Shown here: in pieces, positions 1 through 64,000 of the stretch | Numbering within the stretch: position 1 is the first letter of the stretch | Layout of the letters: each line of letters begins with the position of its first letter | Assembly: GCA_013423385.1 (NCBI GenBank) | Contig: BLZA01000019.1 | Coordinates: 806,001 to 870,000 of the forward strand | Origin: Naganishia liquefaciens | Lineage: Eukaryota; Basidiomycota; Tremellomycetes; Filobasidiales; Filobasidiaceae | Direction of reading: 5' to 3' | DNA length: 64,000 bases | Notes under the pieces: generated by a model | The model's input: only the letters and a program-made list of their open reading frames with translations | Told to the model about the DNA's origin: nothing | The model's database searches: none | Made by a program: the position numbers and the translations under genes

Positions 1-394
1 ACAGTCGACCTCTGAGAAGCGTCAGATCGGGACAAAAGAGCTGGGAGAAAATAATCAACCCCAGAACGCTGGGCCGTGAACGCCGGTCAGAAGCTCGAGA
101 GAACGATCGTAATCTCGCAAGGCTGCATCGCCAGCTACATCGACCCATGCAATCAGCTAACTGTCCAGCCTCCGAAGCATCGCCCTGCGTCTTAGCTTTC
201 ACGTGTTTTTGAATGACGCATGCTTTCAACAGCGATTGCAACGTACCGGTTATATAGAATGCTGATCAAGGTCGAATGACAGCTGCCCGCTACCAGGTCT
301 CCTCTCAGCACCTTCCTGCTTGCACTGGCATCACTCAGCCCAGACTATCTCGGTATCCCGTTCATCGACGGCCGCACGAATCTCACCTTAGAAA
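1..394. other. Intergenic / 5' flank of ARMT1 homolog
   Basis: I see no gene in this left edge. It should hold the promoter and leader of the DUF89 gene that begins at 395. It may also hold the end of a neighbour outside the window. Confidence 0.4.
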
Positions 395-2417
395 ATGCCT
401 GCAGCAAAGGTCATGTTGAATCTTGGCGCGCTTCCCCCCAAGCAGAACGCAACGGACATGAAGAAAGACGGACAGAACGTAAGTCTCGATGTCTTGACGG
501 AGAATGTTGGGCAGAAGTCTGATTTCATTTCAAAACAGTACCCAAGGACGCCCTCCGTAAGTGGTGGAGAAGCAGTGGACCACAAGGCTCGACGGGAAGA
601 CTAACGCGAAACACCACAGCGAACCAATCCCAATGCCCCTCCTTGGCCCGCTTACCGTGGCTATCACGAGTACTCTTTCGCCCACGTAAGCTATATAGCA
701 AGTCTTTGACGATGTAGCGCTCTGACACACTCCCTCCGCCCAGGCGACCATGTCTGTCCGTCTCCCAACCATTCTCGGAAAGGGTATCGCCGACGTACAC
801 CAGACGCTGAACCAAGAGGTTTGTGAGAAATCGAATGTAGCTGGATGTCTGTATCTGACGTCTCGCTTTCCCCCTTGCCAGTCTGACGAAGAACGCATCA
901 CCGACCTTGTCGCCTGCATTCACCGAATGGAAGACCTCATGGACGATTTGACCGAAAACTCAAAGTTGCGACCCATCATCGACGATGGCGCCGGAGATAT
1001 CCCTCTGTGGAACAAGGAGATCGCGAAGTATTTCCAGGGAAAGGACTTCATGAACGCACCCTGGTTGTTCGCTGAAGCCTACAAGTACCGACGACTGAGA
1101 GAATGCTTCTCGTTGAGCAAGCACTGGGTCGAGTACGATGTCTTCTTCAGGCAAAAGTGTGACACATTCTCTCGTTCGGCTACTGCAGTCTTCGAATTGG
1201 CCTCGCGTTTCGCCCAGCCATTCAAGCATGCCGATGGATTGAATGACGACGAGAAGCTTGCGGCAAACAAGCTTATCTTCAGGGAATTGACGCAAGGTGA
1301 GTCCCTCAAAGACAACGCTTCGCAAAGTGGCTGACACAGCTCTATTCGCCCTTTAGTCTGCCTTTGGGGAAACTCCACCGACTTGTCTCTCTTGATTGAC
1401 ATGAGCGAGGAGGACATCAAGAAGCTGCAGAGCACTGGTGGTGAACATTTGGCAGCTACGGAGAAGAATATCTTGGGTAACCAGTAAGTTTATCGCAAGG
1501 TCGCCGCATCTTCGAGAATTACCTGACGCTTTGTCGGCACAGCCTCGAGAACCTGACAAACTATGTCACTAGCATGAAGGGCGGTCGAATTGACTTTGTT
1601 CTCGGTAAGCTTTTATTTTTCTGGAATGCAGATGTTCATTTCTGACATTCTTCGTTCAATTCTCAGACAACGCTGGTTTCGAACTCTACTGTGATTTCGT
1701 CTACGCCGATTGGTTGATCCAGAGTGGTATCTGCGACCAGATCGTGTTCCACGGCAAGCGTTTGCCTTGGTTCGTGTCCGATGTTACACGAAAGGATTGG
1801 GACTGGTATGTTGTCATATTTAAGTTTTAGTGGAGGGCTCACACTTACGTATCACCTAACAGGCTCTTGAACTCTTGCGTTTACGGCTACTTGTTCAGCG
1901 AGGCTTCCGAAGCCGACATGGACCAGCTTCGTCTGATGGGACGAAGGTGGAAGCAATATGAGAAGGAGGGCAAGTGGCGGTACGAGCAGCATCCCTTCTG
2001 GTGCACCGGTTACACCTTCTGGGATCTGCACTCGGAGGCTCCTGACGTGTTCCTCGACCTCCACAAATCGGACCTCGTCATCTTCAAGGGAGATCTGAAC
2101 CACCGAAAGTTGACTTATGATTGTCACGTTCCGTACGCAACCTCGTTCGCTGAGGCTATCGGTCCCATGGCTAGCCAGCCCGGTGCGCCTCGAGTCTGCA
2201 GTCTTCGAACCATCAAGTCGGATGTCGTTTGCGGTCTGCCGAAGGATGTTGGAGAGAAGTTGGATGAGGAGGAGGCTGGATGGAAGATTTCGGGCAAATA
2301 CGTAAGTCATGACCTGTCGCAGTACGCATTAGACCGATACTGATGGCAAACCCCGTTCATCAGGCTGTTATCCTTCTGTCAGAAGGTCGACCCGACGAGA
2401 AGGTTGTCTTCCAGTGA
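395..2417 (+). CDS. Damage-control phosphatase, ARMT1/DUF89 family
   Basis: Ten exons: 395-478, 539-556, 620-685, 744-818, 882-1296, 1357-1483, 1543-1604, 1667-1805, 1863-2301 and 2364-2417. They give a 492-residue protein with all joints in frame. The family (DUF89, human ARMT1 / yeast YMR027W) comprises metal-dependent phosphatases acting on phosphometabolites such as fructose-1-phosphate; the methyltransferase name is historical. Seen here: an N-terminal Ser-Phe-Ala/Arg-x-Pro-x-Ile-Leu helical entry, then FVLDNAGFELYCD, the core metal-site motif (D-N-A-G/E), and later FKGDLNHRKL, the second conserved DUF89 block. Length matches fungal homologs. The 18-nt second exon (YPRTPS) rests only on splice sites and frame. 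The start is the first ATG, just ahead of an Ala-rich N-terminus. It is probably cytosolic, as no signal peptide is seen. Confidence 0.93.
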
Positions 2418-3055
2418 AATTCATCATCAGTTGAGACAACTAGCTGCCATGTGCCAGTTGATGATGACGCAAAATTGCACATTGTCCCTTAAAGGACATC
2501 CCCATGTACTAGAGCTGCGAGCCTTGCGCAATTGAACTTTGTATGACTGGCTTATGGAGTATACTAGAGTAATGGCGTTGATGAATGGTCTTCTTACCAG
2601 ACCCTGGCAGTCTTGAATAATTGCAACCTTGCTAGACCTGCAGCTGGTCCTGAGAAACCATCAGGCTGGACCTATTATCGAACATGAAGCGCTCGATCTG
2701 TACCGCTCTTTGTAAAGCGTAACAATCCCGCCGCGGAACGTCTGATGACTTGTCAAGACGATTCTTGCCTCTAACCGGCTGCAATGGACAATCTCAAGTG
2801 CTGCTGATACGGCTGCTAGGGACAAATCGATGAGGGGGCGAGGTAGGGGATACCTGGAAATGCCTGTGGCAAGTACCGGCTCTGCCAATGTCAGACCGCG
2901 ACTGACCTCCACTCTTTCGCGTGCACGTGACCTGCAATGATTTCCGTAGATCCTGCACAATCTTGACTTTGGTGCGCGTGATTTCATTCACATCTGACGC
3001 CTTGCACGCATCCTCACCCTCCAACCTCCTCTGAGAGGTCTCTCAGCGACGAAAA
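2418..3055. other. Intergenic between ARMT1 homolog and MAK21
   Basis: No gene seen. It contains the 3' UTR of the upstream gene and the promoter of MAK21, both on the same strand. Confidence 0.5.
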
Positions 3056-6000
3056 ATGGCTCGAAAGTCAAAAGATCCAAGGAAACCATCGCAAGCCTTT
3101 CTTCGCGAAACAGGCCAAGCGACTCTCAACGACAACGGCGCCGCCGCGAAAACTCAAGCGCCAGCCGTTCCTGCCAATTCGGACGAAGGTGATATCCTTA
3201 GACGGGCGATCAGGGAGCTCGGAGGAGATAACTCGGACTATGAGCTCATCAAGGACCTGAGTGATGATGAGGAGGAGGCGACTCAGCCCAAATCTAAGGC
3301 GAAAAAGACACAGGCGGGACCGCTCGACGATGTATGCCATTCTTCTCTCTGCTTTTGTTTCCCAAAGTGGTGTCTCTGATCAGTTCAATCATTGCGTCTT
3401 CAGGCGAAATTGAAGAAAGAGCTCTCCAGCTTCATGAAGGGCCTCGATTTTTCCGTCGCCGCGCCCGAAGCCGAAGAAGACGAGGAAGAGCTGGAGGCGT
3501 CTGAAGATGAGGATGAACAAGAGGAGCGGCAGGAAACGGACGAGGAGGAAGATTTGGATGCGGCAGAAGAGTCCGAAGAGGACGAAGATGTTGACATGAG
3601 CGCAAATGAACCCGTCGACGAAGCCAAAGCGAAACCCGCCCGTTCAGCATCTCCTGAAATCGAGGGTTTCGTCAAGAAGAGCGGACTGTCTGCCGTTCAA
3701 CCCTCAAGTGATGCTTCCATCTTCGTGAGTAACTCAACGGACGCCAAGCGATGTGTGGCCAGCTTACGCCCTCGCTTGACACCAGAACATACCGCAGGAA
3801 CCGCTGTGGTACAACATTCCGCTTGCAGAACTGCCCGATTACGAACAAACGGAACCACTGCCCCCTTTCCGTCTAGCAGGTCTTCAGTCCCGCGTCAATT
3901 CGCTTCTGTCACAATTCCGGACAGCGGTTACAACGGGAACGTCAGCCGGCAAAGGCAAGGGAGCTTCCAAAAACTCGTCGACATTCGGCAAATCCACCGC
4001 CGACGCTGCCTTCTTGAGGCAGGTTCTACAAGATGGTACACATCAAGACAAGCTGTCAGCCTTGATTTTGCTTGTCCGGGAAAGTCCATTGCACAGGATG
4101 GATGAACTGGAAAGGCTTCGAATTATGGCGGGTGGCAAACAGTACGACACCAGCGATGCGAGTTCGTCCACCTATTCCGGTGTCAAAGGCGGAGGTGGTC
4201 GAGAGGAGCGGATGGCAGTTGTGCGGGCCCTGGCGGATTGGTGGGTGTCTGGCGGTGGCAAGGAGTCCGGTAAACTTCGATACCTGGCGGATCAACCTCA
4301 GCTTGGCAACCCGGCTGTCACGGATCGGCATCTGCTGTTGTGGGGATTCGAGGATTGGCTGAAGAAATGGTTTTTCTCCATCTTGCAAATTCTGGAAGTC
4401 TACTTGGCAGATACGCTGTCATATGTCAAGACTCAGGCTATGGCGGTCACCATGAAGCTTTTGGCCGGAAACGCAGAGCAGGAGCAGAACTTGCTGAGAT
4501 TAGGTGTCAACAAGCTCGTAAGTGCAGAGTCAGATGAACGTTTACCCCAACTTGTCATCTGATACATAAACAGGGCGACACCGACAAATCGATTGCGTCC
4601 AAAGCATCGCACCATCTGCTCGTGCTTTTGCAGGCGCACCCTGCGATGAAAGCCGTAGTGGTCCGCGAGGTCTCAACAATTGTTCTTCGCCCTGTGCCGA
4701 AAGCATCCGTCAATTCCAAGGATGTCAAAGGCAAGGGTAAAGCGGCGGAGGTTCATGATCACGGGCTCGAGCACGGACGGTACTATGGCCTAATTACGCT
4801 CAATCAAATCACGTTGACAAGTCGTGACCGAGATCTTGCTGGCCAGCTCGTACACGTCTACTTTGAACTGTTCCGCGAGATTCTCAATTCGGGCAACAAC
4901 AAGGCGCCGCATGATCTTGAAGCCGAAGAACAAGCGAAGATGGAAAAGGTGACAGGAAAAGTGGACAAGTGGCAAGGCCGCAGAAAGGGAACCAAGCAAT
5001 CCAGGAAGAAGAATGCTCCCACCGAGGACGAGGTTGAACAAGGGGATTCGAAGCTCATTGCCGCAGTGCTGACCGGAGTCAGTCGTGCTCTCCCCTTTGC
5101 TCGATTGGACGATGACAAGTAAGCTGCTTAGAATGCGTTATAGGAATCGGCACTGACGAGACATATTCTCAACTGTTGCAGCTTTCAGCAACACGTCGAC
5201 ACTTTGTTCAAAATCACTCACACCGGCACATTCAACATCTCGATCCGTGCTCTCATGCTTATCCATCAGGTCTCTTCCGCGAAGCAGGTACGTATCCTTC
5301 AGCCCTGACATCAGCTCTAAGAATTGATTCTATTGCTATACAACAGGAAACATCGGACAGGTTCTACCGGACACTTTACGAATCTCTGCTGGACCCGCGA
5401 CTTTTGACTTCCTCAAAGCAAGCGATGTACTTGAACCTGCTCTTCAAGGCTGTCAAGGCCGATACCAATTTGAATCGAGTCATGGCTTTCGTGAAACGTC
5501 TGGTTCAGGTCATGATGGGTCACCAGCCGCCTTTCATTTGCGGCGCGCTTTATCTGCTTGGCGAGCTTTTCAGTACGACGACCGGGCTGTCTACGCTCGT
5601 CACCGAGCCCGAGGATAGCGGAATCGAGCATTTCGTCGATGTTCCGGAAGGACAGAACAAGGCAAAGCCAGCAGACTTGCCGACAGGCATCGATCGCAAG
5701 CCTGAACACGAGTACGACGGACGAAAGCGTGACCCTCAGCATTCGAATGCTAAAGGCAGTTGTCTCTGGGAATTGGTAAGTAATACACGTTCCTCATTTT
5801 TGATTGTCGAGTTTTCGAAGGGGTACTGATCGTTACTGCGTATGTAGATTCCGCTGACACACCACTATCATCCTTCTGTTGCGGTCCAAGCCACTGAGCT
5901 GCTTGCCTTGCGCCTTCCGCTGTCAGGTTCTTCAGATATCTCGCAAAACACCCTCGTCTCATTTTTGGACCGATTCGTCTACCGTAATCCGAAAAAAAAC

Positions 6001-7054
6001 GCAACGGCCAAGGGCGCCAGTATCATGCAGCCTGCGGCTGCGGCTTTGAATGGCCGAGCCGGCGCTGCCGTCGTCGTTCGTAGCAAGGGAGCAAGGATAG
6101 CGGGTGACGCAGCAGGCTACGTCAATGACGAGAAGTTCTGGAATAAGAAGATAGAGGATGTCCCCGCAGACCAGGTCAGTCGGAGCGAATAAGAGTTCAA
6201 TAAGAGGCCTGACCGGTTCCTCTGTCTTGTAGCTCTTCTTCCATAAATACTTTTCCAAAAAGCTGGCTCGTGAGGATCAGATCAAGGCTGCCTCGGCCAA
6301 ACGCAAGAAGAAGAGTCTGGAAGGCAGTGACGTAGAGGAGGAGGATGATGTTACGATGGACGATGTTGCCGATGACGAGGAAGAGGAGAGCGCTCCCGAA
6401 CCGAGATCCAGGGCAGCCGCTGACAAGGATGAGGAGAGCGATGCTGAAGAGGACGAAATTTGGAAGGTGAGTCTCGCCTTCCAAGGCACAACACCGGCGC
6501 TCTGACCCATATTGTTTCTGCAGGCAATGCAAGCCTCGATGCCACAGGCAGGCTATGACGACGATGATCTGCTCGAAGATTCGGACGAGGATGAGGATCT
6601 CGATATCAGTGACGAGGAAGATTCCGCTGGACAGGATGTGGACGTGTCGGATGACGAAGACGAAGATGACGAAGAGGACGGCCGAATCGATGATGCAGGT
6701 GAGAGGGATCCGGTGGCAAGCCGAGTTACCGCTACAGGTGTTGACGGCCGGTCTGCTCTAGAATTCCAAGATGAGGATGAGGATGAGCTACCAGTCGACG
6801 AGGACGAGGACGATCTCGTCGATCTCGACGATCTACCCAATATTCCTCTCGGATCTGGCGACTTTGGAACGTACGACTCTGACGATGAAGAAGAGATCTT
6901 CACCGGCGTTGGCAAGAATGCTTCCAAGAAGCGCAAGCGAGACTCCAAATCTACCGATGGCAAGAAGAAGGAAAAGCGAAAGAAGCTTCCTCTGTTGGCG
7001 AGCGCGGAAGACTATGCGGCGCTCATCAACGATGCCGAGGAAGAGAATATCTAG
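3056..7054 (+). CDS. MAK21: Ribosome biogenesis factor MAK21/NOC1 (CBF domain)
   Basis: Nine exons: 3056-3331, 3404-3724, 3798-4517, 4574-5118, 5182-5287, 5347-5775, 5848-6174, 6233-6466 and 6524-7054. The protein is 1162 residues. NOC1/MAK21 (CEBPZ in animals) works with NOC2 in the nucleolus on early 60S precursors. Seen here: a basic N-terminus; an acidic stretch in exon 2; the family block starting Glu-Pro-Leu-Trp-Tyr in exon 3; then the HEAT-like CBF core, including YYGLITLNQITLTSRDRDLA in exon 4 and the cysteine-free LYLLGELF block in exon 6. The C-terminal tail (exons 8-9) is very acidic (Asp/Glu runs) followed by Lys-rich nuclear-localisation-like clusters, as in the family. The size fits yeast Mak21 (about 1025 residues). 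Confidence 0.95.
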
Positions 7055-7530
7055 AATCTTTGATGACTGGGATGTTTTGCAGAGTTGGTGTCGATCTTGT
7101 AAAATCAAGTCATTGGGTCGCGTGTCTATTTCCCATTACTGCTTCATCCATTCCAATAGTCGTGGCGCACATCGTCTATTTCTTTCTTATACTATGATTT
7201 CTTGCCGACTGTCAGACTCGGCGAGTCATCCTGCCAGTCCTGGGAGGCAATTCCATGAAGATTGACGCATGAGAATCGTGAAGTCGCTGCTCGAAAATAA
7301 TGACGCGTCACGCGCGGATAGGTGATCGCTCAGGGCCAGCTTGGGAGCTCCTTCCGCGACGTGATTGCAATGGATGGTGCATGTAGTTGCATTGTGATTT
7401 GGAACGACCGCTTCTGGCTGGATTTTGCACATCGTCACGTTGACGAGCTCATAATATTACGCAGCTGGCTGACGGCTGGCTTCGCCTTGTGAAATTCCGG
7501 AAACATTTCAAGCAAAGCAGGTGGCACAGC
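7055..7530. other. Intergenic between MAK21 and p24 gene
   Basis: No gene seen. One palindromic TGACGCGTCA lies at 7301-7310 and contains an ACGCGT core. It is a single copy, so I do not call it a functional site. Confidence 0.4.
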
Positions 7531-8528
7531 ATGCGTCTTCAGCTCCCATCCAGTCTACCGTCAACAATCTTCTCGGTTCTCTTCGCAAACTTTCTGGCGC
7601 AATCGATACCTCAGGTGGATGCCACGGCTCTTACGACATACCTGAGTGCAAACGAGAGGAGTTGCTTCTACGCGGATGTCGATAGTGAGTGTATCTCGGG
7701 ACCGTAAGCTTCCCCAAGTCTGGGACGCTTTTGGCTCATCCGTCTTGCGCTCGTACAGGCATCGGGGAGAAAGTGGGCTTCTACTTCTCAGTGCAGTCAG
7801 GAGGCTCTTTCGATATCGACTATGCCGTACAGGATCCCAATGAGAGGGTCATCCTAGAAGGCCAAGCGGAGCGACAGGGAGATTACATTTTCACGGCGAA
7901 TACTGTGCGTAGCTCTATCTATAAATCAAGGTCGCATCTGACGCTGGAACCTCTGCGGACCGCTTTCCCCAGATCGGCGAATACTCCTTCTGCTTTGAGA
8001 ATGAAGCGTCACTGACCTCAAAGCTGATCGATTTCGAGTAGGTTTCGGCTCTGCACTTGTAGCGTCACCCCAGCCTGCTGATCGGGATTACGTCGCAGTA
8101 TTATGGTCGAATCAGAACCGAGACGAATGCTCTCAGGTCAAACGCAGCCAATAACAGAGCACACTTCGGCACTGGAAGAGAGCATGTACAAGCTGCAAGG
8201 AATGCTTGCGAACATTGGCAGGACTCAGAAATAGTGAGCCGCGGCAGATACTCGATCATACAGGATCTCGTTCTGATCTCCCTGTCGCTCACAGTTTCCA
8301 CACACGGCATCACAGAAATCACTCCACAGTCCAATCAACCGAAGCGCGGATTTTCTGGTACTCGATTCTCGAGTGTCTCGCCATCCTCGCCTTGACCTTT
8401 TCTCAAGTCTGGATACTGAAGACTTTCTTCTCTCGAACTGGCCGGTACGTCAAATGTCTGAAGCAGGTTGCAGGTAGCTGATCGTGTGCTTTTCCTCCCC
8501 TTGGCTTATTAGGCGAGCCAAAGTGTAG
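7531..8528 (+). CDS. p24/emp24-family ER-Golgi cargo protein
   Basis: Six exons: 7531-7684, 7759-7904, 7973-8037, 8099-8233, 8295-8444 and 8513-8528. The protein is 221 residues. p24 proteins cycle in COPII/COPI vesicles and help load cargo such as GPI-anchored proteins. Seen here: a hydrophobic signal peptide (about residues 1-30); a GOLD domain with the two expected cysteines (Cys in RSCFYADV and in YSFCFENE); a coiled-coil stretch; a C-terminal membrane helix (ILECLAILALTFSQVWILKTFF); and a short basic cytosolic tail beginning Phe-Phe, ending RRAKV. The di-phenylalanine is the usual COPII-binding signal. The tail lacks a classic KKXX. I cannot assign the alpha/beta/gamma/delta subfamily. 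SAR1, which drives COPII assembly, lies about 11 kb downstream. Confidence 0.92.
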
Positions 8529-9238
8529 TTGCAAAGTGCCATACACGGGCCCCTATGTTGTACACTAGAGTGCTGGACATATGGAAACTAGTGTGCTGGA
8601 CATATGGAAATCTTTCGGCTTTCGTCGTAATCATTCCAATGAAGCGTTTGAAGCCGCAAAACTTCTTGCGGCTATCTCGACCCGGCAACCTGTCCCAGCA
8701 TATCCCTCGCGCCGTTTACGATTCCTATTTCTGTGGACGACTCCAAGTTCGGACAGCCTGCTTCCTTGAAACCGTCCCAAGTACATGGTACCTGTCGGAC
8801 ATCATCACTATCATATCTGCAGAGGCATAGAGAAAAACGTCCGTCCGAGAAAAGGACCCCGGATAGGCGGGAAGTCTCCTCTTTCATATACGTATATGAG
8901 GCCTTTTTGAGATATATGCAAAGCGACACGCAAGCAAGAGAGCAAGTAGATGAAAGCAGTAGTTATCAGCAGCTACAAGAGTACGTAAATCCCTGACTAA
9001 TGACCATATGTGCACCTCCCTTTACCTGTCACATTGTAAACATCCGTGATCAATTCCGTGATCGAGGGTTTCAGACAGACGCCCAGCTTGCTTCAACTTC
9101 TTGTACAAGGGTCAAAAGCACCTGATCTGACAGCAGTGTCGTCGTCCTCGCAAGAGACTACGAACGGTTCTCCTTCATCGCCATCGACCCCCTCCAAAGC
9201 ATAGAGACGACATTACCCTATAGCCCCATAGCGCATGA
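8529..9238. other. Intergenic between p24 and ERI1-like genes
   Basis: No gene recognised. It holds a short tandem duplication (8564-8609, listed separately) and the leader of the ERI1-like gene, including a four-codon upstream ORF at 9235-9249. Confidence 0.4.
8564..8609. repeat. Two-copy 23-bp tandem repeat
   Basis: Two adjacent 23-bp units (8564-8586 and 8587-8609) differ at one base (ACTAG A/T GTGCTGG...). It sits 36 bp past the p24 stop codon, so probably in its 3' UTR. Function unknown. Confidence 0.85.
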
Positions 9239-9249
9239 ATGCCAAATAG
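9235..9249 (+). promoter_or_regulatory. Minimal upstream ORF overlapping the ERI1-like start
   Basis: ATG AAT GCC AAA TAG begins four bases before the main ATG and ends inside the coding region. If included in the mRNA, scanning ribosomes meet it first, so it could dampen translation of the exonuclease. The transcription start is unknown. Confidence 0.5.
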
Positions 9250-11219
9250 ATTCACGAACAGAGCTACCGTCGCTCAATTGCGAGAGGCCTTGGAGGGGCT
9301 TGAGTTGGACTCTCGCGGCAAGAAGGATACCTTGCTCAGGTGAATAAGGGATTTGGCAATCGAGTTTGATCTGATCTGACCTTTGCGCGGTCGAAGGCGT
9401 CTGAACGGAGCATTGAGGAGGTCTGAAGGACCCAGTATGCGAGAAACTGAAGCGGAGTCTCGCTCTGAGGATCAAGGTGTGTCAAATTCTCTGATGACTG
9501 CCTCAATATGCTGAACCTAGGTTTGGATAGCTACTCCCAAGCAACATAGTCAGCCGCTGGATGCTTTCCTGTGTTTTGATGTGAGAGCTCTTCTGATACT
9601 CCTGCGCCATTCTTCTTATACCATTGAGTAGGTCGAAGCGACTTGCGTTGCAGACAAGCAGATAGATTGGCCGAATGAGATCATCGTAAGTCGCCTGGTC
9701 TGAGTTGTCGCATTGAAGCTCTGTAAAGATGAACGGTCGATTCCTACAGGAATTCCCTGTCGTCTTGTTGTACTGGGTTCCGGACGACGGCTTGACGGAC
9801 GAAACTGAGAACTCAAAGCTGGATCCTTCGAATACCGTCATTGAAGCCGGTCCCGCATCCACGACACCAGTTGCGGTACCATCCATCGTGCTTGGACGAA
9901 CTGCGCATACCGCTTCTGGTGAAAGCTCTGCATCGCGTGCGGCCACAGACAGCGGGAAGCACACTGTTTTAGGGGAGGGTTGTGCACAAAACACCTGTCT
10001 CCAGAGGCGCGAGCCGACAACGAAAACGAATGGCACAGACGAAAAGGACCAAGATGAGTCCGATCATGACGAGACAGACTCCGAGGTGGAAGTCGAGGCC
10101 CTCATGTTTGAAGATGTAGAGGCAGAAGAACCCGTATATCAAGGAAAGAAGAAGCTAGTAATCAAGGACCAGTTCCACAGCTACGTGAGACCGGTCTGGC
10201 AACCAAAGCTCAGCACGTTCTGCAGCGGCCTGACTGGTATATCTCAGGTATCTACGAAGAATACAGAGTCCTTCACAACATGCTCACGACTCCTCATTCT
10301 CACTATTACAGGAAACCATCAACTCCGCTCCGATCTTCCCCGAGATGGTCAAGCAGTTCGAAGCCTGGCTGAATGAACACGGATTGTTGAAAGATGGGAA
10401 GCTACGAGAAGGTGCATGCTGGTGTACCGACGGGGTAAGTGGATCTTAGCTCGTGTCTCGGTATGAATCTGACTTGGCGCTTAGCCGTGGGACTTGAGAG
10501 ATTTTGTGAGTGGCTAATCAAGTCGCTACAGTCGATGTGCGACTGATCACCCTCAATCGCGCCGGGTAGTTGCCAAAACAGCTGCACATCACGCCCTTGA
10601 AGCCGGAGCCCTATCCAGCATACTTCCAAGGACCAGTCTTGAACGTGAAGTCGTGCACAAATTACGTACTAAGCGATCTCTGGTACATCGGAGAACTCGA
10701 AAAATCGGCGGCAATGGAGGCCAAGTACAGGGCTACTCTGGAAGCGACTCGACGGAAAACAGAAGAAACCCACCGTCAAGCTGATGATGCCTTAGCGCAG
10801 AATCAAGAATCAGCCATGGTACGCCCACCGCCACCAGAAAGTCCTGTCCAAAAGCGATTGCGAAATCTGCCTCGACTGTCTTCAACCGGATCGTGGGCTC
10901 TGTCGATGAAAGGCGTAAAAATGCCCAAATTCTTCTTGACCATTACGGGGCAGTTGAAAGCACTTGGCCTTGGTGAATTTCAAGGCCAACAGCATTCGGG
11001 CATAGACGTACGTCGACTACGCGAATACTTGGTCTTGAAGAGCGACTGATCAAGCTTGCGCGCTGATAGGACACCCTCAATATCGCCAGAGTGGTAATGG
11101 AACTGGCTAGGCGTGATGTGCTGCTGGACATCAATGAGAAACGTTTTCAGCCGCAGAAACTCAACTGGATGGGAAAACCTGGTCAAGTTTTCTGGAATCG
11201 CAAGACTCTGATAGAATGA
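9239..11219 (+). CDS. ERI1-type 3'-5' exoribonuclease with SAP domain
   Basis: Nine exons: 9239-9339, 9397-9476, 9531-9580, 9632-9685, 9750-10247, 10312-10434, 10485-10505 (21 nt), 10570-11007 and 11070-11219. The protein is 504 residues. The ERI1/THEX1 family trims 3' ends of histone mRNA, 5.8S rRNA and small RNAs. Seen here: an N-terminal SAP motif (TVAQLREALEGLELDSRGKK...TLL); ExoI FDVEATC with the catalytic Asp and Glu; ExoII TDGPWDLRDF with its Asp; and ExoIII HSGIDDTLNIARV with the general-base His and last Asp. All DEDDh residues are therefore present. An unusual low-complexity acidic insertion of about 110 residues separates EFPVVLL from the conserved FHSYVRP. Exons 1-4 are short and were found only by manual splicing. 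The in-frame start at 9239 is overlapped by an out-of-frame ATG at 9235. Confidence 0.92.
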
Positions 11220-11645
11220 GGCGAGACGTGAACGCTCAGAGCTTGTGCCAAAGATATTTGCTGGTCAACGATTCCCCTGGCGTGAGAGCAGCACAAGAAG
11301 GACCAGACAGGCTGACTAGAATCCGCACGCTCATCTCGCCAATGTGGGCAGCGCGTTCAGGACGAAGGACCCCGGCTGTCGCAAGACAGACCTACTCGAA
11401 AGCTCTGAGGGGAAGCAACCGGGGTAGCTCAGCCCCCGCGCTAGGTGGCGAGTCGAGCCCGCCCGCCGCGCCTTTTTTGGCATGACGCGCAGGAAAAATG
11501 AGCGATCGAGGGTGTCGCCTTTGGAAGAGTGGATTGCATTGCAAGGTAGACCATGAGTTGTATGCACAAAGGGACTCGACCACACATCTGTAAATAAAAA
11601 GAGCCTTGTCCGCTCCACCCTCCGACCAGCAAACTATCCTCCAAG
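11220..11645. other. Intergenic upstream of eRF1
   Basis: No gene called. A stretch at 11425-11478 resembles Pol III A/B boxes followed by six Ts but does not fold as a tRNA (see rejected items). Confidence 0.4.
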
Positions 11646-13209
11646 ATGTCTGCCCCTGTCCCCGATGCCGCTGAACAAAATATCCAGCTCTGGAAGATGC
11701 GCAAGCTCATCAAGCAGCTGGATTCCGCTCGAGGTGCCGGTACCTCAATGATCAGTCTGGTCATCCCGCCCAAGTCGCAGATCTCGCAATTCTCGACCAT
11801 GTTGACTCAGGAATACGGAACCGCATCCAACATCAAATCTCGAGTGAACCGACTGTCGGTCTTGGCGGCCATTACCTCGACGCAGCAGAGGCTCAAGCTT
11901 TACAACCGGGTGCCGCCAAACGGTCTGGTGCTGTTCGTCGGAACGATCTTGACGGATGAAGGAAAGGAAAAGAAGGTGTCTTTCGACTTTGAGCCTCACA
12001 AGCCGATCAACACGAGTTTGTACTTGTGTGATAACAAGTTCCACACCGAAGTATTGCAGGAGCTGCTGGAATCGGATTCCAAGTTCGGATTCATCGTTAT
12101 GGATGGTAACGGTACTGTAAGTCCCGTCTCGTCTTGTCTGTGTCTCTAGAGCTTATCGGTGGTGCTGGCATCCAGCTCTTCGGTACTCTCGCTGGTAACG
12201 CCAAGGAACTCATTCAAAAATTCACCGTTGATCTTCCGAAAAAGCACGGTCGAGGTGGTCAATCCGCTCTGCGTTTCAGTCGTCTTCGAGATGAAAAGCG
12301 TCATAACTACGTGCGAAAAGTCGGAGAGCTGGCAGTGCAGCATTTCATTACCAACGACAAGGTCAACGTGGCTGGTCTCGTTCTGGCCGGTAGTGCCGAT
12401 TTCAAGACGGAACTTTCGCAATCCGATCTTTTGGATATCCGACTGCAAGCCAAGATCGTTAAGATCGTCGACATTTCGTACGGTATGGAGGTTGGATGGC
12501 AGCAGGCTATCGATCTTTCGTCCGAGGCTTTGTCAAATGTCAAGTTTGTTCAGGAGAAGAAATTGATTCAAAAGTACTTCGACGAGATCGCCCAGGATAC
12601 CGGCAAATACATATATGGTGTTGATGATACATTGAAGACGCTGGAATTGGGTGCCGTTGAGACGTTGATCATCTGGGAGAACCTCGACTTGACACGTCAC
12701 GTTCTGCGGAATGCTGCCGGAGGTACGTTGTTTCCCCTTGAATTTTGGATGTTCAGCTAAGGCGCCGCACTTGCAGAAATTCACATTGTGCACACGTGGC
12801 CGGGAGATCCCAAGCGGAAAGAAAAGTTCGAGGACAAGGCCACTGGTCTTGAGATGGAAGCCGCAGAGGAGGCTCAAAGTTTGTTGGAATGGTTGGCTGA
12901 GCACTACAAGGAATTCGGTTGCGCGCTTGAATTTGTTTCGGACAAGTCGCAGGAAGGATCGCAGTTTGTGAAGGGTTTCTCAGGCATAGGTGGTATCCTT
13001 CGGTATGTCTCCCTTGTAACGGGATCACAAACGGATAAGCGTAAGCTGACTTCTCGTCCCCTTCCAGATACAAGGTTGATTCGGCAACTTTGATGAACGA
13101 TTCCGACTTTGAGGACGATGAGTTCTACGGTTCGGATTCGGACAGCGGTATGTCGCCTTAGCATCTTCATACGAACTTGCACTGACATGTCCACCTCGCA
13201 GACATCTAA
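11646..13209 (+). CDS. SUP45: Translation termination factor eRF1
   Basis: Five exons: 11646-12116, 12176-12722, 12777-13002, 13068-13147 and 13202-13209. The protein is 443 residues, the usual eRF1 size. eRF1 recognises all three stop codons in the ribosomal A site and triggers peptide release, with eRF3 as GTPase partner. Seen here: the TASNIKS codon-recognition loop; the YLCDNKF motif (Y-x-C-x-x-x-F); the GGQ tripeptide in [11 protein letters not shown], which enters the peptidyl-transferase centre; and the acidic C-terminal tail ([13 protein letters not shown]) that contacts eRF3. The last coding exon is only 8 nt. It is single, ordinary and highly conserved. Confidence 0.98.
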
Positions 13210-15532
13210 TTGCCCTGTGACGCAGGCACATAATTACAGGACATTGATTCCACACCTCACCCGATCAATCTCGGTTGCCCAAGCTGGGCGTTGATGAGTT
13301 CAGCTTACTCGGTAATTTGCAGTTGTATATAGCTGGGTGAACAGCTTTCGTGTACAAGATAGAGCAGCTACCGACAGCATGCTATTCTATGCTATGTAGC
13401 CTTATATCTGGGATGCTGGAGATGCTACGGAAAACTGATCGAGTCGTAATGCTTACTTGCGTATGTCAAACTCCGTAATAACAATAATCCATGCGCCAAT
13501 CCTGCGGGTGCATAGCTGCTTGCATGTACAGATGGCCTACGAGGACTACAGTAATTTACATTGCTATTCCGCCCGCCCGATTGATTCGCCCTGAGACATG
13601 GAAAGAAGATTCCGGAACGGTACAGATGGAGAAGTAAGGAAGCTGGTAGGGATAAATCTCCTCGGGTCGGCGAGTCAGCAGGTCTCGGGTTCTGGTTTCG
13701 CGTTTAGCGGGTTAACAGCGGGTTGGCCATCATCTCGTGTTTGCCGTGATCATATCAGTCTGTTCTGTTCCCGTTCTATGCACTCAGGTGAATGCATAAC
13801 GGCATCTTGCGGGCCCAAAATGAAACGGTCGCATCCGAAGGCCGTCTCCTGAAAGCGAGGAGAATGCTTTCCAAAAGCTCTCACAACCAGCTCTATTGAT
13901 GCTTGAAGACACAGTCCAAGAGTGTGCTCTCGTGACTTGACCTGACTTAGGGTATCAGCTACCATGGACCCCCGAAGCTCTTGAAAACGCTTACTACGCC
14001 CATGCGAAAAAAAAAAACGGTTTGAGGACGAGCGCTGTCAAAAGTTCATCGCTGGCAAAGTCTGTTCACGCTGCTGTTGTTAAGAAAAAAAAAGCTCAGT
14101 AAATTGCTCAGGACGATGAAACACTTATCGATCGTCTCATTCCGCTAGTTCGTTGGCTATATTCGAGTTCATGATAGCTCGTTTCCCCGCGCGGCTCTCC
14201 TAAAGAACCGCGCCGGCGACGGTTCCGGGGGATCCCGAGAGATCTGCCCTTTTCTTGGCATCCTGACATAAACTTAAACGGCGCATCGTCGCACAGTATA
14301 TCCAGCTGGCTGTATCGCTCATCAGCTCGCTCCTCTGTGGATCGGCCGAAGATTCCTCCAAATAGCTCTTCAAATGCCGGAAAGAATCCAGGAGCGAGCC
14401 AGTATGTATAAGCTATTCGGTACAGCTGTAGTAATTCTTAACGGCTAGTTCTCAGTCCATACGCCTTTGACAAGCTCGTGGGCCACATGGTCCATATGAC
14501 GAAAAGCAATCCAGATTCCTGAAGGGTTAAGCTGCAGAACAGGCGGCCAGCTTTCTCTACAGGTCTTCGCCAGATTCCTGCCCAATTGCCCCGCGCAGCG
14601 CTCGGTAGCCTTCTGCTAAGCCTGCCCCATTTTCAGGCGACACACAGAGGCTGCCATATCACAGCCTCCCAGAAGCTCTCAGCTGAGTCTCTCCACTCAC
14701 AGCTCTAGTCACCTTCCCCTTCGGGTTGCTATATCAGACACTCGGTTTGCCTGCCGAACGGCCGGGGCAGCCCCCTTAGCCAGCTGGGCCCCCTACTTTA
14801 AAAGCACCAGTCAAGTATATGAGCTTGAAACCTATCTAGACCTCTCATAACATGTATAATCTGGCAAGGCCGTAGATGGACTCCGCAAGCGAACAGGCAT
14901 ATGTCAACATGCTATTTGCTGTGCGACCCACTTGCTCTTCGAAGGATCTTTTACGCGCTTGATTGATTGACGGGGCGGAGTGGGCGGACAAAGCAAAGAA
15001 CATCGAGGCGTTTCAGGTTTCCATCAAGGTGTCATAGACGCGCTATTGATTCAGCAACAAATGCAGCGGAGATCAATCAACACGGAGATACCAACGGTCG
15101 AGAATCAATCAACATCATTATACCATCCCTTGTTCTCTTCATATTGTCATCATCGTTCTGCCACCCGCCGAAGCCAACACGATACCTTCAGTGCGGACGT
15201 CGGCAGATTCATCTGGGCGAGAAGTCGTTCGAAAAGACAGTCATCCGAAAACATCAACGGTAGGCCTCCATCAAATCAAATAGGAGAACAGACTCCAGCG
15301 ATAGAGGATCTGTGCAACCGTCAACATTAGGCGCACGGGGCGAAAGCAAGCAATACGAGGAGCTTCTACGCCTTGTGAGTGACCTTCAGTTGTAATTCCA
15401 ATCCTCGGGCGCTGGAGCCAGCCATCCAGTCATTTGAATGGATATGTAGCGATGAGGCTGATCAACTCTGTTACAAAATCAGCAAAAACCTTCTGTGGCC
15501 TCGTAACATTGGTAGTGAAGACACAGGGACTC
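13210..15532. other. Long gene-free region upstream of the HMG-box gene
   Basis: About 2.3 kb without a gene I can support, the longest such stretch here. Two poly-A runs (near 14007 and 14085) and a hairpin at 14189-14213 are the only visible structure. It may contain a long leader with introns and the regulatory region for the HMG-box factor. The start of that gene is itself uncertain (15533 or in-frame 15452). Confidence 0.5.
14189..14213. other. GC-rich hairpin
   Basis: A six-base perfect GC arm (GCGCGG / CCGCGC), a mismatch and a three-base TCT/AGA arm enclose a five-base loop. It is not followed by a T run. Meaning unknown. Confidence 0.5.
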
Positions 15533-18500
15533 ATGCCGCCCTCTCCAAGCGTCCTGACGACCAGTAGGCGGACGCGCCGCCGTGCCACCACACCTTTGCC
15601 ATCCGCGTTGTCGGGGGACGAAAACCCCGTTGATCATACTCTGAAATATCAAGCTGTCTCACCATCTTCCCTACACCCACTTGGGATCGACTTCTCCAGC
15701 CGCGGAGTTTTCCAGCAACCCGAGGAACGCCCTTCGTGGTCTTCAGAATCGGCTCTGTCCGCGGCTTACCACTACCGGCACCGCTCTTCTGAACGTGGAT
15801 CGACAGAGGATAAGGCGGCAGCATCTATATCAGGGAGTCAAGAGGAGCGAAGTCGTCAGCCGCCCCCAACGCCTTTGCTCGGGCGGCCAGTCAAGCACGA
15901 CAGCAATGGCGGCCGTTGGCCAGTTCCATCTGGATCTTCGTCTCAAAGCGTGTCGGGAGGTGCTAGCTCCATGGCCGAAACGGACCCTCCAACACCGGTC
16001 ATCTCGCCTTCCGAATCGCTCCCGACGGTAGCTCTCGCCGTCACAAGTCCAGAGGAAGTCGCCAGCGAAGAATCTCCGATGGCCCCCTCAGACTTCAACG
16101 CGTCTCAGGTTATCGGTGATCTCAGTAAATACCGTAAAGGGTACAAGCTTGGGCCGCCTCGTCCCCCGAATGCCTGGATTCTCTATCGGTCAGAGAAGCT
16201 CAAGGCTATTGCTGCAGGCGAACGTTTTGAGAATCTCGAAGCCATCTTGGCAGAACAGAGGGGGGAGAGCAAAGAGGAAGGCGGAAAGTCTCGACGCGGG
16301 GAACCAAGGCAAAAAGGGAGATTGTCTGCCAAGGTAATGGGCAAGGGAAAGAAAAAGAAGGAAGCCATGGATACAGAATCGGACCAAGAAGAGGGAAGCG
16401 GCTTGAAGGTTGAAGCCTGCTCCTCTTCATCTTCCAAAACCGTTCCTCAAGCGGAAATCAGTAAAGTAATCAGTTTGATGTGGAAGAGGGAGAAAAGGGA
16501 AGAGAAGGCGCGGTTCGAGAAGATGGCGCAGGCGAAGAAGATGGAGGTGAGTACGCCTGGTCTCAACTTCATCCGATTGTCTGTACTGAACAGAGCCTGC
16601 TCTAAACAGCACGCTCTACTATACCCGGACTACAAATTTCAGCCAATGAAAAGGAAAGACAAATTGCGACTGAAAGAAGAGATTCAGGAGGAGCGCATAA
16701 GGCTCAAGCAGGAAAAGGTGACAGAGAGACTGGGTGAGTTTTGGTCAGCTATGTGCGGCGATCCTTTCATCTGCTTATCTGCACCGGCCGTCAATGCAGA
16801 AAGCCGCAGAAAAGCGAACAAAGCGAAACCGACCGTTGCGCTTATCGAGCGAGACGAGGAAATTTCAAAGCCATTCCGCGAACCGTCTTCTGTTCCTGTC
16901 GAGAAGAGATCTCGGAAGACTGCGCGAGGAAAGAAAGCAAGCGCGACATACATCGCAACCGTAACCTTGCCTGAGCCTGAAGATGACGGCAGAGAAAGGC
17001 TCGCGGCGCCAGAGGAGTACAAACGCTTCGCCAACGCGACTCCGGAATATCGTGGTTTTGACCCCTCAGCAGCTTTTCCGAGCGCAATCGACCCACATTC
17101 TCATTCGGAAACTCCGGGCGGCTTCCAAGATATCCCTCATCGACCCGCTCACGGTGCATTCATAAGTACTCCGCTGAATGTGCGCCCAGATATCGCGCCT
17201 TTTGCGGTCAATCGTCCGTCCAGAAACCCTGGTGTGTCCAGCTTCCTTCTTGAGTCTGATAATCCGCTAATATCCAAGCGTATACAGCCCAGCATGTGAT
17301 CAACTACTACCCAGCAGCGAATTCTGAGGCATTTCGTGGCGCAGCAATGGGTTCAGCGCTTCCCGCGGCCCACGTCGGTTTTGTTCCAACTCCGCATCAA
17401 CTAACAGTCATGCCCTATGCCCCGCCGCCGCTTCATCCAGGCTTCGCAGTAGACGGGGAGGACGTAGTCCCGTACATTTTCGAGCCGATGCCCATAGGAA
17501 TGGTTGCACCTAGCTTCGTCAACTCCATTCCCCCTCTGGACCCTTCTTCGAGCAAAAATGCGCCGGCGATCGGTACAATGGGTCCCATTGAGTATCAGCC
17601 TTTGGGCGTTTCAGAAGCCGAATTGGCAGAGATGTGGGCATTGCTCCAGGACGATGAGGGAGATAAAATCGCAAATCAAGCAAGCCCTTACGATACATCC
17701 ATGTTTTTGGGCGATGCCTGGTCGACAAGCTCAGAAGTCGCTTTGAATGCTTGGAGTAGTTTTGGCCGTAAGTGTTGATGGAATTTGGGCACTGCTTTGA
17801 GACACTGATAGTGACTCAATCCCAGAGCCAATACAAGACGTCGAGGAGCGTATTCCAATAACGCAGTTATCAGGTCCCATCGCCTCCCATATAATCTCGA
17901 ACGACTGGCTGGGTCACGACGCTCGCGCTTCGGGGTCTTCTACGTCTGCTCCACACCATCTCTTACCCACACAACGTAAAATCTCAGGATACACGGCTCC
18001 TACTTTTGCAGCGCAAGGCGTTCAGCACGAATCGGCACCGCACAATCGCAAACATGTGGAGATACAGCTTCCAAAGCCGGGTTCTGCCAATGAGCTGCAT
18101 CAAGGTCTCTGTCTTCCAACGCAAACATCTCCCGGTCCTTCGATTGACTCACTTAGAGACAGAACACCTGCTCTTCGATCTAATGACAGCGAAAGAACTC
18201 AACATAGGACGGAAAGGGACATGCTTACACTGCCGACCCCTCCGAATCGGAACGCCTCATACTCGCACGAATTTGGCATTCCAAGCCCACAGTCTTCAGC
18301 CCCCTTCGACAGTCAACAGCTGACCACCCCCACTTACTCCGATCCGATTCTGTTTTTCCCTGGATCCCGTCAATCCAGTATCTCAGGAGGAACTCCTTTC
18401 GGCTGGAATCCGGAGGACGACAGGACGGGCGAGCCTTTCCGAGTGCCCTCAATCGCAGACGCCGGTCGTGTCTTCAGCGGAGCTTCAGTCGTCGGCACGC

Positions 18501-18640
18501 TATCACCGAAAGAGGAATACGCTGGAACGCCTTATCAGTATCGTAACTTCTCGCTGGATAGTTTCGGAGGCTCGATCAATCGGAGCGCCTCCAACACGAC
18601 CGTGACATCAGCGGAACGCGAGAGTTCGGGGGAGAGATAG
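15533..18640 (+). CDS. HMG-box transcription factor with split HMG domain
   Basis: Five exons: 15533-16546, 16610-16733, 16800-17231, 17288-17767 and 17826-18640, giving 954 residues. An in-frame ATG at 15452 would add 27. The MATA/SOX-like HMG box is recognisable: helix 1 (PRPPNAWILYRSEKLKAI), helix 2 (AEISKVISLMWKREK) and helix 3 ending in HALLYPDYKFQP, followed by a basic stretch. Roughly 80 residues, Lys/Glu/Ser-rich, lie between helices 1 and 2, where family members have about 15. An intron falls in the box just before HALLYPDY. The rest is Pro/Ser-rich and probably disordered. Fungal relatives include the pheromone-response factors Prf1/Mat2 and ascomycete Mc/STE11-type proteins. The sequence alone does not show which one this is, and no mating-type genes are next to it. 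Confidence 0.85.
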
Positions 18641-19302
18641 AAAAATTCCACTTGATAGAAACAGGGGCATGCAAGCAAGAGATGTCTTAGAGGACTTTTA
18701 GGGACATTGTATGCAAAGTGGGGTTCAGCTGTTCACAATACTTTGTAACCATAGCTATGCACTCTTTCACGCTATTCATGATTCATCTGTGCAGCACATC
18801 AAGTTCTTGAATCTTGATTCATCGAAAGATGCTAGTAGATATAAGTCTCGCGAGATTAAGGTAATGTGGCATCACGATATGTCTGAGGCTCATAATAACT
18901 TGAAAATGGAGCCAGACGGCGTTATACAGGAATCTCTCTGGCACAGGAGGATGCAGACAACCCCTTCCAAGAGATTAAGCCGAATAAATGGAGCTCATTA
19001 TTAGCTTTGCGAATGCCTCCCGTAAGATGATTATATTGTCAAACAAGAAGCGCCAACATGACCGCTTGTGATCGCAAAAGGCAACACAGACGCTCCAATG
19101 ACGTGTCATGAAGCGGGTGATCGCTGTTCGCTAGCGTGGCCCGGTTCCTCCCTTGCTCGCGCATCCTGGCGATTGCCATGGACGCTGTGATGACGATCCG
19201 ACCTCCGACCCCTCTCAATTTCGTCCGGTGTCCATCTTCTCTTATATAGCCTCCTGGCAATTATATTGCATTCACTTCAGTCACCTTGCAGCATTGACGA
19301 AA
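18641..19302. other. Intergenic between HMG-box gene and SAR1
   Basis: No gene seen. It includes the 3' end of the HMG gene and the SAR1 promoter; a TATATAG sequence lies about 60 bp before the SAR1 ATG. Confidence 0.4.
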
Positions 19303-20538
19303 ATGGGTTGGTTTGTGAGTCATCTAATGAGCTGGACCAAAACGACAAGTAGTCTCACCTTGCCGTCTGGTTCGGATCTCGCTTGTAGGATTGGTTCTGG
19401 GACATCCTATCCTCGCTTGGTTAGTGGGGAGTCGAATGGCGATGTGACTATCAACTGAAGCTTTTGTCTAACAGGTCTCGCCAACAAGAGTGTGTAGTCT
19501 ACCTTCACATGGGATTTCTCCTTGAATGAGGTGAAGAGCGCGGGCAGCGATCTGGCAGCTGTCTTGGGATCGCATGACCCAGCTGCCGGATGCCACATCT
19601 TGGAGAAGTCATTGGCATCTAGGCTGAGGATCTGACACATTTCCTCTTTCTTGCTGTGACAGGCGCAAAGCTCTTGTTTCTGGGTCTAGACAATGCAGGA
19701 AAGACCGTGAGTCTCAATGCGTCTCGTTAGAAAGGTCACTATTGACTCAAATACTTTTCTCAGACTCTGTTGCACATGTTGAAGAACGATCGACTGGCGA
19801 CTCTTCAGCCTACCCTGCATCCCAGTATGTCAGAAGTTATCTTTTGATCAGGTGACAAATCTCACGCGGCACCCTGCCTCGGCAGCATCGGAGGAGTTGG
19901 CCATTGGAAATGTCAAGTTTACAACCTACGATTTGGGCGGCCACCAACAGGGTAGGTTGAGACCGGGACTCCCCTTTACGCGATACTGGAGCTGAAGGGG
20001 TCTCATTCATCAACAGCACGACGTCTGTGGAGGGACTATTTCCCCGAAGTCGATGGAATCGTATTCTTGGTTGATGCAGCAGACACCGAGCGATTCGCAG
20101 AGAGCAAAGCAGAACTTGATGCCCTTTGTAAGTCAATGAAGTGCTTAGCCGTACGTCCTTGCTTAGAAAGTCTCTTCAGTGTCGATGGAGCAGCTCTCAA
20201 GCGTACCCTTCCTCATTCTCGGAAACAAGATTGATGCACCAGGAGCTGTCTCTGAGGAAGAATTGAGGCACGAATTGGGCCTGTTCCAGACGACCGGAAA
20301 GGTTCGTGCCAGCGATTGTGGCTTTTGTTTTGGTCATCCCACTCACTTTACTCCGCATCGCCGCTTTGTAGGGAAAGGCTCCTTTGGCCGATATCCGACC
20401 TATCGAGGTCTTCATGTGCTCGGTGGTTATGCGTCAAGGTTACGGTGAAGGTATCCGATGGTTGAGCGCCCGTGAGTCAAGGAATGCCGCTTGCCTTCAT
20501 CGACCTGACTGATTCATTGCCATATCCCAGACATCTAA
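19303..20538 (+). CDS. SAR1: COPII small GTPase SAR1
   Basis: Ten exons: 19303-19314 (12 nt), 19389-19419, 19475-19489 (15 nt), 19663-19706, 19764-19824, 19886-19951, 20017-20127, 20180-20301, 20372-20471 and 20531-20538 (8 nt). The protein is 189 residues, exactly the family length. SAR1-GTP inserts an N-terminal amphipathic helix in the ER membrane and recruits Sec23/24. Seen here: the Trp/Phe-rich helix [16 protein letters not shown]; the P-loop GLDNAGKTT; switch I QPTLHPTSEEL; DLGGH; NKID; and a C-terminal [17 protein letters not shown]. No lipidation cysteine is expected in this family. Fragmentation into ten exons for 190 codons is extreme even for this genome. Confidence 0.97.
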
Positions 20539-20899
20539 GCTTGCCGGTCACCTAGCGTGGATGACCGCGACATCTAGCCATCGTGACGACGGAACACTCG
20601 GGAAATGGAGCAGTCGGCGCAGAAGCTTTGGTTTGAATCTGTATCTAATTACATCTAGAAGATGATGGAATGCGTGATTGCTACGGCTTCAAAGTCCAGG
20701 TGACCAGATCTCTGCCTAGACCTCTGGTCTCGTCAAAGATTCCCTTTTACTTAGGCTGATTGCTTTGAGCGTTCACAGGGTACTATTTGACTATAGAGAA
20801 GCGTACTGTGTGATTATCTGTCCCGCCAACAGCTTCGCAGATTATTCATCGTTCATAGCAGCGACTCTCGTCCAGATTGACCTCGCTGCGAGCCAGAGC
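20539..20899. other. Intergenic downstream of SAR1
   Basis: No gene seen. It may include unrecognisable N-terminal remains of the dehydrogenase pseudogene that follows. Confidence 0.35.
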
Positions 20900-22132
20900 A
20901 ATCAGTAGCTCATCCTCGCGACCAGAGTACTGATGGTTAAGAATCACAGGAAGGAAGAACAAGGCGATGACTCCATCTCCAAAATCCAGGGAGAAGGCAA
21001 GGAATAGGGGATCAACGTCGACATCAATTGAGTCGGCGTGGACACGGGTCACTTGATGAAGTGCAGGAGGTGTTCACCAAGCTCAGTAAGGAGGAAGACC
21101 GATGCGACCTGATGAGAAGACATGCCTTCAGCCCCGCTGAATTTGTATGCTGATGTCACGCCCCGTCTAGCTTATTTGCTCCGCAGGAATCAATGCAAAC
21201 CAAACAGGTACGAAGAGACGGAGATTTCATCTAGTCCGCTAGCTATACCTCTTCACAGGCCTCGACGTTGATGGCATTGATCGACACTTTGGTGTCAATT
21301 TATTCGGTCACTTCTACGGCATCAACCTCTTACTGCCTCTGATCCGAAAGACTAGCAAGATCCCTGGCGCCCCCGCTCCCCGAATCGCATTTGGTATGTC
21401 TTCTGGCGCTGAGGGCAGTGAGAAGAAAATTTCCTGCTGGCTACTTGAAATTGAAGAATCGAGTGAACAACACCGTTTGGCGCCCCTGAATGTGCACTCC
21501 GGCTCTTTGCGATAGCTCAACGACTCAAACATAGACAACACGCAGGTAGGTTTCCTGCCGGACCAAAGTAAGGGCAGACTATATCGCGCATAGTCGTGTT
21601 CTCTAACCTCGGTTCCTTGTCAGCTTGGCATGCTCTCCTACACCAAGCAGTCGGTAATGTCACGATAGTCCCTAAGAGGGACAACATCTACGTGCTGGCC
21701 GTCCATTCAGGAGCGGCAAGCCATTAATGGACTGATCCTGATCAGCGTCTGCTGATCACCGCTCTTTACAGATCAACACCAACATGCAACAGCAATGGGT
21801 AGCAGCATATCCTAGACTGTTGGGAGAATGATCAAGAACGTCTCATTTGCTTTAATGCGGGACGTCGAACAAGGCTCTTATGCGGGAATGTATGCGGCTT
21901 TCCACCCTGAGATTGGGGAGAAGAATTACAACGGTCATTACTTTACTGATCCTGTAAATACTTGTCCATCGTCATAGCTCAATGTTCACGGTTCCTTTCG
22001 GCTTCATAGGGACAGTCGGGCAAGGAATCCAGTCAAGCAAATGTTTCTTGGTTGCAATGGGCATGGTAGGTTTTGTCTGAACGACTGATCAAAGAGAAGC
22101 TTGGCGGCGATGCCCTCTTACCTTGGAAGTGA
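20900..22132 (+). pseudogene. Decayed short-chain dehydrogenase/reductase gene
   Basis: Scattered but ordered SDR homology. DSISKIQGEGKE is near 20970 and VQEVFTKLSKEEDR near 21065. GINANQ, then GLDVDGIDRHFGVNLFGHFY, run from 21185 to 21320. LLPLIRKTSKIPGAPAPRIAF precedes 21392. ESSEQHRLAP, NDSNIDNTQ, IYVLAVHSGA, KNVSFALMRDVEQG, NYNGHYFTDP and finally LLPWK-stop at 22132 follow. This is the retinol-dehydrogenase/WWOX-like SDR layout with original introns still visible (for example 21208-21258), so it is a genomic relic and not a retrocopy. Disabling changes include in-frame stops at 21005, 21029 and 21513 and frame losses near 21056 and 21825. The TGxxxGxG cofactor loop is not recognisable. 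Substrate cannot be inferred. Confidence 0.85.
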
Positions 22133-22635
22133 TTCGTGCTCAATTGTGCAAGCTGAAAGTAATCCGCCAGCCACTACTCAGCTCTTTACCCCAGTCCTCT
22201 AGAAGATTTCAGGAAGCGAACAAAGGATATGAAGGTCAAATCAAATTGTACGATACGAGTGCGGGGCCTTCTCGTATATACCATGTTTCGTCACAAAAGC
22301 AGTTGTCTGCCAGAGCTCTGCATTTAGCCGACCATGTTGACGAGGTTCGGAAGAGCTTTCGGAAGTCACATGCCGAAGGCACTGCCTGCCAGCATACTCC
22401 AGCTGCAGGGAATTGCATGATAATGATTCCGAGACATCGAAAGTGGAGGTAATAGGAGGTGACCTCGATAGCTACCTCGATTGATCGAGGTTGTCGCAGT
22501 CGATTTTCGGCAAGCGGTGGCGACCTCTCCGTCAGCGATCAGATATCTATCAACCTCGTCTCCGTCACTTGGATCGTCACTCATCTCAACGAAGCATTGA
22601 CACGAACAACCTTTCTATCCTATACCACTACAAAC
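22133..22635. other. Intergenic after SDR relic
   Basis: No gene seen. It should hold the promoter of the small membrane-protein gene starting at 22636. Confidence 0.4.
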
Positions 22636-23348
22636 ATGACAAACGGCGGCTACTAGTCAGTGTACATTCTCCTTCATTGTCGTGCTGTGACTAATCGAAG
22701 CTTGCTTTGCGCCATACAGCGTGTGGGTATCACTAGCGGCCGCTTCGATTTTCATATTCCTCATCATCAGTAAGGCCACTGTCGGGCGTAGCAAAGATAT
22801 ACGGTGCTAAACTCCTGCGCGAATAGCCCGAATGGCGAGGATACGTCAGCAGAGGCTTCACGCTGCCCGTCGTGCAAACCAAGCTTTGCCGTCACACGAC
22901 CCAAGATGGCCAGATTATGTGCATTCCGGCATAGGTAGTGACCGGTGGCCGTACGTTCTCGGAAACACGGGCAACTCTGCTCAGCGGCAGAACGATATCG
23001 TTAGAGTGGAGAGCTCTACCAGGGATCCGGAACTTCCCAGCTACAGTGAGTTCTGGTCAAAGGTCCATCTTTTTCGAGCAAGCTGACTTGATGATCTCTA
23101 TAGACGCGCCTGCTATCACCATTCCTCAACCAGCGTACAATCCCACTTTGGCGGAACCAGTATGTACTGAAAGCGCACCGACAGCTTCCTTGGTGACATT
23201 TCCGCTTTTCCAGCTTCCACCGCCACCAGCATACATACAGAAGCCGGAGGCAAGCCAGGAAGAGGTATCGCGGCAGGACACCAGGGTTCCATCGACTGAA
23301 GCAACCAGCGGTCTACCTGGTTACGACCACGCAACTAATCGACGATAA
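22636..23348 (+). CDS. Small single-pass membrane protein with PPxY motif (RCR-like)
   Basis: Four exons: 22636-22655, 22720-22769, 22827-23045 and 23104-23348, giving 177 residues. A short N-terminus is followed at once by one membrane helix (VWVSLAAASIFIFLIIS). Then comes a strongly basic juxtamembrane stretch (RMARIRQQRLHAARR) and a Pro-rich cytosolic tail with PPPPAY (a PPxY ligand for WW domains of Rsp5/Nedd4 ligases) and two further L-P-x-Y motifs. This layout matches fungal RCR/Congo-red-resistance type Rsp5 adaptors, which recruit the ligase to membranes for endosomal sorting. That assignment is inference from architecture only. The gene is convergent with the membrane-protein gene ending at 23720. 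Confidence 0.78.
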
Positions 23349-23719
23349 CATCAATAGAGGTTTCGCATTGTTCTAGTACGACAATGATGATAGGGGAATA
23401 TCGGAAATGGGGGCTTTCAAAGCAAGTAAGAAGAGGACGAATGCCTATTTATAATATGCGTACATTACGGCAATACAGACATCGTTATACGTCTCACTGC
23501 CATGCGCTGTTTTCGTTAAAGCCGAACTTTCCAACGCCACAAATCCAGAAAGTTATGGATTTGAATCTTGTCATTAGTTCGTGCTACACCCGGTAACTCA
23601 TGCTCTACTGAACGTAGCCGTTACATCGGTACAAGACATCGCAACCCTGAGACCCCAACAGTTATGCCCGAAAGCTGTGACCCATATACAGTTTACGCGT
23701 AATGCCAAGATTTCCTTCG
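23349..23719. other. Intergenic between convergent membrane-protein genes
   Basis: A 371-bp gap shared by the 3' ends of two convergent genes. No other content seen. Confidence 0.5.
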
Positions 23720-25205
23720 TTACAAAGACCCTCTCCAGACCCCATTGCTAGCACCCGGACTCGCCTCTCCCACGATCTCCATTTCCGTGATGCCCAACTC
23801 GATGCCAGCCCATTCCGCTTGCACAGCCTTCTCTTGCTCCTCCTCTGACGCTGAATGCCACGTTCCTCTCCCGACGAGCTCACGAGATTGCTCCGGGATG
23901 GGCATCCGGACGAAGGCGACAAGCTGTACTGTCGGCGATGCCTTGCTGGCCACTCCATTATGGGGAACGCTGGGACGGCGTGCATCGTCCTCATTCGCCG
24001 CGAGGCTTGTCGGTCCTATGTCTGGTTCACCAGCACCCCTGATTTGCGTCATCTCGACCCCTTCGTCCGCTCGAAATTGTGTTGACTCAGTCTGGGCTTC
24101 CAGATCCGCCATTCCGCTTACGTCGGCCGTTGACGCTATCGCCGGTAGACGGGGTGGCCCGAAGAGCTTGTTTCCTAATTGATCCGCGAGTTCGGCTGCG
24201 CGCGAATCTTTGCGTCGTCTTGGACGTTCTATAGAATGACGCAGTGGCGGAACATGGGCTTGAGGATACATATCTACGAGGGACTTGCCACGCTGAGAAG
24301 TCTCGAATTAGCTCTGTCGCGTACTACACGCCAAGCAGATACACACTGCTCTCCCTCTTCTACCTTCTTTGAGCTCATCCTCGCCGGTCCCAGTAGCAGG
24401 AGGTGTTGTCCCTTCCAACTCGGTCTCCCACTGCTTTATTATCGTCTCCGCGCTCGCTTCCGGCAACGGTGCTCGAAACGCCATAGAGTTGGGAAAGTAC
24501 TTGATCGTCGACATGGGTATCGGTCCTAGAGCTGGTACTTCCAGCATGGGGGCGAGCGCAAGAGCCGACTGACAATGGGAGGGTCGTCAAAAGGATAGAG
24601 TTGGCCAAGTCAGCGAGAGGGCGCTTACCATATTCCCATAGTCTACCGCTGCCAAGCCGAGCTTTTCGTCACCAGGCTTACCACCCGCTTGCGCGCTCTC
24701 TTTAGACGCAATGTCCCATATCAGCGGTGTGACTTTAGAAGATTTCTTCTCTCCGCGCAGGGCTCCCGCTAAACGGGCTCTTTCCGTAAGATATCCTGGC
24801 ATGCCCGGGACAAGTAAGCCAAGCCGGCGTGCCTGCGTGTGACATCGAGAGGGGCTTGTTTAGCGTGCGTGCAGAGTATGAAGAATCGTCACTGACCTCT
24901 GCCTCTATTATCTGTCTTCTGCGACGAGTTCGAATGTAGGAAAACAACGTCACCACGAGAAAGACGATGAGAACGGCTACGAGAATATAGAACAGCTGCG
25001 AAGACTCATAAGTCATTGTCATCGAGAAAGAGTGAACATAGGTCAACTTACATTCCTGTAGACTTTTCAGATTGAGATAGAGAAGCTTTAGCCTAATGGC
25101 TGTCATCACCCCAGACCACTCACACGAAGTCGCTGTCGACGTCGTTAACGGTCCAAAGACATTGCTGGATGCGCTCGCGGCCGCGCTCGACGCTGCCGAA
25201 GACAT
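23720..25205 (-). CDS. Unknown single-pass membrane protein
   Basis: Exons on the minus strand, 5' to 3': 25205-25124, probably 25062-25052 (11 nt), 24995-24897, 24832-24629, 24568-24347 and 24292-23720, about 396 residues. An Ala/Ser/Thr-rich N-terminus (probably lumenal or extracellular) leads into one membrane helix (LFYILVAVLIVFLVVTLFSYI) and a basic stop-transfer RTRRRRQ. The long cytosolic part has conserved-looking blocks: SSKVTPLIWDI; a Pro/Leu-rich linker; and a C-terminal segment reading LVAFVRMPIPEQ and WAGIELGITEMEIVG. The 11-nt exon is the only way I found to keep frame across the two consensus introns around it, although a read-through frame is also open there. I do not recognise the family. 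Type I topology is inferred from charge. Confidence 0.7.
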
Positions 25206-25881
25206 TGTGAGGATAGCGTGGTGAGTTCAGATCCAAGATTGAAAAGCGTTCGAAGTGACTTCTGAGGCGCGCCGCTCGAATAGCCAGGAGGATGTGGTTT
25301 GGGCTTGATCCAGCTCGCTCAAGCTCAAATCTTGTGCGATATTGAGTTCGGCTTTCGCAGAGGATTGATCCTTCCAAAGGATCCAATAATGTCGCAGTTG
25401 AATGTCAATGTCGACAGGCAGCTGACAAAGGGGCGGTATCAAATAAGGATATCGCCCCAAGTCGCTAAGAATCTTTCCGGCGTTTCGACGATAGGGGTCC
25501 GTCGGGGCACCCAGATCGGATCGGCCCGCAATTCTGCCGGAATGTAAATGAGCGGCTGCCAAGCTTGCAGTACAGTAGCTATTACAGCAAAGCTCTATTG
25601 CGGAACCGGCGGCCGACTTGTTAGGAAAGCTAAGCGTGATCGGTGTCTCACCCTTGTCCTGCTTCCTTTCGGAGCCTGCATCAGCGACAGGCAGTCGACG
25701 ATTTGCGACTAGGGAGTTTGCGATTCATCATCTAGAGTCGAGAGCTTCGTCGTTCCCTCCATAATAGAAATCTGAACCCGTCAAGCTCACCTTCTTGGTT
25801 CCTTCTTTTCTTTCCGAATCAATAGAGAGGATCGCCTTCATCCTCGGGGACGGACTCTCGCGACATGGGCCTTGCGTCATC
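25206..25881. other. Divergent intergenic region
   Basis: A 676-bp gap between the minus-strand membrane-protein gene and the plus-strand lipase-like gene. It should hold both promoters. No gene seen. Confidence 0.45.
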
Positions 25882-28800
25882 ATGAAGAGATCCAAGGAAC
25901 GTCGCTCACCAGATCCACAGGTTGGGTTGACATCGCTTGGCAACGTTCCCAAGCCAGCCTCACCTTCCCCGCGCGTGAATGTTACCGTGAATCGGCAGCC
26001 TTCCCTCTCGCTGTCAACTGGATCCCTACAAAGCGCTAGTACCGCCACGCCTAGATCTTATGTCCAGCGACGATCATCCCGTCCGAAATGGCTCGACACC
26101 GATATCGATGGAGGACTCTTGAAACGGAAGACAGAGCCGGCGACAGCATCTGTGACAATCAAGAGCGCAGACAGCATAGGACTTGCGCGCATGAGACGAG
26201 CAGATTCCGAATCGTTCGCTAGTAACGGCGACCCGTCGGGAGCGTGGAGGAAGCCTCGTATACGGAAAGCTGTCACGCTCGATACGGTGTCTTCGCCACG
26301 ACAGACGCCGGTGCCTTCTCCTCGAAGACGCGTCTCGCAGAGTCCGCGTTCGCCTGCATTCGACAGGATTGCGCAGGAAGAATCGGATCAGGCAATGGAA
26401 AATACGAATATGGATGTTCCGAAGCTCGAGGAGGGAATCGTGAAGGAAGGTCGTCTACCAGAAGATACCACTGATAGACTCACCGACGGATCAGGTGGGT
26501 GGTCCAGAAGGGTATTCGCTTGCGCTGGAAAGCTAACTTGAAAGTCTGTTAGCGGTTTGTTCACCCCAAAAGGATCTTCAGTCGGAAACAGAGACTGCTA
26601 CCGCGGCCAATCTTTCAAAATCACCAGAAGTCATAGCCCCATCTTCGATCTTGGAGGACTCAAGGACGGTGCCTCAGAACGCAGATACCGCGTCAACTGA
26701 AGCAGGACTGCTAGGTGAAGAAGGCATTCCGGCGCATGCCGTTCCGGATCAAGCTGGCGAGGTGTCGCCCGCTGCTCCACCTTCTCGGATTCGGGCTTGG
26801 GGGGCGTGGGCGTACTCATACGTTCCAGCGCTGAGTCGGGCGTCACCGAGGACCTTATCCGACACTGAATCAGCAGCGAATAACGCTGCTCAAGAGAATT
26901 CCTCTTTGGCCTCGCGAGACCTGGAGGAGTTGACTGCAGACGCAGAGATAGCGGAAGCGATCGGCTCTACAACTCCCACGGATTTCAAGAATGACATCCA
27001 CGATATCGCATCGAACGAGCGTCTCGCTGTCGAGACCATGCAAGGCATCGGAGTCGATCCCGCAAATCGTTCCGAGGTTCCCGCATCCCCCGAACAGGAC
27101 AAAAGTGAAAGGACCGCAGCAACGTGGTCTCTGACTGGACTCGCTGCGAGTGCCTGGACTTGGGGAAGAGGCGGCAATGTTGCTCCTGGAAGCGCCTCAG
27201 CCCCGCTTGAATCGTCGCCGCTTACACAAGAAGTCGGCCAGGATGCAAGCAATCATCCGGACACCCAGATGACATCCGCAGCCGTTGAAAACACGCCGTC
27301 AAATCTGAAAGAGCCTGGATATATCGCGGGTGAACTGGTTCTATCAGCGTCTCCCCTTGATGAATCTGGGCCGATTCATGGTATTGTAGGTGCCGAAGTC
27401 GAGAAAGCTTCGGGCGACACGCCTTGCACCGAGGAGCCCGACAACCAGGTAACGCCATCCAAGGCTTCAGATCAAGCCCGACCTTCCGGCGTTGGTGCCA
27501 CAGATCCAGAGTCCGGCAGCACTATTGGTTCAGGGTCAAATCTCCCACAGGCCGATGCGAGCGGTACTTCCCGTACAGCGTGGGCGTTAGCAGCTGCAAG
27601 TCAATGGATACCCCGCCGGGCCTCCCAGACATCCAACGCAAATCGCGGGCACGATGATACGAGCGTGAATTTATCGGGCAACCAGCCAGCCTCCGGAACA
27701 CCATGCGCCCCCAAGCCTTTCGAGAAACACGTCCTTGCCACAAATCCCGATCCGAATACAGTAGCATCGGGTCCCATAACATCCGCTCAGCCCATGTTGC
27801 TTACATCGGAAGTCCTAGAGGCTCAACAATCTCCGCTTCTGCCTTCTACGGCATCTGTAACGGCTTCGGCTAGACCCAACCTCGTGCTTCCGTCGTTCAA
27901 TCACACTTTTCGGCGTCCCCCTCGTGGCCGCCGTGACCAATTGGAAGTCAAATCTCCCGTCGTCAATCCAGAGGTCAAGAACACGGAAACGTCACTGCAG
28001 TCGTCTCCCGCCAGATCGTCCAGCCCTCCAAACATGGCCTGGCGAGCGCTTGGCGCGGTCAGCCACTACGCCAGAGGAGGATCGAAGGACAGCGGTCAAT
28101 CATCGATCTCGATTCAACAGGAGAGTCGCGTAGTCCCCCAACCGCCCAATCCGGGCCTGCCGAGGCTGATCTCTTCCGGGAAGGATAGCTGGAACGGGGT
28201 CCGGAGAGTTGTTATCATCGGGGTACATGGCTGGTTTCCCAACACCCATGTGCAAAAGTGCGTACCTAGCGAGGTGTTTCACTTTTAAGAGACCACTTAT
28301 CTGTCTCTATGCTTCTGCAGGGTCATCGGCGCTCCAAGAGGTTCAAGCTACTTTGCATCGATGATGGGACAAGCTGTCCTAGCACAATTCGAAGCAGATT
28401 TTGGAGTTGGGCAGGAAGCTCCCGAAAAGGTTACATACATTCCTCTCGATGGAGAAGGAACGGTAGAAGTCCGGGTTGACAAGTGGGTAATCCGCCTCTT
28501 TGTTGGATTTCGATCAGTAATTAATGTCTATCCGCCTGAAGACTGTTCAAGGCCTATCTAAGCCGGGCGGATTGGGTGAGGGATGTTCGCAGAGCGGATG
28601 CTATCTTCGTTGCCGCCCACGTATGTGGCTTGAGATTTCCTACGTTCTACAGCCCTTTGATTGACGCTGTATTTTCAGTCGCAAGGAACAATCGTTGCGG
28701 CACACATCCTTGCTCGTCTTATCGGACAAGGGCATATAATCACACCGCACAACTCCGAAGCTGTTAGCCGTTGCGAATGGGCATTTGGACCCGCTGTTCC

Positions 28801-30036
28801 TCAGGCTTCCCGAGGGGCATCGCCAACAGGCAGTTCCGGCAAATACCCGAAAGTCGGACTGCTAGCCATGTGTGGCGTCCATCAAGGTCCCTTCTATTCG
28901 TCCACTGCGTCGACGGTCTTGCAGCCGTATCTGGTAAGCCCCATTATGGATTCTCCCTGAGCCGGAAAAGTCATGTCCGTTTTCTAGAATTGGTTTGAAA
29001 ATGCCGCCGCCCGCGAGCTTTTTGACTTCCAGGACAGTCAGTCAGCCGTAGTCCGCGAATACACCAAAGCTTTGAATACAATACTGCACCACGGTGTCAA
29101 GACTATCTTTTTAGCATCATTGGACGATCAGATGGTGAGATCCTGCAGTTTACGAAGCAGTCCACAGAGTGGCTCATCCATTGGAGCGCTTCAGGTTCCC
29201 ATCTACAGCGCCACTTTTGCCGCTGCGTCCCATCCCCTAATATTGCGACTGCTCTACGTGGACAACATCGTCCATTCGCGCACAGATTTCATGATTAACT
29301 TGATCGTTTTCTGCCTCTTGCTGAGGAATGCTGGTCTAGATGATCAGGGATTGATGAGCCACCTAAGTGAAGCCACCGCGGGAGCATGGAGAGGTAAGCT
29401 GGCATTTTGTCATCCTGGGCTCTGGGAATTTACAGAGTATGTGTCCAGGCGCCGGACACTCGAATGCGTATGAGGATCCTGGCGCATATAGCTGGGCCGT
29501 CAAATACATTTTGTCCACCGATTCACCGATTGCGGAAGTCGGGCTGAAGGTCGAGGATTTCTCGGCGAGAGACGCCAAGAACGATTACGAGTTGCCATGG
29601 ATCCTGCGTGGCGTCATGGATGACCCAGCAGTCAAGCTTCTCTTCGACGCAGAGATTGTGGAACTCAAGGAGAACATTCTCAATTGGCAACCGACAACGC
29701 GAGCACTCCGGGACATCAAGAAGCGAGTGAGCACTCGTTCCGAGCATACACTAGGCTGCGCTCGACTGACCGACATTTCCTCCTACCCTGTAGCTAGAGC
29801 CCATGGCAGGTCGAGCGGCGCTGCGTCAACATCGACAGAAGGAGCGTCTGCTGCCTCGGACATCCTCATACTTGTCTCTTGCATCATCTGATGGCAAGGC
29901 GTCAGGTTTCGTAGCAGACGAGCTGTCCTCGAGTCCTTGCCAGAACAATGGGATTCAAAATCAGAAGGGCTCTTCTTCCGTCGCTACCAGTGGTGAGTCG
30001 CTTGAGATACGTCTTCCCGAGCGAGGTGCTAAGTGA
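25882..30036 (+). CDS. Large alpha/beta-hydrolase (lipase-like) protein with disordered N-terminal half
   Basis: Nine exons: 25882-26494, 26553-28257, 28321-28486, 28552-28620, 28679-28933, 28988-29134, 29195-29393, 29449-29726 and 29794-30036, giving 1224 residues. The first 750 or so residues are Ser/Pro/Ala-rich with Ser-Pro sites and basic clusters, consistent with a phosphorylated linker. They carry two Trp-containing repeats (RAWGAWAYSYVPALS, AASAWTWGRGG). From about residue 755 a hydrolase fold begins: VVIIGVHGWFPNTHVQ (strand plus oxyanion His-Gly), then AAHSQGTIVAAHILA (nucleophile Ser in A-H-S-Q-G) and the late LASLDDQMVPIYSA (acid position). This resembles the uncharacterised fungal YML020W-type family. 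Catalysis and substrate are unproven. The first ATG was chosen; no signal peptide is seen. Confidence 0.82.
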
Positions 30037-31121
30037 TTATATCAAATGCTGTCAGTGATGAACGCAGATTGGTAGCTCTTGTGGGCTATTCAGGAGAAGA
30101 GTCTTGTACTTCCAGAATGCGACCGGCAGCCCTGGGATCTACTTCGGGAGTGTAAGCTGGGTCGGTCAACAGGAACCGACATAGCAGGTTGAGGCTAATA
30201 GTACATATAAAGGGTTCAAGTTTATCTAAGTTGTATCAGGTGTCGAGTGATGCTACAAGGACTATAGGTATACATCAGGTTTCTTATGGAATGTCGGCTA
30301 TGACGCCTCATCGTTGAACGCCCTTCAGACCCATAGACAAAGGCCTTTTTATCTGGACGAGCTTCTTGACATAGTTAAAGCTTGCCGATGTTGAATCCTT
30401 CCTCTCTTCTACCTCGATTCTCGTAAGGAAGGCAGGAGAGCAGATCTTGTCAGCCGTATGATAGCTCATTGACCTTAGTTATTCATCGGACTTCGGATAG
30501 CGTAGTGGGAAAGCTCATTAGGCTCTTGTATGTCTTCACCAAGCTGCTGGACGACAGTAAGCTCAACAGTGGCTGCATTATTGCTCGTCTAACGGGAGCC
30601 TCAATGTGGCAGTAGCTATGGCAGCTAACACGTGTCAAGTACCCAACGGCTCTGGGTCCGAGCAGCTCAACTAGCTACCGAGCTTGCTTCCGAAGCAGCC
30701 AAAGAAGCTGCAGGTGAGCAGCTGGTAAGCTAGCGGTGCGCTAGCGGGTGAACCTGCTGGCCACTTTGCTAACAACGTGGCTGACAGAGTTTAGCTGGCA
30801 AATTGGCTGATAACTCAAATTGGTAGCTCGGCTTGTGATAAGAAGCCTTGCATCACTAACCCCAGCGAATCGGCAGAGAACAGCTCAAAGAACCCTCTTC
30901 CGGCATGCAGTTACCTCCGGTCGGGTTTCACTGTTTCACTTGCGAGTCAGTACACTTTCTCGCAGCCACCGAACAATAAAACATCATGCAAAAAGGCGTT
31001 CACGCGTTCATATATCCATTGACCGCAGAATGATATCGTCCAAAATACCTTTCGATTAGCGACGAAGCCTCCTCATTGCATCAGTCCGATATCGCCATCC
31101 TCTTCAACAGCGCAAGACACG
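30037..31121. other. Intergenic, 1.1 kb
   Basis: No gene seen. The part from about 30560 to 30830 is rich in AGCT/GCTAGC words but has no clear repeat unit. It precedes the first esterase-like gene. Confidence 0.4.
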
Positions 31122-32992
31122 ATGGGCCAGGATCCAGAGTCCGAACAGCGGCGGTTTCGACTTCCGCACCTGTCGCGAAAAGTGATGATTACTTTTGTCC
31201 TTTTGACGACTTTCATCGCCACTTTCCTTCCCTTGACGGTGTACTCGGAATCTCATATCGCAGGGTATGTCCCCAGTCCGTCAGCGACTGGCCAAGGAGT
31301 CCTGACCTCTCTTGCGCTTTGCAGTTTCGATTCCTTCAGGTCTACGATACATGACAGTCTCGGCTCGCTCAGCTCTTCCACCTCCTCTCGGTTGTTCGGA
31401 ACGGTCCGATGTCCCGCGAACTGTCCCTCCGACCCCTATGTGCAGCCCGGAATGCTCTACTTTGGTAATTCGACGCGAGACACGCGATGGGTACCGTTCC
31501 CTCAGGCCGAAGTTAACGACATCAACGGGGAGCAGGGAAAGCGTTTGAGCGAAGTTCAGCCGCTGAACGATATGGAGGTTGAAATATACGAAGCAGAGGG
31601 ATTAATGGCCGGTTTGGTAGACCGAAAGGAGAAGACCGTTCGGTGGGCGAGGGATAAGTTTGTGCTTTTCATAGGTAAGCTTTGATGGTACTTGGCCGAG
31701 TCTTGAGCTGACTCTTTTCCGCAGGATCGAGGTGAGTAATTGTTTGCGGAGAAGAAGTCACAAGCCAATGTGTACATGTCTCTATTCTTGGATGCTTATC
31801 CTAAAGTCGTAAGTGCGACATCCTCTTCCAAGGGTTTGACTGTCAGCTCATTGGCTCGATGCGCGCGCAGATGACCGGAACAACGTGGATAACTTCTGCA
31901 CCGAGGCCAAGGGCGTCGTAAGTTCTCGACTACCTGAGCAAATCTGAGACCATCATTGATCCGTCTCGTCATTTTGTCTTAGTCCCACGGCTGGGGTAAG
32001 CTTACTGGCAAAGGTATTGCCCATTCGGTCCTAACACGAATATCCGCCATGCAGGAGCCCATCAAGGCGGCTTTTGTCACATCGAGTGGTTGAATCTGAC
32101 CGTTGCCAACTGGTTCCTGTAAGCAAGGTGTCACGCGCTTCCACGATTTCCCGCTGATACACCTGCATGGCGCGCAGCTTTGGAATGGTCGATGACGAGT
32201 CCGCCGACTGGTGGAAAAGCGGGGAGGCACGGCCGATCACCTTTGAAAATCGAATTCCGCAAATCATGTTCAAGGGAATGGAGGAGAATGGCCTGGATTC
32301 CAAGCGAAAGCCGGATCTGATTGTGCTCAGCTCGCTTTTCTGGGACGAGAACTTTATCGGAGAAGTGAGTCAAAACAGGTTTTTGAGGGGTTGACTATTG
32401 CTGACTGGAAACCTAGACGGCAAAGCACTACAACGTTGAATTGGACGGAGCGCACGGTTTCACCTGGACCCAGATCGAATGGCACCGTTCTCGAATGCAG
32501 AAACTCATCTTGTACTTGCGAGAACTGTACAACGACAACGATTTGCCGATGATGTTCAGGACGCGACAAATCCGCAAGCAAGCAAAGTGGGCGGGAATGT
32601 TGAAGATCTTCCAAATGGATCAGAGTTGTCGCGCCATTTCGCGAGCGATGGGGCTGAGGTGAGTCACTTGTGCTCGACGCAGTGCAGACCGTTGAAACTC
32701 CTTCCGCAATAGGTACTTCACTTGGGGGGGTAAATTAGAAGGATTCCAGGAGTAAGCTTCTCATTGATGCAGTGATGTAAATCCACGTACCGATGGTTTC
32801 GATTTCAGCTATTATGACGATGATCAGCACTTCCGTAACGGTCCCGCCACCTGGCTATTCGGCGAGTGAGTGCATGTGTTACGAACCGCCTCCCACTATT
32901 GACTGACGGAAATGCCCCCAAGTATGATGCTTTTCTACCTCCGTCGTGCGGTTCTTCCCGGTTGCTGGACTTGTCACCAATGGGATGACTAG
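31122..32992 (+). CDS. Membrane-anchored SGNH/PC-esterase-like protein, copy 1
   Basis: Twelve exons: 31122-31264, 31325-31674, 31725-31731 (7 nt), 31807-31808 (2 nt), 31871-31917, 31983-31995, 32055-32118, 32178-32364, 32417-32658, 32713-32751, 32809-32865 and 32923-32992. The protein is 406 residues. One N-terminal membrane helix (MITFVLLTTFIATFLPLTVY) suggests a type II Golgi protein. The lumenal part has paired cysteines (RCPANCPSDPYVQPG), the nucleophile block FIGSSHDRNN assembled across the 7-nt and 2-nt exons, HQGGFCHIEW, FGMVDDESADWW, and near the C-terminus YYDDDQHFR, which supplies an Asp-x-x-His. This is the PMR5/TBL/Cas1-type O-acyl-transferase/esterase plan; a link to Cryptococcus capsule (CAP64/CAS) proteins is a guess. 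The Asp usual in G-D-S is Ser here. Confidence 0.85.
31807..31808 (+). other. Two-nucleotide exon (TC) in esterase-like copy 1
   Basis: TC lies between ...TATCCTAAAG and GTAAGTGCG. Exon 3 ends in AG and exon 5 starts with AT, so AG+T gives Ser and C+AT gives His of the catalytic S-H-D-R-N-N block. Without it the frame is lost. The same exon exists in the paralog at 34261-34262. Confidence 0.8.
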
Positions 32993-33548
32993 GTATGCAC
33001 AATAGCATTGAAGAGGATGAGGACACTAGAAATAGCCAGGCAGGATACCAGGCTTGACATGTATTTGCATTGCAACTTTCTCGGACATCCCATAGATCTT
33101 CTTGACACTCTTTCGTTGTATCTTAATCTGCATTGGTCTATGTGCATCTTCTCTCATCGAGTTTCAGTGTAAGCACTGGAGATGGCACCCTGTCTCAAAT
33201 CCTCATTGTGGCCATTGCGCTGAGCGGTGGTCCGAGAGTAGAGTACATCAACCCAGCTCTCAATAGAAAATGAGAGACAGCCAGCCAAAAGTGCATATGA
33301 TGCAATCCGAACGTTTTTTTCGTTTCTTCATGAAGAGAGTCTCAAAGGACCCACGACTGGCTGATGGAAGAGCATCGGATGCAGCTGCGAAGTTGCCAGG
33401 GCAGCGCGCATCCCACGAACGTCTCCTTTTTGCGATGCCTGTCACAGTGAGAAACACTTTGACTCCATCTCAAGTTATACCTTCGTCGCATGGTCACAAC
33501 ATTACGAGCGGTCCTTCCTCCTGAAAGCAATCGTGATCCGTCTCCACC
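32993..33548. other. Intergenic between the two esterase-like paralogs
   Basis: A 556-bp spacer. It includes the 3' UTR of copy 1 and the promoter of copy 2. No other gene seen. Confidence 0.5.
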
Positions 33549-35504
33549 ATGCCTTTCGTACAGCATTTGGCAAAATGCCGGCCTCTCAACTTCTCCCGCC
33601 GGACCATGACTGCGATTATCTTTCCAAGTATCACACTGTTCACGCTTTTGCCATTATTCGCGTACACGCAAACACACCTACCGAAGTCTGTATCAGGCAT
33701 CCCACTGCCACCCGCGCTGATGAGTATGCACTTGACAACGACCGTCGTACAGTGTCCATAGATTCCGCAATAAAATCAGCGATCAATATGCAGCCATCAA
33801 GTCTTCCTCCAATGCGATTTTCATGGGCTCTCGACAGTGTCCGACTGACTGCCCCTCCGATCCATATGTCCGACCGGGCATGCTTTACTTCGGCAACAAG
33901 AGTCGAGAGACCCGGTGGGTTCCATTTCCGGTGACTGACGAGGAGGATCAGGGGTCGAGAGGGAGCATTGGCCAGCTCCGCGAGATAGATCATCAAGATG
34001 AGCGCGGGATCGAGCACTATGCAGCAGAGGCGTTAATGAGGGGGCTGGTGGTTGGCAAAGAGAAAGTCATCGGATGGGCTAGGGACAAGTACGTCCTCTT
34101 CGTTGGTAAGTTCAACAAATAGCCAACCAAATAAGCAGAGAATCCTGACCGCCATTTTGCGTACAGGCGCGAGGTTAGTTAACTCTCTCAAGCGCATGTG
34201 ATATGTGTGTATTGACCAGAAACATTCGCGTTGTCTCCTTTGGGGACTGAAAATGTGCAGCCGTAAGCACATTCCTGTCCCATTTATTCACTAAGGATCT
34301 CGTCTAACACCTTTCCAAGACGATCGGAACAACGTACAAAATTTCTGCAAAGAAGTAGGGGGAACTGTAAGCACGCATTTAGTCCAGGCGCGAGAGCCAA
34401 GGCGACAACGAAGGCGATCTAATTCCTATATCGTCTTTCAGTATCTGACTTGGGGTGAGCTCCTCCAGGATTGGCAAGCAGTCTCGCGGCGAGGTCGATC
34501 CAATCCTGATTCGCAGGACCTCATCAGGGAGGGCACTGTCATGTTGAGTGGCTAGGTCTCCGCATGGTGAACTGGTTTCTGTCAGTAACACTGCGCCTGA
34601 CACTGCCATACAGTCTCGGAGGTTGGTCTGATGTATCGGCTCTGATCGATTCCTTCTTCTTGTAGGTTTGGCATGGTAGACGACGAATCGGCAGATTGGT
34701 GGAAATCGAGCGAATTTCGTCCTCTCACATTTGAAGAGCGAATCCCCAAAGTCATGGTCGCAGGGATGGAAGCGACCGGACTGAATCCGACGCAGAAACC
34801 AGACTTGATCATTCTCGGCTCGTTGTTCTGGGACGAGAGCTTCATCGTAGAGGCAAGGGACAAATATTTCCAGCTCTCACGTAGCTTACTGATAATGCTG
34901 TTGGGCTGTGACTGGACCGCACAGAGTAGTCAACATTACGATATCCCCGTACACGACACCCATGGGTTTTCCTATGCTCAAATCAGATGGCATCGGATGC
35001 GCATGCAAAAATTGATCCATCATCTCCGCGATATGTATGGTGACGAAACAATTCCGATGATGTATCGCACTCGGCAGATCCGGAAACAAGCCTTCGGAGG
35101 AGGAATGCTTAAAATCTTTCAGCTGGATCAGAGCTGTCGAGCCGTTGCGAAGAATCTGGGCCTACGGTAGGTCAAGTGCAAGCGAGAATTGAAGGTTGGA
35201 CTAATAAAGCGACTTTCAGGTACTTTACATGGGGCGGAAAGCTCGAAGGCTTTCAAGAGTGAGTGGCGCAATAGTCATTGAATTTCCTTCCGCGTTAACA
35301 CTGACTCGATTGTTTTCATAGTTATTACGACGACGACCAGCACTTTCGGCACGGACCGGCAACTTGGCTCTTTGGCGAGTGAGTATCGTGTATAATTGTG
35401 ATTGTGTAGGATGATCTAACGGGAGGTGCGCTAGTATGACACTGTTCTATTTGCGTCGTGCGACTGCTCCAGGGTGCTGGAATTGTCATCAGTCGGACGA
35501 TTGA
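33549..35504 (+). CDS. Membrane-anchored SGNH/PC-esterase-like protein, copy 2
   Basis: Twelve exons: 33549-33723, 33794-34105, 34167-34173 (7 nt), 34261-34262 (2 nt), 34320-34366, 34442-34454, 34517-34580, 34666-34852, 34925-35166, 35220-35258, 35322-35378 and 35435-35504. The protein is 404 residues. It is colinear with copy 1, and every exon from the third on has the same length. Shared blocks: CPTDCPSDPYVRPGMLYFG, FVGASHDRNN (nucleophile Ser; Ala in place of the usual Asp), HQGGHCHVEW, FGMVDDESADWW, YYDDDQHFR (Asp-x-x-His) and a Cys-containing C-terminus (GCWNCHQ). The N-terminal membrane helix is IIFPSITLFTLLPLFAY. Intron 8 (34853-34924) is GC-AG. It arose by tandem duplication; divergence is substantial outside motifs, so it is old. 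Confidence 0.85.
34261..34262 (+). other. Two-nucleotide exon (CC) in esterase-like copy 2
   Basis: CC lies between ...AAATGTGCAG and GTAAGCACA. AG+C gives Ser and C+AC gives His of G-A-S-H-D-R-N-N. It is the positional equivalent of 31807-31808. Confidence 0.82.
34853..34924 (+). other. GC-AG intron in esterase-like copy 2
   Basis: The donor is GAG|GCAAGG and the acceptor CACAG. It is 72 nt (24 codons) and open in frame. Copy 1 has an ordinary GT-AG intron at the same position (32365-32416), which supports removal here. Confidence 0.8.
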
Positions 35505-35833
35505 GCGGAGATATGTGATGGCTGGCGGAGAGGGAGATCCGCCTTCAACCCTTTAGTAACCGAGGGTTGAAACATTCGGTATCGCGCGTGACCTTGTGTG
35601 TATTGTTCGCTTGCCGGATTTTCTTGACCATACAACTTTGGATATGTAGTTTGCGAAAGATGTATACTGTTATAGTTCGTAGATGCCGCCACTTGTTGCT
35701 TGTCGTGAAGAGGAGTCTCGCTTCCCATTACGAGGTGAAAGTCCGGTCTTACGCTGCTCCTTGTCGATTTGAAACTTTCTTTCTGTCAGACCGAATGTCG
35801 GTTCTAGGCCGACCGAGTCCTGATATCGGCCGT
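35505..35833. other. Intergenic between convergent genes
   Basis: A 329-bp gap between the 3' ends of esterase copy 2 and the Rdx gene. No gene seen. Confidence 0.5.
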
Positions 35834-36339
35834 CTAAGCTTTGTCTGAATGACCAAGATTCTGCTTGGGTTGGATGACATTCCGTATCCTCTGCTTGAGC
35901 ACCTTCAATTCCGGGAAGCCACCTTCCACTTTGCGATCCCACATGAGTCTCGGTGATTCCTCGCTGGGCAGCTGGAGCCAAACTCGAAAGCGGCCGGGAT
36001 GTTCGGTCGCAGGTGTAAGGGTGATGCTGGTGATTGTAGGAGAAGGAAAGGTAAGGAATAGCTCGGTCGCGGTCCAAGATGCACGGGGGGCCCATCGACA
36101 CTGATGATGGGAAAATTAGAAGTGAACCAGCAGGAGAAGTAGCGAGAGCTTACCCCGTCGCAATACTCAATAGTCACCGCTGGGCCGATTGACCTTTCCA
36201 GAGGCCTGAAGGTCGAGGGATCTTCAACATCTTCGTCCTGTTTCGCCGACGCTGTCTTGGGTTGCGATGAAGATCTCTGTCCAGGATCCTCGGGGCGACA
36301 GTCCAGACAGGTAGGGTCCGGTGTTGGTATGCTTGCCAT
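35834..36339 (-). CDS. Rdx-family selenoprotein-W-like thioredoxin-fold protein
   Basis: Two exons on the minus strand, 36339-36154 and 36100-35834, give 150 residues. After a disordered N-terminus (about 50 residues) comes VTIEYCDGCRW, a Cys-x-x-Cys redox motif; the first exon ends between the Gly and the second Cys. Then follow TATELFLTFPSPTITSITLTP, GRFRVWL, LMWDRKVEGGFPELKVLKQRIRN and LGHSD, the full signature of the fungal Rdx family (relatives of SelW/SelT). Cysteine replaces selenocysteine, as in other fungi. The role in redox signalling is inferred from family. It is divergently transcribed from MCM6 across 267 bp. Confidence 0.93.
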
Positions 36340-36480
36340 TGTAAGATGCTCAAGAACCAGGGCAGATAGGGACGGAGCATTCCCATACTCCCAAAGCGTT
36401 GTAGGATGGCACCAGATGAGCAATCATGTGGGCTGATCCGCTGAAAGTTTGCCACCTCATTTCTCTCAAAGCGCGTTCAG

Positions 36481-36496
36481 ACGCGTTTCGACGCGT
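36481..36496. promoter_or_regulatory. Pair of MluI cell-cycle boxes (ACGCGT) between Rdx and MCM6
   Basis: ACGCGT occurs at 36481-36486 and 36491-36496, one helical turn apart, 111 bp before the MCM6 ATG. In fungi MBF (Mbp1/Swi6-type) binds ACGCGT to switch on replication genes at G1/S. The site and spacing are seen; binding in this organism is inferred. Confidence 0.7.
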
Positions 36497-36606
36497 CGCT
36501 AATTAATGAAGCGATATCCCTGCCTTCTCGACTTCCTCACGCAATTGTTCTGGATGGGAATCTGCCCGAACCGCTACTTCGACCACTCGCCTTCCCAAAT
36601 CTCATC

Positions 36607-40179
<3,573 letters not shown>

Positions 40180-40830
40180 ACGCGTCCGAGGCATGGACTG
40201 CTTTCGGGCTGTATATAGGGGATAACCTGTAGAATCAATCGTTGTATCGATGTATAAGGATAATTGGCTATTGCATCGCGTTACTTATCCCTGAAAGACT
40301 TCACTTGCCTCTACCGGACACGTGCGGGGACTTGAGGAGCCTGTCAGTTGACGGACCATATCCCAGTGAATGGGTGCATTCGAAGGCACTCGAAAGCGCT
40401 AGCCATGAAAGGAACGGAAAACCCGGTGGCGAAATGGTCATGTGACCTTGCCGAATGATGTGGACATCTGCGTGCGAAATCCGCGCGCTAGTCTCGCCAC
40501 GGCGCGCCACGCCCTTGCCCTATTATCCTCGGGTTCGCACAAAAAACGATCGCTGGTGCGCGACACGAGAGCTGTTGTGGGCCGCAGAGTTCTTCCTGCT
40601 TGCTCTGCTACGTCTCTTGGACATCTGCTACGCTCTCAACATCCGCACGGCAAGTGTACAGCACTCTTGTTCGCCATCCGTAATAGTCGAGGACGCGATT
40701 GATAGGAAGCCTTCTAACATTTGCAAGGTGAGCTTCCTTCTTCTCTGTCAATTCCCTCCAAATCCGTCAATGCCCTTGGAATCTAACCACGCCCAATGTA
40801 CATCTATCTAGACTATAATCGATCAACAAT
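40180..40830. other. Intergenic between MCM6 and NOT4
   Basis: No gene seen. The stretch before 40830 is pyrimidine-rich, as expected for the NOT4 promoter and leader. Confidence 0.4.
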
Positions 40831-43800
40831 ATGCCATCACACTACCCCATCAATTCGTCGTCGCTCGGGTTCACTTCGTCCATCAGCTCAACCGCGGTCG
40901 GCGCTTCTGCATTTGTTGGCGGCAGCAGCAGTTCATCCTACGGCCGTTCGGCATCTGGTGCATACGGCGCGAATGGGTTGTCCTCCAGCTCAGGCAAGGA
41001 CTATGAGGCGCTGGGAAAGCTGCAGGATGTCGTTTGGAGTGACGAGGAGGAGGACCCAGAGTGTCCGCTGTGTATGGAAGAGCTGGATCCGTCGGACGTG
41101 CATTTCAAGCCATGTGTTTGCGGTTATCAGGTGAGTTCCGCATTTGATGGGTTTTCATATGGTCGATAGACTGATGATGCTTCGTAGATATGCCGGTTTT
41201 GTCACAACCACATCATCAACAACTCTAACGGGCTGTGCCCCGCTTGTCGGCGAAGTTATCACGAACAAGAGGCACAGTTTCAGCCTGTGGACCCGGAAGA
41301 GTAAGTGTCGAAGGGTCGGGTCGTTAGTCATGCCCTCACCTTATTGCATTCAGGATGAAGCGGCTTCTTCAAGCCAAGACGCTCAAACAAAAGGTCAACA
41401 AGCAGCTGGAGACGCTGGGTCGGCTGCATTACCGTGATGTGCGGATATTGGTCAAGAATATGATTTACGTCACGGGAATGAAGATGATGGGCGGAAGCAC
41501 AGAAGAGGTAGGTCGCTCTTACGACATTGATGACGAGAGCTATATTGTCCCGCATAGTTCCTCTCCACTCTTCGGTCAAACGACTATTTCGGCCAATACG
41601 GCAAAATCGCCAAAGTCTTCCTTCGGAAAGGCCCCTCCACTTCAGATCCGACGTCTGGATCTCTCGAGTCTTCATCGGATTCGGATGAGCTAGGGATATA
41701 CATCACCTATCTGCGGAGAGAGGATGCTTCAAGAGCGATCGCGACATTGGACGGTGTCAGCGCTCCAGGAAACCCAGGGAAAACCCTCAAAGTTACGTAT
41801 GGCAGTACAAAGTACTGTCTGAGCTGGCTGAGGGGTGTCAAGTGTGACGAAGGGTCCGCTTGTCTCGGTGCTCATGATTGGGCAGCGGACAATGACACGT
41901 TTACCCGGAAGGATATGACGACACTGTGAGTACTAAGAAGGATATCCTGGAATCCCTTCTTATGAGAACACGCACACAGCCAACAAGCAATCAAGAATTC
42001 CGGCACCAATATGGACATATTGATGCAACGGCAGCAGCGCTCGACGCCAAAACCAGCAGCAAATCTGTCTACGAAGCCAGTCAGGTCAGCCGAGGAGACG
42101 CTGGACTGTATGTACCGTGTTCTCTCTGCAGAAATTGGGGCTAACGCATATCCCTTTAGCATCGGCTCTTCCACGGACGGCGCACTGGGCGGCACGGCCT
42201 GCGCCTGCTGCTTCACCCTCTCCTCTCTTGGCGAATGCTGCGATCAGCTCATCCTCGATACCGCCGAAACGTCCCAAGGCGAAGGTGCTTTCGCTATCAT
42301 CCAATGGCGCGAAACCGACTCTCACGACACTCGGCACATTGTCCAAGCCGAAACCTGCACCGGCGCCTGTTTCGAATGCTGCAGGAGACGTGGAACGGGC
42401 GGAAGCCAGGAATGGAGTCCGGGCATCAAGATCCCCGTCGGCAAGACACGAAGAACCCGTAGCCGCCGTTCCGCCACCTCAACGAAAGTCTTACAAATCC
42501 GAAAGCTCTTCATCTCCGCCGTCGGCGACGTCTTTGCCCTTGTCAGACGAATCAATCTCTGCGCAGCCGTCAACGAGAAGCCCATCTCCCATGTCCGACG
42601 TTTCTCAGGCCATACCCGAGGTCACGTTGGCCGATCCTTCTGAAGGCGAGTCTATGGTCGTGGATAGGGCAAGGGACACGCAAATGGGTGTCGATGTGAC
42701 TCAACGTGAAACAATGGCAATGGCCGGCTCAGACGAATCATCAGCCGAATCACGGGCATTACCTGCCCCGCCGCCAGGTCTCGTGCCAATGCCTGCCGGA
42801 TATCCGCCGACTTCGCCAGGTATCCCGACGGTCACTCTCACATCTGAATCGACGCATGAACAGTATCAGCCGTCTGTGCAAACCCAGGCCCTTATGGACG
42901 ATGTCATCAGCCGGCGCGAAGGCAATGCGCCAATCTACACCGTTCAGTCTCCATACCCCGATTTTGAAGATGTGCTGGCACCTTTCGCTGACGGTGAATT
43001 CACTTACAAGCTCGATGTGGAGATGATCATCGAGGTGGATGACACCCCCTTGTCTATGACTGGAGTGCAGGATCTGTTATCTCTCAGCAACAAAATGGAC
43101 GGCGTCCGACAAACGGCAACCTATCAGGGTCCCTTCGATCCCTTTTTGGAGAACCAGTTGGATGAAGCGGTACAAGCCATGTCAGGCACTGCCGCCGGAG
43201 GCGATGTCAAGACGTCGAGGTTCTCGTTTGCAAAAAGCAATGCCTTTGACGGTCACTCTCGATCCGCAATGGACTATCCTTCAACTTCCTCAAGCTCGCC
43301 GGCTGAGCGGCACGTAGCCCCTTATGCAACAAGTCACCCGTACATCATGGGCAAAGAAGCTTTGGCATCAGCAACACCGCCTCACAGGTCAGCTTTGCCT
43401 TTCTCGATTGGCTCATCCTCTCCGGCACCGAATATGGCTATTCCGCGCACTCGAACGCCCGGCTTGGCTCATGCTCCACCTCCGCCGCCAGGTCTCGGCT
43501 TGCCGCAGCAATCGCAGCCTCACCAGCAGCATCCATCGTTCCCTTTGTATCAAAGTATGACCGGTGGACAGCCTTCGGCGCGAACGCAGCATTCCGGTCT
43601 GAGCCAACAACAGCACCAGCTTCTGACCAGCCTTCGCGATTTCCACCAGCCATATGTGCCCGAACGTCGGACGGCGAGTCCCTCGCTTGTCCAGGCGCTT
43701 CGAGGTGGAAACGCAAGTACACAGTACGGTGCGCGAGAGATGTACAATCCAACTGGAGAGTCATTCTCGATTCAAGATCCCGCAATCATGGCGATCCGGT

Positions 43801-44105
43801 CAGGCTTCCCGGGCGGGGATTCTCAGCAGCGACAGCCTGCCATTCGCAATCAGATGCTTGAGCAATTCTCGCTCTCGTATGATCAACCCTCGCCGTACAC
43901 ACAGTCACAGCAATTGAACGGTTACACAAGTGTTCAGCACGTTCAAGGTCAACAGCAACAGCCGTCACAGCAAGACATGACCCCGAACGCACGCCTGCTG
44001 CAACAAATGCACGAGCAAATGAATGCGATGGCAGCTGGAGGCAACACTGGACGCACAACTCCAAGAAGTGCTTCGAGACAAGCCATGTCGGGTCGAGTGT
44101 ATTAA
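40831..44105 (+). CDS. NOT4: CCR4-NOT subunit NOT4 (RING E3 ubiquitin ligase)
   Basis: Six exons: 40831-41130, 41188-41300, 41354-41507, 41558-41925, 41980-42107 and 42160-44105. The protein is 1002 residues. NOT4 ubiquitinates ribosomal and nascent-chain targets and docks on the CCR4-NOT deadenylase. Seen here: the C4C4 RING (CPLCMEEL...CVCGYQICRFC...GLCPACR), starting near residue 73; a coiled linker; an RRM (FGQYGKIAKVFL...GIYITYL); and a CCCH-type zinc finger in the CLSWLRGVKCDEGSACLGAH region. A long Pro/Gln-rich disordered tail holds two PPGL motifs (PAPPPGLVP, PPPPPGLGL), typical GYF-domain ligands, and Gln-rich runs near the end. It is larger than yeast Not4 (587) mainly through this tail. 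Confidence 0.95.
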
Positions 44106-44468
44106 CAGTAGTAGAGAAATGATCACCATGTTTGTGTTTCTTTTTGCGCCTCTCTGCGCCTAGTTTACAGTTTCTCGATATCGCTGCTTCGTGGTGAATA
44201 GGTCCTCGCCACCTTTGAGATGTCCCCCTCGCTGCCACGTGCGTGCGATCTCCTTTCAATTTACGATCTGACGCAGGGCCCACTCAGTCTTGCCATTCCA
44301 GGACGAGCTGAACAGAAGGCGCAACCATAAATGAGCACCCTAAGAGCACGCGAGGCGTGTACGTGGAGTAGCCGCAGTGTGCTCTACCTGACCCGCCTAC
44401 CCGTTTCGTTCGCTGGCAATAGCACGACAGCCCTCCAGTCTTCCGTGAGCAATAGATCCGCATTACTA
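44106..44468. other. Intergenic after NOT4
   Basis: A 363-bp gap. No gene seen. Confidence 0.45.
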
Positions 44469-46363
44469 TGTCCAGCATCGTTCAGAAGTCTTCCCTATCC
44501 CCCGAGAACGACTTTGACAGTATCAACGAAATTGAGGGAGTCTTCTCAAACGCCTTCCCTACATTCTCTTACTGCATCTCAATCGAGCGCCGCAATGCTG
44601 GCTGAATCGAGTACCCACAGTGGCGTCGTTCATTACCATCCTCGTCAGATGACCTGCTTTCCATCTCGACCGCAAAGATAGCGAACGTGCAAGCCATCAC
44701 GACAAAATGTTTCCGATTTGGTGATAAATGGTACTATGGAGTCAATCAGGAAGATTTGACCCTTCTCGGGTCCCACGGTGAATATCTCCTGTTGTCGGGA
44801 GTGCAAGATCGCATTGGCATTCTCGCGGCCTTGCTTGAAGACGATTGGCCGCTCATCGATAGATGGGCTGAAGAAGCCGCTAAAGATCAGCATCCACCTT
44901 GGAAACCCAATGTGACCAGTTACAAATACTTTCACCGCAACAACGCGAGAATCATTCTGGCTCTGCAAGGTTCCTATACCAGCAATGACGCGACTGGACT
45001 GACTCGAGAGCTGTTGGCGTTTTCCCGAAATTCCACTATCGGTAGAAGCACGTCGTGGGATGCCATCCAGGACATCGAAGACTCATGGCTATGCCACGCA
45101 ACGACCAAGGATAATCTGTGGCGGAGGAATCGTGCCTCGTACTCTCTTATGAAGAAGGACGGACGCTGGAAAAGCTATTGCTCTTTTCGAGGCACGACAC
45201 AATCGGTCAATGGGGAGTGCTCTATCCCTCCGATTACGCACGGTGATAGCCCTTCACTGATGGATGACGACCCGCAGGCGAGAAGGCATACCAGCCATCG
45301 GAGACAGTATACCACTGACCACCGTTCTGTGGCAACCTCAACGAGCGTTACTGATTCCAAGAGCGCTGCCTCAACCGCAGATAGTCTCAACCTTCGCAAC
45401 CTGCTGTATGTACAGACCGACACGCGGCTGCGCAAGGAACAGATCGTGGACGCCCTGCGAGCATTGCGAGACGAGCTTCAGCGATCTGGTACATGTCCCT
45501 GGCCGAATGCGATAGGAGCCTGGGGAGCGTTTCTAAAAGACGATGATTGGGAGGGACAGCTTCCGCCGTTCAATCACAAGATAAGGCAGCCATATGCCCG
45601 GTTGGGCATAACCGCATTACGGTTGCGATATGGATTGTTGCATGAAGACGGGGTCCAACATATTCTCGAGTCCATGACCCTGCACGACTTGACGAAGGTT
45701 GGCGTGGAGACTTCCCCCCAAGGTCGTGGCAATAGCAAGTCATCGAGAGCCCAGCAGGCCATGCGGACCCTTTGGTGGCAATTTGAGGAGTACTACAAGC
45801 TCGCTTGGAAAGTATCCGGCCGTCAACGGCCCCAAATTCATCCCGCGCCATGTCTCCAATCCATCGTCGACGATTCCGAAGTGTTGCCCGCATTTCTTAA
45901 ACACAGCAAATACATGTCGGACATTCTATTGCCTCATTTGGCAAGCCTTCAATCTGCCATGCAAATCGATTCACAACAGGCGGAAGATATCACGCGTGGA
46001 TATGCGGCAACCATCGAGCTGTTCGACAGGAACGGACGGTATTTCCCCGTGTGTTCTGGGCCGCCGACCGAGAGGACGCTATCAAGGGTTTCGAGACTTA
46101 CGGGAAAGAAGCCGCGCAAAAAGGCACGCCTCTCTGACGAATCGCTTGTCGACGAGCGCCTCTCCCTGTCTGGCCGGAAGCATCCGGGGCCAATGATCGT
46201 GGACATCGTTGGCCAGCGGGCTGCGTTGTTCGTTTGTGACGAAATGTATATCCTGTGCTGTTATCATAACATAGTTTTCCGCTTCAAATGGTATTGCAGC
46301 GGCAATCCCTGCGGAATCCCGATGGTGCCTGTATATATACGGGCACTCTGCTCGCGGCGCTAA
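44469..46363 (+). CDS. Unknown protein
   Basis: Two exons, 44469-44520 and 44649-46363, give 588 residues. The second exon is a long uninterrupted frame (about 570 codons), unusual among these intron-dense genes. The region between the two ATG-frame segments contains an in-frame TGA (near 44604). The stop is removed by an intron with donor GTATCAAC and acceptor CCTCGTCAG that also keeps frame. The protein has no membrane segment except a hydrophobic, Cys-rich C-terminus (ALFVCDEMYILCCYHNIVF). A Trp-rich N-terminal region (FGDKWYYG, EDDWPLIDRW) and a central LRKEQIVDALRALRDEL helix are the only distinctive blocks. I do not recognise a family. Confidence 0.7.
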
Positions 46364-46775
46364 CGAGGGCCGATGACAAACAAGTATCAGTCCGCGCGAT
46401 GCACTCGTTCAGGCCCCGCGACAAACGGATATAGCAAGCGCATCGCATCGCGGCGCGGACGATGTATCCAGCACACAGCGAGCTCGAACGGCTCGGCACT
46501 GTGTCGCCTGGCGGAGCGCTGAATCAAGTCCAGTCGTACCGCGTCGATCGACCCCCAGTCGCAATGCAACGGCCGCTCCGGGACGGCCGAGCAGAACTCG
46601 GCCCGGCACTCGAAGGATGGCATCCGCGCGCGCGATCGGCGCCCGGAATGGCAAGGGGGGGGGGATTCGTCTATCCGAGATCCGGCGCCGGTCGACATGT
46701 GGACACACCTCCTCCTCCTCCTCCTCCTGGTATGGCGCAAAACCCATTTCCTTGTCCCGAAGGTCCCCCCGCGCT
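46364..46775. other. Intergenic at start of the GC-rich block
   Basis: No gene seen. It holds a (CCT)7 microsatellite at 46708-46728. GC content rises visibly from here on. Confidence 0.45.
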
Positions 46776-48046
46776 TCAATCCGCCTTGAAGCCTTCACCG
46801 CGGCCGCCCAACCGGTCCTTCCTCCGCGCTCCCGTCCACCGCTTGAGCGCCCATAGCCCCGCCACGAGTGCTCCGACGACGAGCCAGTCTTGCTGCGTTG
46901 CGGCTACGGTGTGCAGATCGTGTGCTGGCTTGACGACGATGCCATCTGCTGACGCGTTGAATCCACTTGCGCATCCGCTGATGACCGGTCGTGCTGATGG
47001 GGGCGGAACGGTGATGGTCCAAGGAGTGCTATCGTTGCGCGGGAATGGACGATGAGAGGGCATCTCGACCTGTGGGACGCTCCCGAAAAAGTCGGTGACG
47101 AGCGTTTCGGTAAGACTGTCCGGGAACAAGTCTGTGCGTATGCCCGGGTGGGATTTGATTTGCGCCGGATCGTAGGTGTTGAACTGGCGCGCACGCGCAA
47201 AAGGTTAGCAAATAATGGGAAATGGGGTGGGGGTGGGGGGGAGGGGAAGGCTGCCCGGGACACCCACGAATTCCTGCATCGTTGCGTTTGATCCTGGCTC
47301 GATGCCCTTGAGATACTGCAGCGCGTAATGCGTAAAGCTATCAATCACGGCCACGCCGATATCCATATCGCTATGATGCGCATAGGAATTCTCCCCGAGT
47401 TTACTCGACCCGGTCGCCAGCACGCCGGGCGACCAGATATCTTGATAGAGGGTATTGGCTTGACAGGTATCCACCATGACGAGCATGCGTCCGTACCGCC
47501 GTTTCTCGTACATTTGTCCGATGGCATCGCCCAAGTCACGCGAGCCGATTTCCTCGTTGTCTTGGAATTTGAGAAAGCCGTCGCCGCCGTGGCCGGTGAG
47601 GTAGAGGAGGATGTTGCTGGATGCGTCGGAAAGGAGGTGTTTGGAGGGTGGCATGTGGGCCGGGAGGCGCCCTGCGAGGAGGGTTAGGGGAAATTTTTGA
47701 GCAAGAAGCGTCAGGAGGAAATGGGGCCAAAGTCGGACGTACCGGTCAAGACACGCAGAAAACTCTCGACGGTGACCTCGTACCCGCGGTAATCCACCTC
47801 GACCCCTTCGCCTTCCCCGCCATACAAGTCCAACTCTCTCCCCTTGTTTGCAAACACCTTTCCCGGGAACGCATTGCGTGGATTGCACGCGACGTCGTCC
47901 GCGAGCATCAAGATGATGTGGTCGTCGGGGATCCCCAGGCGCTTGACGGTGCGGTAGATGGAGAGGGTGTTGGCCATGTGGCGGTAGTTGAACCAGTAGC
48001 GGGATGAGCAGACGAGGACTGCCCAGTTGTTGGTGTGTGTGGCCAT
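46776..48046 (-). CDS. GPI8: GPI-anchor transamidase catalytic subunit GPI8/PIG-K
   Basis: Three exons on the minus strand, 48046-47743, 47671-47268 and 47183-46776, give 371 residues. GPI8 is the caspase-like cysteine peptidase of the ER complex that cleaves the C-terminal signal and attaches GPI. Seen here: [18 protein letters not shown] at the start; the catalytic His in [14 protein letters not shown]; the catalytic Cys in [37 protein letters not shown]; and a C-terminal membrane helix ([18 protein letters not shown]). Orthologs begin with a signal peptide before the NNWAVLV block. Here only five residues precede it (ATG at 48046), so either an upstream exon is missed or the protein lacks one. 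It is divergent from eIF2-alpha. Confidence 0.95.
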
Positions 48047-48360
48047 GGCGGGCGGGCGGGCGGGCGTGGCGGGCTACAGGGGGACTCCGTGGGCTGTACT
48101 ACGCAGGGCATCCCCTGTCCGTCCTGTCCGTTTGCTATGGGGTGTGGTATCCCCCCTCATAAGGAGTAAACCCCCCTTTAATGACGCCGAGACACGCGCC
48201 CCCCCCCCTCTGCTTAGGTAATCAGCGCTTTTCATTGGCGGGAAGGTGCGCCCGCCCATCCTCGCAGCCCAAAAGATGACCCGACTCGATTCATCTCGGA
48301 CACTTGATCCTCCCATGTTATCCTCTCACGCTTATCGAACGCCATCCGCCCCCGCCCACC
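48047..48360. other. Divergent promoter GPI8 / eIF2-alpha
   Basis: 314 bp with C-rich and (CGGG)n-like runs near 48050. It must serve both genes. It includes an ATG at 48315 opening a 19-codon frame that overlaps the eIF2-alpha start. Confidence 0.5.
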
Positions 48361-49579
48361 ATGCGTTACTATGAAAACAAGTTCCCCGAGGTCGACCAGC
48401 TCGTCATGGTCCAGGTCAAGCAGATTGCCGAGATGGGCGCGTACGTAAAGCTCGTGAGTGCCGTGTTCCCCGCCCCTTTCACTCTCTTTTTCCTTTTTAG
48501 CCGCTGATCGTGCTTTCCCGGACAGCTCGAATACGACAACATCGAGGGAATGATCCTCTTGTCCGAATTGTCGAGGAGACGGATAAGGTCCGTGCAAAAG
48601 TTGATCAGGGTCGGCAGGAACGAGGTCGTCGTCGTCATGCGAGTGGATCCCGAAAAGGGTGAGTCTCGGGTTTCCTTTTGCCCTTTCTTTGTGTTGGAGG
48701 ACCGGCCGTGGTATCCGCGCGCGCGCAGAGCTCACGCGCGTCCTCTCACCTCGCAGGCTACATTGATCTTTCCAAACGACGAGTCTCGGCCGAGGAAGTC
48801 GGCAAGTGCGAGGAGCAGTACGAAAAGGGCAAGACGGTCGACTCGATCGTCACCCAGGTTGCGAAAAAGACGGGACTCGAGCCCGAGCAAATTTACGAAA
48901 AGGTTGTGTGGCCGTTGAGCAAGAAGTATGGGCATGCGCATGATGCGTTCAAGTTGGCGGTGACGTGAGTCCGAGGTCTAGCCCCAGCGCCCGCGGAGGC
49001 TGCTAATCCCAGACCGGACCTCCTTTCGCCCGCCCGCCCGCCCTCCAGCGAACCCGATACCGTGTTTGAAGGCCTCACCCTCGACGACTCGCTCCGCGCC
49101 GACCTGCTCGCCAACATTGCGCGCCGAATGACCCCGAAACCCGTCAAGGTCCGATCCGACCTCGAGCTGACGTGTTACTCGTACGAAGGCATCAACGGCA
49201 TCAAGTCGGCCCTGCGTGCGGGCGAGGCCATGTCGACCGAGCAGGTGCCGCTCAAGATACGATTGGTGGCGCCGCCGTTGTATGTCATGACGACGACGAG
49301 TACGGACAAGAATGCGGCGATTGAGACGATGGAACGTGCGCTTGAAAAGATTGGGCAAGAGATTGAAAAGTATGACGGCACGATCAACGTGGCCATGAGG
49401 GTGAGTTCGCCGCGCGGGTTCTTGTTCGCGCCGGTCGGCTGCTGACGTCTCAACGCCACTCACAGCCCAAGGCGGTCACGGAGACGGACGACGATGCGCT
49501 GGCCAAGCTGATGGCGGATGCGGAGCGGGCAAACGCACAGGTGTCGGGTGACGACGACTCGGACGCGGACGACGAGTAG
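48361..49579 (+). CDS. SUI2: Translation initiation factor eIF2 alpha
   Basis: Five exons: 48361-48453, 48526-48658, 48757-48964, 49049-49400 and 49466-49579. The protein is 299 residues. eIF2-alpha is the regulatory subunit of the ternary complex that brings initiator tRNA to the ribosome. Seen here: the S1-type beta barrel ([21 protein letters not shown]); [17 protein letters not shown], with the Gcn2 phosphorylation serine (Ser47 of this model, classic Ser51); [10 protein letters not shown]; the helical domain; the C-terminal [18 protein letters not shown]; and an acidic tail [10 protein letters not shown]. The ATG has a strong context (CCCACCATGCG). It is tandem with AP-3 mu, 169 bp apart. 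Confidence 0.97.
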
Positions 49580-49748
49580 GGGATCCATACACACGGTTGT
49601 AGATAGATGAGCGCCCACACGCGGGAATTTGCATCCGGCGATCGGCCGGCGGGTCCAAGCGGCTGCTGTCAGCGTCATGCAGCATATGCATAGGGGAGGA
49701 CGCCCCGGTCCATTCTTGTGTATAACTATTCCCCCTTGCCCCCATACC

Positions 49749-51897
49749 ATGGACGGCCTCATCATCCTCGACTCCCAGGGCAAGCCCATCATCACCTCCC
49801 ACTTCCGCGCCCACCCACACGCCTACCCGCTCATCCACATTGACGCGTACAACCACGCACGCGCCAGGCGCAAACCGTCGTACCACCACCACCACCTTCA
49901 TGCCGCTGCCACGCACATTGCACCAGCCGTAGGTGCCGGATGCGCACAGACGACGCGCGATGAGATGGAGCCCGTGTTGTGGGTGAATGTTCCCGTTGGG
50001 GGAAGCACGCGGCGCGTGCGGAGGGGAAAGCAGATCGGCGAAGGGTATGGCGGTGGGTCGAGTGGTAGCGAGGAGGAGAGTGAGGCAGGGTCAGGGTCAG
50101 AGTCAGAGTCAGCGGAGGAGGAGGACCAGGAAGGAGCGGAAACCGATGCCGGGACGTGGCGTGTCGCGGGACTTTGTCATCTTGAGCGCGAGGGGATGAG
50201 CTTTCTGGCGCCGCTGAGCCATGAAGGTGAGAGCACATTCGTTCTTTTTTGCCTTGGCGCCGAGTTTCCCCGGACAAGCGTTGATCCATGTGCAGTGAAT
50301 CCGCTGTTTGGCTTTGCGTTCCTCGAGTGTTTCCTCGATGTCCTCACGGCGTACTTTGGCCAGGTCACGGAGAGCAGTATCCGGGACAACTTTGACATTG
50401 TCTACATGGTACGTCGGGTGCGATTCTCGACGTCCGCAAACGGATCCTTACTTGCCGATGCTTTCGTCGCCTAGTTGATCGAGGAGATGCTCGATGAGGG
50501 GCAACCGATGACGACGGAACCCAACATGCTCAAGGATATCGTCCTTCCGCCGACGCTCGTACGAAAACTCCTCACCGCCGCGGGCGTATCCGGGTCAGTT
50601 TTCCCAGGATTATGTATGGGCAGTCGCGGCTGGAGGCTGATCGTCTGTCTTGCAGCGCACTGACACAGACGACAGCGCCCTTGATTACGCCGATCCCATG
50701 GCGCAGGCCAAACGTACGGTATTCCAACAATGAGATATACTTTGATATCGAGGAGAGCATGGATGCGATTGTGGATCGGTGAGCAGGGCGGTCATGTAAG
50801 GCGCCGAACGCGAGGGCTTATCTCTGAGGCGTGTCAAAGAAGAGGGAAAGTGCTATCGAGTCAGGTGTGGGGACAGATCAAGTGCAACGCCAGGCTGACG
50901 GGTTTGTCGAGTCCTTGCATCATCCCCGACAGTCGGCTGATCTGTGCTTGTCAGGCAACCCTGATCTCCTGCTGACATTCGCCAATCCCCGGATCATGGA
51001 CAATTGCTCGTTTCATCCTTGTGTGCGGTACGTTGGGCGGTTTCACGCCACCACACTCATTGGTCGTCGGTACTGATTGTCGCGCCCGTCAGGTATAAAA
51101 AATGGAACAAGGACCACGTGCTCTCGTTTATACCGCCAGACGGGCATTTCGACTTGCTGCGTTACGAAGCCGTACAGATGCCCATCAAGGGCGTCGGGGC
51201 AACCGCCGTCGAACGGCCGCCTGCGTTGCCGCTCGCCTTCAAGCCCGAGCTCAAACTCGAAGAAGCAGGAGGTGCGTCGCTCGCTGGTGTTTTCTTGGCT
51301 TGCAGACTGACAGCGCGCACCTACAGGTAAATTCTCCCTGTCCCTGACATCCCGCATCACGGCACGTCCAATCGAGAATATCGTCATCTCGCTCTACCTC
51401 GGCGACAATGTCGGCCACGTCTCGGCCACGCCGAGTGGTGATAGCCGCGGGCTCGGGACCGGGAATGCCGGCGGTCCCGGCGCCGTCCTCGGATGCGTCG
51501 GCGGTGGGACGTGGGAGTTTGATCCGAATAAAAAGGTATACCGGCAATGGGGACCAGGAAAGAGGGCCGTCCATCCGTCGCTGACCCTATCGATGCAGAT
51601 TCTAAAATGGGTCATATCGGCCCTGACGTCGATGGAAAAGGCGGCGTCGTTGGTTGGTTCGTTTGTGACGAGGTACGTTGATGGCTTGCCGCGCTGGGTC
51701 GTCTGTGCTAATCCCCTGCTAGCGATGGCGCACCGGCCATCCCTTCGCCGGCGTTTGTGGTCGACTTTCAGATCGGGCAGTACTCGTTCTCGGGCGTGCG
51801 CGTGGACCAGCTCAAGGTGCAAGGCGATCTTGCCAACAAGCCTTTCAAGGGGATCCGCACGTTTACCAAGAGCGGACGTTATGAAGTTCGGTGGTAG
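49749..51897 (+). CDS. APM3: AP-3 adaptor complex mu subunit
   Basis: Ten exons: 49749-50226, 50296-50408, 50475-50593, 50656-50778, 50840-50901, 50955-51027, 51093-51271, 51327-51535, 51599-51672 and 51723-51897. The protein is 534 residues. AP-3 sorts membrane proteins from Golgi/endosome to the vacuole. Seen here: the longin domain (MDGLIILDSQGKPIITSHF...NPLFGFAFLECFLDVLTAYFG...DNFDIVYMLIEEMLDEG); then the mu homology domain, starting near RRPNVRYSNNEIYFDIEESMDAIVD and including VWGQIKCNARLTGNPDLLLTF, HPCVRYKKWNKDHVLSFIPPDG and the terminal VDQLKVQG...KGIRTFTKSGRYEVRW. An inserted His-run and Ser/Glu-rich segment of about 90 residues lies inside the longin part (exon 1). It converges with the ecdysoneless gene with 41 bp between stops. 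Confidence 0.95.
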
Positions 51898-51938
51898 CAA
51901 AGCAACGTTGTATAGAGGTACATTGGCAACCAGTAGAA

Positions 51939-55421
<3,483 letters not shown>

Positions 55422-55562
55422 AGTGGGTGGCCGTGGGGTGGGGTGGGGTGGGGATGCAGGACAGACTTGCTTGCTTGCGGAGCGTTGCCTCTTTGTGATC
55501 GCTCGCCGATCACACAAAGTAAACACCCCGCTTACGTAATGATCACCCCCCCACCCCGTCGA

Positions 55563-55620
55563 CATAATTTCCCCCTCCCCCTTCCCCCCTTCCCCCCTTC
55601 CCCCTTCCCCCCTTCCCCTC
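55563..55620. repeat. Polypyrimidine/G-run tract between ECD and ELP2
   Basis: The plus strand alternates C runs of 4-6 with TT. The minus strand therefore has about eight G runs of four or more, spaced by AA, a strong G-quadruplex/triplex candidate. It lies in the 234-bp divergent promoter. Confidence 0.9.
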
Positions 55621-55655
55621 AGCCACCACCAGCCTCGCACCCCCCGCCCGCAAGC

Positions 55656-58600
55656 ATGCCCGCCGCCAGCCCCGCCTACATCGCCACAGGCTGCAACCGC
55701 TTCTCCCGCGTAGCAGACGTTGACGCTCGGGGCACAGTCGCATACGGTGCCGAGCGGTACATTGCGTTATGGGATTCCCAGGTGCGTGTGCGGTTTCCTC
55801 TTTTCTCTCCCCCACGTTCAAGATCGGCCGAGTAACCCCTCTACCCCTCCCCCCTGCCTTGCCATTCGTAAAGGACCCTACGAACAAGGGCGTACGCGAG
55901 ACACTCGCGGGTCATACATCCCAAGTCACATGTCTCCGATTCATCCCTCTGCACACGGAAAACTCGTCGTCATCGGCAAGCGCCGCCGCCGCCGCCGCCG
56001 CCGCTCGGGGACTCGCATCAGCCGACGAAGCCGGACACCTCGTTCTCTGGCTTCCTTCCCGCTCCCAAGGCAACGGCAGCGCGTCGTACAGGATTGCCCA
56101 TACGATGCAAGCTCACAAGGGAAGCGTCGGTGCGTTGGGTGTCGTCTCGGGCGGCGGCGGCGGGAAAGGGCACGGGGAAGGGGAAGGAGAAGGGGTCGTG
56201 TACATCTTGACGGGCGGAGCGGATGCGTGTGTAAAAGTGTGGAAGTGGACCCGGCGCGGCGAGGACAATGGTGGTGAGATTCCCCCGTCTTGGGTGGTGG
56301 ATGTGTGTGTGTAATGTCCGGTTTGTGCTAATCACTCGGGCGCGCGCGGCGCACGCGGTAGAAGTCTCCTGTGTACAGACGATCGACCTCGCAGGTCGAC
56401 TCGCGCTCGATTTCGCGCTCCATCGTCTCCCGGGTTCATCCGGTACGCCTCCTTGCCCCCCCCCCACCCCCCACCCTCCCTGTTTGGCAGCGAGTCGCTG
56501 ATTCTGCGGGACCGTCTACGAAAGCACTGATCATGGCGCTCGCGACGACGGAACGTAGGATTAGCATCTTTACCCTCGACCTCGACCTCGACCTCGACCT
56601 CGACCTCGACCTCGACCTCGACCTCGACCTCGACCTCGACCTTGCCCCCGACCTCGACGCCAACCCCGCCGCCGACGCCTCTTCCCGCGGATTCACGCGC
56701 CGTCTAACGCTCGAGGGCCACGAAGACTGGGTACGCGGACTCGACTTTGCAGTGTTCCCCTCTGCCACGGCGGACGGTGCGGGGCAAGACTTGATGCTCG
56801 CGAGCGCGAGTCAAGATGGGTATATTCGGCTTTGGCGTGTTTCCCGTGTGGATGCACACGATGCTTTGGAGCGGGAGCGCACCTCGGCCGATGCAGACGT
56901 CGACGCCGACGCCGACGAGTTGAACGACGACATGCTCGATGACTTTGAACGTCGCATGACGGGCGACGCCGCCGGGGCATCCCGCGCAGGCTGTACCACC
57001 CAATTGAGCACCAAAGCCCACGTGATGGAACTCGCCCCCGCGTCCGCCCCCTCAAACGCATGGGCAATCTCCCTCGAGGCGCTCCTCATCGGACATGAAG
57101 GCTGGTGCACCGCCGTCCGGTGGTCGCCCCCTTGCATCAACCTACGCGGAACGCCACCCCGTCTATTGAGCACATCGGCCGACAACTCGATGATCGTTTG
57201 GGCGCCCGAGGCGCACGCGAGTGTCTGGCTCGCGCAGCATCGGTTTGGGGAGATGAATGCCAAGGGAGTGGGACTGTTGGGTGCGTTGTGGTGTCTCGGG
57301 CGAGAGAAGGAGCAAGACGGACAACGACGACGACGACGACGAGAGGTCGGGTGCGTCGCGAATGCGTGGAATGGCGGGCTCCAGCGGTGGGTGGCTGTTG
57401 TGGATCCGGATGATGCCGCGGGACAGGCAGAGGAGGAGTGGAACGGCACGTGGGCACCGACGGGGCACGGGCTGGGCGTCCAGGATCTGGCGTGGGATCC
57501 GGTGCGGGAGTACTTGATATCGGTCAGGTGAGCCTGCGCGTCAATCTTCCTGGCCACCATTTTTCCTTCATCACTAAAGACCCCCTCGCCAGCACCGACC
57601 AAACGTCCCGCATTCACGCACCGTGGACGCGCGCGGTCGACGGCATCGAGAACGTGACGACGTGGGGCGAACTTGGCCGGCCACAGATCCACGGGTACGA
57701 CATGACCTGCGTCGCGCCCATCTCGCGCCTCCGGTTCGTCAGCGGCGCCGACGAAAAAGTCGTGCGCGTATTTGATGCGCCGCGCGGGTTTGCACGGAGC
57801 TTGAATGCCCTCCGGGTGACGGCGGATGATTTGGAGGCGGTGAGTGCGGCTTTTTTTTCGGAGCGGGTGCCAGACTGTGGATGCTAAATGTCAATAGGCA
57901 GCAACCTCGGTCGGCGCCAGTGTCCCGCCCTTGGGCCTCTCGAACCGTGCGCTCGCCAAACGTAAGTCTCACGGAGTCTCGCTGCCGACCCGCCTGCGCG
58001 CGTTGGCTGACCTCTTTTGCAGCGGTCGAGGCGGACCCTTCGCAGGACAAGGGCTTCAACCAGGAACACATCTCCATATCGGATACCCTCGACTGCTTGC
58101 CGACCGAGGGCATTCTCGGGTCGTCGACGCTCTGGCCCGAGATTGAAAAGCTCTATGGGCACGGATACGAGGTGCGTTTGTCGCCGCGCGGGCAGACTGT
58201 CCGGCTCTACGCACTTGAGGTGAATTACTAACCGTACGCACGCCGCAGCTCATGGCCGTGGCTAGTTCGCCATCCGGTGATGTGATTGCGACATCATGTA
58301 AAGCCACCAGCGCGGAACACGCCGTTATACGGCTGTACGAGACAACGACGTGGCAGCAGATCTTGCCGCCGCTCGCGGGTCATGCGCTCACCATCACGCG
58401 TATCGTCTTTAGCCCCGATGGACAGTTCATCTTGAGCTGCTCGCGCGACAGAACGTGGAGGCTCTTTCGCAAGAAAGAGGGTCAACTCGGTGCGTTCTCT
58501 CCTGATCCCCTTGTCGACTCATGCCCCGGGTCGCTCATACGCCCGTCCGCAGCATACGAACCCGTCGCGGCCGAGAAACCGCACGCGCGTATCATCTGGG

Positions 58601-59090
58601 ACTGCGCGTTCGGGCCCGACTCGTCGTACTTTGTGACGGCGGCGCGAGACAAGCAGTTTAAAGTATGGAAAAAGGCAGCTCCCGGGGGGGACCAGTGGGA
58701 CGCCGTGGCCACCGTCAAGGCGGCCGAGGCGGCGACGGCCGTTGACATCATCAGGGATGAGGAGAATCAGCGGTACGTGTGCAGCGCGCTGGCGCACAAG
58801 CGCGACTGGTGTTGACCCCTTTTCAGAGACTTGCTTGCGGTCGGATACGAGGACGGCACAATTCACATTCACGCCGTCGACACCAACGTGACCCGGGTGG
58901 AGCCGTTGTTTACGATACCTCAAGGGTGAGTAGCTTGGGCTGGCACTCCGGGCAGGGGTCTGATTCGCCTTTCAGTCAAGCACACGTTGCGCAAATCCAT
59001 CGGCTGGCATGGCGGAGAACGAAAGATGGGCTGCAGCTCGCCAGTTGCTCAGAGGATAGAAGCGTCAAGGTGCTGAATATCCAATTGTAG
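55656..59090 (+). CDS. ELP2: Elongator complex subunit ELP2 (double WD40 propeller)
   Basis: Ten exons: 55656-55781, 55874-56273, 56362-56442, 56495-57527, 57593-57839, 57898-57961, 58023-58171, 58249-58772, 58827-58925 and 58976-59090. The protein is 945 residues. ELP2 scaffolds Elongator, which makes the cm5/mcm5 modification on U34 of tRNAs. Seen here: [15 protein letters not shown]...[143 protein letters not shown]; and [13 protein letters not shown] at the end. Together these give about 14 blades. An (LD)11 dipeptide tract interrupts blade sequence after ERRISIFT. Confidence 0.95.
56575..56640 (+). repeat. Coding hexanucleotide repeat (CTCGAC)11 in ELP2
   Basis: Eleven perfect CTCGAC units encode (Leu-Asp)11 inside the WD40 propeller. 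The copies are identical at the DNA level, so the tract is young or actively slipping. It is a multiple of six and so preserves frame on length change. Confidence 0.97.
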
Positions 59091-59358
59091 AGAGGCACAT
59101 AGATGAGGAGGCGCGGATACGCGCATATCAACGGCCATCTGCACTAAATGTTCCCGTGTTTGCGTCATTCATTTGCGTGACGCAAGGCTATCAACGTGCT
59201 CGATCCGCGTGTGGTCATCATTTTGCATGTTTTCATTTCATCGCTTTTCGTCCTCAACCGTTCTTTGGTCGAAGCATACAATCGTCTGCCGCCTTTGATG
59301 ACGCATGATGGCACGCGGTCGATCCCGAGAACGATTCCTCGTACACTTCTTCGGCCGC

Positions 59359-60642
59359 TTACATGAGAGAGAACTCTCCGAACTTCTCCTATAAGATGAA
59401 ACATTCATATCAGCGAGGTTCCACGCCAAGCCGAAAGCATTGCTTACCCTGTAACCAGGAACGGACCACTTGCCCTTCTTGATCATGGTCTCGACAGCCT
59501 CGGTGATCTGCGGCTGAGCCTTGGCAATTTCGGTAATCTGGAAAGAACAGTCAGCACTGCGCGACGACGCGTCGCGTGACACATACAGTGAGGTCCTCGA
59601 ACGGTCGAGCGTCCTGGATGTTGGACAGGGTAGACTGCAGGTCCTTCTCTTCCGAGGCGATCTTCTCAACGGTGGCCTTGGCGGCGGTGACCTAGGTGCA
59701 ACGTTTGGGAGCCTGTTTCCTAGCGCATCACACAAGACTCACGGCACGACCTTCGAAAGCTTCAATGGCAGAGGTGAACTTGGCGACGTCGTAAGAGACG
59801 GGCTTGAATTCGCTCAAAACTTTCTGAGCCTGCTCGACGGCTCGCTGGTCCTTCAAGATGGACTTGTATCGGGCCAAGTCGATCTCAGGCACAGTAGCCT
59901 TCAGCGAGGCGTTCTTGGCGGCCGCAGCGGCGTGTCGGGCTCGGAAAGCACCAAGCTCGGACAAGGTCTCTGTAGAGGTGCATGAGTGTGGAGCGCATTG
60001 CTTATCGATAGCAGAACGTACCCTTGCCCAAACCGAGGCCGGAGGTGATCTTGGTCCAGTCCTGATAGTGTCATTTGGGTCAGTAAGTTGCCGATCAATA
60101 TGCATAAGACTGCAAGACACCCTGTCCGGCCCAATGGTCAGAGTATTCTCTGCGATGCCGAAGTCTTCTAGGCTGAACCGAGCGGCCTCTGCTACAATTT
60201 CTCCTCATCCAGTTTCCTTGCCATGCCCAATGTCTCGAAACCCCTCGGTCGTCCAGGATTCGGCGCGAAGTGTTTTGACAACTCTTGTGCTGAACAGCTG
60301 TATAGACATTGAGAGACTGTTTCATGCCGCTCCGCGATTGAAGGCCAAGGGTACGCATGGATGCTGGGAAGTGTCGGCTTTACCGTAGAAGTTGTCGCCG
60401 GAGATACGGGTTCCACAAGCGATCATCGATATCGGGAGATTCGTCGTTGCAGTTTCCGCCCTTCCGCAGATTTCATCTCGCCGTCGGCCCTCCGTCCTTT
60501 ACCCTTCGCCGCTCTCCTACGCAGACCTTGAACATTCTCCCATGCCAACCCCTTCTCTCGATTTTTCGCTCCCGAAAATCCCGTGAAAACGACGACACGC
60601 TATGACACTCACAACCTTGGAGACAGCGTTCTTGGCGGCCAT
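59359..60642 (-). CDS. ATP7: Mitochondrial F1Fo ATP synthase subunit d
   Basis: Six exons on the minus strand: 60642-60613, 60061-60022, 59969-59743, 59691-59587, 59537-59448 and 59388-59359. The protein is 173 residues (yeast Atp7 is 174). Subunit d is part of the peripheral stalk. Seen here: MAAKNAVSKVDWTKITSGLGL; a long helical region (RARHAAAAAKNASLKATVPEIDLARYKSIL); QKVLSEFKPVSYDVAKFTSAIEAFEG; and the C-terminal GKWSVPGYREKFGEFSLM. There is no cleavable presequence beyond the family's usual start. The first intron (60062-60612, 551 nt) is about nine times the typical length here. Confidence 0.96.
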
Positions 60643-62479
60643 TTTGGATACGATGGGATAGATCGTAAGGTCGCTGATAAGTAAGACAACACTCAATACG
60701 ATGTTGTAGAATATGTCGTCGGCGACGTCGCGGACTGGAAAGCACGCGGGAAGCCAATTCGGACGTCTGGCTGGCGATTGGGACGCACCTTTGCGCGATT
60801 TCCCACGCTGGGACTTCCAAGCTGCCCCTACTATCTAAACTTTAGTTTGAGTACAATGCCCCTGCTACAGCGCTCTGCTGTCGCCGCTTGGCACTCAGCC
60901 GCTGCAGAACGTGTGAGTCTCAGAAGAAGACCAGGGGAACATCTGTCAAGGGGACTTCGTTGTGGTGACCAAATATGGATACATGTTTCGACAACCCAGG
61001 CCGTGACGAGAATTCCCTGACCTCACCGATATCACCATCCGCTCTCTTCCCCAGGAGAACAGATGGACCAGATATACAGCTACAAGAGCTAAAGTCACTT
61101 CCTCCTGCCTAATGCCTTCCGCTCAGGGTTTTTTCCCTGTCGTTTTTCAGAAACCTCGTGATATTTCGCTTCTTTGCTCTTAGCTCCCTCGAACACGCGC
61201 CCAACAAGATTTACCAAGATCTCGGTGCGACGGTCGCCCTGTCCTGGAACTAAATCCAACCTGGAACATTCAGTCGCCGTCAACTCTTGCTTGTGTTTGC
61301 TAGCCTTTGTCGTACGTGCTGCATTGCTTTACTTGAGGCAAAGAGGCAGTTCATATACGGCGCCCCCTTTCTCATGGTTACACCACCGTTGAGTTCTGCT
61401 ATACGAAAGTGCCCGTACCATCTTGTGATGCGTCGCTGAAGATTCCAATTCCGGTTCCATCTAAGACCGGGTCTTCTGATGCCTTCCTATGATCCATTCG
61501 CTCAGGACTTTGACATACTTCGCAAGCGGCTCCGATACAGAGCTCCTTCGCAAAGCCGGCTGATAGGCCGTAGACCGTATTTCTAGGCTCTGTCATCACC
61601 CCGCTACATTTGGGGGAAGACAATGTCCCGGGTGGTCATCGACGGATATTTGAAAAGCAGAAGCTCGGATCTCAATTCTCTTTCTGTACACGGCGATGCA
61701 ATGGTATTCTCCCCATATGCCCTCACTTGTCGTTGACACTAGTCGGTAATGGCATTCTTCGGTAGCGTAGCCCCATCCGGTTCACTGGATCGATGGACGT
61801 TCTTCAAATCTCACACCTGGAAAGCCACAGGCGACAGGCGACTGACTCGCCTCGATTTCTCGAAGGCAATTAGCATTCATCGTGAATATGCAGGATGGGT
61901 CGGAATTCAGCCACGATTTCAGAGATGAAGCTGGAAAAGCAGAATTCGCCCAGCTCCTGATGGGCCGAGGACGCTTTGAGAAAAGACATGCTGCCAACTT
62001 TGTCATCTCAGGAGAGAATTCGTGCCTGCCGCCACAATGGTTTCGCTGAGGGAACATCTCCGGGACACGTGATGTGGAGGTTGGCAAGGCTTGTCCCCCA
62101 AGAGACCCTTGGTCCCTGTCCTGTTGCAATCAGAAACTCTTGAGCCAGAGGTTTTCAGGGGACGATGAAGCGATGTAGTGAGGCTGATAACACAGTTTTT
62201 CTGATGCTCTCGGATATCAGCTTGCCTCTCGAACCGGACCACAAGGAAGATCATATAGCAGCTCCACTGCACAAGAAAGCGTTGGTTGGAAGTCATACGC
62301 AACTCTAGCGAGTCATATTTGCCCAAGTCGAATTTCGGCTTCAAATCCAACGCGGCTTTTATCCCACCCCACTACCTTGATGGAAACTCGAACGTATGCT
62401 TTCATGACGCGTTCAAGAGTATTGATGCATTTCATCTAATTTCTACAACCCTGTAGCCCAAGATTCCTGGATCCCAAAT
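60643..62479. other. Intergenic, 1.8 kb
   Basis: I find no gene I can support. Several short frames exist on both strands, without family resemblance or splice support. The right part (about 61740-62360) has moderately long frames in more than one phase and could be a decayed gene, but nothing is recognisable. Confidence 0.4.
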
Positions 62480-63987
62480 CTACTCAGTCCTTTCGACCCA
62501 TAACGTGGGCAAAGCCTTCCTCTTTGGCAGACCCCGTCGGTTCTCTCCCATCGCTGTTTGTTTCTCGAAAGGCGTGATGATTCTTCCCGTACCCCGAGGA
62601 ACGTCCAAGACAAAGTCAATGACTAGTGGCGCTTCCGATGAAAATCCATCGCTCGCTCGTCGATGATTCAAGGACGCTCCGATGGAGACGGCTTCACACG
62701 GAAGGCTCGGCCGACGTCCGATCAGGCTTTCCGCGCTCGAAGCAAGGCCAGTGATGTCTTGGAGCGCACGGCATGACCTAGGTATTGCTGCTCCTCGATG
62801 CGATAAAGGACCAGCCTTTTTAGGAGCCGACGGAACCTGCGTCTCCAGTCTTCTGATCGGGGTTGCTGGTGCGGGAAGATACCACTCGTCGTCTCCGCCT
62901 ACGTCCTCATCCGAACCTTCGGCAAGAGCCAAGAATCTTTCAAAGGCCCACTCGAGGGGTTTTCCATAACTATTGCCTGTCCCCTGCGAGCGCTGCATTG
63001 CAATCGATCCAATATCGGCAGTCATAGGCGGTGTGAGCGGTGGAGCATCCTCAAAGGACGAAGAGGATGAAGAACAAGTTGAGATGCTCGGCGCGTTCGT
63101 GCTCGTAACGCAGGGTGTCTGGAATGCCTGAGGTAACCAGGAGGAGGGTGATCGGAGAATACCTTCACGAGCAGGCGATTCCGCCAGAGGCGTCGGCTTT
63201 CGACGTTGTGCGGTAGGCGTGAATGGCGACTGAAGGATTTCCGGTAGTCCTCGGTCTGGGGCGTGTAAGGTGATCGATAAAGGTGGCGGGAGCATCCAAG
63301 ATGGCTTCGGCGTGATTTGGTGGGGCGCAACGGCTTCACAAGGTGATGTAGTCGCATCCAGGCTGGGCGATTCCGACGTGCCAAAAGACTCTTCGCTTGC
63401 AGTAGGACTATACCGCATGTCAGTTCCAATCCCGATTGAGGCTATAAGCGCTAACCTGTCGATCTGTCCGTTACTTTGTTGAGGCGCGACCCAGAATAGT
63501 CCGTCAAAAACTTCTTCTGGGCCTGTGAAGCCTTGAATACCCAAACCAACCGCCCTCTTCCCGGAGCAGGGCACCCGCCACTGATTCTGATCGACTTGCG
63601 ATGTCAATTCTCGCAATCGGGGGCTTGGCCTTCTAGGCATTTGACAGGTCGTCTGCTGATCCTCCACTTCAGCGGGTTCTTCTGCGTCGGCAAACTCCTC
63701 GGGAACCTGGCGCAAATGGTCAGTGGAAGCAAAAGATCACAGCAAGCGATACTCACCTCGTCAACAGTCCATAGACCGACGCATTCGGGCTCGATCATCT
63801 TCATGTGTTTCCGTGTGCCGTTCCGGGTCCAGCTTCTCGGCACTTTGCGAGGCGGGTTCGGCGCTTTCCTACTTGGAACGGGCGGGGAGAGTGGGATGTT
63901 ATATGGCGAGGTCTGAATGATGGGGAAACGCGATTTTGAGGGAATTGGCGAGACCGGTTCAGTGACTATATATCGTGGCGAGTACAT
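62480..63987 (-). CDS. Unknown Ser/Pro-rich protein
   Basis: Exons on the minus strand, 63987-63757 and 63706-62480, give 485 residues. A further 48-nt in-frame GT-AG intron near 63410-63460 (donor GTTAGC, acceptor GGTATAG) is possible, so this region could be 16 residues shorter. The protein is rich in Ser, Pro and Arg with several Ser-Pro sites, largely disordered. Better-conserved-looking islands are WTRNGTRKHMKMIEPECVGLW near residue 53, KPLEWAFERFLALAEG, PLVIDFVLDVPRGTGRIITPFEK and a basic C-terminus. It could be a regulatory or nuclear protein. I do not recognise the family. The start lies 14 bp from the window edge. Confidence 0.65.
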
Positions 63988-64000
63988 GATGTGATGGAAA

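Follow-up and report, generated by a model that had tools for sequence, protein, structure and literature searches.

Predicted two-nucleotide exons at the presumed catalytic serine of tandem esterase-like genes in Naganishia liquefaciens

The tandem genes and their smallest exons

The window analysed here is a 64-kb stretch of the Naganishia liquefaciens genome (GCA_013423385.1, contig BLZA01000019.1, 806,001 to 870,000, forward strand); all positions below refer to it. It harbors two tandem esterase-like genes, whose coding structure was rebuilt by script, for gene 1 also with homologs:

Gene 1, 31122..32992, + strand: 12 coding exons, 406 aa
Gene 1, exons 1-6, + strand: 31122-31264, 31325-31674, 31725-31731, 31807-31808, 31871-31917, 31983-31995
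Gene 1, exons 7-12, + strand: 32055-32118, 32178-32364, 32417-32658, 32713-32751, 32809-32865, 32923-32992
Gene 1, exon 6, 31983..31995, + strand: 13-nt micro-exon TCCCACGGCTGGG
Gene 2, 33549..35504, + strand: 12 coding exons, 402 aa
Gene 2, exons 1-6, + strand: 33549-33685, 33762-34105, 34167-34173, 34261-34262, 34320-34366, 34442-34454
Gene 2, exons 7-12, + strand: 34517-34580, 34666-34852, 34925-35166, 35220-35258, 35322-35378, 35435-35504
Gene 2, exon 6, 34442..34454, + strand: 13-nt micro-exon TATCTGACTTGGG

The gene 1 product features a hydrophobic stretch at the N-terminus (judged by eye) and an SGNH/TBL-like domain. Gene 2 corresponds to the annotated NliqN6_3251 (P0013), the annotated model of which lacks the motif discussed below. 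The introns of both genes taken together measure 50-87 nt (n=22), and their ends conform to the consensus except for one GC donor and one GTCTGT donor, the latter being the weak donor of the N-terminal intron of gene 2.

A sequence-only reading of the locus had proposed that both genes split the block G-x-S-H-D-R-N-N over a 7-nt and a 2-nt exon, the latter preceded by AG and directly followed by GTAAG. The rebuilt models contain these elements exactly where they had been placed:

Gene 1, exon 3, 31725..31731, + strand: 7 nt, GATCGAG (rest of the Gly codon, Ser, and AG of the catalytic-position Ser)
Gene 1, intron 3, 31732..31806, + strand: 75 nt, GTGAGT...AAAG
Gene 1, exon 4, 31807..31808, + strand: 2 nt, TC (Ser third base and His first base)
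Gene 1, intron 4, 31809..31870, + strand: 62 nt, GTAAGT...GCAG
Gene 2, exon 3, 34167..34173, + strand: 7 nt, GCGCGAG
Gene 2, intron 3, 34174..34260, + strand: 87 nt, GTTAGT...GCAG
Gene 2, exon 4, 34261..34262, + strand: 2 nt, CC
Gene 2, intron 4, 34263..34319, + strand: 57 nt, GTAAGC...CAAG

With exons in capitals, the layout is ...TTC ATA G/gtaagc...cgcag/GATCGAG/gtgagt...ctaaag/TC/gtaagt...gcgcag/ATGACCGGAACAAC in gene 1 and ...TTC GTT G/gtaagt...gtacag/GCGCGAG/gttagt...gtgcag/CC/gtaagc...ccaag/ACGATCGGAACAAC in gene 2, so the 2-nt exons are flanked as AG/TC/GTAAGT and AG/CC/GTAAGC, respectively. The Ser and His codons are built across the 2-nt exon, as had been claimed: it supplies the third base of Ser (AG/T in gene 1, AG/C in gene 2) and the first base of His (C/AT and C/AC). 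The account of the codon split needs one refinement, since in both genes the Gly codon starts with a base of exon 2, upstream of the 7-nt exon. Both tiny exons are needed for either gene to read the block, and the remaining exons of each gene join into a single open frame. A branch-point-like CTAAC lies 12 nt before the end of intron 4 of gene 2; in intron 3 of gene 1, the only motif of this type is weak and very close to the intron end (CTTAT, 8 nt).

The predicted script-checked joins with the tiny exons included are TTCATAGGATCGAGTCATGACCGG (gene 1) and TTCGTTGGCGCGAGCCACGATCGG (gene 2), and GGATCGAGTCATGACC or GGCGCGAGCCACGATC would be diagnostic of inclusion (spans 31662-31917 and 34093-34366). 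Skipping both tiny exons would yield TTCATAGATGACCGG and TTCGTTGACGATCGG (likewise script-checked), stay in frame in both genes and remove three residues, leaving FIDDRNN or FVDDRNN. Skipping the 2-nt exon alone (script-checked joins GGATCGAGATGACC and GGCGCGAGACGATC) connects the 7-nt exon directly to exon 5 and leads to an early stop at aa 168 in gene 1 and aa 193 in gene 2; hence, it cannot be the productive form.

Homologs, public gene models and the probable enzyme family

The homolog search returned at least 29 proteins with a single sequence as the query (cut-off 1e-3) and at least 13 with an alignment profile (1e-10). The motif G[SDAE]SHDR[NA]N is uninterrupted in 16 of the 31 proteins retrieved, which is the unselected count; alignment A2 comprises 13 of these 16, chosen for the motif, so its invariance there is partly circular. 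Alignment A1 was built without P0029, P0030 and P0031. Three of the uninterrupted proteins come from short contigs (940, 1967 and 1279 nt) and may be of cDNA origin. Among the matches listed, no database protein was identical, uninterrupted, to either spliced product, even though the strain has been RNA-sequenced (PMC7679087); this may reflect low expression or incomplete databases. Relatives were also looked for on viral contigs, where none of six pattern matches was confirmed.

The expectation that gene finders would miss such exons is borne out by the public models: 11 of the 13 named tremellomycete models retrieved, NliqN6_3251 included, lack the intact block, so the enzymes look dead or escape recognition. 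Six tremellomycete models, from Kwoniella (five) and Vanrija pseudolonga (one), have the exact three-residue hole F[LIV]DDRNN, i.e., the peptide predicted from skipping both the 7-nt and the 2-nt exon. P0009 (Kwoniella botswanensis) reads GESVDLVQDDRNN; its form and those of P0007 and P0001 are not explicable from the protein alone.

The block had been described as part of a catalytic motif, and the predicted model of the homolog P0010 agrees with this: Ser138 directly follows the strand 131-136 and opens the helix 138-150, as in the SGNH fold. In this modelled homolog, GxSHDRNN thus lies where the catalytic serine of an SGNH enzyme would be expected. Fold matches of P0010 are largely lipase/esterase-type hydrolases, and many of the Foldseek and VIA-align matches are GDSL/SGNH-type enzymes by description. 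Foldseek gave ten matches at E up to 0.001, the weaker ones including nucleosidases and GTP-binding proteins. The top VIA-align match was XOAT1 (PDB 6cci; 12% identity), a TBL/PC-esterase xylan O-acetyltransferase that was not among the best 50 Foldseek matches listed.

At the level of sequence, the family profile found no match among PDB chains, and gene 1 hit no Pfam family at E up to 1. Among 13 relatives, PF13472 appeared in three (best E 0.024) and PF13839 in two (best E 0.048), and the relative with scores shown fell below the gathering cut-off. No score above gathering was obtained for PF13839 or PF13472, the mark of SGNH/PC-esterase (TBL) membership; hence, the genes are not filed as members, and the claim that their products work like such enzymes rests on the fold. 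The GDS motif and a C-terminal DxxH are hallmarks of this family. Four of five Calocera proteins read GDSHDRNN; the window genes have GSS or GAS at this place, and the other intact proteins GSS. The window genes read DDDQH, which contains DxxH, whereas in A2 the invariant Asp stands four residues ahead of the His (D333/H337 in P0010). Both products are probably secretory-pathway enzymes, either polysaccharide O-acetyltransferases or esterases, an activity and a location that we infer.

Conservation, splicing and known tiny exons

Exons 3-11 are equal in length in the two genes (7, 2, 47, 13, 64, 187, 242, 39 and 57 nt). At the same time, only 13 of 55 fourfold sites are identical, i.e., synonymous sites are saturated, and the introns are unalignable (z -0.4 to 1.7). 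The conservation of the frame-required tiny exons across an old duplication, put forward in the initial reading, is therefore supported at the sequence level. The 7+2 arrangement, as opposed to one 9-nt exon, is established in the N. liquefaciens genome only.

As part of the overall best explanation, each gene carries a real, normally included 2-nt exon, to which we assign a probability of about 0.9. The analysis shows that the tiny exons are needed for the frame, are the sole solution among the splice paths enumerated (see below) and are shared by the paralogs, next to the motif of the uninterrupted homologs and the predicted fold of one homolog; that the mature mRNA contains them, and in which order the introns leave, is inferred. 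Introns of 50-87 nt are of a size suited to intron definition, and those beside the 2-nt exon (75 and 62 nt; 87 and 57 nt) would be recognised in this way and removed sequentially, because two bases are too few for spliceosomes to sit on both flanks simultaneously. AG closes exon 3 as well as intron 3, so that the intron 4 donor would have the context AG-YC/GTAAG whether or not intron 3 had already been removed, and either order could work. Once joined, the nine bases would finish the Gly codon, encode x and Ser, and open the His codon of the GxSHDRNN block; the protein carrying this block would be TBL/PC-esterase-like, with an SGNH fold and a hydrophobic N-terminal stretch. Counting against this explanation are the lack of an identical uninterrupted protein among the matches listed, the weak branch-point-like motif in intron 3 of gene 1, the GxSH paths that arise in shuffles under loose rules, and the imperfect splicing of artificial 1-nt and 2-nt exons in plants (both described below).

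The exon-definition limit, below which these exons lie, does not stand in the way: all 22 introns are short, and 1-nt exons published in plants and Fusarium are backed by reads or reporter tests (PMC4674806, PMC8831610, PMC12940212). Ultra-tiny exons are thus of a known, very rare kind, often missed in public gene models of the esterase-like family. PMC12940212 notes that Arabidopsis, Drosophila and humans had already yielded exons of 2-5 bp, so no priority is claimed for the 2-nt exon. When a 2-nt exon (TT) was engineered into APC11, Arabidopsis protoplasts spliced it exactly and rice protoplasts mis-spliced it (PMC4674806). A literature search for named 2-nt exon forms found no matching paper, two papers that it returned being unrelated by their titles; the accessible portions of PMC8042270 and PMC12409088 name no such exon, and those of a paper on BRCA2 in N. 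liquefaciens (PMC10684384) contain nothing on introns.

Among the closest known counterparts is the 1-nt exon of Fusarium CYP621A (PMC12940212, 2026), which is also fungal, lies in a conserved motif, was inferred from a phase mismatch and an uninterrupted homolog, and presents an annotation problem; it differs in size (1 nt vs. 2), in being a single tiny exon rather than 7+2, and in occurring in orthologs rather than tandem paralogs. The plant genes APC11 and VPS55 (PMC4674806, PMC8831610) each carry a 1-nt exon that is likewise frame-required, AG/GT-flanked and misannotated. For that of APC11, which lies within a 422-nt intronic stretch, sequential intron-defined removal has been proposed (PMC4674806), as it is here for the 2-nt exons. 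The Fusarium exon is covered by 18 SRA reads, and those of APC11 and VPS55 were proved by cDNA plus reporter constructs and by RT-PCR sequencing, respectively, whereas the exons described here are predicted from genomic sequence.

The 9-nt mini-exon of potato invertase reportedly encodes part of a catalytic motif. It resembles the present case in placing nine coding bases in a microexon and differs in being a single exon of another enzyme; PMC4674806 cites its stepwise removal, second intron first, and reports that an artificial 1-nt exon in this gene was skipped in 33% of transcripts.

If transcripts confirm the splicing proposed here, a 2-nt exon will have been kept through an old duplication in the codons of the presumed catalytic serine and its neighbour, providing a natural substrate, in two diverged and comparable copies, for how spliceosomes handle exons too small for binding from both sides. 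RNA-seq of N. liquefaciens N6 exists (runs DRR237068-DRR237071; PMC7679087).

Alternative explanations

The tiny exons could constitute a regulated switch, with 7+2 inclusion giving the active enzyme, double skipping an in-frame dead protein, and loss of the 2-nt exon alone an early stop. The exon phases permit exactly these outcomes, and the fungus Trichoderma virens reportedly has a regulated microexon (PMC11121469); still, the phase compatibility already follows from the coding need alone, and such regulation appears unlikely. A bolder version, a shade more doubtful, would make the ladder ancient (Filobasidiales, Tremellales, Trichosporonales, perhaps partly Dacrymycetes) and the 7+2 pair a phase-neutral cassette that, when included together, yields the active enzyme and, when skipped together, a stable protein without catalytic activity, the 2-nt exon thereby acting as an enzyme switch.

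That both exons are usually skipped together, so that the main product carries FIDDRNN or FVDDRNN without the serine and the published models are right, would agree with the frame being kept in both genes and with the hole in the six Kwoniella and Vanrija models. Against this stand the uninterrupted block in 16 of 31 proteins and the frame-perfect microexons and consensus donors retained in the paralogs despite synonymous saturation; moreover, the smallest exons are known to escape gene finders (PMC8831610, PMC12940212), and this accounts for the hole-bearing models without biology. Usual double skipping is therefore considered very unlikely.

It is highly improbable that assembly error or pseudogene decay underlies the frame problem, with the tiny exons being chance patterns. 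Short patterns are easily found in introns: among 1000 dinucleotide shuffles per gene with the outer splice sites fixed, loose rules (GT/GC-AG, introns of 40-200 nt, at most three introns) gave some GxSH path in 90 (gene 1) and 61 (gene 2). When all donors had to be GT[A/G/T]AG, the form that the real genes have, no shuffle of either gene gave one. Of the in-frame stop-free splice paths enumerated (111 in gene 1, 127 in gene 2), a single path per gene, the 7+2 ladder, places GxSH before DRNN, and AGYCGTAAG, absent from the minus strand, occurs in the 64-kb window at 31805 and 34259 only. Two diverged genes thus need the same solution at the same place, the other exons form one open frame per gene, the intron ends are consensus save two donors, and the 19.4-Mb assembly was made from 14.7 Gbp of reads (PMC7679087).

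Finally, introns 3 and 4 might form one nested intron resembling stwintrons, a fungal class described in PMC6616335 and PMC9024468, with one intron removed inside the other and no exon left. This can practically be dismissed: in either gene, a transcript lacking the whole of the segment concerned (31732-31870 and 34174-34319, respectively) would run out of frame into an early stop, so that the two bases must stay in the mRNA.

Tandem esterase-like genes and their neighborhood

The source genome of the window (19,446,910 bases) belongs to Naganishia liquefaciens, placed by taxonomy look-up in Filobasidiales, Tremellomycetes; the assembly of strain N6 has been published at 19.44 Mbp (PMC7679087). 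Two tandem esterase-like (SGNH/TBL-like) paralogs were reconstructed with 12 coding exons each:

31122-32992, plus strand: gene 1
31725-31731, plus strand: gene 1 exon 3, 7 nt
31807-31808, plus strand: gene 1 exon 4, TC
33549-35504, plus strand: gene 2
34167-34173, plus strand: gene 2 exon 3, 7 nt
34261-34262, plus strand: gene 2 exon 4, CC
35834-36350, minus strand: small Rdx-family (SelW-like) gene
36609-38319, plus strand: MCM helicase gene adjoining the pair

Exons 3-11 are equal in length in both genes (7, 2, 47, 13, 64, 187, 242, 39 and 57 nt), and each of the 22 introns of the pair measures between 50 and 87 nt, a length suited to intron definition. The N. liquefaciens database protein NliqN6_3251 (P0013) is identical to gene 2 in three blocks of 110, 62 and 81 residues, and a search of the own genome (E up to 0.001) revealed nothing outside the pair among the matches listed. 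Intron 8 of gene 2 (34853-34924) has a GC donor (GCAAGG...ACAG), its counterpart in gene 1 starting with GTGAGT. The N-terminus of gene 2 is less certain, since the best model of intron 1 (33686-33761) uses a weak GTCTGT donor, chosen for its phase match with gene 1.

In the Rdx-family gene (Pfam PF10262 on 35834-36115), the CxxC motif (YCDG/CRW, read by eye) is likewise cut by an intron; the MCM helicase gene harbors MCM_N, MCM_OB and MCM P-loop domains (Pfam, two of its stretches).

Predicted two-nucleotide exons in the presumed active-site motif

The exon joins are ATAG/GATCGAG/TC/ATGACC in gene 1 and GTTG/GCGCGAG/CC/ACGATC in gene 2, yielding GSSHDRNN and GASHDRNN, respectively; in both, the 2-nt exon supplies the third base of the Ser codon and the first base of the His codon. 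When splice routes between exon 2 and the DRNN codons were enumerated with GT/GC-AG introns 40-400 nt long, 111 in-frame, stop-free paths resulted for gene 1 and 127 for gene 2, and a single one in each ended in GxSH, namely the 7+2 ladder, which bears out the sequence-only reading that GxSHDRNN is split over these two exons. As a chance control, each gene was dinucleotide-shuffled 1000 times with the outer splice sites fixed: some GxSH path arose in 90/1000 (gene 1) and 61/1000 (gene 2) shuffles under loose rules (GT/GC-AG, introns 40-200 nt, up to three introns), and in 0/1000 for each gene when all donors were GTDAG (D = A/G/T). The string AGYCGTAAG occurs twice on the plus strand of the 64-kb window, at the two 2-nt exons, and nowhere on its minus strand.

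The paralogs share 59% BLASTP identity over 398 columns. Over the 243 codons compared from exon 3 onward, amino-acid identity is 0.70 and only 13/55 fourfold sites match, a nearly random level; no intron pair out of 11 aligned above z 1.7 relative to shuffles. Together with the equal lengths of exons 3-11, this upholds the view that the ladder was conserved across an old duplication; it has outlived the neutral sequence surrounding it.

The motif in related proteins

All 31 proteins retrieved by protein searches, including P0013 (gene 2 itself), were sorted. An uninterrupted G[SDAE]SHDR[NA]N was found in 16, an exact three-residue hole at the motif in six, and a region otherwise broken, truncated or read differently in nine. 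Among 13 named Tremellomycetes models, two are intact (Vanrija albida, Dioszegia hungarica), six, namely five from Kwoniella and one from Vanrija, show the hole, and the other five (three Naganishia, Apiotrichum, K. botswanensis) are broken in some other way. Named models from outside this class number 13 (Tulasnella, Gautieria, Ramaria, Hysterangium, Clathrus, Calocera); 11 of them are intact, as are 3/5 relatives without an organism name. Taxonomic look-ups covered N. liquefaciens, K. bestiolae, V. pseudolonga, C. viscosa, D. hungarica, A. porosum and Tulasnella; the remaining named relatives were assigned according to general taxonomy.

Direct joining of exon 2 to exon 5 in the window genes yields, by computation, FIDDRNN and FVDDRNN, and the hole form in the relatives, F[LIV]DDRNN, is the product of this very join. 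This points to two outer intron positions common to Tremellales, Trichosporonales and Filobasidiales, with nine coding bases hidden between them. At the level of the protein sequence, two relatives give additional hints: the C-terminal KGAR of P0029 would fit unspliced AG/GCGCGAG/GTAA in another Naganishia-like genome, and VGDRYGL at the motif of P0028 (Calocera viscosa, Dacrymycetes) would fit a phase-2 donor that follows the AG in the Ser codon. The motif breaks of P0009 (Kwoniella botswanensis), P0007 (Apiotrichum porosum) and P0001 (Naganishia friedmannii) are not accounted for by a 7+2 skip.

Splicing order, skipping and known ultra-small exons

The introns flanking the 2-nt exon would have to be removed sequentially, since two spliceosomes are unable to flank two bases; the same argument is made for an Arabidopsis 1-nt exon in PMC4674806, a paper that also refers to introns being removed stepwise on either side of a 9-nt exon in potato invertase. 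Both exon 3 and intron 3 end in AG, so removal of intron 3 leaves the donor context of intron 4 (AG-YC/GTAAG) unchanged. In each gene, introns 3 and 4 contain a relaxed branch-point pattern, a weak one in the case of gene 1 intron 3. Skipping of the 2-nt exon alone leads to a translation stop at residue 168 (gene 1) or 193 (gene 2), and of the 7-nt exon alone, at 198 or 174; joint skipping is computed to keep the frame with loss of the serine in both genes. An inclusion/skip switch would therefore be possible as far as phase goes. RNA-seq of strain N6 exists (PMC7679087).

Exons of 1 nt have been reported in Arabidopsis APC11 (PMC4674806), plant VPS55 (PMC8831610) and Fusarium CYP621A (PMC12940212), the latter resembling the window's exons in being fungal, in lying within a conserved motif and in the logic of its detection. 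An artificial 2-nt exon (TT) in APC11, spliced exactly in Arabidopsis protoplasts and mis-spliced in rice, as described in PMC4674806, represents a natural control for those of the window. A literature search for 2-nt exons under their various names turned up no paper devoted to such an exon in the collection covered; exons of 2-5 bp were found earlier in other organisms, as stated in PMC12940212. The predicted 2-nt exons of the window belong with the already known ultra-small exons, and the features beyond the known cases are the two consecutive tiny exons, their conservation in paralogs and their location at the putative catalytic serine.
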